Shown one piece after another: positions 1-64,000 of a DNA stretch of 64,000 nt. The DNA is from Geodermatophilus bullaregiensis (GTDB lineage: Bacteria > Actinomycetota > Actinomycetes > Mycobacteriales > Geodermatophilaceae). Position 1 is the first letter of the stretch, and every line of letters begins with the position of its first letter. A program made the position numbers and the translations under genes. The stretch is from contig NZ_JAFBCJ010000001.1 of NCBI RefSeq assembly GCF_016907675.1, positions 2,542,001 to 2,606,000 of the forward strand. The letters run 5' to 3'. Below the pieces are notes generated by a model. That model worked only from the letters and a program-made list of their open reading frames with translations. It searched no databases and was not told where the DNA came from.

Positions 1-202
1 CGTTGGTGCGCCGCGGCACGTAGCCGTACCCGTAGGGCGGCGGGTACCCGGTGCCCGGGTGCCCGGGCGGCGGTCCGTACGGCCCCTGCGGCGGTCCGTA
101 GGGCGCCTGCGGCGGTCCGTGGGCCGCCGGGGCGCCCGGGTAGCCGTGGGCGGGCCAGCCCTGCTGACCGGCACCGGAGCCCCGCGCGTCCCACTGGGTC
201 AT
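1..202 (-). CDS. Gly/Pro/Tyr-rich N-terminus of an unidentified (probably membrane) protein, partial
   Basis: The gene reads off the left edge; only its first 67 codons are visible. It begins MTQWDARGSGAGQQGWPAHG and continues as a disordered tract in which the heptad-like unit GPPQAPY, GPPQGPY, GPPPGHP repeats three times, ending in YGYVPRRTN at the edge. Such Gly/Pro/Tyr-rich leaders usually precede small membrane domains (DUF4190, RDD and similar) in actinobacteria, but no membrane segment is visible here, so the product cannot be named. The ATG at 202-200 is the first in-frame start and is followed immediately by the repeat tract. Confidence 0.6.
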   Translation of the reverse strand, partial: MTQWDARGSGAGQQGWPAHGYPGAPAAHGPPQAPYGPPQGPYGPPPGHPGTGYPPPYGYGYVPRRTN

Positions 203-467
203 GTCCGTCCGCCCCCGTCGTCGATGCCCGGCCGTCGATCCCCCGGTCGGGGCGCAGACCGGAGGTCCGGCGCCCGGCGCCGGGTCCGCAGGGACGGTAC
301 GAGCCGGCGGGTCGCCGGACCAGCCACGCCACTCCGAGGGGTCAGGTCGCCCGGACGGCGTTCCCGCGGGAACGACCAGAGAACTCGGCTCTGAGCTGCG
401 GTTTCTGTCGTACCCCCGTCTTAGTGTGGGGGTGTCAGGAGGCCGATCGAGACAAGGAGGCGAGTGC
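203..467. other. Intergenic region with probable promoter of the HNH gene
   Basis: No coding sequence is supported here although an open frame runs through it. A TAGTGT hexamer at 422-427 could be the -10 element for the downstream HNH gene, leaving a leader of about 35 nt that contains the AAGGAGG ribosome binding site at 454-460. I see no repeat or terminator. Confidence 0.35.
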
Positions 468-1682
468 GTGTCCGAGCTCCGTTCGGCTCTCGACGAACTC
501 GCCGCACTCGACCTCGCCGAGCTGTCCGACGACGCCGTGCTCGACCTCGTCGGTGAGCTGAGCACCGTCGCCAACCGGGTGGCCGCCGTCCTCACGTCGG
601 CCGTGCGGGTGGCCGACCGCCGCGAGGCGTACCGGCGCGACGGCGCCGTCTCGATGAAGAGCTGGCTGCGCGGCAGCTGCCGGCTGGCGCCGGAGGAGGC
701 CACGGCGATCGTGTCCAGCGGCCGGCGGATCGAGCAGCTGCCGGCCACTGCCGCAGCCTTCGCCGCCGGGGAGATCACTGCCGTCCACGCCAGGGTGATC
801 ACCTGCGCCATGACGCCGGGCCGCGTCACCAAGGCCGCCGAGGCGGGGATCGAGCTGGCCGAGACGGACGTGATCCTCGCGGACCTCGCGCGGAAGACGA
901 CGCCGCACGAGACGAAGCAGGGTGTGAAGCGCTGGGTGGCCGGGATCGACCCCGACGGCACGCTCGGCGAGGCGGCCGACGTCCGCCGCCGCTTCAGCAT
1001 GGCCGACGGCCTCGACGGCCGCGTGCACGTCCGCGGCGAGTTCGACCCGGTCGGCGCCGAGTACCTGCACACCGCCCTGGCGGCGCTGATGAACGGCGAC
1101 CGCCCGGCCGGCGGCACCCGGAGCCACGCGGAGCACCAGGCCGACGCGCTGGTCGCCCTGGCCCGCGGCGCACTGGACGGCGGCTCGCTGCCCGACGTCC
1201 GCGGGGAGCGGCCGCACGTCCGGGTCACCATCGACTGGCAGGCCCTCTGCGCCGCACGGGGCGCAGCAGGCGTCTCCGGGGGCTCGCTGGGGTGGGCCGG
1301 ACCGATCTGCCCTGAGACGGCACGGCGCCTGGCCTGCGACGCGGGCGTCGTACGGGTGGTCACCGGACCGGACGGGCTGCCGCTCGACGTCAGCCGCGCC
1401 CAGCGCACCGCCACCGCAGCCATCCGCCGGGCCGTCGAGATCCGCGACGGCCACTGCGTCTTCGCCGGTTGTGACGCACCGCCCGAGTGGTGCGACGTCC
1501 ACCACGTCGTGCACTGGGCGCACGGCGGGCCGACGTCCTGTGACAACGGCGCACTGCTCTGCGAGCGGCACCACACCGCCTGTCACGAAGGCGGCTTCTC
1601 CGTCTCCCGGGATCCCGGGACGAGCACCTGGCACACCTGGCGGTCCGACGGCACCGAGGTCCTCAGCCGCGCCGGCCCCTGA
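468..1682 (+). CDS. DUF222 / HNH endonuclease domain protein (13E12 repeat family)
   Basis: 404 residues. The N-terminal three quarters is the DUF222 helical domain, and the C-terminus carries an HNH nuclease motif: RDGHCVFAGC, then CDVHHVVHWAHGG and CERHH, with the paired cysteines and the catalytic His-His expected of the family. Proteins of this type are abundant, often multicopy, in high-GC actinobacteria; their cellular role is not established and some behave like mobile-element passengers. I chose GTG 468 because AAGGAGG ends 7 nt upstream; the open frame extends back to 201 but that part overlaps a divergent gene and has no ribosome binding site. It stands alone, 110 bp before the helicase gene. 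Confidence 0.85.
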   Translation: MSELRSALDELAALDLAELSDDAVLDLVGELSTVANRVAAVLTSAVRVADRREAYRRDGAVSMKSWLRGSCRLAPEEATAIVSSGRRIEQLPATAAAFAAGEITAVHARVITCAMTPGRVTKAAEAGIELAETDVILADLARKTTPHETKQGVKRWVAGIDPDGTLGEAADVRRRFSMADGLDGRVHVRGEFDPVGAEYLHTALAALMNGDRPAGGTRSHAEHQADALVALARGALDGGSLPDVRGERPHVRVTIDWQALCAARGAAGVSGGSLGWAGPICPETARRLACDAGVVRVVTGPDGLPLDVSRAQRTATAAIRRAVEIRDGHCVFAGCDAPPEWCDVHHVVHWAHGGPTSCDNGALLCERHHTACHEGGFSVSRDPGTSTWHTWRSDGTEVLSRAGP

Positions 1683-1779
1683 CGTCGGCGGCGGTCCGCC
1701 GCCGTCCACAGACGGACCCGTCGTCCACAGGCCGGCGACAGAAGCCCTCGGAACCGTGACCGGCGTCGGCCCGCGCTCC

Positions 1780-1785
1780 TAGCCT
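1780..1785 (+). promoter_or_regulatory. -10 element TAGCCT of a probable leaderless SNF2 helicase mRNA
   Basis: TAGCCT ends 7 nt before the GTG start at 1793 and no Shine-Dalgarno sequence intervenes, which predicts transcription starting at or next to the start codon. Confidence 0.5.
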
Positions 1786-1792
1786 CGGTCGC

Positions 1793-4700
1793 GTGTTCGA
1801 GGACCTGCGGCCCAGGCTGACCGACGCCGTCATCCGGCGCTCGGTCGGCGACGCGACGTTCCGGCGCGGCGCCGCCTACGCCCGTGAAGGCCGCGTGTCC
1901 CTGGTGGTCCACCATCTGGACGAGGTCAGTGGCCAGGTGGCCGGGCAGGGTGGCGTCTACCGGACCGTCGCCGAGTGGGGTGGGGACGCGGCGCGCTGGT
2001 GGGGTGAGTGCAGCTGCCCGGTCGGTGACGACTGCAAGCACGTGGCCGCCCTCCTCCTGGTCGCGCGGGAGGCGCTGCCCGGCCCGCCGAGGACGGCCGT
2101 CACGGCGACGCCCGACTGGGAACGGGCCCTGGCTCCACTGGTCGCCCCGGCGCCGTCGGCGGACCAGCGGGGCACGTCCATCGGCCTGCAGTTCGAGGTC
2201 TCGGGGACCGGGCCGCGGCGTGCCGTCCGGCTGCGCCCCGTCGTCCCGGGCGCCAGGGGCCGCTGGATCCGCAGCGGGGTGTCCTGGCGGACACTGGAGT
2301 ACGGCTCGCTCGGCCGCCGCGATCCCGACCACGCCGGCGCGCTGACGGTCCTGTACCGCGCGCACCAGCTGGCCGACGGCGGCGCCGGGTCCTACGGCTA
2401 CTGGTCCGGCGAGCCGCCGGTGCTCCTCGACGACTTCGGACCCGAGCTGTGGCCGGCCCTGCGGCAGGTCGCCGGTGCGGGCGTGCCGATGCTGACGAGC
2501 AGCGGCGCGCCCGTGCGGCTGGCCGGCGGACCGGCGCGGCTCGCGGTCGACCTGCGCTACGACGACACCGCCCTGCGGATCCGCCCGGTCCTCGCGCTCC
2601 CGGCCGGTGGCGACCTGCCGCTGCCGGCCGACGAGGTGGGCCTGCTGGGCGATCCGCCGCACGGCGCCGTCCTCGCGTCCGGCGCCCCGGGGCTCCCCGC
2701 CGGGCTCGTCCCCGACGGCGGGTTGCTGCTCGTCCCGCTGGACCGGGTGGACCGCCGGGCCGCACCGCTGTTCCGTGGCCCCGCCGTGACGGTGCCCCGC
2801 GGCGACGTCGACCGGTTCCTCGCCGACTTCTACCCGGCCGTGCGCCGCACGGTGGCCGTGGGGTCCTCCGACGGCTCCGTGGCGCTGCCGGAGGTCCTCC
2901 CGCCCCGGCTGTGCCTGCAGATCACCCACGCCGGCGGCCACCGGGCGACGTCGACCTGGTCGGTGCTCTACCGCGTCGGCGAGGAGGACCGCCGGCTGCC
3001 GTGGGCCGGGGGAGCCGGCGCCGCCCACGACCCCGTGCGGGATCCCTCGGCGGAGGAGCGGTTGGTCCGGCAGCTGCCGGACGCCGTCGACCGGGTGCCC
3101 GGGCTGTGCCTGTCCGCAGCACCGCGGCGCCGGCTGGTCCCGACCGCGCAGCTGCAGGGCATGGACACCGTCGTCCTCGCCACCGAGGTGGTGCCCGCGC
3201 TGTGCGAGGCCGGGGTCGTCGTCGAGGTCACCGGCGACCCGCCGGACTACCGGCACACCGGCTCGTCGCCCGTCGTGCACGTCTCCGCGACCGACGGGGC
3301 GGACAACGACTGGTTCGACCTCGGCGTCACGGTCACCGTCGACGACGAGGAGGTGCCGTTCGCCCTGCTCTTCGTCACGCTGGCCGCGGGTGAGAGCCAC
3401 CTGGTGCTGCCCAGCGGCACCTGGTTCGACGTCCGCCGCCCCGAGTTCGACCGGCTGCGCCGCCTGATCGACGAGGCGCGTGACCTGCAGGACGCCGACG
3501 GTCCCGGGCTGCGGATCAGCCGCTACCAGGCCGGGCTGTGGGAGGAACTGGTCGAACTCGGGGTGGTGGCCGAGCAGAGCGAGCGGTGGGCACGCGACGT
3601 CCAGGGCCTGCTCGGGCTCGACACGGCCACCCCACCGCCCGTCCCGGCGGGCCTGGACGCGCAGCTGCGGCCCTACCAGCTCGAGGGTCTCCGGTGGCTG
3701 GCCTGCCTGTGGGACGCCGGGCTCGGCGGCGTGCTCGCCGACGACATGGGGCTGGGCAAGACCCTGCAGACGCTCGCCGTGCTGTGCCGGGCGCAGGAGG
3801 CCGGCACCCTGACCGCGCCCGTCCTCGTGGTCGCGCCGACGAGCGTGGTGTCGAACTGGGCGCGCGAGGCGGCCCGGTTCGCTCCCGGCCTCACCGTCCG
3901 GGTGGTCGAGTCGACCGGCCGGAAGCTCCGGATGCCGCTCGCCGAGGTGGTCGCCGGCGCCGACCTGGTGATCACCACCTACACGCTGCTGCGCCTGGAC
4001 GAGGGGGCCTACGGCGCGCTGCCGTGGAGCGGCCTGGTCCTCGACGAGGCCCAGTTCGTCAAGAACCACACGGCCCGCACCTACGCCGCCGCGCGGCGGC
4101 TGCCCGCCCGGTTCAAGCTGGCGATCACCGGCACGCCGCTGGAGAACAGCCTGATGGACCTGTGGTCGATGCTCTCGATCGTCGCGCCGGGCCTGTTCCC
4201 CGACCCGAAGCGCTTCACCGAGCACTACCGGACGCCGATCGAGCGCGGCGGCGACCCGGCCGCGCTGGAGACCCTGCGCCGCCGGATCCGCCCGCTGGTG
4301 CTCCGGCGCACCAAGGAGCAGGTCGCCGCCGAGCTGCCGCCCAAGCAGGAGCAGGTGCTCGAGGTGGTGCTCGACCCACGGCACCGCAAGGTCTACGACA
4401 CCCACCTGCAGCGGGAGCGGCGCACGGTGCTCGGCCTCGTCGACGACCTGCAGAAGAACCGGTTCACCATCTTCCGGTCGCTGACCCTGCTGCGGCAGCT
4501 GGCCCTCGACCCCGCGCTGGTCGACGACGCCTCCACCGGCATCCCGTCGAGCAAGGCCGACGCCTTCCTCGAGCACGTGCAGGAGGTGGTGTCCGAGGGA
4601 CACCGCGTGCTGGTGTTCAGCCAGTTCACCCGGTTCCTGCGCACCGTCCGCGACCGCCTCGACGCGCACGGCGTGGCCCACGCCTACCTCGACGGCCGCA

Positions 4701-5050
4701 CCCGCGACCGCGCGCAGCGCATCGAGGAGTTCCGCAGCGGCCGCGCGCCGGTGTTCCTGATCAGCCTCAAGGCCGGCGGCTCGGGGCTCAACCTCACCGA
4801 GGCCGACTACGTGTACGTCCTCGACCCCTGGTGGAACCCGGCGGTGGAGGCCCAGGCGATCGACCGTGCGCACCGCATCGGCCAGGACAGGACCGTGATG
4901 GTGTACCGGCTGGTGGCGGCGGACACCATCGAGGAGAAGGTCGTGGCCCTGCAGGAGCGCAAGCGCGACCTGTTCGCCCGGGTCCTGGATGACGACGGCG
5001 CGCTGACCGGACCGCTGACCGCCGACGACATCCGCGGCCTGTTCTCCTGA
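1793..5050 (+). CDS. SWIM zinc-finger SNF2-family helicase (HepA/RapA-like)
   Basis: 1085 residues. A SWIM zinc finger lies near the N-terminus (C73, C75, C81, H83 in ECSCPVGDDCKH), followed by a long middle region and a complete SNF2 ATPase: Walker A DDMGLGKT at 650-657, Walker B DEAQ at 751-754, then the second RecA lobe with FSQFTRF, LKAGGSGLNL and the arginine-finger motif QAIDRAHRIGQ. This architecture is widespread in actinobacteria. SNF2 proteins translocate on double-stranded DNA and remodel protein-DNA or RNA polymerase complexes; some relatives are parts of phage-defence systems, but nothing here proves such a role. The GTG start has a -10 hexamer 7 nt upstream rather than a ribosome binding site. 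Gene ends 31 bp from the convergent toxin gene. Confidence 0.9.
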   Translation: MFEDLRPRLTDAVIRRSVGDATFRRGAAYAREGRVSLVVHHLDEVSGQVAGQGGVYRTVAEWGGDAARWWGECSCPVGDDCKHVAALLLVAREALPGPPRTAVTATPDWERALAPLVAPAPSADQRGTSIGLQFEVSGTGPRRAVRLRPVVPGARGRWIRSGVSWRTLEYGSLGRRDPDHAGALTVLYRAHQLADGGAGSYGYWSGEPPVLLDDFGPELWPALRQVAGAGVPMLTSSGAPVRLAGGPARLAVDLRYDDTALRIRPVLALPAGGDLPLPADEVGLLGDPPHGAVLASGAPGLPAGLVPDGGLLLVPLDRVDRRAAPLFRGPAVTVPRGDVDRFLADFYPAVRRTVAVGSSDGSVALPEVLPPRLCLQITHAGGHRATSTWSVLYRVGEEDRRLPWAGGAGAAHDPVRDPSAEERLVRQLPDAVDRVPGLCLSAAPRRRLVPTAQLQGMDTVVLATEVVPALCEAGVVVEVTGDPPDYRHTGSSPVVHVSATDGADNDWFDLGVTVTVDDEEVPFALLFVTLAAGESHLVLPSGTWFDVRRPEFDRLRRLIDEARDLQDADGPGLRISRYQAGLWEELVELGVVAEQSERWARDVQGLLGLDTATPPPVPAGLDAQLRPYQLEGLRWLACLWDAGLGGVLADDMGLGKTLQTLAVLCRAQEAGTLTAPVLVVAPTSVVSNWAREAARFAPGLTVRVVESTGRKLRMPLAEVVAGADLVITTYTLLRLDEGAYGALPWSGLVLDEAQFVKNHTARTYAAARRLPARFKLAITGTPLENSLMDLWSMLSIVAPGLFPDPKRFTEHYRTPIERGGDPAALETLRRRIRPLVLRRTKEQVAAELPPKQEQVLEVVLDPRHRKVYDTHLQRERRTVLGLVDDLQKNRFTIFRSLTLLRQLALDPALVDDASTGIPSSKADAFLEHVQEVVSEGHRVLVFSQFTRFLRTVRDRLDAHGVAHAYLDGRTRDRAQRIEEFRSGRAPVFLISLKAGGSGLNLTEADYVYVLDPWWNPAVEAQAIDRAHRIGQDRTVMVYRLVAADTIEEKVVALQERKRDLFARVLDDDGALTGPLTADDIRGLFS

Positions 5051-5081
5051 CCGGGACAGGCCGGGGAGGTGCCGCCCGCCG

Positions 5082-5477
5082 TCAGGACAGGAGGTCGACG
5101 GGGCAGCGCAGTCCCGGTGCGCGTGCCAGCCGTCCGTCGGCGGTGACCAGCGGGACGTCGAGGAGCTCGGCGAGCGCGACGTACTGGGCGTCGTAGGCGC
5201 TGACGGAGTCCCGCAGCTGCCAGGCCCGGCCGAGGAGCGGGAGGTGCGGGTACCGCTCCACCGTCAACTCGCTCCAGTCCTGCAGGGCCTCGGCGCCGCG
5301 CTGGGCAGGGAGCCGGCCGGCGAGGACCGCGCGCCGGACGGCGGAGAGGACCTCCACGTCCGCCAGCGCCGGGACGTGCACGTCCGCGGCGAGGAGCCGC
5401 TCACGGGCGAGGGCCCCGGACCCGCCGTCGTCGACCAGGGCGGGCACGAGGACCGACGCGTCGACGACGACGATCAC
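5082..5477 (-). CDS. PIN-domain ribonuclease toxin (VapC-like)
   Basis: 131 residues, the usual PIN toxin length. The four acidic residues of the PIN metal site are recognisable: D6 (VVVDASVLV), E42 (DVEVLSAVRR), D96 (AYDAQYVAL) and D114 (LVTADGRLA). Such proteins are Mg2+-dependent endoribonucleases, often cutting tRNA or rRNA, held inactive by the antitoxin encoded just upstream. Its GTG start overlaps the antitoxin stop by 4 nt (GTGA), so the two are translationally coupled in the order antitoxin-toxin. Target RNA cannot be inferred from sequence. Confidence 0.9.
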   Translation of the reverse strand: MIVVVDASVLVPALVDDGGSGALARERLLAADVHVPALADVEVLSAVRRAVLAGRLPAQRGAEALQDWSELTVERYPHLPLLGRAWQLRDSVSAYDAQYVALAELLDVPLVTADGRLARAPGLRCPVDLLS

Positions 5478-5698
5478 CTCTCATCCGGTCGCTCTGCGGA
5501 GATCGCAGCGACGGCGTCGTCGAACGACATCCGCCCGCCGCGTCGCGCCGCGCGGGCGAGGACCTCGGCCTTGCTCGGCCGCGCGGCGACCGTCTGCAGC
5601 TCGCGGAGCACGTACTCCGAGAGGCTCAGCCCGCTCGCCGCGGCCCGCGCCCGCAGGGTCGCGTGGAGGTCGTCCGGGACGTTGCGGACCTGCAGCAT
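5474..5698 (-). CDS. Ribbon-helix-helix antitoxin (FitA/VapB-like)
   Basis: 74 residues beginning MLQVRNVPDDLHATLRARA, a typical ribbon-helix-helix strand followed by helices (SGLSLSEYVLREL), then a flexible C-terminal part (SKAEVLARAARRGGRMSFDD) that normally wraps the PIN toxin. It should bind the operator array at 5719-5757 as a dimer, repressing its own operon, and neutralise the PIN protein. I prefer ATG 5698 over the ATG at 5722, because the latter lies inside the operator repeats and would add only a short unconserved-looking peptide. Confidence 0.85.
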   Translation of the reverse strand: MLQVRNVPDDLHATLRARAAASGLSLSEYVLRELQTVAARPSKAEVLARAARRGGRMSFDDAVAAISAERPDER

Positions 5699-5718
5699 CC
5701 TGGCCACGCGCCCACCGT

Positions 5719-5757
5719 ACATGCGCAGCACATGCACCTGCATGTGGCGCACATGCA
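5719..5757. promoter_or_regulatory. Operator array of the toxin-antitoxin operon
   Basis: A perfect inverted repeat CACATGCA (5729-5736) / TGCATGTG (5739-5746) separated by 2 bp is followed by a third identical half-site CACATGCA (5750-5757), 21 bp (two helical turns) from the first, and a degenerate ACATGCGC at 5719-5726. It sits directly upstream of the antitoxin start, as expected for autoregulation by a ribbon-helix-helix protein. Confidence 0.8.
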
Positions 5758-5775
5758 CATCCAGGACGGGCAGGT

Positions 5776-6630
5776 CTACTGCCCCTCCTCGACGGCGTCC
5801 AGGAAGCGGCGCAGCGTCTCGAGGAAGACCTCGGGCTGCTCGGAGTGCACCCAGTGGCCGGCGTTCTTGACCTTGACCAGCCGGGTCGAGGGGAACAGCG
5901 CGTCCATCCGCTCGCGGTCGCCGGGCAGCACGTAGTGGCTCTTCGCGCCGGCGACCCACAGCACGGGGCCGTCGAAGGTGGCGCCCGGCGGCGGGTCGGG
6001 GAAGCCGCGCAGCTCGCCGAGGTCGCGCTCGAGCGTCTCCAGGTTCAGCCGCCACCGCCAGCGGCCGGAACCGACGCCCTCGCGGACCAGGCTCTGCAGC
6101 AGGAACGACCGCACCATCCGGCTCGGCACCGCCTCCCGCAGCGCCCGGTCGGCGTCCTCGCGGGTGCGCAGGGCACCGAGGTCCACCGCCCGCATCGCCG
6201 CGATGAACGCGCCGAAGGGCGAGGCCTCCTCGTCGTCGTCGTCCGTGCGGCCGCCGGTGAGCGGGTACTCCACCGGTGCGATGTCCACGACCACCAGCGC
6301 GCGCAGCAGCTCCGGCCGGCGCAGCGCCAGCTGCATCGCCACCTTGCCGCCCATCGAGTGCCCGACCAGCGTCACGGGCTCGCCCAGGGTCTCCAGCTCG
6401 TCGGCGACCATCTGCGCCATGTCGAGGTAGTCGACCCGCTCGGTCCACGGCGAGTGCCCGTGGTTGGGCAGGTCCAGCAGCGTGACGCGGTGCCCGTCGG
6501 CGAGGCCCTTGGCCGCCGTCGTCCAGTTCTTGCCCTGGCCGAACAGCCCGTGCACGAACACCACGCGCGGGCCGGCCTCGCCCACGGTGCGTGCGGCCAG
6601 CCGCTCGTCGGAGGGCGCGTCGGCGGTCAT
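5776..6630 (-). CDS. Alpha/beta-fold hydrolase (YbfF-like esterase)
   Basis: 284 residues with a full alpha/beta hydrolase signature: oxyanion-hole HGLFGQGKNW near residue 27, nucleophile elbow GHSMGG with S92, and the catalytic His in NAGHWVHSEQP close to the C-terminus. The HGLFG...KNW and LDLPNHGHS motifs resemble the YbfF/ABHD11 group of acyl esterases. Cytoplasmic; no signal peptide. The substrate is not predictable. It lies 53 bp upstream of the toxin-antitoxin operator on the same strand and diverges from the ATPase gene at 6700. Confidence 0.85.
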   Translation of the reverse strand: MTADAPSDERLAARTVGEAGPRVVFVHGLFGQGKNWTTAAKGLADGHRVTLLDLPNHGHSPWTERVDYLDMAQMVADELETLGEPVTLVGHSMGGKVAMQLALRRPELLRALVVVDIAPVEYPLTGGRTDDDDEEASPFGAFIAAMRAVDLGALRTREDADRALREAVPSRMVRSFLLQSLVREGVGSGRWRWRLNLETLERDLGELRGFPDPPPGATFDGPVLWVAGAKSHYVLPGDRERMDALFPSTRLVKVKNAGHWVHSEQPEVFLETLRRFLDAVEEGQ

Positions 6631-6699
6631 CCGGCGATTCCACCAGATCCCCGGCGTCGCGCGACCTACCGTGCCCGGGACGACGGGGAGGTCCCACCC

Positions 6700-8406
6700 A
6701 TGCCCGGACGGCGCCGCGCCGCCAGCACCACTCCGAGACGACGGACGGCGACCCGCCGCCGGTCACCGGCGCGCCCGCCCGCGCCCGACCTGCCCACCGC
6801 CGGGCCGGGCGAGCGGGTGTGGGTGCTCGCCGTCCCGTTCCGCGCGCCGGCACCGGGCGCGGTCTGGCACGCCGGCCTGCAGGCGCACGTGTGGGTCGGC
6901 CGGGAGCTGCCCCCGGAGCTGGCCCCCTACGACCCCCCGCCGTACACCCTCGAGCGCCACCTCGAGGACGAGCTCAACGCGGCGCCGCGCCCGGTGCCGG
7001 AGGGGCGGCCGATGGTGCCGCGCGAGGAGCAGTGCACCGGCGCGGAGGCGGTGGTCGCCTCCGCCGCGGCCGGGCACCGGGTCTTCCTGCTCGGCGACGA
7101 CCCCGGCGTCGGCAAGACCGGCACCGCCGTCCTGGCCGCCCGGGAGATCTGCGAGCTGCGCGGCGGCGACCGCGTGCTCGTCGTCGCCGACCGGCCGGCG
7201 GCCATCACCATCCCGCACTGGACCCGCTCGATCGCCGGTTTCGGCGACGGCGGCCTGCGCTGGTGCGTCACCACCTGGGACCGGCTGGCGAAGGTCGGCA
7301 AGCTCCGGTTCGACGTCGTGATCGCCGACGAGGCGCACATGGTCCGGCACACGACGACACAGCGGTGGAGACACTGGACGGCCGTCTCCGGCGGCGCCAG
7401 GGCGAAGGACGTGCCCTTCGTCATCGCCGCGACGGCGACCCCGGCGCACACGCCGCTGGAGCTGCCCTACCTCGCACCCCAGTTCGCCCACCGGCACGGC
7501 GAGCCGCTGCGCGCGTGGGCCGACCTGCCGGCCAGGCTCGCCGAGCACTCGTTCCACGTGGAACGCGGCCGCTACGGCTGGGCGTGGACCGAGGACGCCG
7601 ACGAGCGCCGCGCCGACCTCGCCCGCCTGCAGGGCTGGCTCACCGACGGCGACCCGCCCGCGATGCTGCACCGCCCGGCGCCCTGGGGTCCGGTGTCGGT
7701 CACCGGGACGCCGGTCGCGCTGACACCGGCCGAGAGGGGCGCCTACGAGTCGGGCTGGCAGGAGTTCCGGGCCGAGATGCAGCTGGCCCGGAGGGCACGG
7801 CAGAGCGCCCGCGGCCGGGCCGCGCTGCTCCGCTTCCGCCAGAAGGCCGGGCTGATCCGCGCACAGGCCACCGTCGACTGGGTCAGGGCGCAGGTCGAGG
7901 CCGAGCGGCAGGTCGCGGTGTCGGTCGAGTTCGTGGAGACCGCGGCCGACCCGATCCGCGAGGCGCTGCTCGACTCCGGCATCGCCGTCGCGAGCATCTA
8001 CGGCCGCGACCGCTTCGACGTCGAGGCCGAGCGGCTGCGCTTCCAGACCGGCGCCGCGCCGGTCTGCGTGTTCACGGTGACCGCGTCGATCAGCCTGCAC
8101 GCCGGCGAGCTGCTGCCCGGCGGCGCCACCGCCTCCACCACGCCGCGGGTCGGGCTGTTCCACCAGCCCCGCTTCTCCGGCATCCAGGCCCGCCAGGTCA
8201 CCGGCCGCACCCACCGCGACGGCCAGGTCTCGCCGTGGCGGGTGGCCTTCGCCGCGGACACCGTGGAGGAGCAGGTGGCCCGGGTGATGGTCGAGCGGCT
8301 GGCGGTGAGCGGGTCGACGGCGGGCGCGGACACCTCCTCCCTGCAGGAGGTCGCCGAGCTCCTCGACGCCGACTGGCTGCCGCCCGCCGCGCTCACCGAC
8401 GCCTGA
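6700..8406 (+). CDS. SNF2/DEAH-type helicase-like ATPase of uncertain role
   Basis: 568 residues. After a basic, proline-rich N-terminus of about 40 residues comes a superfamily 2 motor: Walker A GDDPGVGKT at 132-140, DEAH box at 210-213 (VVIADEAHM), an ATATP motif III equivalent, and a C-terminal lobe ending in QARQVTGRTHRDGQVSPW with the motif VI arginines. Compact helicases of this kind are common in phages and mobile elements as well as in defence loci. ATG 6700 is preceded by GGGGAGG at a good distance and by a TACCGT hexamer at 6670-6675. The gene contains a perfect parS-type palindrome at 7551-7564. No partner nuclease is adjacent, so the role stays open. Confidence 0.75.
   Translation: MPGRRRAASTTPRRRTATRRRSPARPPAPDLPTAGPGERVWVLAVPFRAPAPGAVWHAGLQAHVWVGRELPPELAPYDPPPYTLERHLEDELNAAPRPVPEGRPMVPREEQCTGAEAVVASAAAGHRVFLLGDDPGVGKTGTAVLAAREICELRGGDRVLVVADRPAAITIPHWTRSIAGFGDGGLRWCVTTWDRLAKVGKLRFDVVIADEAHMVRHTTTQRWRHWTAVSGGARAKDVPFVIAATATPAHTPLELPYLAPQFAHRHGEPLRAWADLPARLAEHSFHVERGRYGWAWTEDADERRADLARLQGWLTDGDPPAMLHRPAPWGPVSVTGTPVALTPAERGAYESGWQEFRAEMQLARRARQSARGRAALLRFRQKAGLIRAQATVDWVRAQVEAERQVAVSVEFVETAADPIREALLDSGIAVASIYGRDRFDVEAERLRFQTGAAPVCVFTVTASISLHAGELLPGGATASTTPRVGLFHQPRFSGIQARQVTGRTHRDGQVSPWRVAFAADTVEEQVARVMVERLAVSGSTAGADTSSLQEVAELLDADWLPPAALTDA
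7551..7564. promoter_or_regulatory. parS-type ParB binding site inside the helicase gene
   Basis: GTTCCACGTGGAAC, a perfect 14-bp palindrome identical to the site next to parA at 49465 and matching the bacterial parS consensus (GTTTCACGTGAAAC) at 12 of 14 positions. It lies about 46 kb from dnaA, within the usual origin-proximal zone. Confidence 0.7.
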
Positions 8407-8553
8407 GCGACCGGTCACGCCATCCACGCTCGACGGTGCGGTCGGTCCCGCTGGCGCTCGACGACGCCGCCGTGGTGGTGCACCGGCTCCGGCGCGGGTG
8501 ACGGCGGACCCGGACCGCGCACGCGCCGCCGTGGGTGCGCCGACGCCGCGGGG

Positions 8554-8979
8554 CTACGTCGCCTGCGCACCGTCCGGGGACACGCCCTGCCACAGCTCGT
8601 CGAACGCCAGGCTGTCGTAGAAGGCCGTGCCGTCGACGACCAGGCCCTCGCGCAGCGTCAGGAACCAGGCGTAGGTGTTGCGGTAGGTGGTCCCCGCCGT
8701 CGTGGTGCCCTCGCCGTCCCACACGACGACGACGGTGTCCCCGTCGGCGTGGACGCGCCGGACGTCGACCGGCCGGAACGGCGTCTCCGGCCGGAACCGT
8801 GCGCCGAAGGGCCGCAGCACCTCGTCGGTGAACTGCTGCGCGCTGGTGTACCTCCCGGCCCCCGCGGAACGGCCGGTGATCTCCCAGGTCGTGTCCTCGG
8901 GGAAGATGCGCGACACGTGCCCCTCGCCGCGTGCCCACGCCTCGAAGGCGGCGGTCACGATCTCCCGGTTGGTCGTCAC
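8554..8979 (-). CDS. NTF2-like (SnoaL-type) domain protein
   Basis: 141 residues beginning VTTNREIVTAAFEAWARGEG and containing the pattern of the NTF2-like cone fold: helix-rich start, DTTWEITGR, then strands DVRRVHADGDTVVVVWDGEG and TYRNTYAWFLTLREG with a final helix (FDELWQGV). Family members include small cyclases, isomerases and non-enzymatic binding domains, so the activity cannot be stated. GTG 8979 is chosen because GAGGAGG lies 9 nt upstream; an ATG 15 codons earlier has no ribosome binding site. Confidence 0.8.
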   Translation of the reverse strand: MTTNREIVTAAFEAWARGEGHVSRIFPEDTTWEITGRSAGAGRYTSAQQFTDEVLRPFGARFRPETPFRPVDVRRVHADGDTVVVVWDGEGTTTAGTTYRNTYAWFLTLREGLVVDGTAFYDSLAFDELWQGVSPDGAQAT

Positions 8980-9067
8980 CTGCGCGGACCTCCTCGGACG
9001 GGGGCGGCCTTGGTGCACGCCCATCCTGGCCCCCGGGGCACCACGAGCGGGCCTGCGCCGGCCGCGG

Positions 9068-9907
9068 TCAGCGCAGGAACTCGGTGACCATCTGCTCGGC
9101 GCCGGCCGGGAGGGAGTGGTGCGTGACGCCCGCGACCGTGGCGACCGTCGCCCGCGGCATGACCTCCGCGGCGCGGCGGGCCACGTGGCGCGGGTCCTGC
9201 GCCCGGCCGGCCCCCGCGGCGACGACCAGCGTCGGGACGGCGAGGGCGGCCAGCCGGGCCGGGTCGGGACGGCGGGTGCGCACCGGCGGCGCCACGGGCA
9301 GCTCCGCCCCGGCGGCGGCCACCGCGAGCCAGGCGTCGTCCACCGGCCGGCCGGCGGTCTCCCAGCGCACCAGCGCCCGCATCCGGGCGGCCGTGGGCCG
9401 GGCCAGGACCGGCACCGCGTGCAGCAGGTAGCCGGGGGAGAAGCCGGTGAACGTGGTCGTGGGGTCGACCAGCGCCAGGCGGCGGACCCGGCCGGGACGG
9501 TCGAGCGCGAAGGTCAGCGCCTGCCACCCGCCGTAGCTGTGCCCGGCCAGGTCGACCGCGTCGAGCCCCAGCCCGTCGAGGGTCTCCCCGAGCCAGCCCG
9601 TGACGTCGTCCGCGGCGGCCAGCGGCGTCGTCGCGGTGCTGCGGCCGGCGTCGCCGATCGGGTCGAGGACGTACACCCGGCGGACCGCCGCCAGCAGCCG
9701 CACGGCGCCCGCCCAGGCCAGCGCCGTCGCCCCACCTCCGGGCACCAGCACCAGCGGCGGGGCCTCCGCCGAGCCGCTCACCAGCACGTGGGTGCGGCCC
9801 CACCGCGACCCGACGTCGCGGGACTGCACCGGCACCGGCCAGCGGGCCAGGGCGGCGGCGTACGCGGCGTCGAAGGCGGCCTGCCGATCGCCGTCCCCCC
9901 GCGTCAC
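9068..9907 (-). CDS. Alpha/beta-fold hydrolase
   Basis: 279 residues. The oxyanion region PGGGATALAW, the nucleophile elbow GHSYGGWQA and the late catalytic His (GVTHHSLPAG) give a complete alpha/beta hydrolase triad pattern, with an Asp expected near DPTTTF or the VVAAGAGRAQD turn. No signal peptide. Start GTG 9907 has GGGGGAGG nine bases upstream. The gene is divergent from dinB across 66 bp, so the two promoters must share or abut; nothing in the sequence indicates a shared function. Confidence 0.85.
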   Translation of the reverse strand: MTRGDGDRQAAFDAAYAAALARWPVPVQSRDVGSRWGRTHVLVSGSAEAPPLVLVPGGGATALAWAGAVRLLAAVRRVYVLDPIGDAGRSTATTPLAAADDVTGWLGETLDGLGLDAVDLAGHSYGGWQALTFALDRPGRVRRLALVDPTTTFTGFSPGYLLHAVPVLARPTAARMRALVRWETAGRPVDDAWLAVAAAGAELPVAPPVRTRRPDPARLAALAVPTLVVAAGAGRAQDPRHVARRAAEVMPRATVATVAGVTHHSLPAGAEQMVTEFLR

Positions 9908-9973
9908 CCGGGTGAGCCTCCCCCGCGCGAGGCGGACCGGCAACGAGCCCGGCGGGCCGGGGATGATCGGGGG

Positions 9974-11338
9974 GTGCGGCGGGAGGCGAGCGTCCTGCAC
10001 CTGGACCTGGACGCGTTCTTCGCCGCGGTCGAGCAGCGCGACAAGCCCTCGCTGCGCGGCCGGCCGGTCGTCGTCGGCGGTGTGGGCGGGCGCGGCGTGG
10101 TCGCCACGGCGTCCTACGAGGCGCGCGCCTACGGGGCGCGCTCGGCGATGCCGACGGCGGAGGCGCGCCGCCGCTGCCCCTCGGGGACGGCGTTCCTCGG
10201 CGGCCGGTTCGGCGCCTACCGGCGGACGTCGGACGTGGTCATGGCGCTGCTGCGCGAGCTGTCGCCGCTGGTCGAGCCGGTGTCGATCGACGAGGCCTAC
10301 GTCGACCTCGCCGCCGGTCCCGGGCTCGACCTGTCGGTGGACGGCGTGACCGCGCTGGCCCGGGGCCTCAAGGAGCGGATCGCCGCGGCCACCGGCGGGG
10401 TCACCGGCTCGGTCGGGATCGGCAGCTCCAAGCTCATGGCCAAGATCGCCTCCGACCTGGACAAGCCCGACGGCCTCGTCGTCGTCCCGCCGGGGTCGGA
10501 GCTCGACGTCCTGCACCCCCTGCCGGTCACCCGGCTCGGCGGCGTCGGCCCGGCGACGGCCGAGCGGCTGCACCAGGTGGGCGTGAAGACGGTGTCCGAC
10601 CTGGCCCGCAAGTCGCTGCCGGACCTGGTCGCGCTGGCCGGCCGGGCGCACGGCACCGGGCTGTACCAGCTGGCCCGCGCCGAGGACGACCGGCCCGTGG
10701 TCGCCGAGCGGGAGGCGAAGTCGGTCTCGCAGGAGGAGACCTTCGAGCGCGACCTCACCGACCTGTCCCGGCTCAACCGGCTCATCGACGCGATGGCCAC
10801 GCGGGTGGGCACCCGGCTGCGCGCCTCGGCGCTGTCGGGGCGGACGGTGACCCTGAAGCTGCGCCGCTACGACTTCACGACGATCACCCGCTCGCAGACG
10901 CTGCCGCAGCCCACCGACGACGCCCGCCAGGTGGCCTCGATCGCGCGGCGGCTGCTGGTGGAGGCCGGCACCGGCGGGGGGCTGCGGCTGCTGGGCGTCG
11001 GCGTCTCGGGGCTGTCGCAGTACGCCCAGGGCGACCTGTTCGCCCTCGACGTCGAGGACGCCCCGCCCGAGGAGGCGGCGCAGGCCGAGCCGGCCGCCGT
11101 CGCCGAGGAGCCGGCCGAGCCGCTGCCCCCCGCCGAGCGCCGCTGGTGGCCCGGGCAGGACGTCGTCCACGACGAGCTGGGACCCGGCTGGGTGTGGGGC
11201 CGCGGCCTGGGCCGGGTCACCGTCCGCTTCGAGGGTCCGCTGACGGCGCCCGGGCCGGTGCGCACGCTGGCCGCCGACGACCCGGCGCTGCACCCGGGCG
11301 ACCCGCCGGAGTGGCGGACGGCGACGATGGGGGCATGA
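9974..11338 (+). CDS. dinB: DNA polymerase IV (Y-family translesion polymerase)
   Basis: 454 residues. Metal-binding D11 lies in LHLDLDAFFAAVEQ and the catalytic D106-E107 in SIDEAYVDL; the helix-hairpin-helix part (GGVGPATAERL) and the little-finger domain follow. After the polymerase core there is an acidic Ala/Glu-rich linker ([18 protein letters not shown]) and a C-terminal WWPGQDVVHDELGPGWVWG domain, an extension typical of actinobacterial DinB. It copies past damaged or misaligned templates, at the cost of fidelity. The start is GTG 9974, and the stop overlaps the methyltransferase start (ATGA), so the two are coupled. No SOS box was seen in its short upstream region. Confidence 0.95.
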   Translation: MRREASVLHLDLDAFFAAVEQRDKPSLRGRPVVVGGVGGRGVVATASYEARAYGARSAMPTAEARRRCPSGTAFLGGRFGAYRRTSDVVMALLRELSPLVEPVSIDEAYVDLAAGPGLDLSVDGVTALARGLKERIAAATGGVTGSVGIGSSKLMAKIASDLDKPDGLVVVPPGSELDVLHPLPVTRLGGVGPATAERLHQVGVKTVSDLARKSLPDLVALAGRAHGTGLYQLARAEDDRPVVAEREAKSVSQEETFERDLTDLSRLNRLIDAMATRVGTRLRASALSGRTVTLKLRRYDFTTITRSQTLPQPTDDARQVASIARRLLVEAGTGGGLRLLGVGVSGLSQYAQGDLFALDVEDAPPEEAAQAEPAAVAEEPAEPLPPAERRWWPGQDVVHDELGPGWVWGRGLGRVTVRFEGPLTAPGPVRTLAADDPALHPGDPPEWRTATMGA

Positions 11339-11925
11339 CGGAACCGAGCGCGTGGGTGCGGATGACGCAGGCCGACCCCGGCCACTCGGCGGCCTACGTG
11401 CAGCGGTTCCGGACACTGGCCGCGGGTGGCACGGACATCGTCGGCGAGGCGCGGCTGGTCGACGCGATGCTGCCGCGCCGGTCGCGCGTGCTCGACGCCG
11501 GGTGCGGCCCGGGGCGCGTGGGCGGGCACCTCGCCGCGGTGGGGCACGACGTCGTCGGCGTGGACGTCGACCCGGTGCTGATCGCCGCGGCCGAGGAGGA
11601 CCACCCGGGGCCGCGCTGGCTGGTCGGTGACCTGGCCGAGCTCGACCTGCCCGACCGGTTCGACGCGGTCGTCTGCGCGGGCAACGTCGTCACGTTCCTC
11701 GCGCCGAGCACCCGCGGGGAGGTGCTGCGCCGGTTCCGCGCCCACCTGGCGGCCGGCGGCCGGGCCGTCGTCGGCTTCGGCGCGGGCCGCGACTACGCCT
11801 TCGACGACTTCCTCGCCGACGCGCGCGCCGCTGGGCTCGAGCCGGACCTGCTCCTGTCGAGCTGGCACCTGCACCCGTTCACCGCGGCGTCGGACTTCCT
11901 CGTCGCCGTCCTGCGCCCCGCCTGA
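11335..11925 (+). CDS. Class I SAM-dependent methyltransferase
   Basis: 196 residues. Motif I VLDAGCGPGRVGGHLA spans about 53-68, followed by the acidic residue of motif II (VVGVDVDP) and motif IV-like FDAVVCAGNVVTFL. The fold is the small methyltransferase_11/25 type; the substrate is unknown. It overlaps the dinB stop by 4 nt and ends 3 bp from the convergent gene at 11929. Confidence 0.85.
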   Translation: MTEPSAWVRMTQADPGHSAAYVQRFRTLAAGGTDIVGEARLVDAMLPRRSRVLDAGCGPGRVGGHLAAVGHDVVGVDVDPVLIAAAEEDHPGPRWLVGDLAELDLPDRFDAVVCAGNVVTFLAPSTRGEVLRRFRAHLAAGGRAVVGFGAGRDYAFDDFLADARAAGLEPDLLLSSWHLHPFTAASDFLVAVLRPA

Positions 11926-11928
11926 GGA

Positions 11929-12249
11929 TCAGCCCACCTCGGCCAGCCAGCCGACGACGGTGAGGTCGGCGTCGAGGTGGACGACGACCGCCTGGCCCTC
12001 GGCCGAGAGCAGGTGCGCCTCGTACAGGCCCGAGCCGTCGACCTCGAGCCACTCGACGGACGCGCCGGGCAGCACGGCCACCGCGGCGGCGGCCACCTGG
12101 ACGGCGACGTCGGCGGTGAGCTCGGGGAGGGGACGGCGCACGGTGCGGACCCAGGCGTGCCGGCCCGTGCGCTCGGTCCGGGAGCGCTCGGGGACACGAC
12201 GCTGGGGGACACGGCGCCCGGCGACGCGGCGCTCGGTGCTGGGGTACAT
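11929..12249 (-). CDS. Small hypothetical protein with a PepSY-like C-terminal half
   Basis: 106 residues. The first 30 are very basic and built from imperfect repeats (ERRVAGRRVPQRRVPERSR). The second half, LTADVAVQVAAAAVAVLPGASVEWLEVDG followed by YEAHLLSAEGQAVVVHLDADLTVVGWL, looks like one PepSY-type unit, in which such a helix and hairpin bind peptides or inhibit proteases. There is no signal peptide. Start ATG 12249 has GAGGAGG seven bases upstream. Function unknown. Confidence 0.65.
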   Translation of the reverse strand: MYPSTERRVAGRRVPQRRVPERSRTERTGRHAWVRTVRRPLPELTADVAVQVAAAAVAVLPGASVEWLEVDGSGLYEAHLLSAEGQAVVVHLDADLTVVGWLAEVG

Positions 12250-12359
12250 GAGGGACCTCCTCGGCTCCGCGGCTCCGGACCGGTGCCGCTGAGGACGAGG
12301 CTCGGGCGCCCGGCTGGGAACTCCCTGTGACCTCCGTGCGAGTCGGCTGCGTGCTGCGG

Positions 12360-13541
12360 TCAGCGGACGCCGAGGGCCAGCGTGAGCTCCAGGACGGTCT
12401 GCGGGTCGTCGAGGCGGGCGCCGAACAGGTCGCGCAGCTGGCCCATGCGGTAGCGGACCGTCTGCGGGTGCACGAACAGCTCGGTGGCCACCTGCTCGCG
12501 GCGGCCGTGGTGCAGCAGCCAGGAGCGCAGCGTCTCCAGCAGCTTCTCCCGCGGCCCGGGGCCCAGGTCGTCCAGCGGCGCGAGGACCTGGGCGCGCAGG
12601 TCGGCCAGCGCCTCGCCGTCGGCACGCAGCACGAGGTCGGCCAGCCGCAGCTCGGTGTCGACCGGGACGTCGCCGTCGCGCTCGAGGCCCAGCTGCAGCG
12701 CCCGCAGCGCCCGCGAGTACGACGACCGCGCGTCCTGCCACGGCCGCGCCGGCCCGACGACGGCCTCCCGGCGGGCCAGTGACCGCAGCAGCGCCGCCCG
12801 CGCGAACCCCTCGGCGTCGGGCACCAGCAGGACGGCGCGCTCGGCCGACGGCTCGGCGCCGGGCAGGTCCTCACCGGCCTGCAGCGTGCGCGCGTCGAGC
12901 ACCGCCAGCGCGTCGCGGGCCCGTTCCTCGGGCAGCAGCACCGCGGTGAGGGTCCGCGGCGGCGTCCAGTCCGCCCGCTCGGCGACGGGGTGCAGCTCGT
13001 AGGGCGGCGCGCCGGCGAGCAGCAGCTCGGCCAGCCGCTCCAGGTGCCGGCGTCGCACGCGGCCGCTGGTGGCCAGGTGGTCGGCGTGCCCGGAGGCGCT
13101 GGCCGCCGAGAGCTGGTCGATGTAGGCGAACACCAGCTCGGCAAAGTGCGCCAGCGACCCGGCGGGCATGCCGGCCGCCACCGCCGTCTCGCTCATGTGC
13201 CGCCAGGCCACCCGCGCGCCCACCCGGTAGGCGGCCAGCAGGGCGTCCATCGACCGGCCGGTGCGGGCCTCACCCCGCCCCAGCGCGTAGGCGCCCTCGA
13301 TGGCCGGGGCGATCGGCCGGCTGGCGTCCGCGCCGCCGGTCGCCGTCGCCAGTTCGAGGAAGGCGCCGAGCGCCATCTGGACGGCGTTCTCGATCTTGCG
13401 GCCCATGGGGCCGCTGAAGGCCTCGGTGTAGCTGGGCACCTCGACGACGATGGCGGCCACGGTCCGCGCGGCGACCGAGGGCAGCTCGGCGCGCATCGCC
13501 GCCGCCACCTCCGCGGCGAAGGTGCCGTCCTCCGGCGCCAT
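12360..13541 (-). CDS. PucR-family / CdaR-type transcriptional regulator
   Basis: 393 residues. The C-terminus is a clear PucR helix-turn-helix: REKLLETLRSWLLHHGRREQVATELFVHPQTVRYRMGQLRDLFG. The N-terminal two thirds matches the RsbT-like/DUF-type sensory region common to these proteins (MRAELPSVAARTVAAIVVEVPSY; DALLAAYRVGARVAWRHMSE). Such regulators often sit beside the metabolic genes they control; this one is divergent from the ferredoxin reductase-desaturase pair across 103 bp, so control of membrane lipid desaturation is a reasonable inference. Start ATG 13541 is preceded by GGGGAGG. Confidence 0.85.
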   Translation of the reverse strand: MAPEDGTFAAEVAAAMRAELPSVAARTVAAIVVEVPSYTEAFSGPMGRKIENAVQMALGAFLELATATGGADASRPIAPAIEGAYALGRGEARTGRSMDALLAAYRVGARVAWRHMSETAVAAGMPAGSLAHFAELVFAYIDQLSAASASGHADHLATSGRVRRRHLERLAELLLAGAPPYELHPVAERADWTPPRTLTAVLLPEERARDALAVLDARTLQAGEDLPGAEPSAERAVLLVPDAEGFARAALLRSLARREAVVGPARPWQDARSSYSRALRALQLGLERDGDVPVDTELRLADLVLRADGEALADLRAQVLAPLDDLGPGPREKLLETLRSWLLHHGRREQVATELFVHPQTVRYRMGQLRDLFGARLDDPQTVLELTLALGVR

Positions 13542-13644
13542 GAGACCTCCCCGTGACCGAACTTGTCCCCGGCGAACAGTATCCGGCGTGACGTTCACGT
13601 CCAGGGCACAGGTGATTGCGCGCCAGGCAGGGAACCATCGAGGT

Positions 13645-14763
13645 ATGACCACGACCGTTCCGCGACCGTCCTCGGCCCGCCGGGCCCCGAGGTCGCTGCC
13701 GGCCCTGAGGTCACTGCGCGATCGCGCACTGCGTCTGGCCGAGCTGGCGACGACGCCGTTGCTGCCGGCCGACTACCTCGACCTGGTCAACCCGCTGCGC
13801 GCCGGCGCCGACCTGCGCGGCCGCATCGAGGCCGTGGTCCCCGAGACGCGCGACGCGGCCACGATCGTCATCCGCCCGGGCGCCGACTGGCAGCCGCACC
13901 GGCCCGGCCAGTACGTGCGCATCGGCATCGACGTCGACGGCGTCCGCATGTGGCGCGCCTACTCGGTCACCTCGGACCTGGGCCGCACCGACGGCTGCTT
14001 CACCGTCACCGTCAAGGCCATCCCCGACGGCAAGGTGAGCAACCACCTGGTCCGCCGTGCCCAGCCGGGCACCATCGTGCAGCTCGACCAGGCCACCGGG
14101 GAGTTCTGCCTGCCGGACCAGCGGCCCGGCAAGGCCCTGTTCGTCACCGCCGGCTCCGGCATCACCCCGGTCATGGGCATGCTGCGCAACCACCCGGAGC
14201 TGACCGACGTCGTCCTGGTGCACTCCGCACCGACGGCCGACGACGTCGTCTTCGGCGCCGAGCTGCGGCAGCTCGCCGCCGAGGGCCGCATCCGGCTGGT
14301 CGAGCAGCACACCGACACCGCCGGCCTGCTCGACCCCGCCGCGCTCGCCGGGCTCGTCCCCGACCTCGCCGAGCGGGCCACCTGGGCCTGCGGGCCGGTC
14401 GGCATGCTCGAGGCACTCGAGGAGCACTGGGCGGCTGCCGGCATCGCCGACCGGCTCCACACCGAGCGGTTCCGCCCCACGGTCCTGGTGACCGGCGAGG
14501 GCGGCACGGTGACCTTCACGAAGAAGGGGACCTCGCTCGAGGCCGACGGCGCCACCCCGATCCTCGACGCCGCCGAGGAGGCCGGCGTCCTCATGCCCAG
14601 CGGGTGCCGCATGGGCATCTGCTTCGGTTGCGTCCTCCCGCTGCGCGAGGGCGCCGTCCGGGACCTGCGCACCGGCGAGGTGACCACCGCCGTCCCCGGT
14701 GACGGCGTGCTCGTCCAGACCTGCATCAGCGCCGCCGCCGGCGCCTGCGACATCGACCACTGA
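13645..14763 (+). CDS. Ferredoxin-NAD(P)H reductase with plant-type [2Fe-2S] domain (Rv3230c-like)
   Basis: 372 residues. Order of domains: FAD-binding barrel with RAYSVTS, NAD-binding domain with TAGSGITPVMGMLR and the late CGPVGM motif, then a C-terminal [2Fe-2S] ferredoxin whose ligands are C321, C326, C329 and C360 (CRMGICFGC). In M. tuberculosis the homologous Rv3230c passes electrons from NADPH to the desaturase DesA3, and here too the desaturase follows 29 bp downstream. The start ATG has a short GAGG just upstream. Confidence 0.9.
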   Translation: MTTTVPRPSSARRAPRSLPALRSLRDRALRLAELATTPLLPADYLDLVNPLRAGADLRGRIEAVVPETRDAATIVIRPGADWQPHRPGQYVRIGIDVDGVRMWRAYSVTSDLGRTDGCFTVTVKAIPDGKVSNHLVRRAQPGTIVQLDQATGEFCLPDQRPGKALFVTAGSGITPVMGMLRNHPELTDVVLVHSAPTADDVVFGAELRQLAAEGRIRLVEQHTDTAGLLDPAALAGLVPDLAERATWACGPVGMLEALEEHWAAAGIADRLHTERFRPTVLVTGEGGTVTFTKKGTSLEADGATPILDAAEEAGVLMPSGCRMGICFGCVLPLREGAVRDLRTGEVTTAVPGDGVLVQTCISAAAGACDIDH

Positions 14764-14792
14764 CCGCTTCCCGACCAGAGGAGCCGCACCAC

Positions 14793-16022
14793 GTGACCGT
14801 CCTGCAGAAGAAGGCCGACAACCCGATCGAGCACCTCACCCCCGAGGACGTCGAGCTCATCGGCAAGGAGCTCGACGAGATCCGCCAGACCGTGGTCGAC
14901 AGCCGCGGCGAGTCCGACGCGCGCTACATCCGCAAGGTCATCGACGTGCACCGCAAGATCGAGCTCGGCAGCCGCGCCGTCCTGCTCGCCTCCGGCTTCC
15001 CGCCGGCCTGGATCGCCGGGACGGTCGGCCTCTCGATCGCCAAGATCCTCGAGAACATGGAGATCGGGCACAACATCCTGCACGGGCAGTGGGACTGGAT
15101 GCGCGACCCGAAGATCCACTCCACGACGTGGGAGTGGGACATGGCCAGCCCGGCCGACCAGTGGAAGCACTCGCACAACGAGATGCACCACACGTACACG
15201 AACGTGATCGGCAAGGACAACGACCTCGGCTACGGCATCATGCGCGTCGACGAGGACCAGCCGTGGCAGCCCTTCCACCTCGGCCAGCCGCTGTGGAGCT
15301 TCATCAACGCCTGCTTCTTCGAGTACGGGATCGCCGCGTACGACCTGGAGCTGGGCGCCGTCATCGCCAAGAAGCAGACCGGCGACCCGGAGTTCCGGGA
15401 GCGCGCCAAGGCCGTGCTGCGCAAGATCGGCCGGCAGGTCCGCAAGGACTACGTCATCCACCCGCTGCTGTCGGGCCCGAACTTCCTCGCGACGCTGGCG
15501 GCCAACTTCACCGCCAACATCGTGCGCAACCTGTGGTCGAACTCCGTCATCCTGTGCGGGCACTTCCCCGAGGGCGTCGAGACCTTCGAGAAGAAGTCGA
15601 TCGAGGGCGAGACCCGCGGTGAGTGGTACCTGCGCCAGATGCTCGGCTCGGCCAACATCTCCGGTTCCAAGGTCATGCACATCCTGACCGGGAACCTGTC
15701 GCACCAGATCGAGCACCACCTGTTCCCGGACCTGCCGAGCAACCGCTACGCCGAGATCGCCCCGAGGATCCGCGACCTGTTCGACCGCTACGGGCTGAAC
15801 TACCACACGGCGCCGCTGCCGCAGCAGGTCGGCTCGGCCTGGCACAAGATCATCCGGCTGTCCCTGCCCAACGGCTGGCTGGAGCTGACCAACCGCCGCA
15901 ACCTGCCGCAGCAGCTCGCGGTGCTCTACAAGATGACCACCGGCACGCCCAAGGTGCGCCGCGCGCTGCAGCGGAAGCTGACCGCCGGCGTCCGGCTGAC
16001 CCGGGCGGCCGAGGCCGCCTGA
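14793..16022 (+). CDS. desA3: Membrane acyl-CoA (stearoyl-type) delta-9 desaturase
   Basis: 409 residues. The three histidine clusters of di-iron membrane desaturases are present: H93NILH97, H126-x-H128 to H132H133 (HSHNEMHH) and H304QIEHH309. Hydrophobic segments flank them, including ASGFPPAWIAGTVGLSI. It would insert a cis double bond into saturated acyl chains, using electrons from the reductase encoded immediately upstream, and so set membrane fluidity and supply oleate-type chains. GTG 14793 is preceded by AGAGGAG. Transcription should stop at the large palindrome 28 bp after the stop codon. Confidence 0.92.
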   Translation: MTVLQKKADNPIEHLTPEDVELIGKELDEIRQTVVDSRGESDARYIRKVIDVHRKIELGSRAVLLASGFPPAWIAGTVGLSIAKILENMEIGHNILHGQWDWMRDPKIHSTTWEWDMASPADQWKHSHNEMHHTYTNVIGKDNDLGYGIMRVDEDQPWQPFHLGQPLWSFINACFFEYGIAAYDLELGAVIAKKQTGDPEFRERAKAVLRKIGRQVRKDYVIHPLLSGPNFLATLAANFTANIVRNLWSNSVILCGHFPEGVETFEKKSIEGETRGEWYLRQMLGSANISGSKVMHILTGNLSHQIEHHLFPDLPSNRYAEIAPRIRDLFDRYGLNYHTAPLPQQVGSAWHKIIRLSLPNGWLELTNRRNLPQQLAVLYKMTTGTPKVRRALQRKLTAGVRLTRAAEAA

Positions 16023-16049
16023 GGCAGGACCCCGCCGGGGTCGCCTCCC

Positions 16050-16097
16050 ACGCACGAGGGCCCGGGACGACGATCGTCGTCCCGGGCCCTCGTGCGT
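16050..16097. terminator. 48-bp perfect palindrome, bidirectional terminator
   Basis: Both halves match exactly about the centre at 16073/16074 (CGA|TCG); the stem would contain the run GGGCCCGGGACGACGA. It lies between the convergent desaturase and esterase genes, so it can act in both directions. Confidence 0.85.
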
Positions 16098-16107
16098 CAG
16101 CGGCCGG

Positions 16108-18018
16108 TCAGGGCCGCAGTGCCGGCTGGTCGAAGTTCAGCGCCAGCAGCAGCGCCGGGTCGCTGATCGGCACCTCCCACACGTCCCCGCCCTGGTCCGG
16201 GTCGATGACCTCGCCCCGGCCGAGGAAGGCCGCCACCTGCGTCTGGCCCTGGGTGCCCGCCACCGGGAACTGCGCCAGGTCCAGCAGGAAGCCGTGCGGG
16301 TCGATCCCCGCCTGCGGCGTGCGGTCGTTGCGGTAGAGGCTGGTCCGCGACCACAGGTCCCCGGCGTCGACGACCGTGTACGACGTCGGGTTGGGCACCG
16401 TCCGGTCACCGAAGGCGATCTGGAAGACCACCCGCTCCGGCGCGATGAGCGGGGAGAAGGTCTCCGGGCTGCCGGGACGGGACAGCCACGTCGACCGTGC
16501 CAGGTACTCCTGGATGGCCACCGCCCCCGGCACGGTCACCGTCACCGGGCCCTCACCGCGCAGCGGCATCTGCTCCTGGAAGTGGTTCCGCGTCGGGTCG
16601 TCGCTGTTGAGCAGACCGGCCGCCTGCAACGTCTGGGTCAACAGCGGCCGGAACCCGCCCAGACGGGTGATCTCGGTGATCGGCCCGCCGGGCACGTCGA
16701 GCACCGAGCGGGCGATCGCCGGATCGGCGCCGGTGACCATCGTGCCGTAGATGCCGCCGAAGCTCTGCCCGAAGTAGGTCACGTCCCGGCCGGAGAGGTC
16801 GGGCGTGCGGTCGCCGTCCACGTCGGTCCCGCCGAGCGACCGCACGAGCGTCATGACGTCCGCGCTCGTCTGCCGCAGCGCGTCCCGGGAGGACTGGGCG
16901 GCGGCGGCGCCGGTGGCCGAGGAGCCCTCGGTGCTGCCGATGGCCCCGTCGCCGTCCTGGTCGACACCGCGCCCGTAGGCGGGGAGGGACGTCGTCGTGC
17001 CACCGGAGGTGACCTGCCAGGTGCTCCCCGGTCCGTAGCCGTGACCGACGACGTTGGTGGCGATGGTCGCGATCCCGCTGCGCGAGGGAACGGCGGCCGC
17101 GATGAACACGTCGGCCGTCGAGCGGGTGAACCCGTGACCGAACACCGCCGTCGGCCAGCCGCCGGGCGGGGTGGGGCCGGCGGGGAGGACGGCGACGAAG
17201 GGCAGCCGCGCCTCCCCGACGGGCGCCGGGCCGGCGTCCTCCGTCGGTGTCTGCGCGATGGTGACGTCCGGCCGGAGCCAGGACGGCGCCTCGTAGGACC
17301 CGAACACCAGCGTGCCGCCCGTCGCGGCCTGGGGGACGGGGACGACCGCCGTCGTGTCGGCGCCGGTGGTCGAGCTGTCCTGCACCAGCGAGACGGTCGT
17401 GCCGGTGGCGGGGAACACGCCGTCGACGCGCAGGCCGGGGGTGACCCCGGCGGCGGCGAAGGCCGAGCCGTCGTCGATCTGGCGGCGCAGGTCCAGCAGC
17501 CCGTCCGTGGCGCTCAGGGTGGTGAAGGTGTCCTGGACCGACCGGTCGTGCGGGCCGCCCTGCACCCGCAGGCGGTACGTGGTGGACGGCGCGAGCTGCT
17601 CGGCCGGGTGCGCGTAGAGGGTGTTGGTCGACGGGTCCCAGACGACGCGGTCCACGCCGGTCCGCCAGCCGCCGTGCGCCTCCTGCACGCTGATCCGGCC
17701 GGCGACCTGCGCCGCGTCGACGGGCCCGCTGAACCGGATGGCGATGCGCGGGTCGAGGTCGAAGCCGTCGAGCTGGTTGAGCTGCTGGACGAGGCCGCAG
17801 GAGACGGGGGCGCCGCAGTCCTCGAGCGGCAGGTCCACCCGGCGGCCGGTCAGCTGGGCCGGGTCGGGGACGGTGAGGCTGTCGGAGGGGAAGACCGAGA
17901 GCGGCTCGGGCTTCTCCGGGTCGGCCAGCGCGGGTGAGGCGGTGACCGAGAGGGCGGCTGTGAGGGCCAGCGCACCGACGACCGAAGGGGCCGCCCGGTG
18001 CCAGCGTCGTTGCTGCAC
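16108..18018 (-). CDS. Secreted serine esterase/lipase-like alpha/beta hydrolase
   Basis: 636 residues. An export signal is obvious: basic start VQQRRWHRAA, hydrophobic VVGALALTAALSV and cleavage after ASPALA near residue 32. An Ig-like N-terminal part follows (IRFSGPVDAAQVAGRISV), then a hydrolase domain with oxyanion-side VFGHGFTRS and nucleophile S419 in YFGQSFGG. Two DxDxDG loops (DQDGDGAIGSTEG and DVDGDRTPDLSG) look like calcium-binding sites and sit between the oxyanion region and the nucleophile. The layout recalls bacterial extracellular lipases of the virulence-factor lipase group. GTG 18018 is preceded by GGAG. Confidence 0.75.
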   Translation of the reverse strand: MQQRRWHRAAPSVVGALALTAALSVTASPALADPEKPEPLSVFPSDSLTVPDPAQLTGRRVDLPLEDCGAPVSCGLVQQLNQLDGFDLDPRIAIRFSGPVDAAQVAGRISVQEAHGGWRTGVDRVVWDPSTNTLYAHPAEQLAPSTTYRLRVQGGPHDRSVQDTFTTLSATDGLLDLRRQIDDGSAFAAAGVTPGLRVDGVFPATGTTVSLVQDSSTTGADTTAVVPVPQAATGGTLVFGSYEAPSWLRPDVTIAQTPTEDAGPAPVGEARLPFVAVLPAGPTPPGGWPTAVFGHGFTRSTADVFIAAAVPSRSGIATIATNVVGHGYGPGSTWQVTSGGTTTSLPAYGRGVDQDGDGAIGSTEGSSATGAAAAQSSRDALRQTSADVMTLVRSLGGTDVDGDRTPDLSGRDVTYFGQSFGGIYGTMVTGADPAIARSVLDVPGGPITEITRLGGFRPLLTQTLQAAGLLNSDDPTRNHFQEQMPLRGEGPVTVTVPGAVAIQEYLARSTWLSRPGSPETFSPLIAPERVVFQIAFGDRTVPNPTSYTVVDAGDLWSRTSLYRNDRTPQAGIDPHGFLLDLAQFPVAGTQGQTQVAAFLGRGEVIDPDQGGDVWEVPISDPALLLALNFDQPALRP

Positions 18019-18183
18019 GTGGAACTCCAAGCTGTGGGGGACGCACCTTGGTAACCCACGGTGACCCGCATCACAAACCGGAGCTGTCACAGGGTGGGCC
18101 ACCCGCCGGCGTTGCGTGCGCCGGCCCGCGCGGTCGGCGACACGGACGGTCGGCGGGCGGCGCGCCCGCCCGGCGACCGGACG

Positions 18184-18222
18184 GCGAGGGGCCCGGGACC
18201 GCGACGGTCCCGGGCCCCTCGC
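18184..18222. terminator. Terminator hairpin downstream of dnaB
   Basis: A perfect 18-bp stem with a 3-nt CGA loop, 28 bp after the dnaB stop codon on the minus strand; it closes the rpsF-dnaB transcript before the esterase promoter. Confidence 0.85.
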
Positions 18223-18250
18223 TGTGCGCGGCCGGTGGGCGTCGGACGGG

Positions 18251-19621
18251 TCAGTTGGCCATGTCGACGAAGCGGCTGTAGTGCCCCTGGAATGCCACGG
18301 TGACGTTCGCGGTCGGGCCGTTCCGGTGCTTCACGAGCATGATGTCCGCTTCACCTGCTCGCGGTGATTCCTTCTCGTACATGTCTTCCCGGTGGATCAT
18401 CATGACCATGTCCGCGTCCTGTTCGATCGAACCCGATTCGCGGAGGTCGGAGAGCATCGGCTTCTTGTCCTGACGCTGCTCGGAACCACGGTTGAGCTGC
18501 GACATCGCGATGACCGGGACCTCGAGCTCCTTCGCCAGCAGCTTGAGCGCACGGGAGAACTCCGAGACCTCCTGCTGGCGGCTCTCGACGCGCTTTCCCG
18601 ACGTCATGAGCTGGAGGTAGTCGATGACCACGAGCTTGAGGTCGTTGCGCTGCTTGAGCCGCCGCGCCTTCGCCCGGATCTCCATCATCGTCATGTTCGG
18701 CGAGTCGTCGATGTAGAGCGGCGCGTCGGCGACCTCGCCCATCCGGCGGGCCAGCTTCGACCAGTCCTCGTCCGACAGCGTGCCGGCGCGCATGTGGTGC
18801 AGCGGCACCTTCGCCTCGGCCGACAGCAGACGCATGGTGATCTCGTGCTTGCTCATCTCGAGCGAGAAGATGACGGCGGGCATGTGGTGCTTCACCGTGG
18901 CCGATCGCGCGATGTCCAATCCAAGGGTGCTCTTACCAACGCCAGGCCTCGCTGCGATCACCACCATTTGTCCCGCTTGGAGACCATTCGTCAGTTCATC
19001 GAGATCACGAATTCCCGTGGGGACGCCCCGGGCGGTGCCGCCGCGGGAGGCGATGGCGTCGAGCTCGTCCATCGTCGGCTGCAGGACGTCCTCGAGGCGC
19101 GAGTAGTCCTCGCTCATGCGCTTCTCGGTGACGTCGTAGATCTCCTGCTGCGCGCGGTCGACGATGTCGTCGACGTCGCCGCGCCCGCCGGCCGCGCCGT
19201 AGCCGAGCTGCACGACCCGGGTCCCGGCCTCGACCAGCCGCCGCAGCACCGCCTGCTCGGCGACGATCGCGGCGTAGTAGCCCGCGTTGGCCGCCGTCGG
19301 CGTGGAGGCGATCAGGGTGTGCAGGTAGACCGCGCCACCCATCTTCGACAGCTGGTCGGTGCGGTTGAGCTCGGCGGCGACGGTGATCGCGTCGGCCGGC
19401 TCACCGCGCCCGTAGAGGTCGAGGATGCAGTCGAAGATCACCTGGTGCGCCGGGCGGTAGAAGTCGGCGCCGTGCAGCACCTCCACGACGTCGGCGATCG
19501 CGTCCTTGCTCAGCAGCATGCCGCCGAGCACCGACTGCTCCGCCGCGACGTCCTGCGGCGGCTGCCGGTCGTACTCCGGCGCCGTCGCGGACGGTCGGCT
19601 GAAATCGTCGGCCACCGCCAC
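18251..19621 (-). CDS. dnaB: Replicative DNA helicase DnaB
   Basis: 456 residues, normal intein-free length. The N-terminal domain (PQDVAAEQSVLGGMLLSKDAI) binds primase; the RecA motor has P-loop ARPGVGKST with K230, Walker B LVVIDYLQLM and the RESGSIEQDAD segment around residue 397. It forms the hexamer that unwinds DNA at the fork. GTG 19621 is preceded by AAGGAGG. Two stretches have codon choice unlike the rest: about 18911-19017 (P-loop; 59 of 107 bases G+C by my count) and about 18301-18480 (107 of 180), with codons such as GAA, CGT, GGT, GGA, CAA, TTG. Upstream lie a TAGCCT hexamer, an SOS box and DnaA boxes. Confidence 0.97.
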   Translation of the reverse strand: MAVADDFSRPSATAPEYDRQPPQDVAAEQSVLGGMLLSKDAIADVVEVLHGADFYRPAHQVIFDCILDLYGRGEPADAITVAAELNRTDQLSKMGGAVYLHTLIASTPTAANAGYYAAIVAEQAVLRRLVEAGTRVVQLGYGAAGGRGDVDDIVDRAQQEIYDVTEKRMSEDYSRLEDVLQPTMDELDAIASRGGTARGVPTGIRDLDELTNGLQAGQMVVIAARPGVGKSTLGLDIARSATVKHHMPAVIFSLEMSKHEITMRLLSAEAKVPLHHMRAGTLSDEDWSKLARRMGEVADAPLYIDDSPNMTMMEIRAKARRLKQRNDLKLVVIDYLQLMTSGKRVESRQQEVSEFSRALKLLAKELEVPVIAMSQLNRGSEQRQDKKPMLSDLRESGSIEQDADMVMMIHREDMYEKESPRAGEADIMLVKHRNGPTANVTVAFQGHYSRFVDMAN

Positions 19622-19720
19622 GGGAAGCCCCTCCTTGTCTCCACCGGCGCACCCGCGGACAGACCCCGGCCGGTGGCCGGGGTCTGGTGGGGGAAGCACC
19701 AGGACTGCTGGCACGCACGC

Positions 19721-19736
19721 TCGAACGCGTGTTCGA
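19721..19736. promoter_or_regulatory. SOS (LexA) box on the dnaB promoter
   Basis: TCGAACGCGTGTTCGA fits the actinobacterial/Bacillus-type LexA consensus TCGAAC-N4-GTTCGA exactly; the symmetry extends to GCTCGAAC/GTTCGAGC. It begins 5 bp downstream of the minus-strand TAGCCT hexamer, so LexA bound here would cover the transcription start of dnaB. Confidence 0.75.
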
Positions 19737-19741
19737 GCACG

Positions 19742-19747
19742 AGGCTA
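19742..19747 (-). promoter_or_regulatory. -10 element TAGCCT of the dnaB promoter
   Basis: Reads TAGCCT on the minus strand, 120 bp before the dnaB start; no convincing -35 is visible. Identical hexamers serve rpsF (21906) and the SNF2 gene (1780). Confidence 0.5.
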
Positions 19748-19849
19748 GGTCGGGGTGCCGACGAAACCGCACCCGTGACCGCCGAGGAGGACGTTAGGAA
19801 GTGCAGCCGGGCCCGTCCAACACCGCTGTGGGGCGCGTTCTGCACAACT

Positions 19850-19885
19850 TGTGGACAAGTCGGTGGACACACGCGTGTCGACATG
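19850..19885. promoter_or_regulatory. DnaA-box cluster upstream of dnaB
   Basis: TGTGGACAA at 19850-19858 is the exact complement of the actinobacterial DnaA box TTGTCCACA. GGTGGACAC (19862-19870) and TGTCGACA (19877-19884) are weaker matches close by. They lie 230-265 bp from the dnaB start. Confidence 0.55.
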
Positions 19886-20123
19886 TGGAGACGGCGGGGG
19901 ACGGGGCGCTCGCGTCGTCCCCGTCCCGCGGCTGACCAGCGCGAAGACCACCCACCGGGTGTGGACGGGAGAAAAGTGGCAGAACTCTCGGGATCGGGCC
20001 CCGGCGTGTCACGAACCGTGACCCACCGGCCCCGGCGGTCACACGTCCACAGGGCGGCGTCCCGGCGCACCTCGCGACCGGCCGGTGACGACCTGTGGCG
20101 GTCTCACGGGCCCGGAGACGCCG

Positions 20124-20157
20124 CGAGGGGCGCCGGACGGGTGTCCGACGCCCCTCG
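20124..20157. terminator. Terminator hairpin downstream of rplI
   Basis: A 15-bp stem with one mismatch (CGAGGGGCGCCGGAC pairing with GTCCGACGCCCCTCG) and a GGGT loop, 70 bp after the rplI stop and before the dnaB promoter. Confidence 0.65.
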
Positions 20158-20167
20158 ACGGGCAGGC

Positions 20168-20226
20168 GGCCCTCCTGCAGGGTCCCGCCGCGAGCGTGCG
20201 AGCGGTGGGGGGCAGGAGGGTCCTTC
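20168..20226 (-). repeat. Stop-linked structured repeat, copy A (after rplI)
   Basis: Full-length copy read on the minus strand, starting 1 nt after the rplI stop codon. Outer arms GGACCCTCCTGC and GCAGGAGGGCC pair with a bulged A; the inner stem pairs CCCACCG with CGGCGGG around CTCGCACGCT. Confidence 0.8.
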
Positions 20227-20227
20227 T

Positions 20228-20683
20228 TCAGCCCGCGACGACCTCGATCGGCAGCGAGGCGGTCACCTCGGGGTGCACCCGCACGGTGACGGTGTGCTGG
20301 CCCGTGGTCTTGATGCTGCTGGGCAGCTCGACCCGGCGGCGGTCGAGCTCCGGGCCACCGGCCGCGGTGACGGCGTTGACGACGTCGGCGGTGGTGACGC
20401 GGCCGAACAGGCGGCCACCCGCACCGGCACGCGCCGGCACGCGGACCGTCAGGCCGGTGAGGCGCCCGGCCACGGCCTGGGCCTCCTCGAGGGAGCGCAC
20501 CTCGCGGGCGGCACGCGCCCGGCGCAGCGAGTCCACCTGCTTCTCGGCACCGCGGGTGGCGACGATGGCCAGGCCGCGGGGCAGGAGGTAGTTGCGGGCG
20601 TACCCGCCCTTGACCTCCACGGTGTCACCGGAGGACCCGAGACCGGTGACCTCCTGCGTCAGGATCAGCTTCTGGGTGCTCAT
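20228..20683 (-). CDS. rplI: 50S ribosomal protein bL9
   Basis: 151 residues beginning MSTQKLILTQEVTGLGSSGDTVEVKGGYARNYLLPRG, the diagnostic L9 N-terminal domain with its GxG-rich RNA-binding loop, followed by the long connecting helix (RARAAREVRSLEEAQAVAGRL) and the C-terminal domain. It binds 23S rRNA at the base of the L1 stalk. It starts 2 nt after the rpsR stop in the conserved rpsF-ssb-rpsR-rplI order. Confidence 0.98.
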   Translation of the reverse strand: MSTQKLILTQEVTGLGSSGDTVEVKGGYARNYLLPRGLAIVATRGAEKQVDSLRRARAAREVRSLEEAQAVAGRLTGLTVRVPARAGAGGRLFGRVTTADVVNAVTAAGGPELDRRRVELPSSIKTTGQHTVTVRVHPEVTASLPIEVVAG

Positions 20684-20685
20684 GG

Positions 20686-20922
20686 TCAGCGCGCCGTCGA
20701 GGTGTAGGGCAGCAGGGCCATCTCACGGCTGTTCTTGACGGCCGTGGCGACGTCCCGCTGGTGCTGGCTGCAGTTGCCGCTCACGCGGCGGGCACGGATC
20801 TTGCCGCGGTCGGAGATGAACTTCCGCAGCAGCGTCGTGTCCTTGTAGTCGACGTAGGTCGCCTTGTCCTTGCAGAACTGGCAGACCTTCTTCTTGGGCT
20901 TGCGCACGGGGGGCTTGGGCAC
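20686..20922 (-). CDS. rpsR: 30S ribosomal protein bS18, zinc-binding form
   Basis: 78 residues with start GTG and a GGAG eight bases upstream. The CQFC pair near the N-terminus plus GNCSQHQ further on form the ligand set of the zinc-binding (C+) type of S18; the core [17 protein letters not shown] is canonical. S18 pairs with S6 on the 30S platform. In other actinobacteria a second, cysteine-free S18 is induced under zinc starvation; no such paralogue is visible here. Confidence 0.98.
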
Positions 20923-20953
20923 TGGGTTCTCCAGGAAGTGACGGAATGGAACC

Positions 20954-21011
20954 GGCCCCCCTGCAGGGGCCCACCGCGAGCTCGCGAGCGGTGGGGGGCA
21001 GGGGGGTCCTT
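20954..21011 (-). repeat. Stop-linked structured repeat, copy B (between ssb and rpsR)
   Basis: Full-length minus-strand copy beginning 3 nt after the ssb stop codon. Outer arms GGACCCCCCTGC and GCAGGGGGGCC pair fully apart from the bulged A; inner CCCACCG pairs perfectly with CGGTGGG, where copy A has an A-C mismatch. It lies inside the operon, so it does not simply end transcription. Confidence 0.8.
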
Positions 21012-21014
21012 ACA

Positions 21015-21503
21015 TCAGAAGGGCGGTTCGTCGGACGGGCCGGCGGGCGTCGACCAGGGGTCGCTGGCCCCGCCGCCGCTGCCACCACCGAAACCGCCGC
21101 CACCGCCGCCGCCGAAGCCGCCGCCACCACCCTCACCGCGGGAGGCCTTGGTGACCTTCGCGGTGGCGTAGCGCAGCGAGGGGCCGATCTCGTCGACCTC
21201 GAGCTCGACGACAGTGCGCTTCTCGCCCTCCTTGGTCTCGAACGAGCGCTGCTTGAGGCGCCCCGAGACGATGACCCGCGAGCCGCGGGTGAGGGACTCG
21301 GCGACGTTCTCCGCCGCCTGCCGCCACACGTTGCAGCGGAGGAACAGCGCCTCGCCGTCCTTCCACTCCTGCGACTGCCGGTCGAAGGTGCGCGGCGTCG
21401 AGGCGACCGTGAAGTTGGCGACCGCGGCCCCCGACGGCGTGAACCGCAGCTCCGGGTCGGAGGTCAGGTTGCCGATCACGGTGATGACGGTCTCGCCGGC
21501 CAT
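21015..21503 (-). CDS. ssb: Single-stranded DNA-binding protein
   Basis: 162 residues. OB-fold begins [31 protein letters not shown] and runs to about residue 110 ([12 protein letters not shown]), followed by a disordered glycine-rich linker ([17 protein letters not shown]) and the acidic tip SDEPPF, the docking peptide for repair and replication partners. Tetrameric SSB coats single-stranded DNA at forks. It starts 2 nt after the rpsF stop. Confidence 0.98.
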
Positions 21504-21505
21504 GC

Positions 21506-21793
21506 TCAGTGGACCTCGGGCCGCATGAGCTTGGTGCGCAGGACCGCCTCGTTGAGGTTGAGCTGGCGGTCGAGCTCGGCGACCGCGGCGGGCTCGGCCT
21601 GGATGTCGACGATGGCGTAGATGCCCTCGACGTGCTTGTCGATCTCGTAGGCCAGGCGACGCCGGCCCCAGATCTCGGTCTTGACGGTGCCACCGCTGTT
21701 GGTGACGACGGTCAGGAACCGGTCGAGGGAGGGAGCGATCGTGCGCTCCTCCAGGTCGGGGTCGAGGATGACCATCAGTTCGTAGTGACGCAC
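21506..21793 (-). CDS. rpsF: 30S ribosomal protein bS6
   Basis: 95 residues, [17 protein letters not shown] through [37 protein letters not shown], the whole S6 fold without the glutamylated tail of enterobacteria. GTG 21793 has GAGGAGG upstream. It is the first gene of the rpsF-ssb-rpsR-rplI-dnaB cluster. The S6:S18 pair autoregulates such operons in many bacteria; a hairpin in the 110-nt leader could serve but I could not match the known motif. Confidence 0.98.
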
Positions 21794-21905
21794 GGAGAAC
21801 CCCACCTCCTCTGGTCTGTGGCGGCCGCAGGACGTCTGCAGCAGGAGGGTCGTACACGCGTCGCGCGCCCGGCCCGCCGGGACGGCGGACGAGACGCGCA
21901 GCCCG

Positions 21906-21911
21906 AGGCTA
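21906..21911 (-). promoter_or_regulatory. -10 element TAGCCT of the rpsF operon
   Basis: TAGCCT on the minus strand, about 112 bp before the rpsF start codon, leaving a GC-rich leader with potential to fold. Confidence 0.45.
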
Positions 21912-21974
21912 CCAGCGCGGCCGCCGCCGCCCGCGGGCCGTCGCGGGTGCGGGCCGTCCGCCGCGGTGCCGACG

Positions 21975-21980
21975 TAGTGT
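21975..21980 (+). promoter_or_regulatory. -10 element TAGTGT of a leaderless AP endonuclease mRNA
   Basis: TAGTGT ends 6 nt before GTG 21987 with no ribosome binding site in between. Confidence 0.5.
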
Positions 21981-21986
21981 CGCGGG

Positions 21987-22805
21987 GTGGCGACCCACCC
22001 GGTCGGCGTCCACGTCGGACCCGGCCTGACCGAGGACAACCAGCTCGACGCCGGCGGCCCGCTGGCCCGCGCGGCGGAGGTGGACGCCGACGGGGTGCAG
22101 GTCTTCCTCGGCGACCCGCAGGGCTGGAAGGTCCCGCCGCCGCGCCCCGACGCCGAGGCCCTGCTCGCCGCCGACGTCGCGGTCTTCGTGCACGCGCCCT
22201 ACGTGCTCAACGTGGCCTCGACCAACAACCGCATCCGCATCCCCAGCCGCAAGGTGCTGGCCACCCACGCCCGCGCCTCGGCGGCCATCGGGGCGCGCGG
22301 CATGGTGGTCCACGGCGGGCACGTGCTGGCCAAGGACGACCCGGCCGCCGGGTTCGACAACTGGCGCAAGACCTTCGTCCGGCAGGCCGAGGACGGCGGC
22401 TTCCCGCTGCCGCTGCTCATCGAGAACACCGCCGGCGGCGACAACGCGATGGCCCGCGGCCTGGACGCCGTCGACCGCCTGTGGGAGGCCGTCGGCGAGT
22501 TCGGCGCCGGCTTCGTCCTCGACACCTGCCACGCCTGGGCGGCCGGCTGGGACCTCGCCACGGCGGTGGACGACGTCCGCCGGACCACCGGCCGGATCGA
22601 CCTGGTGCACCTGAACAACAGCCGCGACCCGGCCGGCTCCGGCCGCGACCGGCACGCGCCGCTGGCCGCGGGGGAGATCCCGCTGGAGCTGCTGCTCGGG
22701 GTGGCCCGGGCCGCCGACTGCCCCGTCGTCCTGGAGACGCCGGGCGACGCCGCCGCGCACGCCGAGGAGGTCGCCCTGGTCCGCGAGGCGCTGAGCGGGG
22801 CGTAG
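21987..22805 (+). CDS. Endonuclease IV-type AP endonuclease / sugar-phosphate isomerase-fold protein
   Basis: 272 residues of the AP_endonuc_2 TIM barrel: VGVHVGPG at the start, [68 protein letters not shown] and VLETPG carry the histidines and acids that bind three zinc ions in endonuclease IV. It should cut DNA 5' of abasic sites in base excision repair. It is divergent from rpsF and convergent with the GT87 gene, sharing a hairpin at the two stop codons. Confidence 0.88.
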
Positions 22806-22828
22806 CGGAATGACCTCCCTGCTACGCC
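22799..22828. terminator. Convergent terminator built from both stop codons
   Basis: GGCGTAGC (22799-22806) and GCTACGCC (22821-22828) form an 8-bp stem; each arm contains the TAG stop codon of one of the two convergent genes. The loop is a 16-nt half copy of the stop-linked repeat. Confidence 0.65.
22807..22822 (+). repeat. Stop-linked structured repeat, truncated copy I
   Basis: GGAATGACCTCCCTGC, one mismatch from the left arm of the repeat family, starting 2 nt after the AP endonuclease stop codon. No right arm is present. Confidence 0.5.
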
Positions 22829-24366
22829 TCGACGCGGCGTCGCAGGGTGACCGCGTCGCCGGCGCCGTCGAGCGGGCCGCCGGCGGGGTCGTCGACGCCG
22901 GGCCACGACGTGCGGACGACGTCGCCGTCGGGGCGCCACACGTCGCGCACGACCAGGCCCATCAGCACGAGGACGGCGAGGTCGCGCACGGTCACCGCGA
23001 GGAAGAACCACTCGGTGCCCACCCCCCGGTTGTCGGTGCCGAGGTACCAGAGCATCCGCACGACCCACAGCACCGCCTCGGTGGCCTGCCAGGCCAGCAG
23101 CGAGCGCCACCGCGGCCGGGCCAGGACCGCCAGCGGCAGCAGCCACAGCGAGTACTGCGGGCTCCACACCTTGGTCACCAGCAGGAACCCGGCCACCAGC
23201 AGGAAGGCGACCTGGGCCACCCGCGGTCGCACCGGCGCGGCGAGCACCAGCCAGCCCAGCGCCGCGAACACCAGCAGCACGCAGCCGGCGACCAGCGCGT
23301 TGAGCACCGTGGGCGTCTCGCCCTCGGCCAGCGGCCCGTCGAACAGCGTCCCGCCCGAGGCGGTGATCGCCATGTTCCACAGGGTGTCGGGATCGGCCGG
23401 CCGGCTGCTGTTGAGCCGGAAGAACAGCGACCAGTTCTCCGGCGCCAGCAGCGCCACCGGGACGTCGACCACGAGCCAGGCGACGCCGGCGGCGAGCGCC
23501 GCGCGCAGCCACACCCGCAGCCGGCCGGCCCGCAGGCACAGCAGGAACAGCGCCCCGAGCAGGATCGCCGGGAACAGCTTGGCCGCGGCGCCCAGCCCGA
23601 GCAGGACGCCGGCCAGCACCGGCCGCTCGCGCGCCCACGCCCACAGGCCGCACGCGGCCAGGGCGACGGCGAACAGGTCCCAGTTGGTGAAGGCGTGCAC
23701 GAGCAGGAGCGGGGAGAGGCCGACCGCGGCCGCGTCCCACGGCCGGTGCCCGGAGGCGCCGAGGACGGCGCGGGTGGTGACCAGCGCGCACAGGCTCAGC
23801 AGCAGGCAGGTGGCCACGTAGTAGGCCTGCACCGGCGGCACCTGGGGGAGCAGCCCGGCCGCCGTCGCCAGGCTCCCGTAGGCGCTGCCGAGGGTGGCCG
23901 CCAGCGCCATGAAGGCGCCGGTGAGGACGGGGTACTCGACGGCCGAGTCGAGGTAGGGCAGCGCGCCGCCGTCGAGGCCGTGGATGCCGAACAGCGGGAC
24001 GGTGTCGGAGTAGCAGAAGTGGGTGTACTGCACCGAGCCCGCCCAGTTGCCGTCCGAGCAGGGCGACTGCTTGAGCCAGGCCAGCGCCAGCACGGCCGTG
24101 GTGAACAGCAGGCACACGCGCAGGGGCGTCCAGAACAGCGCCCGCCCGGTCACCGCGTGCCGCCCCCAGGGCCCGCCCACGGCCTCGCTGGCCTGCGCGG
24201 CCACCGGGTCCGACCAGGTGGGCACCACCCGGTCGGGGCCGGGAGACCCCACCGGGCCGGGACCGCGGCCGGCCGCGGGAGCGGCGGGCTCCGGTCCCGG
24301 GAACGCCGCGGGCCCGTCCGCCGGCGGTGTCGCCGGGGCGGACGGGCCCGTGGGGGAGGAGCTCAC
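22822..24366 (-). CDS. GT87-family polyprenol-dependent mannosyltransferase-like membrane protein
   Basis: 514 residues. A disordered 75-residue start is followed by about ten hydrophobic segments (for example VCLLFTTAVLALAW, LAGVLLGLGAAAKLFPAILLGALFLLCL) and the catalytic-loop pattern of GT-C enzymes near the first segment (PYLDSAVEYPVLTGAFM), with Asp/Glu residues expected to activate the acceptor. GT87 (DUF2029) members such as PimE add mannose from polyprenyl-phosphate-mannose on the outer face of the membrane. The M. tuberculosis homologue position is Rv0051, likewise next to ponA1. GTG 24366 follows the PBP stop by 22 nt. Confidence 0.82.
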   Translation of the reverse strand: MSSSPTGPSAPATPPADGPAAFPGPEPAAPAAGRGPGPVGSPGPDRVVPTWSDPVAAQASEAVGGPWGRHAVTGRALFWTPLRVCLLFTTAVLALAWLKQSPCSDGNWAGSVQYTHFCYSDTVPLFGIHGLDGGALPYLDSAVEYPVLTGAFMALAATLGSAYGSLATAAGLLPQVPPVQAYYVATCLLLSLCALVTTRAVLGASGHRPWDAAAVGLSPLLLVHAFTNWDLFAVALAACGLWAWARERPVLAGVLLGLGAAAKLFPAILLGALFLLCLRAGRLRVWLRAALAAGVAWLVVDVPVALLAPENWSLFFRLNSSRPADPDTLWNMAITASGGTLFDGPLAEGETPTVLNALVAGCVLLVFAALGWLVLAAPVRPRVAQVAFLLVAGFLLVTKVWSPQYSLWLLPLAVLARPRWRSLLAWQATEAVLWVVRMLWYLGTDNRGVGTEWFFLAVTVRDLAVLVLMGLVVRDVWRPDGDVVRTSWPGVDDPAGGPLDGAGDAVTLRRRVEA

Positions 24367-24388
24367 CTGCGCCAGTGTGCCGGGCGGG

Positions 24389-26788
24389 TCAGCCGGCCGG
24401 CCGGCCGTCCGGTAGCGGGGCCGGCGCAGGTGCCGGCTCCGGCGCGGGTGCCGGGGCCGGGGCCGGTGCCGGGGCCGGTGCGCCGGCCTGGTCGCCGGTG
24501 TCCTCGACGTCAGGGGCCGGCACCGGGGCGGGCACCGGCTCCGGCACCGGCACGGGCGCCGGCTCCGGCGCGGGTGCCGGGGCCTCCGTGGTGGGCGGCG
24601 CCGGGGCCTCCGTGGTGGGCGGCGGTGCCTCCGTGGTCGGCTGCTGGGTCGGCTGCGACTGCGTCGTCGGCGCGGACGACGTCGTCGGCGCGGCCACGCC
24701 CTCGCCCGTGTCGCCCCGGATGCGCGGCGAGTTGGGCAGGTCCTCCTCGGGCGTGCCCTCGAGGACGGTGTCCATGAACTGCTGCCAGATGGCGCCCGGC
24801 AGGCCCGAGCCGTAGATGATCCCGCCGTCGGAGTTGACGATCGGGTCGCTGGGCGAGTCGTTGCCCATCCACACCGCGGTCGAGATCGACGGGGTGTAGC
24901 CGACCATCCAGGCGTCGGAGTTGTCCTCACCCTGCCCCTGGGTACCGGTCTTGCTGGCCACCTCGCGGCCGCCCTCGAGCGAGCGACGCGAGTACTGGGC
25001 GACGCCCTCCGTCGCGAAGGTGACGTCGTTGGCGACCTCGGGGCGCAGCACCTGCTCACCGCTCTCGCCGCCGTACTCCAGCAGCACCGCGCCGGAGGTG
25101 TCGCTGACCCGGCTGACGAAGTACGGCGCCCGCTCCACCCCGCCGGCGGCGAAGGTGGCGAAGCCGTGCGCCTGGTCGATCGGGCGCATCTCGTACTCGC
25201 CGATGCCGATCGCCGATCCGGTGAAGCCGTCGGCGTTGGCCAGCGTGGTGTTGCCCCCGAGCGGGCCGCCCTGCCACGTCTCGGGCAGGCCGGTGGCCGC
25301 CAGCGCCGTCTCCCGGACGTTCTCCGGGCCCACCTCGTAGGCCAGCCCGTAGAAGGTGGTGTTCAGCGAGCGGGTCATCGCCTCGACCAGCGTGCACGCC
25401 CCGCACGAGGCGCCGCCGGAGTTGCGCACCGGGGCCTCGCGGTCGGGGAAGGTCTGCGGCGAGGAGCCGTCACGCCGGGCGTTGACGCTGATGCCCTGGT
25501 CCAGTGCGGTGGCCAGCACGTAGGGCTTCATCGACGAGCCGGGCTGCCGCTGCCCCTGCGCGTAGTCGTTGCCCGTGCCGTTCGCGCCGCCGTAGTAGGC
25601 GCGGACCGCGCCGGTGCGCGGGTCGATGGCCACCAGCGCCTGCCGCAGGTTCTCCGGCTCGCCCTCCATCACGTCGGTCACGGCGGCCAGCGCGGCGTCC
25701 TGGGCGGGCTTGTCGACGGTCGTGACGATCTGCAGACCGCCGGCCAGCAGCTGCTGGTCGGTGTAGCCCTTGGCCCGCAGCTCGTCGATGGCCTGCTGCA
25801 CGACCAGGCCCTCCGGGCCGGACGGGATGCCCTGCGACGAGCCCTCCGGCCGCGGCAGCACCGGCGGGTAGACCGAGGCCTCGCGCTCGGCCGGGGTCAT
25901 CCAGCCCTCCTCGACCATCGCGTCGAGGACCAGGCCCCAGCGGTCCTGCGCGCCCTCCGCGTTGCCCTCGGGGTCGTAGGAGCTGGGGCTGCGGACCAGG
26001 ACGGCGAGGACGGCGCCCTGCTGCGGGGTCAGCTCCGCGGCCGAGACGCCGAAGTAGGTGTTCGCCGCGGCCTCGATGCCGTAGGCGCCGCGGCCGAAGT
26101 AGATGGTGTTGAGGTAGTTCTCGAGGATCTCGTCCTTCGAGTACTCGTTGTCGAGCTTGACCGCGAGGAACAGCTCCTGGAACTTGCGGCTGAAGGTCTG
26201 CTCCGACGTCAGGAACGCGTTCTTGACGTACTGCTGGGTGATCGTCGAGCCACCCTGCGTGGAGCCGCCGGTGACGTTGTTCCACGCCGCCCGGACGATG
26301 CCGGTGAAGGAGATGCCCGGGTCGGAGTAGAAGTTCCGGTTCTCGGCGGCGAGCACCGCGTCGCGGGCGCCCTCGGAGACGTCGGCCAGCGCCACGTTGG
26401 TGCGGTTGGTGTCGCCCAGGCGGGCCATCTCGGTGGTGCCGTCGGCGTAGTAGACGACGGTCGTCTGCGCGCTCTGCACCGAGTCGGGGTCCGGGACCTC
26501 GGTGGTGGCGTAGACGACGCCGACGAAGACGCCGAACAGGACGAACAGCCCGGCCAGGGTGGCCAGGGCGATCTTGAGCCGGCGACGGCGGCGCTGCTTC
26601 TTCGTGCGCGCCTTCTTGCCGGACGGTGCGGCGCCCGCGGGGCGCGCACCGGGACGGGAGCCGCCGGGGCGGCCCGCCGTCGAGCGGGCACGGACGGCGG
26701 GCGGACGGCCCCCGGAGCCGCGGCCGGCCGGCGGGCGCCGGGGCGGGCCCTGCGGGCCGACCGGCGAGGTCTCGTCGTGGGGAGGCAC
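24389..26788 (-). CDS. ponA: Class A penicillin-binding protein (transglycosylase-transpeptidase)
   Basis: 799 residues. A basic Pro-rich cytoplasmic tail of about 75 residues, one membrane anchor (IALATLAGLFVLFGVFVGVVY), the GT51 glycosyltransferase with AAENRNFYSDPG and GGSTITQQYVKN, then the transpeptidase with S418-S-M-K421, SLN (TRSLNTTF) and K613-T-G. The last 110 residues are a Pro/Ala/Glu low-complexity tail (PAPAPAPAPEPAP). It polymerises and crosslinks peptidoglycan outside the membrane. GTG 26788 has GAGGAGG upstream. Order DUF5318-ponA-GT87 matches M. tuberculosis Rv0049-Rv0050-Rv0051. Confidence 0.96.
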   Translation of the reverse strand: MPPHDETSPVGPQGPPRRPPAGRGSGGRPPAVRARSTAGRPGGSRPGARPAGAAPSGKKARTKKQRRRRRLKIALATLAGLFVLFGVFVGVVYATTEVPDPDSVQSAQTTVVYYADGTTEMARLGDTNRTNVALADVSEGARDAVLAAENRNFYSDPGISFTGIVRAAWNNVTGGSTQGGSTITQQYVKNAFLTSEQTFSRKFQELFLAVKLDNEYSKDEILENYLNTIYFGRGAYGIEAAANTYFGVSAAELTPQQGAVLAVLVRSPSSYDPEGNAEGAQDRWGLVLDAMVEEGWMTPAEREASVYPPVLPRPEGSSQGIPSGPEGLVVQQAIDELRAKGYTDQQLLAGGLQIVTTVDKPAQDAALAAVTDVMEGEPENLRQALVAIDPRTGAVRAYYGGANGTGNDYAQGQRQPGSSMKPYVLATALDQGISVNARRDGSSPQTFPDREAPVRNSGGASCGACTLVEAMTRSLNTTFYGLAYEVGPENVRETALAATGLPETWQGGPLGGNTTLANADGFTGSAIGIGEYEMRPIDQAHGFATFAAGGVERAPYFVSRVSDTSGAVLLEYGGESGEQVLRPEVANDVTFATEGVAQYSRRSLEGGREVASKTGTQGQGEDNSDAWMVGYTPSISTAVWMGNDSPSDPIVNSDGGIIYGSGLPGAIWQQFMDTVLEGTPEEDLPNSPRIRGDTGEGVAAPTTSSAPTTQSQPTQQPTTEAPPPTTEAPAPPTTEAPAPAPEPAPVPVPEPVPAPVPAPDVEDTGDQAGAPAPAPAPAPAPAPEPAPAPAPLPDGRPAG

Positions 26789-26913
26789 CAGGGAGCCCCT
26801 CCTCGTGGTGGTAGGTGGGCGGGACGGGGTCCCGCCCAGCGTGGCGTTCTCGGCTGTGTGGACCCGGGAGGACGCGCGCGGGCGCCGTCCCCCCGGGACG
26901 TGTGTGACGAACG

Positions 26914-26935
26914 GGCCGGCGGTCCCCCGCCGGCC
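26914..26935. terminator. Terminator hairpin after the DUF5318 gene
   Basis: A perfect 9-bp stem GGCCGGCGG/CCGCCGGCC with TCCC loop, 2 bp beyond the minus-strand stop codon. Confidence 0.6.
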
Positions 26936-26937
26936 GG

Positions 26938-27357
26938 CTACCGCTGCTCGGTGCCGGCGCGGCGCCGGGCCCGGCGCGGCTGGCGACCGGGGGCCGGCTC
27001 GGCCCCCAGGACGTACGAGGAGTCCAGGTGGTTCCAGCCGCACGCCCGGCACACCTCGACGGTGTAGACGGAGAACTCCTCCTGCGCGGCGTCCATCCGG
27101 GCGAGTTCGGTCTCGGTCTTCGCCTGCCCGGACACGTGCCCGAGCGACTCGCCGTAGACGTAGTTCACCTGCGTGAGGCGCTCGCGGCGGCACACCGGGC
27201 AGGGGAGGTCGGTGAGCCGGCCGTGGTACCTCGCGGCGCGGGTGAGGTACGGGCTGGCGTCACAGACCTCGAAGACCCCGGTGCGCCCGGACTGCACGTC
27301 GGCGAGGACGGCTCGCCGTTGCAGCGAGTAGTCCACGACGGAGCGACGTCCGGGCAC
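26938..27357 (-). CDS. DUF5318 family zinc-ribbon protein
   Basis: 139 residues. Begins VPGRRSVVDYSLQRRAVLADV and carries two cysteine pairs, LPCPVCRRE and EVCRACGWNH, that form a probable zinc ribbon, followed by a basic C-terminal tail. It corresponds to Rv0049 in gene order (upstream of ponA). No function is established. The GTG start has TACATT seven bases upstream and no ribosome binding site. Confidence 0.8.
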   Translation of the reverse strand: MPGRRSVVDYSLQRRAVLADVQSGRTGVFEVCDASPYLTRAARYHGRLTDLPCPVCRRERLTQVNYVYGESLGHVSGQAKTETELARMDAAQEEFSVYTVEVCRACGWNHLDSSYVLGAEPAPGRQPRRARRRAGTEQR

Positions 27358-27364
27358 GGCCGCC

Positions 27365-27370
27365 AATGTA
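27365..27370 (-). promoter_or_regulatory. -10 element TACATT of a leaderless DUF5318 mRNA
   Basis: TACATT on the minus strand ends 7 nt before GTG 27357. Confidence 0.55.
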
Positions 27371-27465
27371 CGCAGGTGCGCCACCCCCGAGGTCGCTCGA
27401 GCGCCACCCGCGGGGGTCACCCGATCGGGCGCGACGGACCTCCAGTTGCGGCCCCGTTCACCTCC

Positions 27466-27488
27466 CGATGTATCGTCCCGATACATCG
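27466..27488. promoter_or_regulatory. PadR operator
   Basis: Perfect inverted repeat CGATGTATCG-TCC-CGATACATCG (10-3-10), 14 bp before the PadR start codon. The ATGTAT/ATACAT half-sites are those bound by PadR-family dimers, so this is most likely an autoregulatory site. Confidence 0.8.
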
Positions 27489-27502
27489 ACCGACACGGAC
27501 CG

Positions 27503-28108
27503 ATGGGGGGCGGAGTGCTCGAGTTCGCCATCCTCGGCCTGCTGCAGCAGGCCCCCATGCACGGCTACGAGCTGCGCAAGCAGCTCGCCGAGGTGCTCGG
27601 GGGGCTGCGCAGCATCTCCTACGGCTCGCTGTACCCCGCGCTCAAGCGGTTGCACGCCGCCGGGCTGGTCACCACCGACGAGCCCGACCGGCACGCGCCG
27701 CTGCCGGCCGACGCACCGCCGCTCACCGGCCGGCGCGGGAAGGTGGTCTACACGATCACCGCTGAGGGCAAGGAGCGCTTCGCCGAGCTGGTCAGCCAGG
27801 CCGGCCCCGAGGCGTACGACGACGGCAGGCTCTTCGGCGTCCACCTGGCCTTCTTCCGGCACACCGCCGCCGACGTGCGGCTGCGCATCCTCGAAGGGCG
27901 CCGCCGCACGGTCGAACGGCAGCGGGAGGGTCTGCGGTCCTCACTGGCGAGGACCCGGGAACGGCTCGACCGCTACACGCTGGAGCTGCAGCGCCACGGC
28001 CTCGACTCGGTCGACCGGGAGGTGCGCTGGCTGTCGGAGCTCATCGACAGCGAGCGGCGCGACCCGGGCCCGGGTCAGCCCCCGGAGCCGCAGCGCGGCG
28101 CCGACTGA
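27503..28108 (+). CDS. PadR-family transcriptional regulator
   Basis: 201 residues. Winged helix: EFAILGLLQQAPMHGYELRKQLAEVLGGLRSISYGSLYPALKRLHAAGLV, wing ending GRRGKVVYTITAEGKERF, then a C-terminal dimerisation helix region (AADVRLRILEGRRRTVERQREGL) of the Vir_act_alpha_C type. Its position directly before inositol-1-phosphate synthase is that of Rv0047c beside Rv0046c (ino1) in M. tuberculosis, so it may regulate inositol synthesis as well as itself. I chose ATG 27503: the ATG at 27446 lies upstream of the operator, and GTG 27515 is a possible alternative. Confidence 0.88.
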   Translation: MGGGVLEFAILGLLQQAPMHGYELRKQLAEVLGGLRSISYGSLYPALKRLHAAGLVTTDEPDRHAPLPADAPPLTGRRGKVVYTITAEGKERFAELVSQAGPEAYDDGRLFGVHLAFFRHTAADVRLRILEGRRRTVERQREGLRSSLARTRERLDRYTLELQRHGLDSVDREVRWLSELIDSERRDPGPGQPPEPQRGAD

Positions 28109-28246
28109 CCGAGCACGACCGCCGAGCACGACTGCCGGGCCCACCGCCCGCAGAGCACCACCGGCTGCCCGCCCCACCGGCAGCCACCGCCAGGACCGAA
28201 CGGTCCCGAGAACGAGGACCACCCGGTCCAGGGAGAAGGGAAGACC

Positions 28247-29326
28247 ATGGGAGCTGTCAAGGTCGCCATCGTCGGCGTCGGGAACTGCGCCGCCTCGCTG
28301 GTGCAGGGCGTGCACTACTACCGGGACGCGGACGAGACCGCCTCGGTGCCGGGCCTGATGCACGTGCGCTTCGGCGAGTACCACGTCTCCGACGTGCAGT
28401 TCGTCGCCGCGTTCGACGTCGACGCCAAGAAGGTCGGCCGTGACCTCTCCGAGGCCATCGTCGCCAGCGAGAACAACACGATCAAGATCTGCGACGTCCC
28501 GCCGCTGGGCGTGCCGGTGCAGCGCGGCACCACCCTCGACGGCCTCGGCCGCTACTACCGGGAGACGATCGAGGAGTCCGACGAGCAGCCGGTCGACGTC
28601 GTCGCCGCCCTGCGCGAGTCCGGTGCCGACGTCCTCGTCTGCTACCTGCCGGTCGGCTCGCAGGAGGCCGCCGAGTTCTACGCGCAGGCCGCCCTCGACG
28701 CCGGCGTCGCGTTCGTCAACGCCCTGCCGGTCTTCATCGCCGGGACCCGGGAGTGGGCCGACAAGTTCACCGCGGCCGGCGTCCCGATCGTCGGCGACGA
28801 CATCAAGAGCCAGGTCGGCGCCACCATCACCCACCGGGTGCTGGCCAAGCTGTTCGAGGACCGCGGCGTGCAGCTCGACCGCACGATGCAGCTCAACGTC
28901 GGCGGCAACATGGACTTCAAGAACATGCTCGAGCGCGAGCGCCTGGAGTCCAAGAAGATCTCCAAGACCCAGGCGGTCACCAGCCAGGTCGGCCGCGACA
29001 TGGGCCAGGGCAACGTGCACATCGGCCCCTCGGACCACGTGCCGTGGCTGTCGGACCGCAAGTGGGCCTACGTGCGCCTCGAGGGCCGCGCGTTCGGCGA
29101 CGTCCCGCTGAACCTGGAGTACAAGCTCGAGGTCTGGGACTCCCCGAACTCGGCCGGCATCATCATCGACGCCGTCCGCGCGGCCAAGATCGCCAAGGAC
29201 CGGGGCGTGGGCGGCCCGCTGCTGTCGGCGTCGTCGTACTTCATGAAGTCCCCGCCGGAGCAGTACCGCGACAGCGAGGCCCGCGACAAGGTCGAGGCCT
29301 TCATCCGCGGCGAGCTCGAGCGGTAG
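28247..29326 (+). CDS. ino1: Inositol-3-phosphate (myo-inositol-1-phosphate) synthase
   Basis: 359 residues, the short actinobacterial type. Rossmann motif [16 protein letters not shown] at the start, then the characteristic [20 protein letters not shown] and [21 protein letters not shown] motifs of the NAD-dependent enzyme. It converts glucose 6-phosphate to inositol phosphate, the precursor of phosphatidylinositol, PIM lipids and mycothiol. ATG 28247 is preceded by AGGGAGAAGGGA. A copy of the stop-linked repeat begins within the stop codon and a terminator follows. Confidence 0.96.
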
Positions 29327-29385
29327 AAGGACCTCCCTGCCCCCCACCCCTCGCACGCTCGGGGCGGGACCCTGCAGGCAGGCCG
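29326..29385 (+). repeat. Stop-linked structured repeat, copy C (after ino1)
   Basis: Full-length copy whose first base is the G of the TAG stop. Compared with copy A the inner stem has exchanged G-C for C-G (CCCACCC pairing with GGGCGGG), a compensatory change. The next 15 nt, GTTCCAGCACGTCACC region, recur after copy D. Confidence 0.8.
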
Positions 29386-29396
29386 TTCCAGCACGT

Positions 29397-29435
29397 CACC
29401 AGGACCCGGTCCCCGCACGGGGGCGGGTCCTGGTG
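29397..29435. terminator. Terminator hairpin after ino1
   Basis: A perfect 12-bp stem CACCAGGACCCG/CGGGTCCTGGTG with a 15-nt loop. Confidence 0.7.
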
Positions 29436-29499
29436 CGTCTGCGGCCGCCGGATCCGCGGGTCGCCGCGCGTGCGACGACGGAGCCGCACCCGCGCTGAA

Positions 29500-29505
29500 T
29501 ACGCT
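29500..29505 (+). promoter_or_regulatory. -10 element TACGCT of a leaderless lipoprotein mRNA
   Basis: TACGCT ends 7 nt before ATG 29513, without a ribosome binding site. Confidence 0.5.
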
Positions 29506-29512
29506 GGCCGCC

Positions 29513-30271
29513 ATGCCGCGCCGCCTGCTCGCGATCGCGCTCGTCCTGCTGGCGGTCCTGCTCACCGGCTGCTCCGACGACCCCACCGACCGGCAGCCCG
29601 GGGACCCGGTCACCGCCGAGGAGGCCGAGGTGCTCGCCGGGCTGCTCGCTGGCAACGCGGAGGAGGGCGGCGCCGACGTCGTCGTGACCGCGCCCTTCGG
29701 CGAGGGCGGGCTGCTCACCCTGACCGGGGAGGTCGACCTGGCCGGCGCCGCCGGCCGCGCCCGCTCGGTGACCTCCTACGGCGACGAGCGGCCCGACGAC
29801 GTCCGCACCGCGTTCTTCACCCCGGAGCAGATCTGGTTCGGCGACCTGCCGGGGCTGCCGGAGGCGCTCGCCGCCGCCGGGCTGCCCGACGTCCCCTTCG
29901 TGCGCCGGCCGGTCGTGACGGGGACCGAGGCGGTGCCCCTGACCGACGTGCTCGTACGGCTGGTGCTCAACCTGGGCGCGGCCGAGCCCGACGACGCCGG
30001 CGCCTTCACCGGCGGCGGCACCACCTGGGAGGGGCAGCGCTCGATCGACGGGCGGCTGGCCTCGGTGTACGCCTCCGACGCGGGCTGGACGGTGGCCGTG
30101 GACGACAGCAGCGGCGTGCTGCTGCAGTACGTGACGCGACTGCCGGGCCAGGACGCCGACGTGACCGTGACGCTGGCCGACCACGGGCCGCGGACGATCG
30201 CGCTGCCGGAGGAGGCACAGACGGTGGACGCGGGAGCCCACCCGGCGGTGGCGGCGGCGGTCGGCGTCTGA
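29513..30271 (+). CDS. Secreted lipoprotein, LppX/LprG-like fold suspected
   Basis: 252 residues. Signal peptide MPRRLLAIALVLLAVLLTGC with lipobox LLTGC, so the mature protein is anchored by a lipid on Cys20. The mature part is rich in beta strands (GLLTLTGEVDLAG, TAFFTPEQIWFG, WTVAVDDSSGVLLQYVTRL), recalling the mycobacterial lipid-carrier lipoproteins, but this similarity is only by pattern. Stands alone between ino1 and the convergent yqgE. Confidence 0.75.
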   Translation: MPRRLLAIALVLLAVLLTGCSDDPTDRQPGDPVTAEEAEVLAGLLAGNAEEGGADVVVTAPFGEGGLLTLTGEVDLAGAAGRARSVTSYGDERPDDVRTAFFTPEQIWFGDLPGLPEALAAAGLPDVPFVRRPVVTGTEAVPLTDVLVRLVLNLGAAEPDDAGAFTGGGTTWEGQRSIDGRLASVYASDAGWTVAVDDSSGVLLQYVTRLPGQDADVTVTLADHGPRTIALPEEAQTVDAGAHPAVAAAVGV

Positions 30272-30294
30272 GGAGGGACCCCTGCAGAGGGGCC
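30272..30294 (+). repeat. Stop-linked structured repeat, minimal copy G (after the lipoprotein)
   Basis: GGACCCCTGCAGAGGGGCC core beginning directly after the stop codon: only the outer arms remain, with the bulged A preserved. Confidence 0.6.
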
Positions 30295-30326
30295 ACGGGG
30301 CGGCTCGGCCGGCCCCGGACGTGGGT

Positions 30327-30361
30327 GGAGGGGGCGGCCTCTTCCCCAGACCGCCCCCTCC
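30327..30361. terminator. Convergent terminator between the lipoprotein and yqgE
   Basis: An 11-bp perfect stem GGAGGGGGCGG/CCGCCCCCTCC with a 13-nt loop, followed on the plus strand by a short T run. Confidence 0.7.
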
Positions 30362-30421
30362 GGCCCCTTTCCTACCAGACCCGGGCCGGACGCGCCTCCC
30401 CTGGGGAGGTGTCGTGTCGCG

Positions 30422-31087
30422 TCAGTTGGCCGAGGGGTCGGCCGGTGCCGTCGAGAGCACCGCCAGGCGCCCGCGCTGCCGGCCCAGGACCGCGCGCCAC
30501 AGCGCGGAGCCGGCCAGGTCGCTGAGCACGTCGCCTGGTGTGCCGGGCACGCAGGCCCAGGCGCCCTCGGCGATCTCCCCGGCCAGCTGGCCCGGTGACC
30601 AGCCGGCGTAGCCGGCGAACACCCGCAGGCCGGCCAGGCCGCCGTCGAGCGCGCCCGGGTCGGCGTCGAGGTCGACGAGGTAGACGTCGCCGGCCACCCG
30701 GCGCAGGCCGGCGTCCTCCGCGCCTGCCGCGCCCGGCCAGCTCGCCAGGCACAGCGCGGTGTCGGTCTCGCACGGGCCGCCGACGTGGAAGACGCCGGGC
30801 TCGACGGCGAGGTCGCACCAGCCGGGCAGGACGTCGCGGATCTCGACCTGGCTGGGCCGGCCGAGCACGACGCCCAGCGTGCCGCTGTCGTTGTGGTCGA
30901 GCACGTAGACGACGCCGCCGGCGAAGTTGGGGTCGGTCAGCGCGGGCATCGCGACCAGCAGGGACCCGGGGCCCACGTCGTCGAGCGACCCGGTCGACAG
31001 CGACGGGACCGCCGCGCGGCGGCGGCCCGTGCCCGGGCGGCTGGGCCGGCCGGACTCCGGATCAGGTGACGAGGGCACCGTGGACAT
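30422..31087 (-). CDS. YqgE/AlgH family protein (UPF0301)
   Basis: 221 residues. After a disordered 30-residue start comes the family core: GSLLVAMPALTDPNFAGGVVYVLDHNDSGTLGVVLGRPS, VFHVGGPCETD, RVFAGYAGWSPGQLAGEIAEGAWACV. The molecular role of the family is unsettled; Rv0038 is the M. tuberculosis member, also beside an MFS gene (Rv0037c). Divergent from the MFS gene with 63 bp between starts. Confidence 0.9.
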   Translation of the reverse strand: MSTVPSSPDPESGRPSRPGTGRRRAAVPSLSTGSLDDVGPGSLLVAMPALTDPNFAGGVVYVLDHNDSGTLGVVLGRPSQVEIRDVLPGWCDLAVEPGVFHVGGPCETDTALCLASWPGAAGAEDAGLRRVAGDVYLVDLDADPGALDGGLAGLRVFAGYAGWSPGQLAGEIAEGAWACVPGTPGDVLSDLAGSALWRAVLGRQRGRLAVLSTAPADPSAN

Positions 31088-31138
31088 CCATCCCAGTGTG
31101 CAACAGCCCGGGGCGCAGGGGGCGGCCGGAGCGCGTCC

Positions 31139-31144
31139 TAAGGT
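31139..31144 (+). promoter_or_regulatory. -10 element TAAGGT of a leaderless MFS mRNA
   Basis: TAAGGT ends 6 nt before GTG 31151. Confidence 0.45.
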
Positions 31145-31150
31145 GAACCG

Positions 31151-32431
31151 GTGCGGCGGGCCGACACGACGGTGCGCCACCTCCTGCTCCGCGGCGACTT
31201 CCGCCGGCTGCTGGTCACGAGGCTGTCCGCCCAGTTCGGCGACGGGGTGTTCCAGGCCTCGCTGGCCGGCACGGTGCTGTTCAACCCGCAGCGCGCCGCC
31301 GAGCCGATCGACGTCGCCGCCGGGTTCGCCGTCCTGCTCCTGCCGTACTCGGTCGTGGGGCCCTTCGCCGGGGTGTGGCTGGACCGGTGGAGCCGCCGGC
31401 AGGTGCTGCTCCGGGCCAACCTGCTGCGCGCGGGGCTGGTGGCCGTCGTCGCCGCCCTGGTGCTCGCCGGGACCGCCGGCCCGCCGCTGTACGCCGCCGG
31501 GCTGGCGGTCTTCTCGGTCACCCGGTTCGTCCTCTCGGCGCTGTCGGCCGGCCTGCCCCACACCGCCGACGAGCCCTCGCTGGTGTCGGCCAACGCCCTG
31601 TCGACGACGTCCGGCGCGGTGGCCACCGTCGCCGGCGCCGGCGTGGCGGTCGCCCTGTCCCGGCTGGGGGTCGCCGGGGACGCCGTCTACGCCGCCGTGG
31701 CGCTGTCCGCGGCGCTGCCGTACCTGCTGAGCGCGGCCGTCGTCGCCGGGTTCGCCCCGGGGCACCTCGGGCCGGACGCGGACGCCGGCCCCGGCCGGCT
31801 GACCGCGCGCGACGTGGCGCGCGGCATGGTGACCGGCGTCCGGCACGCCCGGGCCCGGCCGCCGGTGGCCGCCGCGCTGCTCGTCATCGGCGTGCACCGG
31901 CTCTGCTACGGCGTGCTGACGCTGATGACCCTGCTGCTGCACCGGAACCGCTTCCCCGACGCGGGCGGGCTGCTGCCGGGCGGGCTGGTCGGCCTGGGCC
32001 AGACGGTCGCCGCCGGGGCGGTGGGCACGCTGCTGGCGGCCGCGGCCACGCCCGCGGCCGTCCGCCGGCTGGGCCGCCGCCGGTGGACGACGGGGCTGCT
32101 GGCCGGGGGCGGCGCGCTGCAGCTCGCGCTGGGCCTGCCGTTCACGCCGGCGTCGACGGTGGCCGCGGGCCTCGTGCTCGGGTTCGTGGCGCAGGGCGTG
32201 AAGATCTGCGTCGACACCACGCTGCAGGAGTCGGTCGACGACGACCTCCGGGGTCGGCTGTTCTCCGTCTACGACACCCTGGTCAACGTCGCCTACGTGA
32301 CGGCGCTGCTCGTCGCCGCGCTGCTCCTCCCGCGCGACGGGGCGTCGGTGCCCGCGCTGCTCGCCGTCGCGGCCGGGTACGCCCTCGCCGCCGCCGGGTA
32401 CGCCCGCGCGACCCGGGCGCACCGGACCTAG
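31151..32431 (+). CDS. MFS transporter
   Basis: 426 residues with about twelve hydrophobic segments and the MFS loop motif VGPFAGVWLDRWSRRQVLLRANLLRAG between segments 2 and 3, here in the G-x-x-D-R-x-R-R form. Resembles Rv0037c by neighbourhood with the YqgE gene. Substrate unknown; exporters of drugs or lipids are common in this subgroup. Its TAG stop shares the tetranucleotide CTAG with the stop of the convergent protease gene. Confidence 0.85.
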   Translation: MRRADTTVRHLLLRGDFRRLLVTRLSAQFGDGVFQASLAGTVLFNPQRAAEPIDVAAGFAVLLLPYSVVGPFAGVWLDRWSRRQVLLRANLLRAGLVAVVAALVLAGTAGPPLYAAGLAVFSVTRFVLSALSAGLPHTADEPSLVSANALSTTSGAVATVAGAGVAVALSRLGVAGDAVYAAVALSAALPYLLSAAVVAGFAPGHLGPDADAGPGRLTARDVARGMVTGVRHARARPPVAAALLVIGVHRLCYGVLTLMTLLLHRNRFPDAGGLLPGGLVGLGQTVAAGAVGTLLAAAATPAAVRRLGRRRWTTGLLAGGGALQLALGLPFTPASTVAAGLVLGFVAQGVKICVDTTLQESVDDDLRGRLFSVYDTLVNVAYVTALLVAALLLPRDGASVPALLAVAAGYALAAAGYARATRAHRT

Positions 32432-33309
32432 AGCGCCGGCTCGCAGGCGCCCCGGCCCAGCCGGGCCAACCCGGCCCGGTCCCCGCCGCCGAGCTCGCGC
32501 TGGCCGTCGTTCTCCGGGTGCATGAGCTCGGCGGGGTCGTCGACGTGGGCCAGGCCGACGACGTGGGCGAGCTCGTGCACGAGCACCGCCCGGACGTCGG
32601 CCCGGCCGTCGGGCGAGCGGGCGGCGGTCGCGGCCCACGCGGCGTCGACGGTGAGCGCCCCGGTGACGTAGACCCACGGCCCGCCGGCCGTGACGGGGTG
32701 GCTGCCGCCGAGCCCGGCGACCGGCCCGGCCAGCCCGGGCGCCTCGGCCGGCGTCGCCCAGGTGAGCAGGACCGGCGCCCACCGGTCGCCGTACCGGCCG
32801 GGCTGGTGCGGCGGGCGGCTCTCGGAGTACGCCTCGTCGGTCGCGCCGTCGTGGACGAACCGCAGGCCTGTGGCGGCGGCGACCTCGGCCACGGCCTCGG
32901 CGACCAGGCGGTCGGCGCCCGGTGGCGCGCCGTCGGGCCGCACCACGTAGCGCACCGGCCGGCACGGGTCGTAGGCGACGGGGGTGACGCCGTCGTCCTG
33001 GTACCGGAGGAAGTCCCACGTCCCGGTGGCGGGCGCGTCCACCGGCTGCCCGAGCGGGGCGTCCGCGGCCCCGGAGCCGGGCGTCGGGCGGCCCGTCGCC
33101 GGGCCGGAGACGCCGGGCCAGGCACCGGGGCCCGCCGTCCCGGGCCACGGGAGCCCACCGGCGAGGACGGCGGCGCCGAGGCTCAGGACGAGGACGAGCG
33201 CGACGGCCAGCACGCCCCGGGCCGCGGAGGGCGCGCGGTGCCGGGAGCCGGGCCACCCGGCCGGCCGCGTGAGCGGCCCGCCGTGCCACTCCTGGACTCG
33301 CCCGTCCAT
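32428..33309 (-). CDS. Matrixin-like membrane-anchored metalloprotease
   Basis: 293 residues. One N-terminal membrane segment (GVLAVALVLVLSLGAAVLAG) after a 32-residue basic tail, a Pro/Gly-rich spacer, and a metzincin domain with zinc site H245-E-x-x-H249-x5-H255 (HELAHVVGLAH) followed by the Met-turn ELMHP. The orientation suggests the catalytic domain faces outside. Substrates unknown. Stop codon overlaps the MFS stop by 3 bp. Confidence 0.85.
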   Translation of the reverse strand: MDGRVQEWHGGPLTRPAGWPGSRHRAPSAARGVLAVALVLVLSLGAAVLAGGLPWPGTAGPGAWPGVSGPATGRPTPGSGAADAPLGQPVDAPATGTWDFLRYQDDGVTPVAYDPCRPVRYVVRPDGAPPGADRLVAEAVAEVAAATGLRFVHDGATDEAYSESRPPHQPGRYGDRWAPVLLTWATPAEAPGLAGPVAGLGGSHPVTAGGPWVYVTGALTVDAAWAATAARSPDGRADVRAVLVHELAHVVGLAHVDDPAELMHPENDGQRELGGGDRAGLARLGRGACEPAL

Positions 33310-33419
33310 CCCCGTCCCCCGCCGTCGGTCCGGCCGTCCGTCCTACCGGCGGGCCGGCCGGCGGGGGAGGGTCCGGGCGGCTGCTGCCACCCGTGCGGGG
33401 GAGGACGGCGCGGGGTGCG

Positions 33420-34904
33420 TCAGGAGCGGGCGGCCCACCAGGCGCGCAGCTCGGCCTCGGCCTCGTCGCGCCCGAGCGGGCCGCGCTCGAGGCGGAGGTC
33501 CTTGAGGTGGGCCCAGGCCTCGCCGACCTCGCGGCCCGGCGGGATGCCGAGGATCTCCATGATCGCGTTGCCGTCGAGGTCGGGGCGCACCCGGGCGAGG
33601 TCCTCGGCCGCCGACAGCTCGGCGATCCGGCGCTCCAGCGAGTCGTAGGTGGCCGACAGCGCCGCGGCCCGCCGCCGGTTGCGGGTCGTGCAGTCCGAGC
33701 GCACCAGCTTGTGCAGGCGGGGCAGCAGGTGGCCGGCGTCGGTGACGTAGCGGCGCACGGCGGAGTCGGTCCACTCGCCGGTCCCGTAGCCGTGGAAGCG
33801 CAGGTGCAGGAAGGTCAGCCGGGCGACGTCCTCGGTGATCTCCTTGCTGTACCGCAGCGCCTGCAGCCGCTTGCGCACCAGCTTGGCGCCGACCACCTCG
33901 TGGTGGTGGAAGGAGACCCGGCCGCGCGGCTCGTGGCGGCGGGTGGCCGGCTTGCCGACGTCGTGCAGCAGGGCGGCCAGCCGCAGCACCAGGTCCGGCG
34001 ACTCCGCGTCCGGATCGGCCTCCTCCAGCGCGATGGCCCGGTCCAGCACGGTCAGCGAGTGGCTGTAGACGTCCTTGTGCTGGTGGTGCTCGTCGATCTC
34101 CATGCGCAGCGCGGGCAGCTCCGGCAGGACGACGTCGGCCAGGCCGGTGTCGACGAACGACTCCAGGGCCGCCCGCGGCGCGTCCTGCAGCAGCGTCTTC
34201 GACAGCTCCACCTGCACCCGCTCGGGCGTGATCCGCGCCAGCTCGCCGGACATGGCGGTCATCGCCTCGACCACCTCCTCGACGGGGGTGAGGCCGAGCT
34301 GGGCGACGAAGCGGACGGCGCGCAGCATCCGCAGCGGGTCGTCGGCGAAGGAGTCCGCCGCCGCGCCCGGGGTGCGCAGCCGGCGGGCCAGCAGGTCGCC
34401 CAGGCCGCCGAAGGGGTCGGTCACCGTGCGGTCGGGACCCAGGGACACGGCCATGGCGTTGACCGTGAAGTCGCGGCGGGCGAGGTCCTCGGTCAGCGAC
34501 GTCCCCCAGGCCACCTCCGGGTTGCGTGACTCGCGGTCGTAGCGGTCGGCGCGGAAGGTGGTGATCTCCAGCCGGGTGCCGCGGACCTCGGCGCCGACGG
34601 TGCCGAAGGCGATGCCGGTGTTCCACGTGGAACTGGCCCAGCCGCGCAGCAGGTCCAGCACCTGCTCGGGGCGGGCGTCGGTGGTGACGTCGAGGTCGCC
34701 GGGCGGCCGCGGTGCGTCGCTGCCCGCGGCGAGCAGCGCGTCGCGCACCGAGCCGCCGACCAGGTGCGCCTCGAAGCCCGCCGCGGCGAACCGCGCGCCC
34801 AGCTCGACGAGCACGGGGGACACGTCGACCAGCTCGCGCACGGTCGCCTGGACCGCCGCCGGGACGGGCGCAGCGGCGGGGCGACGCGGAGGGACGGCGG
34901 ACAC
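33420..34904 (-). CDS. cca: CCA tRNA nucleotidyltransferase with HD domain
   Basis: 494 residues. Nucleotidyltransferase signature LVGGSVRDALL...DLDVTTDA near residues 40-75, RRDFTVNAMAV and DDPLRMLRAVRF, then an HD phosphohydrolase domain (LRLAALLHDVGKPATRR, FHHHEVVGAKL). It adds or repairs the 3' CCA of tRNAs; it is called pcnA (Rv3907c) in M. tuberculosis and there too diverges from a Nudix gene. GTG 34904 has TACCCT eight bases upstream. A perfect parS site is embedded at 34620-34633. Confidence 0.93.
   Translation of the reverse strand: MSAVPPRRPAAAPVPAAVQATVRELVDVSPVLVELGARFAAAGFEAHLVGGSVRDALLAAGSDAPRPPGDLDVTTDARPEQVLDLLRGWASSTWNTGIAFGTVGAEVRGTRLEITTFRADRYDRESRNPEVAWGTSLTEDLARRDFTVNAMAVSLGPDRTVTDPFGGLGDLLARRLRTPGAAADSFADDPLRMLRAVRFVAQLGLTPVEEVVEAMTAMSGELARITPERVQVELSKTLLQDAPRAALESFVDTGLADVVLPELPALRMEIDEHHQHKDVYSHSLTVLDRAIALEEADPDAESPDLVLRLAALLHDVGKPATRRHEPRGRVSFHHHEVVGAKLVRKRLQALRYSKEITEDVARLTFLHLRFHGYGTGEWTDSAVRRYVTDAGHLLPRLHKLVRSDCTTRNRRRAAALSATYDSLERRIAELSAAEDLARVRPDLDGNAIMEILGIPPGREVGEAWAHLKDLRLERGPLGRDEAEAELRAWWAARS
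34620..34633. promoter_or_regulatory. parS-type ParB binding site inside cca
   Basis: GTTCCACGTGGAAC, identical to the sites at 7551 and 49465, encoding part of STWN in the tRNA nucleotidyltransferase (minus strand). Confidence 0.75.
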
Positions 34905-34946
34905 GACGCGCCAGGGTAGTGCGACGGCGCGCGCTACCCTCCTGGC
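34905..34946. promoter_or_regulatory. 42-bp divergent promoter of cca and the Nudix gene
   Basis: The gap contains TACCCT on the plus strand (34935-34940, 6 nt before ATG 34947) and TACCCT on the minus strand (34918-34913, 8 nt before GTG 34904), arranged as an inverted repeat AGGGTAG/CTACCCT. Both mRNAs look leaderless, and each -35 region must lie inside or next to the other promoter. Confidence 0.65.
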
Positions 34947-35423
34947 ATGGCTGGGACGGGCGGACGAGCGCGCCCCGGGCGCCGCCTGCGCCGCGTCGAC
35001 GAGACCTCCGCCGGCGGCCTGGTGGTCGCCGACGACGGCGTCACCGGCCCCCGTGCCGCGCTGATCGGCCGCACCGACCGGCGTGGGCGGCTGCTGTGGT
35101 CGCTGCCCAAGGGCCACATCGAGGAGGGCGAGACCCCCGAGGACACCGCCGTCCGGGAGGTCGCCGAGGAGACCGGGATCATCGGCGAGGTGCTCGCCCC
35201 GCTCGGGATCATCGACTTCTGGTTCGTCGCCGAGGGCCGCCGCGTGCACAAGACGGTGCACCACTTCCTGCTGCGCGCCGTCGGCGGCGCGCTGTCCGAC
35301 GCCGACGTCGAGGTCACCGAGGTGGCCTGGGTGCCCCTCGACGAGCTGAGCGGCCGCCTGGCCTACGCCGACGAGCGGGCGCTGGTCGAGCGCGCGCCCG
35401 CGCTGCTCGCCGACAGTGCGTGA
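34947..35423 (+). CDS. Nudix hydrolase (MutT4/Rv3908-like)
   Basis: 158 residues with a full Nudix box, G-x5-E-x7-REVAEETGI, beginning at [18 protein letters not shown]. Nudix enzymes cleave nucleoside diphosphates linked to another group. The order cca (divergent)-Nudix-DUF6049-murJ equals Rv3907c-Rv3908-Rv3909-Rv3910. Start ATG has a -10 hexamer 6 nt upstream. Confidence 0.9.
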
Positions 35424-35490
35424 CCCGGCGCGCGAGGTCCCTCCCAGGCATCCCACCCCCCGGTCCGGGGCCGGCCGGCGTGGGGGAGCC

Positions 35491-37821
35491 GTGACGCTCC
35501 CCGTCCGGCCGTCCCGCACCCGGTGGCCGCGGGTCCTGACGACGGCGCTGCTGGCCCTCCCGCTGCTCGCCGTCCCGCCCGTGGCCGCCGTCCCGCCCGC
35601 CGCGGCCGCGCCGCCCCCCACCGCCCCGGCACCGGCGGCCGACGACGACCGGCCGGTCACCGTCGAGGTCACCCGCCTCGAGCCGCGCACCGTCGCCCCC
35701 GGCGGCACGGTCACCGTCGAGGGCACGCTCACCAACACCGGCACCGAGGCGCTGACCGACCTGACGGCGCGGCTGCAGCGCGGCGAGGTGGTCACCACCC
35801 GCGCCGACCTGCTCGCCGCCGACGCCGAGGCCGACGCCGAGCCGGAGACCGTCGCCTCCAGCGCCTTCGCGCCGGTCGCCTCCGGGCTCGGGCCCGGCGA
35901 GGAGGTCCCCTTCACCTACACGGCCACCACCGCCGACCTCGCCCTGGACCGCGACGGCGTCTACCCCGTCCTGCTCAACGTCAACGCCACCGGCCCCGAC
36001 GGGGCGCCCAGCCGGGTCGGTGAGGTGAGCACCTCCGTGGTGCAGCAGACCGCGCCGCCGGCGACGGCGACGGCGGTCGCCTGGCTGTGGCCGCTGGTCG
36101 AGCGCACCCACCGCGACGCCTCGGGGGCCTTCGTCGACGACGACCTGGCCGCCGAGGTGTCCGACGGCGGCCGGCTCGACCGCGCGCTGGCGGTCGTCGA
36201 GCGCGTCCCCGAGGCCGTGGCGCCGGGCGCGACCGAGCCGTCCCCGGTCGCGCCGGTCACCCTGGCGGTCGACCCGGTCCTGGTCGAGGAGCTCGCGCTC
36301 ATGGCCGAGGGCCCCTACGACGTCGCCGGCGACGAGGACGCCGGCACCGGGACCGACGCCGCCGCGGCGTGGCTGGACCGGTTGCGCGCCGTGGCCGCCG
36401 ACCACCCCGTCGTCGCGCTGCCGTACGGCGACGTCGACGCCGACGCGCTGCAGGTCCTCGAGCTGCCCGCCGCGCTGACCCGCAGCCTGCCCGGCGCAGG
36501 GGGCGGCGGCGGGACCGACGGTGACGGCACGGGCGGCACGGGCGGCACGGGCGGTGGCACCGCGAACGGCGGGGACGCCGTGCCCACCGCCACCGCCGCG
36601 TCCCCGGGGCCGCGCGGCGTCGCGCTGGTCGCCGAGGAGCTCGGTGTGCAGCCCCGGACCGACGTCGCGTGGGCGGCGGGTGGCGCGCTGCGGGCCGACA
36701 CGCTCGCCACGCTGCAGGACGGCGGCATCGAGCAGGTGGTGCTCGCCTCCGGCTCCCTCAGCGGCGGCGACGCCGTCCGCGGCCTGACCGGCGCCGCGGC
36801 CGCGCGCACCACCGTGACCGGCGACGGCGGCCCGGTGACGGCGCTGGTCGCCGACAGCGGCCTGTCCGGCCTCGTCGGCGCCGGCGCGACCGGCGGCGGC
36901 GTGCGGGTGGCCGAGCAGCGCTACCTCGCCGAGCTGGTCCTGCTCTCCCGGCAGCCGGTCGCCGACCCCGCCGGCCAGACCGTCCTCGTCGCCCCGCCGC
37001 GCGACGTCGACCCCGACCCCGACGGCGTCGCCGCGATGATCGCCGACACCGCGCTGCCGGGACTGCGCCCCGCCTCGCTGGCCGAGCTCGCCACCGGGCC
37101 GGGCACCGACGCCGGCACGCCGCTCGAACCGGCCGGACCCGTCCTCCTGGACGCCGCCGGCCTGGCCGACGTCGTCTCGGCGGCCGGGCTGCGCGACGAC
37201 CTCGCCGGTGCCGTCGTCGACGACCCCGTCGCGGCCCTGGCCCCCACCGACGCCGCCCTGGCGCGCACCGTCGCCGTCGCCTGGCGCGAGGACCCCGAGG
37301 GCTTCCGGGCCGCCGCGGCCGACCTGCGGCAGACCGCCGTGGGGCTGCGCCGGCAGGTGACGCTGCTCGCCCCGGCCGAGGGCAGCTACAGCCTGGCCTC
37401 CAGCGACGCGCCGCTGGTGCTCACCGTGCAGAACGACCTGCCCTTCGCCGTCCGGGTGGTGGTGGACGTGCGCACCCGCGACAACGTGGGGCTGACCATC
37501 GGGCAGGTCGGCGCGCAGGAGGTCGCCCCGCAGCAGCGCACGACGCTGACGGTGCCCACCGAGGTGCGCCAGTCGGGACGCTTCGCCGTCTCGGTGGGCC
37601 TGACCACCCCGGGCGGGGGCCGGCTGGGCGACCCCGTGGCCATCCAGGTCCGCAGCACCGCCTACGGGACGATCTCGCTGTCGATCACCATCGGCGCCGC
37701 CGTCCTGCTCGGGCTGCTCTTCCTGCGCCGCGGGGTCCTGTTCGTGCTCCGCCGCCGCCGCGGGGCGGTCGACGAGGACCTGCCCGCGGACGCGTGGCCG
37801 CCGAGCCGGAGCCCGGTGTGA
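35491..37821 (+). CDS. DUF6049 secreted/membrane protein (Rv3909-like)
   Basis: 776 residues. Signal peptide TLPVRPSRTRWPRVLTTALLALPLLAVPPVAA with Ala-rich cleavage region near residue 45, a large extracellular part starting with a CARDB/Ig-like strand pattern (VTRLEPRTVAPGGTVTVEGTLTNTG), a glycine-rich low-complexity insert around residues 330-350 (GAGGGGGTDGDGTGGTGG), and one C-terminal membrane segment (LSITIGAAVLLGLLFL) ending in a basic tail. Role unknown; its fixed place before murJ suggests a cell-envelope function. GTG 35491 follows GGGGGAG; a GTG at 35416 would overlap the Nudix gene. The stop overlaps the murJ start (GTGA). Confidence 0.85.
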   Translation: MTLPVRPSRTRWPRVLTTALLALPLLAVPPVAAVPPAAAAPPPTAPAPAADDDRPVTVEVTRLEPRTVAPGGTVTVEGTLTNTGTEALTDLTARLQRGEVVTTRADLLAADAEADAEPETVASSAFAPVASGLGPGEEVPFTYTATTADLALDRDGVYPVLLNVNATGPDGAPSRVGEVSTSVVQQTAPPATATAVAWLWPLVERTHRDASGAFVDDDLAAEVSDGGRLDRALAVVERVPEAVAPGATEPSPVAPVTLAVDPVLVEELALMAEGPYDVAGDEDAGTGTDAAAAWLDRLRAVAADHPVVALPYGDVDADALQVLELPAALTRSLPGAGGGGGTDGDGTGGTGGTGGGTANGGDAVPTATAASPGPRGVALVAEELGVQPRTDVAWAAGGALRADTLATLQDGGIEQVVLASGSLSGGDAVRGLTGAAAARTTVTGDGGPVTALVADSGLSGLVGAGATGGGVRVAEQRYLAELVLLSRQPVADPAGQTVLVAPPRDVDPDPDGVAAMIADTALPGLRPASLAELATGPGTDAGTPLEPAGPVLLDAAGLADVVSAAGLRDDLAGAVVDDPVAALAPTDAALARTVAVAWREDPEGFRAAAADLRQTAVGLRRQVTLLAPAEGSYSLASSDAPLVLTVQNDLPFAVRVVVDVRTRDNVGLTIGQVGAQEVAPQQRTTLTVPTEVRQSGRFAVSVGLTTPGGGRLGDPVAIQVRSTAYGTISLSITIGAAVLLGLLFLRRGVLFVLRRRRGAVDEDLPADAWPPSRSPV

Positions 37822-40034
37822 CCGGCCGCCCGCGCAGCGAGGAGGAGGAGGAGCTGACGGCGCGCCGGGCCCCCTCCGACGTCCCCGGGGCCCCCGGCGA
37901 CCGCGCCGGGGACCCACCGGACGACCCCGACGACGGCCGGCCCGCCCGGACGCCGGCGCCCCGCCCGCTGCCGCCGGTGCCACCGGCCGCGGCGCCGTCC
38001 CCGTCCCGCGCCGCCCGGCCGGCCGGCGACCGCGCCCGCCCGCTCCCCCCGCCGCCCTATCCCGTGGCGCCGCCCGGGGACGCCCGCGCGACCTCCGCGC
38101 CGCCTCGTCGCGTGCCAGCCGTGCCGCCCGTGCCGCCACCACCGGCCCGCCGCCCGGGGACGCCGGCGCCCGCGGCCGCGGAGCGGGAGGCGGCCGGTCC
38201 GCCGGCCGCCGAGCCGCGGGGGACCGCCCGGCCACCCGTGCCGCCGCCGCCCGCGGCGGTGCGGCGTCGCCCGCGGCCGCTGCCGCCGGTGCCCCCGCCC
38301 AACCGGACCCGGTTCCTGCCGGCCGACGAGACCCAGGTCATCCCGATCCAGGTCCTGCCCCCGGTCCCGCACGCCCCGGAGGGGGAGACCGAGGAGGAGG
38401 CCCGCGAGCGGGAGGGCGCCCCCGGCGGCAGCCGGGGCATCCTGCGGGCCGCCGGCACGATGGCGGTGGCCACGCTCGTCTCCCGGGTGACCGGCCTGCT
38501 GCGCACGATGGTGCTGGCCGCGGCGCTCGGCGTGACCCTGGTCAACGACGCCTACAACACCGCCAACACGCTGCCCAACATCGTCTACGAGCTGCTGCTG
38601 GGCGGCGTGCTCACCTCGGTGATCGTGCCGCTGCTCGTGCACGCCCAGGAACGGGACCGCGACGGTGGCGTGGCCTACGCCCAGCGGCTGTCCACCCTGG
38701 CCATCGCCGGGCTGGTGGTGGTCACCGCGGTCGCCGTCGCGGTGGCGCCGGTGCTCACCGCCCTCTACGGCATCCAGGGCGACCCGGACCAGGTCCGGCT
38801 GGCCAACTGGCTGGCGCGGATCCTGCTGCTCGAGATCGTCTTCTACGGCGTCGGCGCCCTCGCCCAGGCGATCCTCAACTCGCGGGGGGTCTTCGGCCCG
38901 CCCGCGTGGGCGCCGGTGCTCAACAACGTCGTCGTCATCGCCACCGGCGTGCTGTTCATCGCCGCCAGCGGTCCCGGCGAGCTGACCCCCCGGACGATCA
39001 GCAGCGGCCAGGTGTGGCTGCTCGGGATCGGCACCACGCTGGGCATCGCGCTGCAGGCGCTGGTCCTGGTGCCGCTGCTGCGCCGGGCCGGCGTCCCGCT
39101 GCGGCCCCGCTGGAACCTGCGCCAGATCGGCCTGCGCGAGGTCGGCGGCCTGGGCGTGTGGGTGGTCCTCTACGTCGCGGTCAGCCAGATCGGCGTCGTC
39201 GTCGCCACCCGCGTGGCCAACGCCGCCGCCCGCGACGGCGGGCTCGGGTCCAGCGCCCTCGCCATCGCCAGCCTGCTGTTCCAGATGCCCTACGGGATCA
39301 TCGGCGTCGCCCTGCTGACCGCCCTGGTGCCGCGGATGAGCCGCGCCGCCGCCCGGCACGACGTCCCCGGCGTCGTCCAGGACCTCTCGCTGGGCACCCG
39401 GCTCTCGGCCCTCGGCCTGCTGCCGGTGGCCGCCGCCCTCACCGTCCTCGGACCGGCACTGGCCACGGTGGCCTTCGCCCGCGGCAACACAACGGTCGAG
39501 CAGGCGCAGGGCATCGGCGCCGCGCTGGCCGTGGGGGCCTTCGGCCTGCTGCCCATGGCCGTCACGCTGCTGCAGCTGCGGGTCTTCTACGCCATGAAGG
39601 ACGCCCGCACGCCCACGCTCATCCAGGTCGGCATGGTCGTCGTCCGGGTGCCCCTGCTGCTGCTGGTGCCGGCGCTGGTGGAGCCCGAGCACGTCGTCGC
39701 CGGGCTGATGCTGGCCACGGGCGTCACCTACCTGGCCGGCTGGCTGCTGGGTCACGTCGCGCTGCGGCGCCACCTGGGGCACGCCCGCGCCGGCGGGACC
39801 CTCGGCCCGGTGCTGCGGATGGTCCTGGCCGCGGCCGTGGGCGCGCTGGCCGGGTGGCTGGTCGTGGGGGTGACCGACGACGCCTTCGGGAGGTCGGTCG
39901 CGGGCTCGCTCGGGACCCTGCTGGTCGGTACGGTGGTCGTCGGTGTCACGACCCTCGCCGGGTTCGTGCTCGCCCGCGTCCCGGAGCTCCGGGAACCCCT
40001 CGCCGCCGTCCGCGCGCGGCTGGGACGCGGATGA
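37818..40034 (+). CDS. murJ: Lipid II flippase MurJ (MviN) with long N-terminal extension
   Basis: 738 residues. The first 205 residues are a disordered Pro/Arg-rich cytoplasmic extension (for example PRPLPPVPPNRTRFLPADETQVIP). The MATE-like MviN core starts at GSRGILRAAGTMAVATLVSRVTGLLRTMVLAAALGV and runs through about 14 membrane segments to VLARVPELREPL. It flips the peptidoglycan precursor lipid II across the membrane. In M. tuberculosis Rv3910 the same core is fused to a pseudokinase; here the pseudokinase is the next gene, joined by an ATGA overlap. GTG 37818 overlaps the DUF6049 stop. Confidence 0.93.
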   Translation: MTGRPRSEEEEELTARRAPSDVPGAPGDRAGDPPDDPDDGRPARTPAPRPLPPVPPAAAPSPSRAARPAGDRARPLPPPPYPVAPPGDARATSAPPRRVPAVPPVPPPPARRPGTPAPAAAEREAAGPPAAEPRGTARPPVPPPPAAVRRRPRPLPPVPPPNRTRFLPADETQVIPIQVLPPVPHAPEGETEEEAREREGAPGGSRGILRAAGTMAVATLVSRVTGLLRTMVLAAALGVTLVNDAYNTANTLPNIVYELLLGGVLTSVIVPLLVHAQERDRDGGVAYAQRLSTLAIAGLVVVTAVAVAVAPVLTALYGIQGDPDQVRLANWLARILLLEIVFYGVGALAQAILNSRGVFGPPAWAPVLNNVVVIATGVLFIAASGPGELTPRTISSGQVWLLGIGTTLGIALQALVLVPLLRRAGVPLRPRWNLRQIGLREVGGLGVWVVLYVAVSQIGVVVATRVANAAARDGGLGSSALAIASLLFQMPYGIIGVALLTALVPRMSRAAARHDVPGVVQDLSLGTRLSALGLLPVAAALTVLGPALATVAFARGNTTVEQAQGIGAALAVGAFGLLPMAVTLLQLRVFYAMKDARTPTLIQVGMVVVRVPLLLLVPALVEPEHVVAGLMLATGVTYLAGWLLGHVALRRHLGHARAGGTLGPVLRMVLAAAVGALAGWLVVGVTDDAFGRSVAGSLGTLLVGTVVVGVTTLAGFVLARVPELREPLAAVRARLGRG

Positions 40035-41782
40035 GCACGGTCCCGCCCGGGCCGGCACCGACGCCGGGGCAGCGCGCCGCCGGCCGGGGAGGGTCGAGGA
40101 GGTCGTCCGCGTCCATGACGTCCACGATCACCGGCCTCCCCGACCGCTACCGTCCACTCGACGAGGTCGGCCCGGTCGAGCGGACCGAGACCGGCGTCAT
40201 CCACAGCTGGCGGGCCAAGGACCGGGTCCTCAACCGCGACGTCGCCGTCCGCGTGCACGAGCCCGGCGGCCCCGCCGCCCGCACCTGGATCACCCGCGCG
40301 CTGACCGCGGGCGGGCTGGCCACGCCGGCGCTGGCGATGGTCTACGACGCCTCCGAGGGCAACGGCGACGGCAGCGGCAGCGCCGCCTACGTCGTCAACG
40401 AGTGGATCGAGGGGCAGACCCTCGCCGAGCGGCTCGAGTCCGGTCCGATGGACGAGCGGGAGGCCCGCACCGTCCTGCGCCGGCTGGCCGAGGGCGTCGC
40501 CGAGGCGCACCGCGTCGGCCTCGCCGTGGGCGGGCTGAGCCCCGAGACCGTCGTCCTGCGGCCCAACGGCCTGGTCGGGCTGCGCGCCGTCCCGGCCGCC
40601 ACCGGCACCGTCCAGGAGGACATCGCCGCGCTGGGCGCGCTGCTCGAGCACTGCCTCACCGGCTCCCGCGCCGGCGTCGCGGGCCCCGGCGGCAGCCCCG
40701 CCGGCGGGCCGCTCATCGCCCAACCCGACCTGGCCGCACTGGTGCGCCGGGCCCGCTCCACCGAGCCCGGCACCCGGCTGGCCAGCGCCGCCGCGATCGC
40801 CGCGCTGCTGGCCGAGCGGCCGCGCTCCGGCGCGACGCCGGTCCGGGGCCGCGACGAGAGCGACAGCGGCTGGCTGCGCCGGCTGCGCGAGCACCGCGAC
40901 ACCGGGCAGGAGCAGCAGACCCAGCTGGTCACCGGTGGGCCGGCCGCCCCGCCCGCCGACGACCACGCCGGCCGCGGGCACGACGACCACCCCGGGCACG
41001 ACGACCACCCCGGGCACGACGACGGCGTCGCCCACCGCCTCGATCCCGGCACCCGCCCGCCGGTCCCGCGCGGCCGCGCCGCCGCGACGGCGGCCGAGGA
41101 CCCGGTCGACGACGAGCCGGTCACTGACGACGGCGGGTTCTCCCCGGCGCGCCGGAAGATGCTGGTCGTCGGCCTGCCGCTGGTCGCGCTGCTGATCGTG
41201 ATCGCGCTGGCGTACTGGGTGGGCACCAACGTGCTCTCGGTCGCCGGCGACGTCGACGAGCGGCCCGGTCCGGTGCCCACCGCGCCGTCCACCAGTCCCG
41301 CCGCCGAGGAGAGCGCCGCCCCGCCGTCCGGTGCCGCGCCGGCCGTCATCGCCGGTGGCGCGGTCTTCGACCCGTTCGGTGACGGCGACCCGGACAACCC
41401 CCGGGACGTCCCGGCGTCCCACGACGGCGACCCCGCCACGGCGTGGGCCACGTACACCTACCGGGGCTCGGCCGAGTTCGGCGGCCTCAAGCCCGGCATC
41501 GGCGTCGTCTACGACCTCGGCTCGGCCCAGCCGGTCGCCGGGGTCGGCCTGACCACCACCACGCCGGGGATCTCCGTCGAGGTCCGCACCGGCGACACCC
41601 CCGACGGCGACCTCGAGGCCTTCCCGGTCGCCACCGCCGGCACCGTCGACGGGACCACGGAGCTGGCCTTCGACGAGCCGGTGACCACGCGGTACGTGCT
41701 GGTCTGGCTGACCGGCCTGGTGCCCGCCGACGACGGTTTCGCCGGCGACCTGGCCGAGGTCGCGGTCACCCCCGCCACCTGA
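40031..41782 (+). CDS. Membrane pseudokinase with discoidin-like extracellular domain (MurJ partner)
   Basis: 583 residues. A kinase-like domain ([37 protein letters not shown]...) lacks catalytic residues: the ATP-binding Lys is Arg (DVAVRV) and the HRD/DFG loops are replaced ([17 protein letters not shown]). Then come a His/Asp repeat (GHDDHP units, residues 316-331), one membrane helix ([22 protein letters not shown]) and an extracellular beta-sandwich ([21 protein letters not shown]...) like F5/8 discoidin domains. In M. tuberculosis the equivalent part of Rv3910 is phosphorylated by PknB and recruits FhaA to control MurJ; a similar role is inferred here. Coupled to murJ by ATGA. Confidence 0.88.
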
Positions 41783-41849
41783 GGACGGGGGCGTCACGCG
41801 TCCGGGGCGTCGCGCGTCCGGAGCGGCCCCGTCCCGGGAATGCGGCCCC

Positions 41850-41855
41850 TACGAT
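41850..41855 (+). promoter_or_regulatory. -10 element TACGAT of a leaderless trxB mRNA
   Basis: TACGAT ends 7 nt before GTG 41863; no ribosome binding site is present. Confidence 0.55.
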
Positions 41856-41862
41856 CCTCGTT

Positions 41863-42882
41863 GTGCCGCGCGTGACCGACTCCCAGCCGACCCCCGGCCC
41901 CGCGACGACCACCGAGGTCCTGTCTCCCGTCATCCCCCCGGCGGAGCACGACGGCGTCCGTGACCTGATCATCATCGGGTCGGGTCCGGCCGGTTACACC
42001 GCCGCGGTCTACGCGGCGCGGGCCAACCTGCACCCGCTGGTGTTCGAGGGCTCGCAGTTCGGCGGCGCGCTCATGACCACCACCGAGGTGGAGAACTTCC
42101 CCGGCTTCGCCGAGGGCATCCAGGGCCCGCAGCTCATGATGGACATGCGCCAGCAGGCCGAGCGCTTCGGCGCCGAGCTCGTCGCCCGCGACGTCTCCGA
42201 GGTCGACCTCACCGCCACCCCCAAGGTGGTCAAGGTCGGCGACGAGGTGCACCTCGCGCACGCGGTCATCGTGGCCACCGGCTCGAAGTACCGGTACCTG
42301 GGCCTGGACAACGAGCAGCGCCTGCTCGGCCGCGGCGTCTCCGCCTGCGCCACCTGCGACGGCTTCTTCTTCCGCGACCAGGACATCGTCGTGGTCGGCG
42401 GTGGCGACTCGGCGATGGAGGAGGCCACCTTCCTCACCCGCTTCGCCAAGACGGTCACCGTGGTGCACCGGCGCGAGGAGCTGCGCGCCTCGAAGATCAT
42501 GCAGAAGCGCGCGCAGGACAACGAGAAGATCCGCTGGGCCCTGGGCAAGCAGGTCATCGACGTCCTCGGCGAGCAGACCGTCTCCGGCGTCCGGCTCACC
42601 GACGTCGGCTCCGGCACCACCGAGGAGCTGCCGGTCTCCGGCGTCTTCGTCGCCATCGGCCACGACCCGCGCAGCGAGCTGTTCGTCGGGCAGCTCAAGC
42701 TGGACGACGAGGGCTACATCCAGGTCGAGCACCCGACCACGCGCACCAACATCGACGGCGTGTTCGCCTGCGGCGACGTCGTCGACCACGTCTACCGGCA
42801 GGCGATCACCTCGGCCGGCACCGGCGCCGCGGCGGCCATCGACGCCGAGCGCTGGCTGGCCGAGACCTTCGACGAGCGCTGA
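41863..42882 (+). CDS. trxB: Thioredoxin-disulfide reductase
   Basis: 339 residues. FAD motif [18 protein letters not shown] after a 33-residue leader, redox-active CATC in [18 protein letters not shown] motif [13 protein letters not shown], and the C-terminal FAD motif [23 protein letters not shown]. It reduces thioredoxin, encoded 109 bp downstream. Start could be GTG 41863 (leaderless) or GTG 41872. M. tuberculosis has sigM between the murJ gene and trxB2; no sigma gene is present here. Confidence 0.97.
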
Positions 42883-42991
42883 CCCCGCTCCCCCTCCCGC
42901 CGGGTGCGCCGGTCGCGCACCGGGCATAGACCAGCGGTCGGGCCGGTTGACCCGGCTGGGCCACCCGAGCCAGACACAGAGGAGAACGACC

Positions 42992-43318
42992 ATGGCAGGC
43001 AACACCGTGACGGTCACCGACGCCAGCTTCGCCAACGAGGTGCTGGGCAGCGACAAGCCCGTCCTCGTCGACTTCTGGGCGGAGTGGTGCGGCCCGTGCA
43101 AGATGGTCGCCCCCGTCCTCGAGGAGATCGCCCGCGAGCACGGCGACAAGCTGACGATCGCCAAGCTCAACATCGACGAGAACCCGCAGATCGCCCGCGA
43201 CTACCAGGTCATGTCGATCCCGACCATGACCGTGTTCCAGGGCGGCAAGCCGGTCAAGAGCATCATCGGCGCCAAGCCGAAGGGCGCGATCCTCTCCGAC
43301 CTCGCCGACTACATCTGA
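42992..43318 (+). CDS. trxA: Thioredoxin
   Basis: 108 residues, with active site WAEWCGPCKMVAP, cis-proline SIPTMTVFQGG and the full thioredoxin length. Start ATG has GAGGAGAA upstream. It reduces protein disulfides in the cytoplasm, recycled by TrxB. A minimal copy of the stop-linked repeat and then a strong terminator follow the stop codon. Confidence 0.98.
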   Translation: MAGNTVTVTDASFANEVLGSDKPVLVDFWAEWCGPCKMVAPVLEEIAREHGDKLTIAKLNIDENPQIARDYQVMSIPTMTVFQGGKPVKSIIGAKPKGAILSDLADYI

Positions 43319-43322
43319 GCAC

Positions 43323-43343
43323 GGACCTCCCTGCAGGGAGGCC
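43323..43343 (+). repeat. Stop-linked structured repeat, minimal copy F (after trxA)
   Basis: GGACCTCCCTGC continuing directly into AGGGAGGCC, starting 4 nt after the trxA stop: outer arms only, perfectly paired apart from the bulged A. Confidence 0.65.
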
Positions 43344-43350
43344 GCCTGCT

Positions 43351-43392
43351 CGACAGGGCCCACCCGTCCACCAGGACGGGTGGGCCCTGTCG
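43351..43392. terminator. Terminator hairpin after trxA
   Basis: A perfect 19-bp stem with an ACCA loop; the stem contains GGGCCCACCCGTCC. Confidence 0.85.
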
Positions 43393-43450
43393 TGTCCGGG
43401 GGCACCCCAGCGGGCCGGACGGCGCCGCGGACGGGACAATCGGAGCCACG

Positions 43451-44605
43451 ATGTCTACCGAGAACCGCATGCAGGTCCTGGGTCCCGGGAGCCGGGGACC
43501 GGCCGTGGCCGACGTGCAGGCGGCCCTGCGCAGCCTGGGCCTGCTGGCCGCCACCGACGGCGCAGCGGCGGACACCGCCGACGGCGCAGAGGTCTACGAC
43601 TCGGCGACCGAGATCGCCGTCCGCCACTTCCAGCAGGTGCGCGGGCTCTCGGTCGACGGCCGGGTCGGCGAGGAGACCTACCGGGCGCTGTCCGAGGCGC
43701 GGTGGTCCCTGGGTGACCGGCTGCTGCACCACGACCTCGAGCGACCGGTGCGCGGCGACGACGTCACCAACCTCCAGGAGCGGCTGCTCGAGCTCGGCTA
43801 CGACGCCGGCCGCGCCAACGGGATCTTCGGCCCGGAGACCGAGGCCGGGCTGCGCGCCTTCCAGCGCGACTACGGGCTGACGCCCGACGGCACCTGCGGA
43901 CCGGCCACCCTGCGCGCGCTGCGCCAGCTCGGCCGCAAGGTCACCGGCGGGCGCCCGCAGCTGCTGCGGCAGAGCGCCTCGTTCGTCGACAGCGGCCCGC
44001 ACCTCATCGGCCGCCGCATCGTCGTCGACCCCGGCCACGGCGGTACCGACCCCGGCGTGACGTCCGGCGAGACCACCGAGGCCGACCTCGTGCTCGACCT
44101 CGCCCGCCGGATCGAGGGGCAGCTGGCCGCCGCCGGCGCCACGGTCTACCTGACCCGCGGCCGCGACCAGGACCCGACGCCGGCCGAGCGGACCGCCTTC
44201 GCCAACGACGCCCGCGCCGACCTGTTCATCTCCCTGCACCTCGACGAGCACACCTCCGAGCACGCCCGCGGCGTCGCCAGCTACTACTTCGGCACCGGCT
44301 CGGGGACGTCGTCGACGGTGGGCGAGCGCTTCGCCGACCTGGCCCGCCGCGAGGTCGTGGCCCGCACGGGCATGCTCGACCTGGGCGGGTACCCCAAGAC
44401 CTGGGACCTGCTGCGGATGACCCGCATGCCCGCCGTCCGCCTCGACTGCGGGTACCTCTCCCACCCGGTCGACCGGTTGCTGCTGCTCGACGCCCGGCTG
44501 CGCAGCACCGTCGCCTCCGCCGTCCTGGCCGCCGTCCAGCGGCTGTTCCTGCCGGCCGACGCCGACCCGCCCACCGGCACGTTCGTCCTGCCCAACCGGC
44601 GCTGA
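43451..44605 (+). CDS. cwlM: CwlM-like protein: N-acetylmuramoyl-L-alanine amidase fold with two peptidoglycan-binding domains
   Basis: 384 residues. Two PG_binding_1 repeats (VLGPGSRGPAVADVQAALRSLG... and GDDVTNLQERLLELGYDAG...) precede an amidase_3 domain with DPGHGGTDPG, the zinc Glu in TTEADLVLDLA and SLHLDEH. The final catalytic Glu of active amidases (usually VE-x-GF-x-SN) is Asp here (RLDCGYLSHPVD). In M. tuberculosis CwlM (Rv3915), also next to trxB2-trxC, acts as a phosphorylation-dependent activator of MurA rather than as a hydrolase; the same is inferred. No signal peptide, consistent with a cytoplasmic regulator. GGAG precedes ATG 43451. Confidence 0.9.
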   Translation: MSTENRMQVLGPGSRGPAVADVQAALRSLGLLAATDGAAADTADGAEVYDSATEIAVRHFQQVRGLSVDGRVGEETYRALSEARWSLGDRLLHHDLERPVRGDDVTNLQERLLELGYDAGRANGIFGPETEAGLRAFQRDYGLTPDGTCGPATLRALRQLGRKVTGGRPQLLRQSASFVDSGPHLIGRRIVVDPGHGGTDPGVTSGETTEADLVLDLARRIEGQLAAAGATVYLTRGRDQDPTPAERTAFANDARADLFISLHLDEHTSEHARGVASYYFGTGSGTSSTVGERFADLARREVVARTGMLDLGGYPKTWDLLRMTRMPAVRLDCGYLSHPVDRLLLLDARLRSTVASAVLAAVQRLFLPADADPPTGTFVLPNRR

Positions 44606-44723
44606 CCCGGCCGTCCCACCGGCCCGGCTCCGGGCGCCGGTGCCCCTGGGGCGCCTGGGGCGGCCGGGTGTGACCGGTCCGTCTCACCCGGCGGTGTCCG
44701 GCGGCCCGGCTGCCGCGTCTCCC

Positions 44724-44729
44724 TACACT
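44724..44729 (+). promoter_or_regulatory. -10 element TACACT of a leaderless aminotransferase mRNA
   Basis: TACACT ends 6 nt before GTG 44736. Confidence 0.55.
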
Positions 44730-44735
44730 CGACGG

Positions 44736-46130
44736 GTGGCCTCTCTCCCGCCGGGTCCGCCGTCGTCCGGCACCCCGCACGCCCACTCGCACGTCGTGCC
44801 CCGTCACCCGCGGCTGGACCCCCTCGCCGACCGGTACGCAGCACGCACGCACGGGATGAAGACCTCGGAGATCCGCGCGCTGTTCTCCGTGGTGAGCCGG
44901 CCGGAGGTCGTCTCCCTGGCCGGTGGCATGCCCGCCGTCACCGCCCTCCCGCTCGACGCCGTCGGCTCGATGATCGGCGAGCTGGTCAGCGGCATGGGCG
45001 CGCAGACCCTGCAGTACGGCTCCGGCCAGGGCGACCCCCGGCTGCGCGAGCGCATCTGCGACGTGATGGCGCTGGAGGGCATCACCGACGCCTCGCCCAG
45101 CGAGGTCGTGGTGACCGTCGGCTCGCAGCAGGGCCTGGACCTGGTCACCCGCGTCTTCTGCGACCCCGGCGACGTCATCCTCGCCGAGGGTCCCTCCTAC
45201 GTCGGCGCGCTCGGCGTCTTCCAGGCCGCGCAGGCCCGCGTCCGGCACGTCGCCATGGACGACGACGGGTTGATCCCGGAGGCGCTGGAGCAGGCGCTGC
45301 TGGAGTGCCGCGCCAACGGCGACCGCGTGAAGTTCCTCTACACGGTGCCCAACTTCCACAACCCGGGTGGCGTGACGCTGTCCGAGCCGCGCCGCCGGGC
45401 CGTCGTCGAGATCGCCGACCGGTACGACCTGCTGGTCATCGAGGACAACCCCTACGGCCTGCTCGGCTTCGACCGCGAGCCGATGCGCGCGCTGCGGGCC
45501 CGCGACGCCCAGCGGGTCATCTACCTCGGCTCGTTCTCCAAGACCTTCTCCCCGGGCCTGCGCGTGGGCTGGGTGCTCGCCCCGCTCGCCGTCCGCGAGA
45601 AGCTGGTGCTGGCCACCGAGGCGCAGGTGCTCTGCCCGCCGTCGCTGACCCAGTACGCGGTCGCCCGGTACCTCGACACCCAGCCGTGGCGCGAGCAGAT
45701 CAAGCTGTTCACCGAGCTCTACCGCGAGCGGCGCGACGCCACCCTGGAGTCCCTGGAGGCGCTCATGCCCGCGGGCACCACCTGGACCCGCCCCGACGGC
45801 GGCTTCTACGTGTGGCTGAAGCTCCCGCACGGCCTGGACGCCAAGCTGATGCAGCCGCGCGCGGTCAACGCCCACGTCGCCTACGTGCCGGGCATCGGCT
45901 TCTACGCCGACGGGTCGGGCCGGGAGTACATGCGGCTGTCCTACTGCTACCCCGAGCCCGACCAGATCCGCGAGGGTGTGCGCCGGCTGGCCCGCGTCAT
46001 CGAGGCCGAGCTGGACCTGCACTCCACCTTCGACGCCGTGGACACCGGCACGTTCCGTGCTGTCCGCCCGGCCGAGTCCCCCGCGGAGACCATGGTCGGA
46101 CCCGCCAACAGCGACCGGACCGAGGACTGA
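44736..46130 (+). CDS. PLP-dependent aminotransferase (class I/II, 2-aminoadipate/aromatic type)
   Basis: 464 residues. Fold type I markers are present: GGMPAVTALPLD, LQYGSGQGDPRLRERI, TVGSQQGLDLVTRVFCDPGD, YTVPNFHNPGG, VIEDNPYGLLGFD and the lysine that forms the Schiff base in YLGSFSKTFSPGLRVGW. Sequence style fits the LysN/ARO8-like group that transaminates aromatic or 2-aminoadipate-type substrates. An N-terminal 35-residue His/Pro-rich extension is unusual. GTG 44736 has a -10 hexamer 6 nt upstream; a ribosome binding site is lacking. The next gene starts 4 nt after the stop, so the two are one operon. Confidence 0.88.
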   Translation: MASLPPGPPSSGTPHAHSHVVPRHPRLDPLADRYAARTHGMKTSEIRALFSVVSRPEVVSLAGGMPAVTALPLDAVGSMIGELVSGMGAQTLQYGSGQGDPRLRERICDVMALEGITDASPSEVVVTVGSQQGLDLVTRVFCDPGDVILAEGPSYVGALGVFQAAQARVRHVAMDDDGLIPEALEQALLECRANGDRVKFLYTVPNFHNPGGVTLSEPRRRAVVEIADRYDLLVIEDNPYGLLGFDREPMRALRARDAQRVIYLGSFSKTFSPGLRVGWVLAPLAVREKLVLATEAQVLCPPSLTQYAVARYLDTQPWREQIKLFTELYRERRDATLESLEALMPAGTTWTRPDGGFYVWLKLPHGLDAKLMQPRAVNAHVAYVPGIGFYADGSGREYMRLSYCYPEPDQIREGVRRLARVIEAELDLHSTFDAVDTGTFRAVRPAESPAETMVGPANSDRTED

Positions 46131-46134
46131 GGCC

Positions 46135-47142
46135 GTGACCGAGCCCGCCGCACCCCCCGCCGCCGACACCGCCGCCGGCCCCGCCGCGGAGTCGACGCCG
46201 CTGCGCACCGTCGTCCTCGCCGGCGGGCTGACCTTCGAGCGGGAGGTCAGCCTGTCCTCGGGCACCCAGGTGGTCGAGGAGCTCGCCCGCGTCGGCGTGG
46301 ACGCCGAGCTGCGCGACGCCGACGCCGAGCTGCTGCCCGGCCTGTCCGCGTCCCCCGCCGACGCGGTGTTCATCGCGCTGCACGGCGCCACCGGGGAGGA
46401 CGGCGCCCTGCGCGCGGTCCTCGACCTCGCCGGCGTCCCCTACGTCGGCTCACCGGCCGCGTCCTGCCGCCTGGCGTGGGACAAGCCGGCCGCGAAGTCC
46501 GTCGTCCGCAGCGCCGGCCTGACGACGCCGGACTGGGTGGCCCTGCCGCACAGCACCTTCCGCGAGCTGGGCGCCGGCGCCGTCCTCGACCTCATCGTCG
46601 CCCGCCTCGGGCTGCCGCTCATGGTCAAGCCGGCCTCGGGCGGCTCCGCGCTGGGCGCGCAGAAGGTCGGCCGGGTCGAGGACCTCCCGGCCGCCATGGT
46701 CAGCTGCTTCGCCTACGGCGAGACGGTGCTGGTCGAGCGGTTCGTCGACGGCGTGGAGCTCGCCGTCTCGGTGGTCGACCTGGGGGAGGGCCCCGAGGCG
46801 CTGCCGGCGGTGGAGATCGCCCCGGAGTCCGGCGTCTTCGACTACACCGCCCGCTACACCCCCGGCCTGACCGAGTACTCCGTCCCCGCGCGGGTCCCCG
46901 ACGAGGTCGCCGCCCGCGCGGCCGACCTCGCGGTGCGCGTGCACCGGGCGCTGGGCCTGGCTGACCTCTCGCGCACCGACGCGATCGTCTCGCCCGACGG
47001 CGAGGTGCACTTCCTCGAGGTCAACGTCTCCCCGGGGCTCACCGAGACGTCGATGTTCCCCATGGCGGTCGAGGCCGCCGGACACGACCTCGGCGACGTC
47101 CTCGCCCGGCTGCTCACCCGCCGGGCGCGCCCCACCGCCTGA
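46135..47142 (+). CDS. ddl: D-alanine-D-alanine ligase-like ATP-grasp protein
   Basis: 335 residues. N-terminal GGLTFEREVSLSSGTQVVEEL, central IALHGATGEDGALRAVLDLAGVPYVGSPAASCRLAWDK and VKPASGGSALGAQKV, and C-terminal FLEVNVSPGLTETSMFPMAVEAAG match Ddl enzymes in order, including the GxxGEDG and the metal-binding EVNxxPG motif. Canonical Ddl makes the D-Ala-D-Ala dipeptide; since most actinobacteria have another ddl beside murF-type genes, this may be a paralogue acting on a related substrate. GTG 46135 is preceded by GAGG and 4 nt after the aminotransferase stop. Confidence 0.82.
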   Translation: MTEPAAPPAADTAAGPAAESTPLRTVVLAGGLTFEREVSLSSGTQVVEELARVGVDAELRDADAELLPGLSASPADAVFIALHGATGEDGALRAVLDLAGVPYVGSPAASCRLAWDKPAAKSVVRSAGLTTPDWVALPHSTFRELGAGAVLDLIVARLGLPLMVKPASGGSALGAQKVGRVEDLPAAMVSCFAYGETVLVERFVDGVELAVSVVDLGEGPEALPAVEIAPESGVFDYTARYTPGLTEYSVPARVPDEVAARAADLAVRVHRALGLADLSRTDAIVSPDGEVHFLEVNVSPGLTETSMFPMAVEAAGHDLGDVLARLLTRRARPTA

Positions 47143-47152
47143 GCCCGACGCA

Positions 47153-47193
47153 CGAGAGCCCGGTTTCCGTCCGTGACGGAACCGGGGCTCTCG
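47153..47193. terminator. Convergent terminator between ddl and parB
   Basis: A 19-bp stem with two non-Watson-Crick positions and a 3-nt CGT loop; it starts CGAGAGCCCGG and ends CCGGGGCTCTCG. Confidence 0.75.
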
Positions 47194-47199
47194 ACCCCG

Positions 47200-48270
47200 T
47201 CAGTCCTCCTCGCGGCGCCCCGAGACCTCCGGGGCCATGAGCCCGATGATGCGCTGCAGGTCGTCGACCGAGCCGAACTCCACGACGATGCGGCCCTTGG
47301 CCCGGCCGATCTGGACCTTCACCTTCGTCTCGAAGACGTCGGACAGCCGGCCGGCGAGGTCCTCCACACCCGGCGCGCTGATCCGGCGGGCCCGGCGGCG
47401 GGAGGCCGGCTGCTCGGCCGCGGCGAGCGCCACCGCCTCCTCCGTGGCCCGCACCGACAACCCCTCGGCCACGATCCGGGTGGCGAGCGCGTCCTGCGCG
47501 TCGGAGTCGTCGAGACCGAGCAGCGCCCGCGCGTGGCCGGCGGTGATGACCCCCGCGGCCACCCGCGTCTGCACCTTCACCGGCAGCTTGAGCAGGCGGA
47601 TCGTGTTGGTGACCTGCGAGCGGCTGCGCCCGATGCGCTGGGCCAGCTCCTCGTGGGTGGCGCCGAACTCCTCCAGCAGCTGCTGGTAGGCCGCGGCCTC
47701 CTCCAGCGGGTTGAGCTGGACCCGGTGGATGTTCTCCAGCAGCGCGTCGCGCAGCAGGGCGTCGTCGGTGGTGTCCCGGACGATGGCCGGGACGGCGTCC
47801 AGACCGGCCGCGCGGGCGGCCCGCAGGCGCCGCTCGCCCATGATGAGCTCGTAGCGGCCGCCGTCGTCGGAGCTCTCGCGGACGACGATCGGCTGGAGCA
47901 GCCCGAACTCGCGCACCGAGTGGGTGAGCTCCTCGAGCGCCTCGTCGTCGAAGACCTGCCGCGGCTGGCGCGGGTTGGGGACGATCTCGTCGACGGACAG
48001 CTCGCGCAGCTGCGCGCCGGGGACGCCGACGGCCTCCTCCCGCTGCCGCGCCACCTCGGCCGCGGCCTGCGCGGCCGGCGGCAGCACCGTGACCGGCGCC
48101 GCCGGGGCCTCGGGAGCCGCGCGCCCGTCGGCCGGCACGTCGGGGGCCGGTGACACCGGGGACGGCGGTGACCCCTGGGGCGCCTGGTGCACCGCGGGGG
48201 CCTCGGCGGGCGGGGCGCTGGTGGGGATGAGCGCCGCCAGCCCCCGGCCGAGGCCGCCACGCTTGCTCAT
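47200..48270 (-). CDS. parB: Chromosome partitioning protein ParB
   Basis: 356 residues. N-terminal [17 protein letters not shown], the ParA-activating peptide, then the CTPase/clamp core ([67 protein letters not shown]), the helix-turn-helix for parS ([26 protein letters not shown]) and the dimerisation tail. It binds parS sites and spreads around the origin. The start overlaps the parA stop (ATGA). Confidence 0.98.
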
Positions 48271-49409
48271 CGGGTCTCCTCGTCGACGGAGGTGGGAACG
48301 GGCAGGACGGCCGCGTCGGTGCCGGCGAAGGCCCGTCCGGCCAGCGAGCTGTCGGCGTGCGAGCCGGTGGCCGGGCCGGCCTGGGGACGGATCGCCCGCA
48401 TCGGCGCGGTGGCCGGCGCGGGTGGGGGAGGCGGCGGGCCCATCGGACGCGGGTCGGCCTCGGGCACCAGGTGCACGCCCCGTTCGGCGAGCTCGCGGGC
48501 GGCCTCGACGTAGCTGGTGGAGCCGCGCGAGCCCGGGTCGTAGGTCAGCACCGACTGGCCGTAGCCCGGCGCCTCCGACACCCGGACGTTGCGGGGGATG
48601 ACGGTCTGCAGCACCAGGTCCTTGAAGTGGCTGCGGACCTCCTCGGCGACCTGGTCGGCGAGCCGGGTCCGGCCGTCGTACATCGTGAGCAGGATGGTGC
48701 GGACGGCGATGCCCGGGTTGAGGTGCGCGCGCACCAGCTCGATGTTGTTGAGCAGCTGGCCGAGCCCCTCCAGCGCGTAGTACTCGCACTGGATGGGGAT
48801 GAGCACCTCGTCGCCGGCCACGAGCGCGTTGAGGGTGAGCAGCCCCAGCGACGGCGGGCAGTCGATGAGCACGTAGTGCGGCCGCTCCTCCTCCGGCAGG
48901 GAGTGGAGGTAGCCCTCGATCGCCCGGCGCAGCCGGTACTCGCGCGCGACGACGGAGACCAGCTCGATCTCCGCGCCGGCCAGGTCGATCGTGGCCGGCA
49001 CGCACCGCAGGTTCGGGCTGGCGGTGGTCGGGTGGACGACGTCGGCCAGCGAGCTGTCGCCGACCAGGGCGTCGTAGATCGACGGGGTCCCGACGGTGTG
49101 CTCGACACCGAGCGCGGTGCTGGTGTTGCCCTGCGGGTCCAGGTCGATGACCAGCGCACGCAGGCCGTAGAGCGCCAGGGCGACGCCCAGGTTGACCGTC
49201 GAGGTGGTCTTGCCGACGCCGCCCTTCTGGTTCGCCACGGTGACCACGCGGATGCGGCCGGGCGCCGGGAACGGCTCCTGGTCGGCGGCGTGCAGCACGC
49301 GGGTGGCCCGCAGTGCCTCCATGGCGATGGGGCTGTCGAAGTCCGCGCCGGAGCTGGCCGCCGAGTCGGCCGTGAGGCTGCTGCGCAGCCGCTGGCCCGG
49401 GTCGGTCAT
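48267..49409 (-). CDS. parA: Chromosome partitioning ATPase ParA
   Basis: 380 residues. Deviant Walker [21 protein letters not shown], Walker [14 protein letters not shown] and [13 protein letters not shown] are diagnostic. After the ATPase there is an unusual 70-residue Pro/Ala-rich tail ([17 protein letters not shown]...). ParA moves ParB-parS complexes over the nucleoid. ATG 49409 has GGGAGG upstream; two parS sites lie immediately before the gene. Confidence 0.97.
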
Positions 49410-49431
49410 CGCGGGTCCTCCCTGCCGACCC

Positions 49432-49445
49432 GTTTCACGTGGAAC
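49432..49445. promoter_or_regulatory. parS site 1 upstream of parA
   Basis: GTTTCACGTGGAAC, one substitution from the canonical parS GTTTCACGTGAAAC; 23 bp before the parA start. Confidence 0.85.
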
Positions 49446-49464
49446 GGGGTCGGGTGTCTGTGCG

Positions 49465-49478
49465 GTTCCACGTGGAAC
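49465..49478. promoter_or_regulatory. parS site 2 upstream of parA
   Basis: GTTCCACGTGGAAC, a perfect palindrome 33 bp (about three helical turns) from site 1, between rsmG and parA. Confidence 0.85.
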
Positions 49479-49503
49479 GGCGTACCGGTCGTCCGACGAC
49501 GGC

Positions 49504-50166
49504 TCACCGCGGCCCACGGGTCATGACCACCACGGTAGTGGCAGCCTCTCCCAGCCCGGTGCCGACAGCCCGGGCGTGGACGTCGCGCATCCCCGCCCGC
49601 TCCAGCTCGGGGACCAGATCGGGCAGCTCCTCCAGGGCGCGGGCGCCGACCAGGGCGACCAGCTGGGCGCCGGGACGCAGCAGGCCGCGGCACCAGCCGA
49701 CCAGCCGGGGGAGCGCGGCCACCGCACGGGCGGTGACGACGTCGACCGGGCCCACCTCGCGGACCACCGCCGGCTCCTCGGCTCGGCCGCGGACCACCCG
49801 CCACGGGGTGCCGAGCTCGGCCACGACCTCCTCGAGGAACTCCACCCGCCGCGCCATCGGCTCGACCAGCGTGAGCCGCACGTCGGGGCGGGCCAGCGCC
49901 AGCGGCACCCCCGGCAGGCCGGCACCGCTGCCGACGTCGACCACCCGGGCGCCCTCCGGCACCGCCTCGGCGACCGCGGCGCTGTTGAGCACGTGGCGTT
50001 CCCACAGCCGTGGGACCTCACGCGGCCCGATGAGCCCACGCGTCACACCGTCGGAGGCCAGCCGCGCGACGTACCGCTCGGCGTCGGGGAGCGCCGGACC
50101 GAAGACCGACCGGGCGGCGTCCGGTGCGGACGGGGCGGGTGGGGCGTCGGTGCCGGGCTCGCTCAC
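49504..50166 (-). CDS. rsmG: 16S rRNA (guanine527-N7)-methyltransferase RsmG
   Basis: 220 residues. SAM-binding motif VVDVGSGAGLPGVPLALARPDVRLTLVEPMARRVEFLEEV and VVTARAVAALPRL match RsmG (GidB). It modifies the 530 loop of 16S rRNA; loss gives low-level streptomycin resistance in many bacteria. GTG 50166 overlaps the jag stop by 4 nt. Confidence 0.96.
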   Translation of the reverse strand: MSEPGTDAPPAPSAPDAARSVFGPALPDAERYVARLASDGVTRGLIGPREVPRLWERHVLNSAAVAEAVPEGARVVDVGSGAGLPGVPLALARPDVRLTLVEPMARRVEFLEEVVAELGTPWRVVRGRAEEPAVVREVGPVDVVTARAVAALPRLVGWCRGLLRPGAQLVALVGARALEELPDLVPELERAGMRDVHARAVGTGLGEAATTVVVMTRGPR

Positions 50167-50816
50167 CTGTCCGGCAGGACCACGACGCGACGGTTCGGCT
50201 CCTCGCCCTCCGACTCGCTGTGCACGCCCGGGACGCCGGCGACGACGTCGTGGACGACCTTGCGCTCGAACGGGTTCATCGGCGCGAGCCGCTCGGCCTG
50301 CCGGCTGCTCGCCACCCGGCGGGCGGCCTCGGCGGCCAGCGAGGTGAGGTCGGAGCGGCGGCGGGCGCGGTAGCCGCCGATGTCGAGCATCAGCCGGCTG
50401 CGGACGCCGGTCGACTGGGCCACGGCCAGGCGGGTGAGCTCCTGCAGGGCCTCCAGGACGGCGCCGTCGGCGCCGACCAGGTCCTGCAGCTCGCCGCCGA
50501 CGATGGCCACCGAGGCCCGGTCGCCCTCGACGTCGAGGTCGATGTCGCCGTCCACGTCGAGGATGTCGAGGAGCCGCTCGAGGTAGTCGCCGGCGACGTC
50601 GCCCTCGCGGACGAGCAGCTCGGTGCCGCTCCGGGCCGCGCCGTCGTCGGGCACGTCGTCGGCCGGCTCCACCAGCGCGTCGGCGCTGGCGTCGTCGGGG
50701 TCGGGCAGGTCGGTCGGCCCGTCCGGCGCGGTGGAGGCCGCGGGGCTCAGGACGGCGCCGGCGGTGACCTCGGCGGTCGGGGCGGTGTCGGCGGGGGGCT
50801 GGTGCGGAGCGCTCAC
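50163..50816 (-). CDS. jag: Jag/KhpB-type RNA-binding protein (KH and R3H domains)
   Basis: 217 residues. A disordered 70-residue acidic start, then a KH-like part (GDIDLDVEGDRASVAIVGGELQDLVGADGAVLEALQELTRL) and an R3H domain (DIGGYRARRRSDLTSLAAEAARRV...LAPMNPFERKVVHDVV). Such proteins bind RNA and influence cell-wall growth. The ribosome binding site is a perfect palindrome GGAGGTACCTCC directly before GTG 50816, which could mask itself in a hairpin or dimer. Between YidC and RsmG as in M. tuberculosis Rv3920c. Confidence 0.94.
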   Translation of the reverse strand: MSAPHQPPADTAPTAEVTAGAVLSPAASTAPDGPTDLPDPDDASADALVEPADDVPDDGAARSGTELLVREGDVAGDYLERLLDILDVDGDIDLDVEGDRASVAIVGGELQDLVGADGAVLEALQELTRLAVAQSTGVRSRLMLDIGGYRARRRSDLTSLAAEAARRVASSRQAERLAPMNPFERKVVHDVVAGVPGVHSESEGEEPNRRVVVLPDR

Positions 50817-50949
50817 GGAGGTACCTCCAGTCGGTGCGGGCAGCCGGGCGGACCCGGTGGTCGGGAGCCGGTCGCGCCGTGCGGGCGCGGTACCGGCGGG
50901 GTCCGCGGGGCGTCCTCGCGAGGAGGCTCCCGGCGCGGACCGGAGCGGT

Positions 50950-52161
50950 CTAGCGGCGCTTGCGCTTGCCGCCGGTGCCGGCGGGGCGGCCGTGCGGAGC
51001 GCGGTTGGCCGGCCGGGAGCCCTTGCCGCCACCGGCGCGGCCGCTCGGCCCGCCGGCGGCGCCGGCCGCGGTGCTGCCGTGCGCGCCCGTGCCGTTCGCG
51101 CCGCTGCCGTCCGCGCCGGTGCCGTGCGCGCCGGTGCCGTCCGTGCCAGGGCCGTCCGCGCCGGTGCCGGTGCCGCCGGTGCCCCCCGCGCCGTCCTTGG
51201 TCAGGGCCACGCCGGTCGCCTCCGGGGGGCCGTCACCGTCCCGGGCGCCGTCCTTGCTCAGGTCGACGCCGGACGTCGCCGGGCGGCCGCCCTTGGCGCG
51301 GACCGGCTTGGCGCCGGGCCTGGGCGCCAGCGTCTTCGGGTCGACGGCCGGCTTGTCGGCGGCGGCCCTGGCCTGGGCCGCGGGGGACCCGGGCGGGGGC
51401 ATCTTGCGCAGGATGAAGAACTGCTGGCCCATGGTCCACAGGTTGTTGACCAGCCAGTAGAGGAGGACGCCGATCGGGAAGAAGAAGCCGGTGACGAAGA
51501 GGCTGATCGGCATGCCGTAGAGCAGGAGCTTCTGCACCATGGCGGCCTGACCCTCGACCGGGCCGCTGCGCCGCATGATCTGCTTCTGCGTGACGTACGT
51601 CGTCACGCACATGACGACCATGAGGATCAGCGCCACTGTCCGGATCGGCCCGTAGCCGCCGGTGATGGCGAGGATCGCCTCCGCCTTCGTCCCCGTCATG
51701 TTGAACGACGAGGAGATGGGCGCCCCGAACAGCTCCGCGCGGGCGGCCTGGTCGGTCAGCGTGTCGTCCCAGCTGTAGAGCCCCGGCGCGTTGGGCCGCA
51801 GCCGGCGCAGCACGTGGAACAGCGACAGGAAGACCGGGATCTGCGGGAGGATCGGCAGGCAGCCGGCCAGCGGGTTGACCCCGCGCTCCTTCTGCAGCGC
51901 CATCATCGCCTGGCTGAAGCCCTGCCGGTCCGCGCCGTACTGCTTGCGCAGCTTCGCGATCTCCGGCTGGATCTCCTGCATCGCCCGCTGGCTCTTCACC
52001 TGCTTGACGAACAGCGGGAAGAGGATGAGCCGGACGGTGACGACGAGGGAGACGATCGACAGCGCCCAGGTGATGCCGCCTGCCGGGTCGAGGAACGACG
52101 AGAACACCGAGTGCCACGTCTTCATGACGAAGGCGATCGCGGTGTAGAGCCAGTCAAGCAA
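50950..52161 (-). CDS. yidC: Membrane protein insertase YidC
   Basis: 403 residues starting at a TTG that overlaps the yidD stop by 8 nt; GGAGGAGT lies upstream and [14 protein letters not shown] is the expected YidC start. The five-helix core includes [28 protein letters not shown] with the groove Arg, [22 protein letters not shown] and [20 protein letters not shown]. After [13 protein letters not shown] the 140-residue tail is odd: two copies of a GVxLxKDGA motif ([20 protein letters not shown]), a Gly/Thr/Ala repeat ([20 protein letters not shown]) and a terminal basic cluster GGKRKRR. It inserts proteins in the membrane together with SecYEG. Confidence 0.96.
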
Positions 52162-52546
52162 GGGAGGACTCCTCCTGCGGGGCCCGGCGGGACGCCGGCG
52201 GGGTCTCGTGGGCGGGGCGACGGGCACCGTCGGCGGCGGGCACCAGGGGTGCCGGTGTGCTCGACGGACGACCGGCCCCACCGGTTCCGGTGGCGTGCTG
52301 TCCGGCGTGCGGTGGCACCGGGTCGAAGCCGCCGGGGTGCCACGGCGCGCACTTCAGCAGCCGCCGCAGGGCCAGCCACGACCCGCGGCCGGCGCCGTGG
52401 ACGGCGACCGCCTCGGCGGCGTAGGCGCTGCAGGTCGGCGCGAACCGGCACCGCGGGGGGAGCGCCGGGCTGATCGCACGGGCGTAGAAGCCGACGGCGG
52501 CCAGCAGCGCGCGGGCGACCGGCCCGGAGCCGCGGTCGGCGCTCAC
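52154..52546 (-). CDS. yidD: Membrane protein insertion efficiency factor YidD
   Basis: 130 residues. Family core [61 protein letters not shown] with the conserved cysteines. The last 50 residues are a disordered extension. GTG 52546 overlaps the rnpA stop (GTGA) and its own end overlaps the yidC TTG start. Confidence 0.96.
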
Positions 52547-52926
52547 GCGGGCCGGCCCCGCTCGCCGAGCAGCCGGTCCAGGCCCGCGGCGAGGTCCCGG
52601 CGCAGCTGCGCGGAGGACGCCGTCCCCGCCTCCGGACGGGCCCGGACGACGAGGTCGGCACCGTCGGGCAGCCGCGGCAGCTCCTCGCGGACGGCGGCGC
52701 GCAACCGCCGGGTCACGCGGTGGCGCACGACGGAGTTGCCGACCGTCTTCCCCACGACGAAACCCGCCCGCGGACCCCCGGGCACACCGACGGCCCCGGC
52801 CGGGGGGACCGGGGGACGGGCGGGGAGGTAGTGGAGCACCATGGTCGGCCGACCGGCACGCCGACCCGACCGGACGACCGCGGTGAACTCCGGACGCCGG
52901 CGCAGGCGGGCCTGCGCGGGCAGCAC
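52543..52926 (-). CDS. rnpA: Ribonuclease P protein component
   Basis: 127 residues: [33 protein letters not shown], then [29 protein letters not shown], the arginine-rich helix that contacts the RNA, in the RNR-like form [11 protein letters not shown]. An Ala/Pro/Gly insert ([19 protein letters not shown]) separates the two conserved parts. It helps the catalytic RNA trim tRNA 5' ends. GTG starts 1 nt after the rpmH stop. Confidence 0.95.
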
Positions 52927-52927
52927 C

Positions 52928-53065
52928 TCAGGCGGAGAGCTTCTCGCGGCCCTTGCGGCGGCGGCCGGCGAGGATGGCGCGGCCGGCGCGGGTGCGCATC
53001 CGGAGCCGGAAGCCGTGGGTCTTGGACCGGCGGCGGTTGTTCGGCTGGAAGGTGCGCTTGCTCAC
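52928..53065 (-). CDS. rpmH: 50S ribosomal protein bL34
   Basis: 45 residues, [20 protein letters not shown] then [20 protein letters not shown] and LSA: canonical bL34 in full. GTG 53065 is preceded by AGGAG at 7 nt. First gene of the rpmH-rnpA-yidD-yidC-jag-rsmG-parA-parB series, whose members overlap or nearly touch as far as yidC. Too short for routine ORF thresholds. Confidence 0.97.
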
Positions 53066-53815
53066 GGGGTGCTCCTACGGCAGGACATCGGGTGGTGCGG
53101 GCCCGCCGGTGGGCAGGCACGCGGCGGGGTGCCGGTCGGGGCGGCGACGGCCGCTCCGCAGCACCCCGGGAGGCTGGTCGCTGTGGACCGTCCCCGCCGC
53201 CTCCGGCCACGGTGTGGCGCCACTGCGCGCCGGACCGTGTCCGGGCACCGCGACCGGTCCACAGACTCCGACCAGCATAGCCGAGGTCGGCCGGCACCCG
53301 GGACGACGACCGGGAGGGGACCCGCCGGGGACCCGGAGGAGGTCCCGGCGGGAGCCCGACCGGTCAGGCTGCACCGGCCGGGAGGACACGCGGTGTCGGC
53401 ACGCCGACGCGCCGCCGACGACACGCCGACCGACACGCGCACCGGGCGTCCCACCAGCACCCGGGCGTCGTTGCCGGGCTGTGGACGAGGCTGTTAGCGT
53501 CGCCGTCGCTCCGGTCCGGGCAACCGCGTCCGGTCCGGGAGCCGACCACCCGGTCGACCCGACCGCCGTCCGCCCGGAGCCGCATCCCGACCTCCCTCCC
53601 GACCAGCGACGACGCACGGAGAGAGCCCGCTGGAGCGGGCTCGCCGAGCGCCGTGTCGCCGGCCGTGCACAGCCTGTGGACACTCGTGTGGAACCCGTGT
53701 GTCCGGATGTCCACAACCGGACAGCCGGGCCGCGCGGAGCGAGGACGCCGGGCCGGCTCCCGGGGACGCCGGGTGTGCCGACGGCGGGGACGAACTGCGT
53801 GGGAGGGACAGGGAC
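53066..53815. other. rpmH-dnaA intergenic region with divergent promoters and DnaA boxes
   Basis: No gene in 750 bp. A TATGCT hexamer on the minus strand (53279-53274) may serve rpmH. On the plus strand TTGCCG (53471-53476) and TAGCGT (53495-53500) with an 18-bp spacer make a probable dnaA promoter, with a near DnaA box (TGTGGACGA, 53480-53488) in the spacer. TGTGGACAC (53675-53683) and ATGTCCACA (53707-53715) are further DnaA-box-like sequences in the dnaA leader. Confidence 0.6.
53471..53500 (+). promoter_or_regulatory. Probable dnaA promoter with internal DnaA box
   Basis: -35 TTGCCG, 18-bp spacer, -10 TAGCGT. The spacer contains TGTGGACGA, one base from the complement of the DnaA box, so DnaA could repress its own gene. 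Confidence 0.5.
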
Positions 53816-55615
53816 ATGGCCGATGCCACGGTCGACCTGGCGACGGTCTGGGACTCGGTCCGCGAACGGCTGGCCACCAGCCTGACCCGCCAGCAGAACG
53901 CGATGCTCGACCTCACCCGGCCGCTGGGCCTGGTCGAGGACACCGCGGTGCTGGCCGCGCCCAACGAGTTCACCCAGACCGTGCTCGAGTCGCGCATGCG
54001 CCGGGTGCTGGCCGAGGCGCTGTCCGAGCAGTTCGGCCGGGACATCCGGGTCGCCGTGCAGCTCGAGGACAGCCCGGCCGATGCCGCACCGGCGCGCGAG
54101 GAGGCCCCGACCCGCCGGCCCTGGACGCCTCCGGCCGGGGACCGGCCCACCGACGAGGACCGGGAGCGGGCCGACGACGGGCGCAGCGCGTTCGGCGTGC
54201 GCAGCGACGCGCGACCGCTGGACCGCTCCTTCGACGGCGCCGGCTTCGACCCCGCACCCACCTACGACCCGCCGGCGTACGACCCGCCGGCGTACGACGC
54301 CCCGGCCGCCTCGGCCGGGGCCGGTGAGCCGGCCGAGCGTCCCGGCGCCGACGAGTGGGGCGCCACGGACTGGAGCCCCGCCGGGCGGGGCCGCACCGGC
54401 GGCCGGCGGCGCGGTCCGCGGCCGGGGGAGGGCGCCGAGGTGCTGCCCTTCGACCTCGGCGACGACGACGGCCCACCCGGGGCGCCCGAGGACGTCGACG
54501 GTCCGCCGCGGCGCAGCGCGGGCACGCGCGGGGGCGGGAGCGCGGTGCCGCTGTTCGGTGACCGCCGCCCGCCGGGTCTGGACCCGGGCCTGAACCCCAA
54601 GTACGTCTTCGACAGCTTCGTCATCGGCAACAGCAACCGGTTCGCCCACGCCGCGGCCGTCGCCGTCGCCGAGGCGCCGGCGCGCGCGTACAACCCGCTG
54701 TTCGTCTACGGCGACTCGGGGCTCGGCAAGACCCACCTGCTGCACGCGATCGGGCACTACGCGGCGCGGATGTTCCCCAACGTGCGCGTCCGGTACGTGA
54801 GCACCGAGGAGTTCACCAACGAGTTCATCAACCTGGTGCACTCCGGGCGGGCCGAGGACTTCCGCCGCCGCTACCGGGACATCGACTTCCTGCTCATCGA
54901 CGACATCCAGTTCCTGGAGCGCGCCGAGCGGACGCAGGAGGAGTTCTTCCACACCTTCAACACGCTGCACAACGCCAGCAAGCAGATCGTCATCACCTCC
55001 GACCGGGCGCCGAAGAAGCTGACCACGCTCGAGGACCGGCTGCGCACACGCTTCGAGTGGGGACTGATCACCGACGTCCAGGCGCCGGACCTGGAGACCC
55101 GCATCGCGATCCTGCGCAAGAAGGCCTACGGCGAGCGCCTGCAGGCGCCCGACCCGGTGCTGGAGTTCATCGCCAGCAAGGTGCAGACCAACATCCGCGA
55201 GCTCGAGGGCGCGCTGATCCGCGTCACGGCGTTCGCCAGCCTCAACAAGCAGCAGGTCGACCTCCCGCTGGCCGAGCTGGTCCTCAAGGACCTGATCAGC
55301 GACGAGCAGGGTCCGCAGATCACCGCCGCGATCATCATGGCGGCCACCGCGGAGTACTTCTCCGTGACGATGGAGGAGCTGCAGGGCTCCAACCGCAGCC
55401 GCACGCTGGTCAACGCCCGCCAGATCGCCATGTACCTGTGCCGGGAGCTCACCGAGCTGTCCCTGCCGCGGATCGGCGCCTCCTTCGGCGGCAAGGACCA
55501 CACCACGGTCATGCACGCCGTCAAGAAGATCACCAACCTGATGAGCGAGCGCCGCGCGACGTACACGCAGGTCACCGAGCTCACGGCGCGGATCAAGAGC
55601 CGCGCCCGGCAGTGA
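53816..55615 (+). CDS. dnaA: Chromosomal replication initiator DnaA
   Basis: 599 residues. Domain I ([26 protein letters not shown]), a long disordered domain II (residues about 90-260) with the tandem [18 protein letters not shown]+ domain with Walker [10 protein letters not shown] at 299-307 and [12 protein letters not shown], and the DnaA-box-binding domain IV ending in [18 protein letters not shown]. It opens oriC when ATP-bound. ATG 53816 has GGGAGGGA upstream. The next 988 bp to dnaN is the candidate origin. Confidence 0.98.
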
Positions 55616-56603
55616 CGCGATGACACGGTCGGCCTCCGGCCGACACCGCGGCCACGTGCCGTTCCCCGCTGAGCTGAGCAGCTGCGACCCTTCCCTCCTC
55701 GGGGACCCTCCGGGCCCCACTCGTCGATCGCCCCGCGGCCACGTGCCGTTCCCACCGCTGAGCCGAGCGGCTGCGGACCCTCCGGCGACCCCCCGTTCTC
55801 CACGGCGCCGTGCAGGTCCGTCCCGCGGCTGTCCACAGCCGGGGGACGACGGCGACCTGCTCGGAGAGCCCGTCGTCACGGGCTCGTGCGCCGGTCGGCC
55901 GCCGCTGAGCTGTCGACACGTCGAGGAGTTGTCCCCAGGGATGTGCACACCCTGGGGAGATCGTCTCGAAACCGGGGCGACCGGCACCCGGCCGTCCCGC
56001 GACCGGTGTCCAGGTGCCCCGTCGTCCCCAGAGCCGTCCCCATCCTGTGCAGTGGACGGTCGGCACGCCGCTGACCTGCGCGGATGCCCCGCCACGGACG
56101 ACCGGAGCGCCCCGGAGCCCGCCGTCGGTCCTCGCCGCCGCCGAGGGCCTGGGTACGGACTGGGGACGGACCCGGGAGGGACGGGGGACAGCGGGTGGAC
56201 GACGGACGGGAGGTGTGCACGGCCGTCGAGATGTCCACGTGTCGACAACAGCCGGACACCGGCCACCCACAGTGGACCAACACGTCGACCTCGGGGCTGA
56301 CCTGCGCGAAGGGGTCCGATCCCCAGCTTCCACACCGGTGATGACGAAGATGAGGGAGATGTATCGAGGATTCCTTGAACCCCAGTAGGGGTGGGGAAGC
56401 TCCGGCCGGAGGGGCTCCGGGCAGTCGCTCCGACCTGGTCGGGAACCCGCTGAGCGGCCCCTGATCGGGTCCCGGGTTCCCCCGGACCAGGCCGGACGGG
56501 CACGATGAACGACGCACCGCGCCCGGTCGGCGCACGGACGCCGGACAGCAGCGGTGCACAGACGACGAAGCAGTGGGCCGTGCAGAGCTGGGGTGGGTCG
56601 GTC
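55616..56603. other. Putative chromosomal origin oriC (dnaA-dnaN gap)
   Basis: 988 bp without a gene. DnaA-box-like sequences: CTGTCCACA (55829-55837), CTGTCGACA (55910-55918), TTGTCCCCA (55929-55937), ATGTCCACG (56231-56239) and TGTCGACAA (56240-56248, complement of TTGTCGACA). A tract of visibly lower GC, 56331-56396, could be the unwinding element. Two long direct repeats (55646-55693 and 55733-55783) and a hairpin CCCCAGGG/CCCTGGGG (55933-55957) also lie here. Identification rests on location and these boxes. Confidence 0.75.
55646..55783. repeat. Two direct repeats of about 50 bp in oriC
   Basis: Copies 55646-55693 and 55733-55783, 87 bp apart, share CCGCGGCCACGTGCCGTTCC followed by CGCTGAGC, GAGC, GCTGCG and ACCCT with a few substitutions and small indels. 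Each contains the CACGTG core also found in parS. Confidence 0.75.
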
Positions 56604-57767
56604 ATGGAGTTCCGGGTGACACGCGAGGTGCTCGCCGATGCCGTCGCGTGGACGGCGCGCAGCCTGCCGCCGCGCCCGTCGGTGCCGGTGCTCGCCGGCA
56701 TCCTGCTCGAGGTCGACGGCAGCCAGCTGTCGGTGTCCGGCTTCGACTACGAGGTCTCTGCGCGCGCGGAGGTCGACGTGCAGGGCGGGGAGAGCGGCCG
56801 CGTGCTCGTCCCCGGCCGGCTGCTGGCCGAGATCACCCGGGCGCTGCCGCCGCACCCGGTCGAGGTCCGTGCCGAGGGCCCGCGCCTGTCGATCACCTGC
56901 GGCAACGCCCGGTTCAGCCTGCCGACGCTGCCGGTCGAGGACTACCCGTCCCTGCCGTCCATGCCGTCGTCGGCGGGTGTGGTCGACAGCGACGTGTTCG
57001 CCGAGGCGGTCGCCCAGGTCGCCGTCGCCGCCGGGCGCGACGACACCCTGCCGATGCTCACCGGCGTGCGGCTGGAGATCGACGACGACCGGGTGACCCT
57101 CGCGGCCACCGACCGCTACCGGCTGGCGGTGCGCGAGTTCGCCTGGCGCCCGGAGACCCCGGGGGTCTCGGCCGCCGTGCTGGTGCCCGCCCGGACGCTG
57201 GCCGAGGCGGCCCGGACGCTGACCAGCGGCCCGGAGATCGTCGTCTCGCTGTCCTCCGGCGGCTCGGGCGAGGGCATCCTCGGCCTGTCCGGCAAGGACC
57301 GGCAGACCACCACCCGGCTGCTCGACGCCGAGTTCGTGAAGTACCGGGCGATCATGCCGAGCGACTCCAGCGCCAACGCGACGCTGCCGGTCGTGCCGTT
57401 CACCGACGCCGCCAAGCGGGTGGCGCTGGTCGCCGAGCGGGGCACCCCGCTGCGCTGCGAGTTCACCCCCGGCCAGGTGACCCTGCGCGCCGGCGGCAGC
57501 GACGACGAGGGCCAGGCCGAGGAGCGCTGCGACGTCGAGTTCGACGGCGACCCGCTGACCATCGGCTTCAACCCGACGTTCCTGCTCGACGGGCTGGCCG
57601 CGGTGCACACCGGCCGGGCGCGGATGGACTTCACCAGCCCGCTCAAGCCCGCCGTGCTCTCCGGTGTCGAGGAGCCGGCCGCCGACGACGGGGACGGCGC
57701 CCAGCGCCCTGCCGACCGCCCGGGCAGCTACCGCTACCTGATCATGCCGGTGCGCCTGCCCGGCTGA
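56604..57767 (+). CDS. dnaN: DNA polymerase III sliding clamp (beta)
   Basis: 387 residues, MEFRVTREVLADAVAWTARSLPPRPSVPVLAGILLEVDG through YRYLIMPVRLPG, with the three repeated clamp domains and the C-terminal MPVRL strand that takes clamp-binding peptides. ATG 56604 is preferred to an ATG 33 codons upstream because MEFRV matches family starts. An acidic insertion PAADDGDGAQRPADRPGS sits just before the last strand. A copy of the stop-linked repeat begins 1 nt after the stop. Confidence 0.97.
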   Translation: MEFRVTREVLADAVAWTARSLPPRPSVPVLAGILLEVDGSQLSVSGFDYEVSARAEVDVQGGESGRVLVPGRLLAEITRALPPHPVEVRAEGPRLSITCGNARFSLPTLPVEDYPSLPSMPSSAGVVDSDVFAEAVAQVAVAAGRDDTLPMLTGVRLEIDDDRVTLAATDRYRLAVREFAWRPETPGVSAAVLVPARTLAEAARTLTSGPEIVVSLSSGGSGEGILGLSGKDRQTTTRLLDAEFVKYRAIMPSDSSANATLPVVPFTDAAKRVALVAERGTPLRCEFTPGQVTLRAGGSDDEGQAEERCDVEFDGDPLTIGFNPTFLLDGLAAVHTGRARMDFTSPLKPAVLSGVEEPAADDGDGAQRPADRPGSYRYLIMPVRLPG

Positions 57768-57826
57768 GGAGGACCCTCCTGCCCTCACCGTGGGAGGCCC
57801 CGGCGGCGGGACCCCGCAGGAGGGCC
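57768..57826 (+). repeat. Stop-linked structured repeat, copy E (after dnaN)
   Basis: Outer arms GGACCCTCCTGC and GCAGGAGGGCC pair perfectly with the bulged A; the internal region is diverged (CTCACCGTGGGAGG) from the other copies. Confidence 0.7.
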
Positions 57827-57937
57827 GTGGCGACGAGGTGTCCCGGGCCGCCGGCCCGGGCACGGCAGTGCGCGGGCACCCGCACCGGCGCGTGCGCCCG
57901 CATGACGACGACGGTGTGCGACGAGAGGACTGAAGCC

Positions 57938-58870
<933 letters not shown>

Positions 58871-58871
58871 C

Positions 58872-58984
58872 GGAGGACCCCCCTGCCCCCCGGGAAGGAC
58901 CTCCCTGCCCCCCACCGCTCGCAGGCTCGCGGCGGGCCCCTGCAGGAAGGCCGACAGAGGCTCGTGGGGGCTTGCAGGGGGGGC
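58872..58984 (+). repeat. Stop-linked structured repeat, outer copy D interrupted by an inner copy
   Basis: GGAGGACCCCCCTGCCCCCC starts 1 nt after the gnd stop; its right arm GCAGGGGGGGC resumes at 58974-58984 and is followed by GTTCCAGCACCTCACC, which also follows copy C. The middle is occupied by a complete second copy. Confidence 0.7.
58894..58952 (+). repeat. Stop-linked structured repeat, inner copy D2
   Basis: Full-length copy (GAAGGACCTCCCTGC ... TGCAGGAAGGCC) with inner stem CCCACCG/CGGCGGG as in copy A, lying inside the outer copy. Confidence 0.8.
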
Positions 58985-59017
58985 GTTCCAGCACCTCACC
59001 AGCGGGCAGGCGCTGAG

Positions 59018-60190
59018 GTGTACGTCCGGCACCTGCAGCTGGTCGACTTCCGCAGCTGGGCGAAGGTCGACCTGGCGCTGCAGCCGGGCCCCACGGTCAT
59101 CGTCGGCCGCAACGGGGAGGGCAAGACCAACCTCGTGGAGGCGGTCGGCTACCTCGCGACCATGAGCAGCCACCGGGTGTCGGCCGACGCCCCGCTGGTG
59201 CGGCACGGGGCGTCGCAGGCCGTCGTCCGGGCGGCGCTGCGGCGCGAGGACCGCGAGCTGCTCGTCGAGGTGGAGGTCAACCCCGGGCGGGCCAACCGGG
59301 TGCGGGTCAACCGGGCCGCGCTGCCCCGCCCGCGGGAGCTGCTCGGGCTGGTCAAGACCGTGCTGTTCGCCCCCGAGGACCTCGCGCTGGTGCGTGGCGA
59401 CCCCGCCGAGCGGCGGCGCTTCCTCGACGACCTGCTGGTCAGCCGCACCCCGCGGCTGGCCGGCGTCCGCAGCGACTACGACCGGGTGCTCCGGCAGCGC
59501 AACGCCCTGCTCAAGACCGCCCGGATGGCCCGCGGCGACGCGCTGGCCACGCTCGACGTCTGGGACACCCACCTGGTGGAGCTCGGCGGGCAGCTGCTGG
59601 CCGCCCGGCTGGCGCTGGTCGCCGACCTCGTGCCGCACGTGGCGCGCGCCTACGCCGGCGTCGCCGGACCGGGCTCGGTGCCCGCGGGCCTGGGCTACGC
59701 CAGCAGCGTGCCCCGGGCCGGCGACGGGTCGCCGCTGGAGCCCGCCGTCCCGACACCGCCGGCCGCCGAGCTGTCCGCGGCGCTGCGCGAGCGCATCGCC
59801 GAGCGCCGCCGCGACGAGGTCGACCGCGGCGTGACGCTGGTCGGCCCGCACCGCGACGACCTGGTGCTGCACCTGGGACCCGCGCCGGCCAAGGGCTTCG
59901 CCAGCCACGGGGAGTCCTGGTCGCTGGCGCTGGCGCTCAAGCTGGGCTGCTTCGGCCTGCTGCGGGCCGACGGCGAGGAGCCGATCCTGGTCCTGGACGA
60001 CGTCTTCGCCACCCTGGACGCCGGCCGGCGGGCCGCGCTCGCCGAGGTGGCCCGCGCGGCGGAGCAGACGCTCGTCACCGCGGCCGTCCTCGACGACGTG
60101 CCCGAGGAGCTGAGAGGAGCGCGCGTGGAGGTCTCCGACGGGACGGCGACGCTGGTGGAGCCCACGGGGGAGGAGGTGCCCGGTGTCTGA
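59018..60190 (+). CDS. recF: DNA replication and repair protein RecF
   Basis: 390 residues. Walker [22 protein letters not shown], the RecF-typical [26 protein letters not shown], signature-like [14 protein letters not shown] and Walker [17 protein letters not shown]. It loads RecA at gaps with RecO and RecR. GTG 59018 begins [14 protein letters not shown], the normal family start; only a weak GAG precedes it. The end overlaps dciA by 8 nt. Confidence 0.97.
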
Positions 60191-60683
60191 CGACCGCCCG
60201 GCCCGGCCCAGCGACATCGCCCGCGCCGCACTGGAGGCGGCCCGGGCGGCCTCGGCCTCGCGACCGGCCCCCACCCGCCGCCGGGTGGCCGGCCCGCGGC
60301 GGCGGTGGACCGGTCCCCACCCCGGCGACGACGACCCGCAGCCGCTGGCCCGGCTCGTCGACTCGCTGGTCAGCACGCAGGACTGGTCGGAGCAGACGCG
60401 GGTCGGCGCGGTGTTCGGCCGGTGGTCGACGCTGGTCGGGCCCGACATCGCCGCGCACTGCCGCCCCGAGACGCTCACCGAGGGGGAGCTGCTCGTCGTC
60501 GCCGAGTCCACCGCCTGGGCCACGCAGCTGCGGCTGCTGGCCCCGACGATCCTCGCCCGGCTGCGCGCGCAGGTCGGCGGGGACGTCGTGACCCGGCTGC
60601 GCGTTGTCGGACCGACGGCCCCCAGCTGGAAGAAGGGCCCGCGGTCGGTCCGCGGGCGGGGACCCCGCGACACGTACGGATGA
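60183..60683 (+). CDS. dciA: DciA-type DUF721 helicase operator
   Basis: 166 residues. The DUF721 domain is residues about 55-150 ([70 protein letters not shown]), preceded by a basic disordered tail. DciA is the ancestral partner that loads or operates the DnaB helicase in bacteria without DnaC. It corresponds to Rv0004. GTG 60183 overlaps recF. Confidence 0.94.
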
Positions 60684-60728
60684 GGGCACGCCCGGCTGGG
60701 ACCGGGCACCCGGGAGGACGGTGCAGCG

Positions 60729-61658
60729 ATGAGCGGCCCGAGCGACCACGACCGCGACGACGACCGCCGCCCAGGCGAGGCGGGCCGGCCCGACGGCTGG
60801 CAGGAGCCGGCCCACCTGGGCGACGGGGACGGTGTCGACCTGACCAAGGGAGGGCCGGGCACCGGCTCCGGCGCGAGCGCCTGGCAGCCGCCGGGCTGGG
60901 ACCTGCCGCCGGCCGGGGACGAGCACCGGCCCGCCGAGCAGCGGCCCGCCGAGCACCCGCCCGCCGAGGAGCCCGGGCAGCCGCACGCCGGGCGGCCGGT
61001 GGACGTCGGGCAGCCGCAGCCGGGCGGGGTCGCCTGGGGCCCGCGGCTGCGGCCGCCGTCGGTCGTCGAGCAGGTCTTCCGCTACCAGGGCGACCCGGTG
61101 GGCGCGCAGGGCTGGGCGCTGCAGCACGGCTGGACCGTCTCCGACGGCACCGCGCCGGAGGACGCCGTCCTCGCCGAGCTGGTCGCCACCGCGCCGGTCC
61201 GCACCACCCGGGACCACCGGGCCGCCGGGGTGATGCGCGGGCGGGCCGGGGCACTGGAGCTGGTGGCCTTCGACGTCGTCTTCGTCGACAAGCGCTACAC
61301 CGTGCCGCAGTACGCCGTCACCGCCGCGCCGGTGCTGCTGCCGCTGCCCGGCCTGCGGCTGTCCCCGGCCCGCTTCTGGCGGCACCGCACCGGCGGGCTG
61401 GTACCGGTGCCCAGCGGTGACGAGGTCTTCGACGCCCGCTGGGTGCTGCTGGCCGCCGAGGACGGTGGGGCGGTGCGCCGGCTGGTGGCCGACCCGGCCG
61501 TCCGCGGGCTCCTGCTGGGCACCGACGACGGCGACGAGTTCTGGGCCGCCGCCGGGCACCTGGCCGCGATCCGGCCCGACGGCCACCGGCCGGAGCTGCT
61601 CGAGCACCACGCCCGGCTGCTCGGTGCCATGGTCTCCGCCCTCGCGGGCGTCGCCTGA
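60729..61658 (+). CDS. Hypothetical protein with disordered acidic N-terminus
   Basis: 309 residues, not recognised. Residues 1-100 are disordered and repeat-rich (RPAEQRPAEHPPAEEPGQPH) and include GVDLTKGG, nearly the same as the motif repeated in the YidC tail. The C-terminal 200 residues look folded (VVEQVFRYQGDPVGAQGWALQHGWTVSDG, FDVVFVDKRYTVPQYAVTAAPVLLPLPGLRLSP, EFWAAAGHLAAIRPDGHRPELLEHHARLL) without membrane segments. Similar proteins occur beside actinobacterial ABC transporters or as DUF3137-like sensors, but I cannot assign it. It starts 45 nt after dciA and ends 26 nt before the ABC transporter gene. Confidence 0.75.
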   Translation: MSGPSDHDRDDDRRPGEAGRPDGWQEPAHLGDGDGVDLTKGGPGTGSGASAWQPPGWDLPPAGDEHRPAEQRPAEHPPAEEPGQPHAGRPVDVGQPQPGGVAWGPRLRPPSVVEQVFRYQGDPVGAQGWALQHGWTVSDGTAPEDAVLAELVATAPVRTTRDHRAAGVMRGRAGALELVAFDVVFVDKRYTVPQYAVTAAPVLLPLPGLRLSPARFWRHRTGGLVPVPSGDEVFDARWVLLAAEDGGAVRRLVADPAVRGLLLGTDDGDEFWAAAGHLAAIRPDGHRPELLEHHARLLGAMVSALAGVA

Positions 61659-61684
61659 GCCCCGGCCCGGCGACCGAGCTCGAC

Positions 61685-63505
61685 GTGGCCACCACCGCCG
61701 ACGACGCCCCGCCCGGCGACGGGACCCTGACCGGCGAGCCGACCCCCGGACCGGCTCCCTCCCCGGCCGCCGGGCTGCGCGACCTGCTGCCGCTGGTCCG
61801 GCCGCACCGCCGTCCGCTGCTGCTGGCCGCCGGGCTGTCGCTGGTGGGCGCCGCCGCGGCCCTGGCGCAGCCGGCGCTCACCGGCCGGGTGATCTCCGCC
61901 GTCGGCGCGGGCCGGCCGCTGCTGCCCGCCGTCGCCGCGCTGCTGCTCGTCCTGGTCGCCGGGGCGGTGCTCAACGCGGTGCAGTCCTACCTGCTGCAGC
62001 GCACCGGCGAGGGCGTCGTCCTCACCACCCGCCGGACGCTGGCCGACCGGCTGCTGCGGCTCCCGGTGGCCGAGTACGACCGCCGCCGCACCGGCGACCT
62101 GATGTCCCGCATCGGCGCCGACACCACGATGCTGCGGGCGACGGTGACCTCCGGCGTGGTCGAGGTGGCGGGCTCGGCGGTCGTCGGCGTCGGCGCGCTG
62201 GTGGCCATGGCGCTGGTCGACGTCTGGCTGCTCCTGGTCACCGTCGCCTCCGTCGCGGTGGGGCTGACCGTGGTGGTCAGCACCAGCCGGCGGGTGCGCA
62301 CGCTGTCCCGCGAGGCGCAGGAGGAGGTCGGCGCCATGACGGCGTCGGTGGAGCGGGCGCTGTCGGCGGTGCGCACCATCCGGGCCAGCGGGGCCACCGC
62401 CCGCGAGGTGGCCGGCGTCGGCGAGAGCGCGGCACGGGCGTACCGGGCCGGCGTCTCGGTGGCCCGGGTCGAGGCCCTGGTGCAGCCGGCCGGGTCGATC
62501 GCCGTCCAGGGCGCGTTCCTCGCCGTCCTGGGGCTGGGCGGCTACCGGGTGGCCACCGGCTCGATCGCCGTCGCCGACCTGGTCGCGTTCATCCTCTACC
62601 TGTTCCTGCTGGTGATGCCCCTCGGCCAGGCGATCGGGGCGTGGACCCAGCTGCAGACCGGGCTGGGTGCCCTGGCCCGCGTGCAGGAGGTCCTGGCGCT
62701 CGAGCCCGAGCGCGACGACGCCCCCGAGGTGGGCGGCGCGACGACGGCACCCCGCGTCCCCGCCCCCGGCTCACCCGCCCCGCTGCTCGAGCTCGACGAC
62801 GTCTCGTTCGCCTATCCCGACGGCACGCAGGTGCTGCGCGGGGTCTCCCTGGCCGTGCCGCCGGGCAGCCGGGTGGCACTGGTGGGCCCCTCGGGCGCCG
62901 GCAAGTCCACGGTGCTGGCGCTGGTCGAGGGCTTCTACCCGCTCTCGGGCGGCGTGATCCGGTGGGCCGGCACCGACGTCCGGGAGCTGCCGCGCGCGGC
63001 GCTGCGGGCCCGGATCGGCTACGTCGAGCAGGAGGCGCCGGTGCTGGCCGGGACGGTCCGGGAGAACCTGCTGCTGGCCGCCCCGGACGCCGGTGACGAC
63101 GAGCTGTGGGCGGTGCTGGCCGACGTCGGCCTCACCGGCGTGGTGCAGCGCTCGGCGCGCGGCCTGGACGTGCCGGTCGGCGACGAGGGGGTGCTGCTGT
63201 CCGGTGGGGAGCGGCAGCGGCTGGCGATCGCCCGGTCGCTGCTGTCCCGCCCGGCGCTGCTGCTGCTCGACGAGCCGACGGCCAGCCTCGACGCGCGCAA
63301 CGAGGGGCTGCTGCGCGACACGCTGGCCGCGGCGGCCGCCGACCGGGCGCTGCTGGTCGTCGCCCACCGGCTGTCCACCGTGCTCGACAGCGACCAGATC
63401 GTCGTCCTCGACGCCGGCCGCGTGGTCGCCCGTGGCACGCACGCCGAGCTGGTGGGGACCAGCCCGCTCTACCGGGAGCTGGCCACCGCTCAGCTGCTGG
63501 TCTGA
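61685..63505 (+). CDS. ABC transporter, fused permease and ATPase (exporter type)
   Basis: 606 residues. Six-helix exporter domain (LLLAAGLSLVGAAAALAQPALTGRVISAV ... DLVAFILYLFLLVMPLGQAIGAW) then an ATPase with Walker A VGPSGAGKSTVLALV, Q-loop YVEQEAPVLAGTVRENLLL, signature LLSGGERQRLAIARSLL, Walker B LLLLDEPTASLD and H-loop VVAHRLST. Works as a dimer; lipid, peptide or drug efflux are all possible. GTG 61685 has no clear ribosome binding site and may be coupled to the upstream gene. Confidence 0.92.
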   Translation: MATTADDAPPGDGTLTGEPTPGPAPSPAAGLRDLLPLVRPHRRPLLLAAGLSLVGAAAALAQPALTGRVISAVGAGRPLLPAVAALLLVLVAGAVLNAVQSYLLQRTGEGVVLTTRRTLADRLLRLPVAEYDRRRTGDLMSRIGADTTMLRATVTSGVVEVAGSAVVGVGALVAMALVDVWLLLVTVASVAVGLTVVVSTSRRVRTLSREAQEEVGAMTASVERALSAVRTIRASGATAREVAGVGESAARAYRAGVSVARVEALVQPAGSIAVQGAFLAVLGLGGYRVATGSIAVADLVAFILYLFLLVMPLGQAIGAWTQLQTGLGALARVQEVLALEPERDDAPEVGGATTAPRVPAPGSPAPLLELDDVSFAYPDGTQVLRGVSLAVPPGSRVALVGPSGAGKSTVLALVEGFYPLSGGVIRWAGTDVRELPRAALRARIGYVEQEAPVLAGTVRENLLLAAPDAGDDELWAVLADVGLTGVVQRSARGLDVPVGDEGVLLSGGERQRLAIARSLLSRPALLLLDEPTASLDARNEGLLRDTLAAAAADRALLVVAHRLSTVLDSDQIVVLDAGRVVARGTHAELVGTSPLYRELATAQLLV

Positions 63506-63712
63506 CAGCGGTGTGCCGATCGGTTGGCGGCCGTGGCCTCCGGCGCCGGCGGTGACGTGCGCCGAGGGCTCGTCCTGGAGACCGGATGCGCCGTGGGCGC
63601 ACCTTGCTGCAGCTCACGCCCCCACCGTGGTCAGCCGACCGGCACCAGCTCCTGCCGGCGTGCGAGCCCGGGCCAGCACTCGGCAACCAACGCGCACACC
63701 GCTGTGGGTCGC

Positions 63713-63768
63713 GGCCCGGCCGGGTCCCGCCGCGAGCCTGCGAGTGGTGGGGGGTAGGGGGTCCTTCC
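63713..63768 (-). repeat. Stop-linked structured repeat, diverged copy H
   Basis: Minus-strand copy with intact left part (GGAAGGACCCCCTACCCCCC, then ACCACTCGCAGGCTCGCGG) but a right arm altered to GGCCGGGCC. It lies about 145 bp beyond the stop of the partial gene at the right edge. Confidence 0.65.
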
Positions 63769-63778
63769 ACTGATCGTG

Positions 63779-63818
63779 GCGCGTCCTCCCCGACCGCCTC
63801 CCGTCAGGGAGGACGCGC
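63779..63818. terminator. Inverted repeat, probable terminator
   Basis: Perfect 12-bp arms GCGCGTCCTCCC/GGGAGGACGCGC with a 16-nt loop between the ABC transporter and the convergent partial gene. Confidence 0.5.
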
Positions 63819-63914
63819 TGCGGTGTGGGAGGACGTGCCGCGTCCGCACGGCCGGGCGCAGGCGGGGGACGGCGCCCGCCGGCGGTGTGGGCCGGGGTGA
63901 CCAGGGCCGTGGGG

Positions 63915-64000
63915 TCAGGCGGCGCGGTCGTGCTCCTGCGGGGAACGGGCGGCCGACGCCTCGGCGGTCTTGGTGATGTTGCGGATCATGCTGCCGAAGA
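63915..64000 (-). CDS. C-terminus of an unidentified protein, partial
   Basis: The last 27 codons of a minus-strand gene entering from the right edge: FGSMIRNITKTAEASAARSP then QEHDRAA and a TGA stop. Too short to identify. The frame is open to the edge and the terminator-like inverted repeat lies beyond its stop. Confidence 0.5.
   Translation of the reverse strand, partial: FGSMIRNITKTAEASAARSPQEHDRAA

Follow-up and report, generated by a model that had tools for sequence, protein, structure and literature searches.

The genome of Geodermatophilus bullaregiensis carries a family of palindromic elements, with at least 154 matches to a covariance model (E up to 1), and most of the copies listed start immediately behind a stop codon. 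Copy number is high, orthologous sites may be filled or empty, one copy can be nested in another, and the elements lie 0–5 nt past stops, mostly in the direction of the gene. Placement of this kind, which is patchy and recurrent and in places nested or reversed, speaks for a dispersed DNA element. The explanation that we hold to be most likely, with a probability of about 0.5, is a REP-like mobile hairpin: a dispersed palindromic DNA element that is inserted right behind stop codons and moved in trans by an enzyme.

Copies in the analysed window

The window is a stretch of 64,000 nt (positions 2,542,001 to 2,606,000 of Geodermatophilus bullaregiensis contig NZ_JAFBCJ010000001.1). Its rplI product shares 97% identity with the one from G. 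tzadiensis. A preliminary description of this DNA had named nine related copies, and all nine places exist, one of them (fragment I) as a left-arm fragment. Copies A, B and C are full length. Copy A (20168..20227, minus strand) has its GGACC motif 4 nt past the stop of rplI (TGA). In copy B (20954..21013, minus strand) the motif is 5 nt past the ssb stop, and the element is 31 nt ahead of the presumed GTG start of S18 (rpsR). Copy C (29325..29384, plus strand) has GGACC 2 nt past the ino1 stop (TAG) and carries the 3′ tail GTTCCAGCACGTCACC. Copy D had been given as an outer and an inner structure, and proves to be a nested pair: the outer copy (58872..58984, plus strand), with GGACC 4 nt past the stop of a phosphogluconate dehydrogenase gene, is split by a full element at 58893..58952 (plus strand). 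Copy E (57767..57826, plus strand) is an inner stem variant with GGACC 3 nt past the dnaN stop. Copies F (43319..43343, plus strand; GGACC 4 nt past the thioredoxin stop) and G (30270..30294, plus strand) are short forms, the latter adjoining the stop of an ORF without a family match and having GGGACC in place of GGACC. Both short forms have the appearance of deletion products: the sequence CCCTGC is present twice in the full element, and by eye the loss of one repeat with the intervening sequence yields F exactly. Copy H (63713..63768, minus strand) has no coding-like stop adjoining it, and fragment I (22807..22822, plus strand) consists of the left arm only, past the stop of a deoxyribonuclease IV gene. 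In each of copies A to G, GGACC (GGGACC in G) is 2–5 nt past the stop.

A covariance model comprising two helices and the bulged A was built from 23 copies. Scores in the window were 87.2 bits for A, 86.3 for B, 83.9 for inner D, 48.7 for E, 45 for H, 24.7 for F and 13.9 for G, and E-values were at most 4e-8 for A, B, C, inner D, E and H, 0.0018 for F and 0.53 for G; A, B, C, inner D and E lie in the model's own alignment, so that the independent matches are H, F and G only. The proposal that the copies form one family is supported.

Architecture and copy number

The genomic figure of 154 is a lower bound (150 candidates were scored), and 150 copies are among the matches listed. Elements are about 60–80 nt long and have two variable stems that stay complementary. 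The foot (RGAAGG-A-CC / GG-CC-G), the unpaired C-rich stretches and the loop, CTCGC..GCTCG, are constant. Among 133 copies, the places 5′ of GGACC hold A (126/133), then A or G (132/133), then mostly G (98/133). GGCC is followed by G in 103 of 118 copies and then by variable bases, with RGAA on the 5′ side. The 3′ tail is optional; 21 of 118 copies show CGTC together with TTCC, and T past the element was enriched mainly at places 2 and 3 (35 and 37 of 118; the optional TTCC). Identity to the nearest neighbour has a median of 93%, mean pairwise identity is 79% and exact duplicates are few. The copies are old.

Pattern searches gave a similar picture of abundance. The 13-mer GGACCYCCCTGCM had 31 matches in the genome versus 1 for the pattern read backwards, although by eye some of the 31 (L002, L004, L020 and L030) lie outside the family. 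The short pattern TGANNAAGGACC occurred 70 times versus 8 for the backward control, 39 times at listed model matches and 31 times elsewhere. Six of these 31 unlisted sites, read by eye, comprised one listed copy, four element-like sites (two of another subfamily, one half form and one variant) and one apparent chance occurrence in a gene. Compound arrangements also occur. Five matches form a tandem array with a spacing of about 50 nt at 2660003–2660256 (L198), where the GAAGGACC foot is absent from the later units, and at 2122640–2122760 (L188) and 2408740–2408860 (L190) both feet read TGANNAAGGACC outward, with TGA 4 nt from each side.

Elements are positioned immediately behind stop codons

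With coding ORFs called by a test of GC content by codon position, 98 of the 150 listed copies start 0–5 nt past a same-strand coding-like stop, 58 of them at exactly 4 nt; the others comprise 5 at 7–60 nt and 47 without a coding-like stop in the stretch searched. The excess adjoining stops extends to the whole genome. Under a looser ORF test, 105 of the 150 fell within 8 nt of a stop, 4 were reversed at a convergent stop, 2 lay inside an ORF, 10 were partial tandem copies and 29 were classed as other, several of these last being 11–80 nt from a convergent stop. Sense orientation adjoining stops exceeds reversed by 105 to 4, or about 25:1, among the listed copies. The elements had been described as reading in the same direction as the gene, which is strongly the case but not absolutely so, as some are reversed behind a stop; one such copy, at L064, is separated by 4 nt from the convergent stop of a coding-like ORF, and L071 lacks it.

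The same placement was found in other genomes of the family. Among 36 loci holding the best-scoring copies of those genomes (L236–L271; 30 from other genera), 24 copies were forward at 8 nt or less, with a mode of 4 nt, 1 was reversed and 11 were neither. Two half forms, L003 and L008, start 4 and 0 nt past coding-like stops. Forty-one full copies had no nearby coding-like stop; TGA was present at the usual place in 5 of them, most ending a long ORF. In the same set 6 copies have TAGT, and 5 have CAGT, ahead of them where the stop codon would be. These 11 copies include L186, L163 and L218, and copy H of the window is preceded in the same manner.

Genes upstream of the element are varied, as judged by eye from the proteins of 20 drawn at random. 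A DNA target motif alone is not an obvious explanation for the choice of real stop codons. Transfer RNA genes were considered as a second kind of neighbour and rejected, 1 tRNA having been found in 33 loci scanned. Separately, copies were observed at or inside DUF222-domain genes at three sites in this genome: L198 (2663911, minus strand), L231 (4856847, minus strand) and L221 (3883459, plus strand). At L231 an HNH motif lies behind the element in a different frame, so the DUF222 gene looks interrupted.

Orthologous sites are filled in some species and empty in others

Three gene ends were traced through 53 rows (the window, L042–L092 and L108) and placed on a quick tree built from three proteins. 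Because only a model match counted as presence, short forms and remote subfamilies are entered as absent. After ssb the element is present in 23 of 52 species, for which the tree needs 13 changes. After rplI, 12 of 53 species are filled and 12 changes are required, equal to the number of presences, and the copies fall into different subfamilies. After ino1 we found 9 forward and 3 reversed elements among 39, with 8 changes on the tree for forward versus the rest and 11 for any element; at one of these loci (L059) the sequence is forward and the model matches both strands. Tree changes cannot separate gain from loss. All three ends are filled above the few percent expected from about 150 copies and an assumed 5,000 or so genes, a biased comparison, since these ends were picked because the window is filled there.

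Filled and empty loci were compared by eye. In L060 versus L052 the insert lies between TGA and the next base, and in L053 versus L052 it takes over part of the stop codon. Flanks diverge, and no clear target-site duplication was seen by eye in the filled/empty pairs compared. Some empty sites (L056, L080 and L083) hold what look by eye like collapsed remains. The coexistence of filled and empty orthologous sites is what is looked for in a mobile element.

Covariation and departures from pairing

Stem covariation in the window was accurately described: one inner-stem G-C pair is swapped between copies A and C, and the A-C mismatch of copy A is A-T in copy B. It also exceeds controls. In a plain alignment of 23 copies, 21 double-change cells were counted versus 6.8 in shuffles, and 64 copies gave 172 versus 53.6 in shuffled and at most 20 in slid versions, this larger alignment being fitted to the model's structure, which favours the covariation count.

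One expects an RNA helix, as a rule, to accept G.U but not A.C. In 69 distinct 60-nt copies from this genome we counted 19 G.U and 80 A.C cells (18 and 33 when pair 22-41 is left out); the outer helix alone gave 10 G.U versus 11 A.C, and the 64-copy set gave 15 and 48 (12 and 14 without the matching pair). The rplI hairpin, used as a control, had 52 G.U and 1 A.C, with 48 of the 52 G.U in one column and counts of 4 G.U and 1 A.C elsewhere; it is a weak control that varies little and has most of its columns fixed by the search pattern itself. Transfer RNAs were too few to serve (2 in 80 loci), and a second terminator matched at only 1 locus and was dropped. The departures show no sense-RNA wobble signature, a result that is suggestive, not decisive. 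In copies A, B and C the better fold is that of the antisense strand, where A.C turns into U.G. Sense RNA accounts for these data no better than a hairpin at the DNA level or arm-to-arm correction does, and A.C departures that equal or exceed G.U do not support selection on a folded sense RNA, originally offered as the cause of the covariation. RNA may have a role in individual copies, and antisense RNA may have one too.

Paired changes could arise without selection if template switching in a quasi-palindrome copied one arm onto the other. We give this account of the covariation somewhat less than even odds; it concerns the covariation only and is compatible with a REP-like mobile element. It would explain why G-C to C-G swaps have almost no intermediates (pair 13-68: CG 32, GC 18, UA 12, other 1), and it agrees with the occurrence of perfect palindromes, such as that behind ino1 in L053, where even the foot has turned symmetric, and of both-sided copies between convergent genes. 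The correction would have to be incomplete, because the A.C mismatch at pair 22-41 is kept in 47 of 69 copies and the bulged A also persists; the latter had been called invariant and is instead near-invariant, being A in 65 of 70 60-nt copies and G in the other 5. The same counts could also come from subfamily inheritance.

Rather unlikely, in our estimate, is a functional 3′-UTR RNA element that guards the end of the mRNA, acts as a block to Rho or shields the gene that follows, with selection holding the distance of 0–5 nt. Such a role would account for the tight spacing, the 105 to 4 (about 25:1) preference for sense orientation, stems that remain paired, the occupation of the ssb, rplI and ino1 ends in many species, and the SD-like AAGGA in the foot. 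It sits poorly with A.C departures at least as numerous as G.U (with the caveat that the control had only 4 G.U to 1 A.C outside one column), with patchiness among sister species, with the nearly complete genomes G026 and G054, which have no match, with the existence of reversed and both-sided copies, and with the better antisense folding of the three full copies tested. Of the suggestion that these are 3′-UTR RNA elements, the placement past stops has stood, and the RNA part is weakened by the patchy, nested and reversed placement.

Elements are distinct from the terminators of the genes examined

The copies are not terminators of the genes looked at. As GC-rich stable hairpins past stops they resemble ordinary intrinsic terminators of the adjoining genes, but they have no T-run, and copies A, B, C and G were not among the 3 terminator-like sites given by a consensus scan of 20000–30500. 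A separate, conserved hairpin behind copy A (20123..20157, minus strand) is the likely rplI terminator. Of 53 loci, 51 have a match to its pattern past the rplI stop, the exceptions being L081 and L085. It is found both where the element is present, in which case the element precedes it, and where the element is absent. A separate downstream hairpin was also seen by eye at ino1. Copy B lies within an operon, 31 nt ahead of rpsR, and because 23 of 52 species have an element in the ssb-rpsR gap, a strong terminator at this point would deprive them of S18 and L9 transcription. The earlier argument that copy B speaks against simple termination was sound, and we regard the terminator explanation as very improbable. 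Behind copy F, a separate hairpin at 43352–43391, which matches the model weakly on both strands, is perhaps the thioredoxin terminator.

Taxonomic range and search for a mover

All 26 genomes of the genus carry the 13-mer. Across the Geodermatophilaceae the model matched (E up to 1e-4) in 101 of 112 genomes, which represent 9 of 12 genera. The scan scored 48 candidates in each genome; 82 of these 101 had at least 40 matches, and few were found in G042, G032 and G075 (2, 4 and 5). No model match was found in 11 of the 112 genomes, including G026 and G054, for both of which completeness is 99% or more. Outside the genome studied here, none of 295 further genomes sampled across the class matched under stricter filters, and among 80 named loci surrounding rplI there was no match in the 28 that, by their titles, come from other families. 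The family is confined to the Geodermatophilaceae in this sample.

Y1_Tnp, the domain of Y1/RAYT transposases, was found in 0 of the 26 genus genomes, including that of G. bullaregiensis, versus 5 of 14 control genomes. The high copy number, bulged palindrome, tag-like GAAG at the foot and clusters bring to mind classical REP/REPIN elements with a RAYT as mover, but these are scarcely credible here given the missing transposase and a tag of G[AG]AG instead of GTAG (none of 133 copies has T at the second position of the tag). Two other candidate movers were rejected: reverse transcriptase (RVT_1) was present in 7 of 17 chosen genomes, copy-rich and copy-poor alike, and DUF222 proteins in 17 of 17, copy-poor ones included. 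A search for carriage by plasmids, phages or viruses gave no match with copy A as query and one pattern. Rfam gave 0 matches at gathering over the window, and none around copy B when E-values up to 1 were admitted, in agreement with the initial impression that no named family was involved.

Comparison with known repeats

MIRU repeats of mycobacteria spread into sites overlapping stop codons; they are not known to be palindromes. As far as the accessible parts of the sources go, GTAG REPs (PMC3733652, PMC2817692) resemble the present family in that they are palindromes of high copy number, have a short tag and stems that vary yet remain complementary, and are found mostly downstream of genes and patchy among species. 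They are 20–40 bp long, whereas the element described here has 60–80 nt and two stems, a GAAG/GGAG tag, no Y1/RAYT in the genus and a position locked to 0–5 nt. Actinobacteria are not among the phyla to which the same portions assign GTAG repeats (PMC3733652, PMC2817692). In what is available of PMC3733652, untagged REP-like repeats, without GTAG or CGTC, are recorded in M. tuberculosis and others; one host is thus an actinobacterium, and the likeness is one of description. CGTC REPs and Rickettsia palindromic elements are also covered in these portions (PMC3733652), and are alike in being palindromic and having no dedicated transposase, but the present element has no CGTC at its foot, this motif being seen in the optional 3′ tail. 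REPs inside genes are on record there as well (PMC3733652). No title or abstract opening among the partial listings of the literature describes the family, and it is not mentioned in the accessible text of PMC3733652, PMC2817692, PMC6006769, PMC9686282 or PMC3035280.

A proposed mobile hairpin at gene ends

For the REP-like mobile hairpin that we favour, copies would spread as DNA, and the enzyme, acting in trans, would read the constant foot and the hairpin, probably in single-stranded form. A constant foot and loop beside freely varying stems are what an enzyme that reads structure would be expected to conserve. Position may be set by targeting of gene ends, by purging of insertions elsewhere, or by both. 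Several points weigh against this explanation: none of the candidate movers sought fits, the pairs compared show no clear target-site duplication, the copies are old, tree changes leave gain and loss indistinguishable, the control for the wobble count is weak, and the choice of real stop codons is not obviously explained by a DNA motif alone. A more specific version, in which the hairpin is guided to genuine in-frame stops, for example via an exposed DNA or RNA state where translation terminates, and uses an undescribed enzyme instead of a Y1 transposase, strikes us as a long shot.

Our results would add a REP-like family in an actinobacterial group for which no description was found in the literature searched, and this family would be without the enzyme that is thought to move REPs. 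Its tight target rule, 4 nt past a stop codon, raises the question of how the ends of genes are recognised by an insertion machinery or by selection. The family also carries a caution: a bacterial repeat may covary strongly without being a functional RNA.
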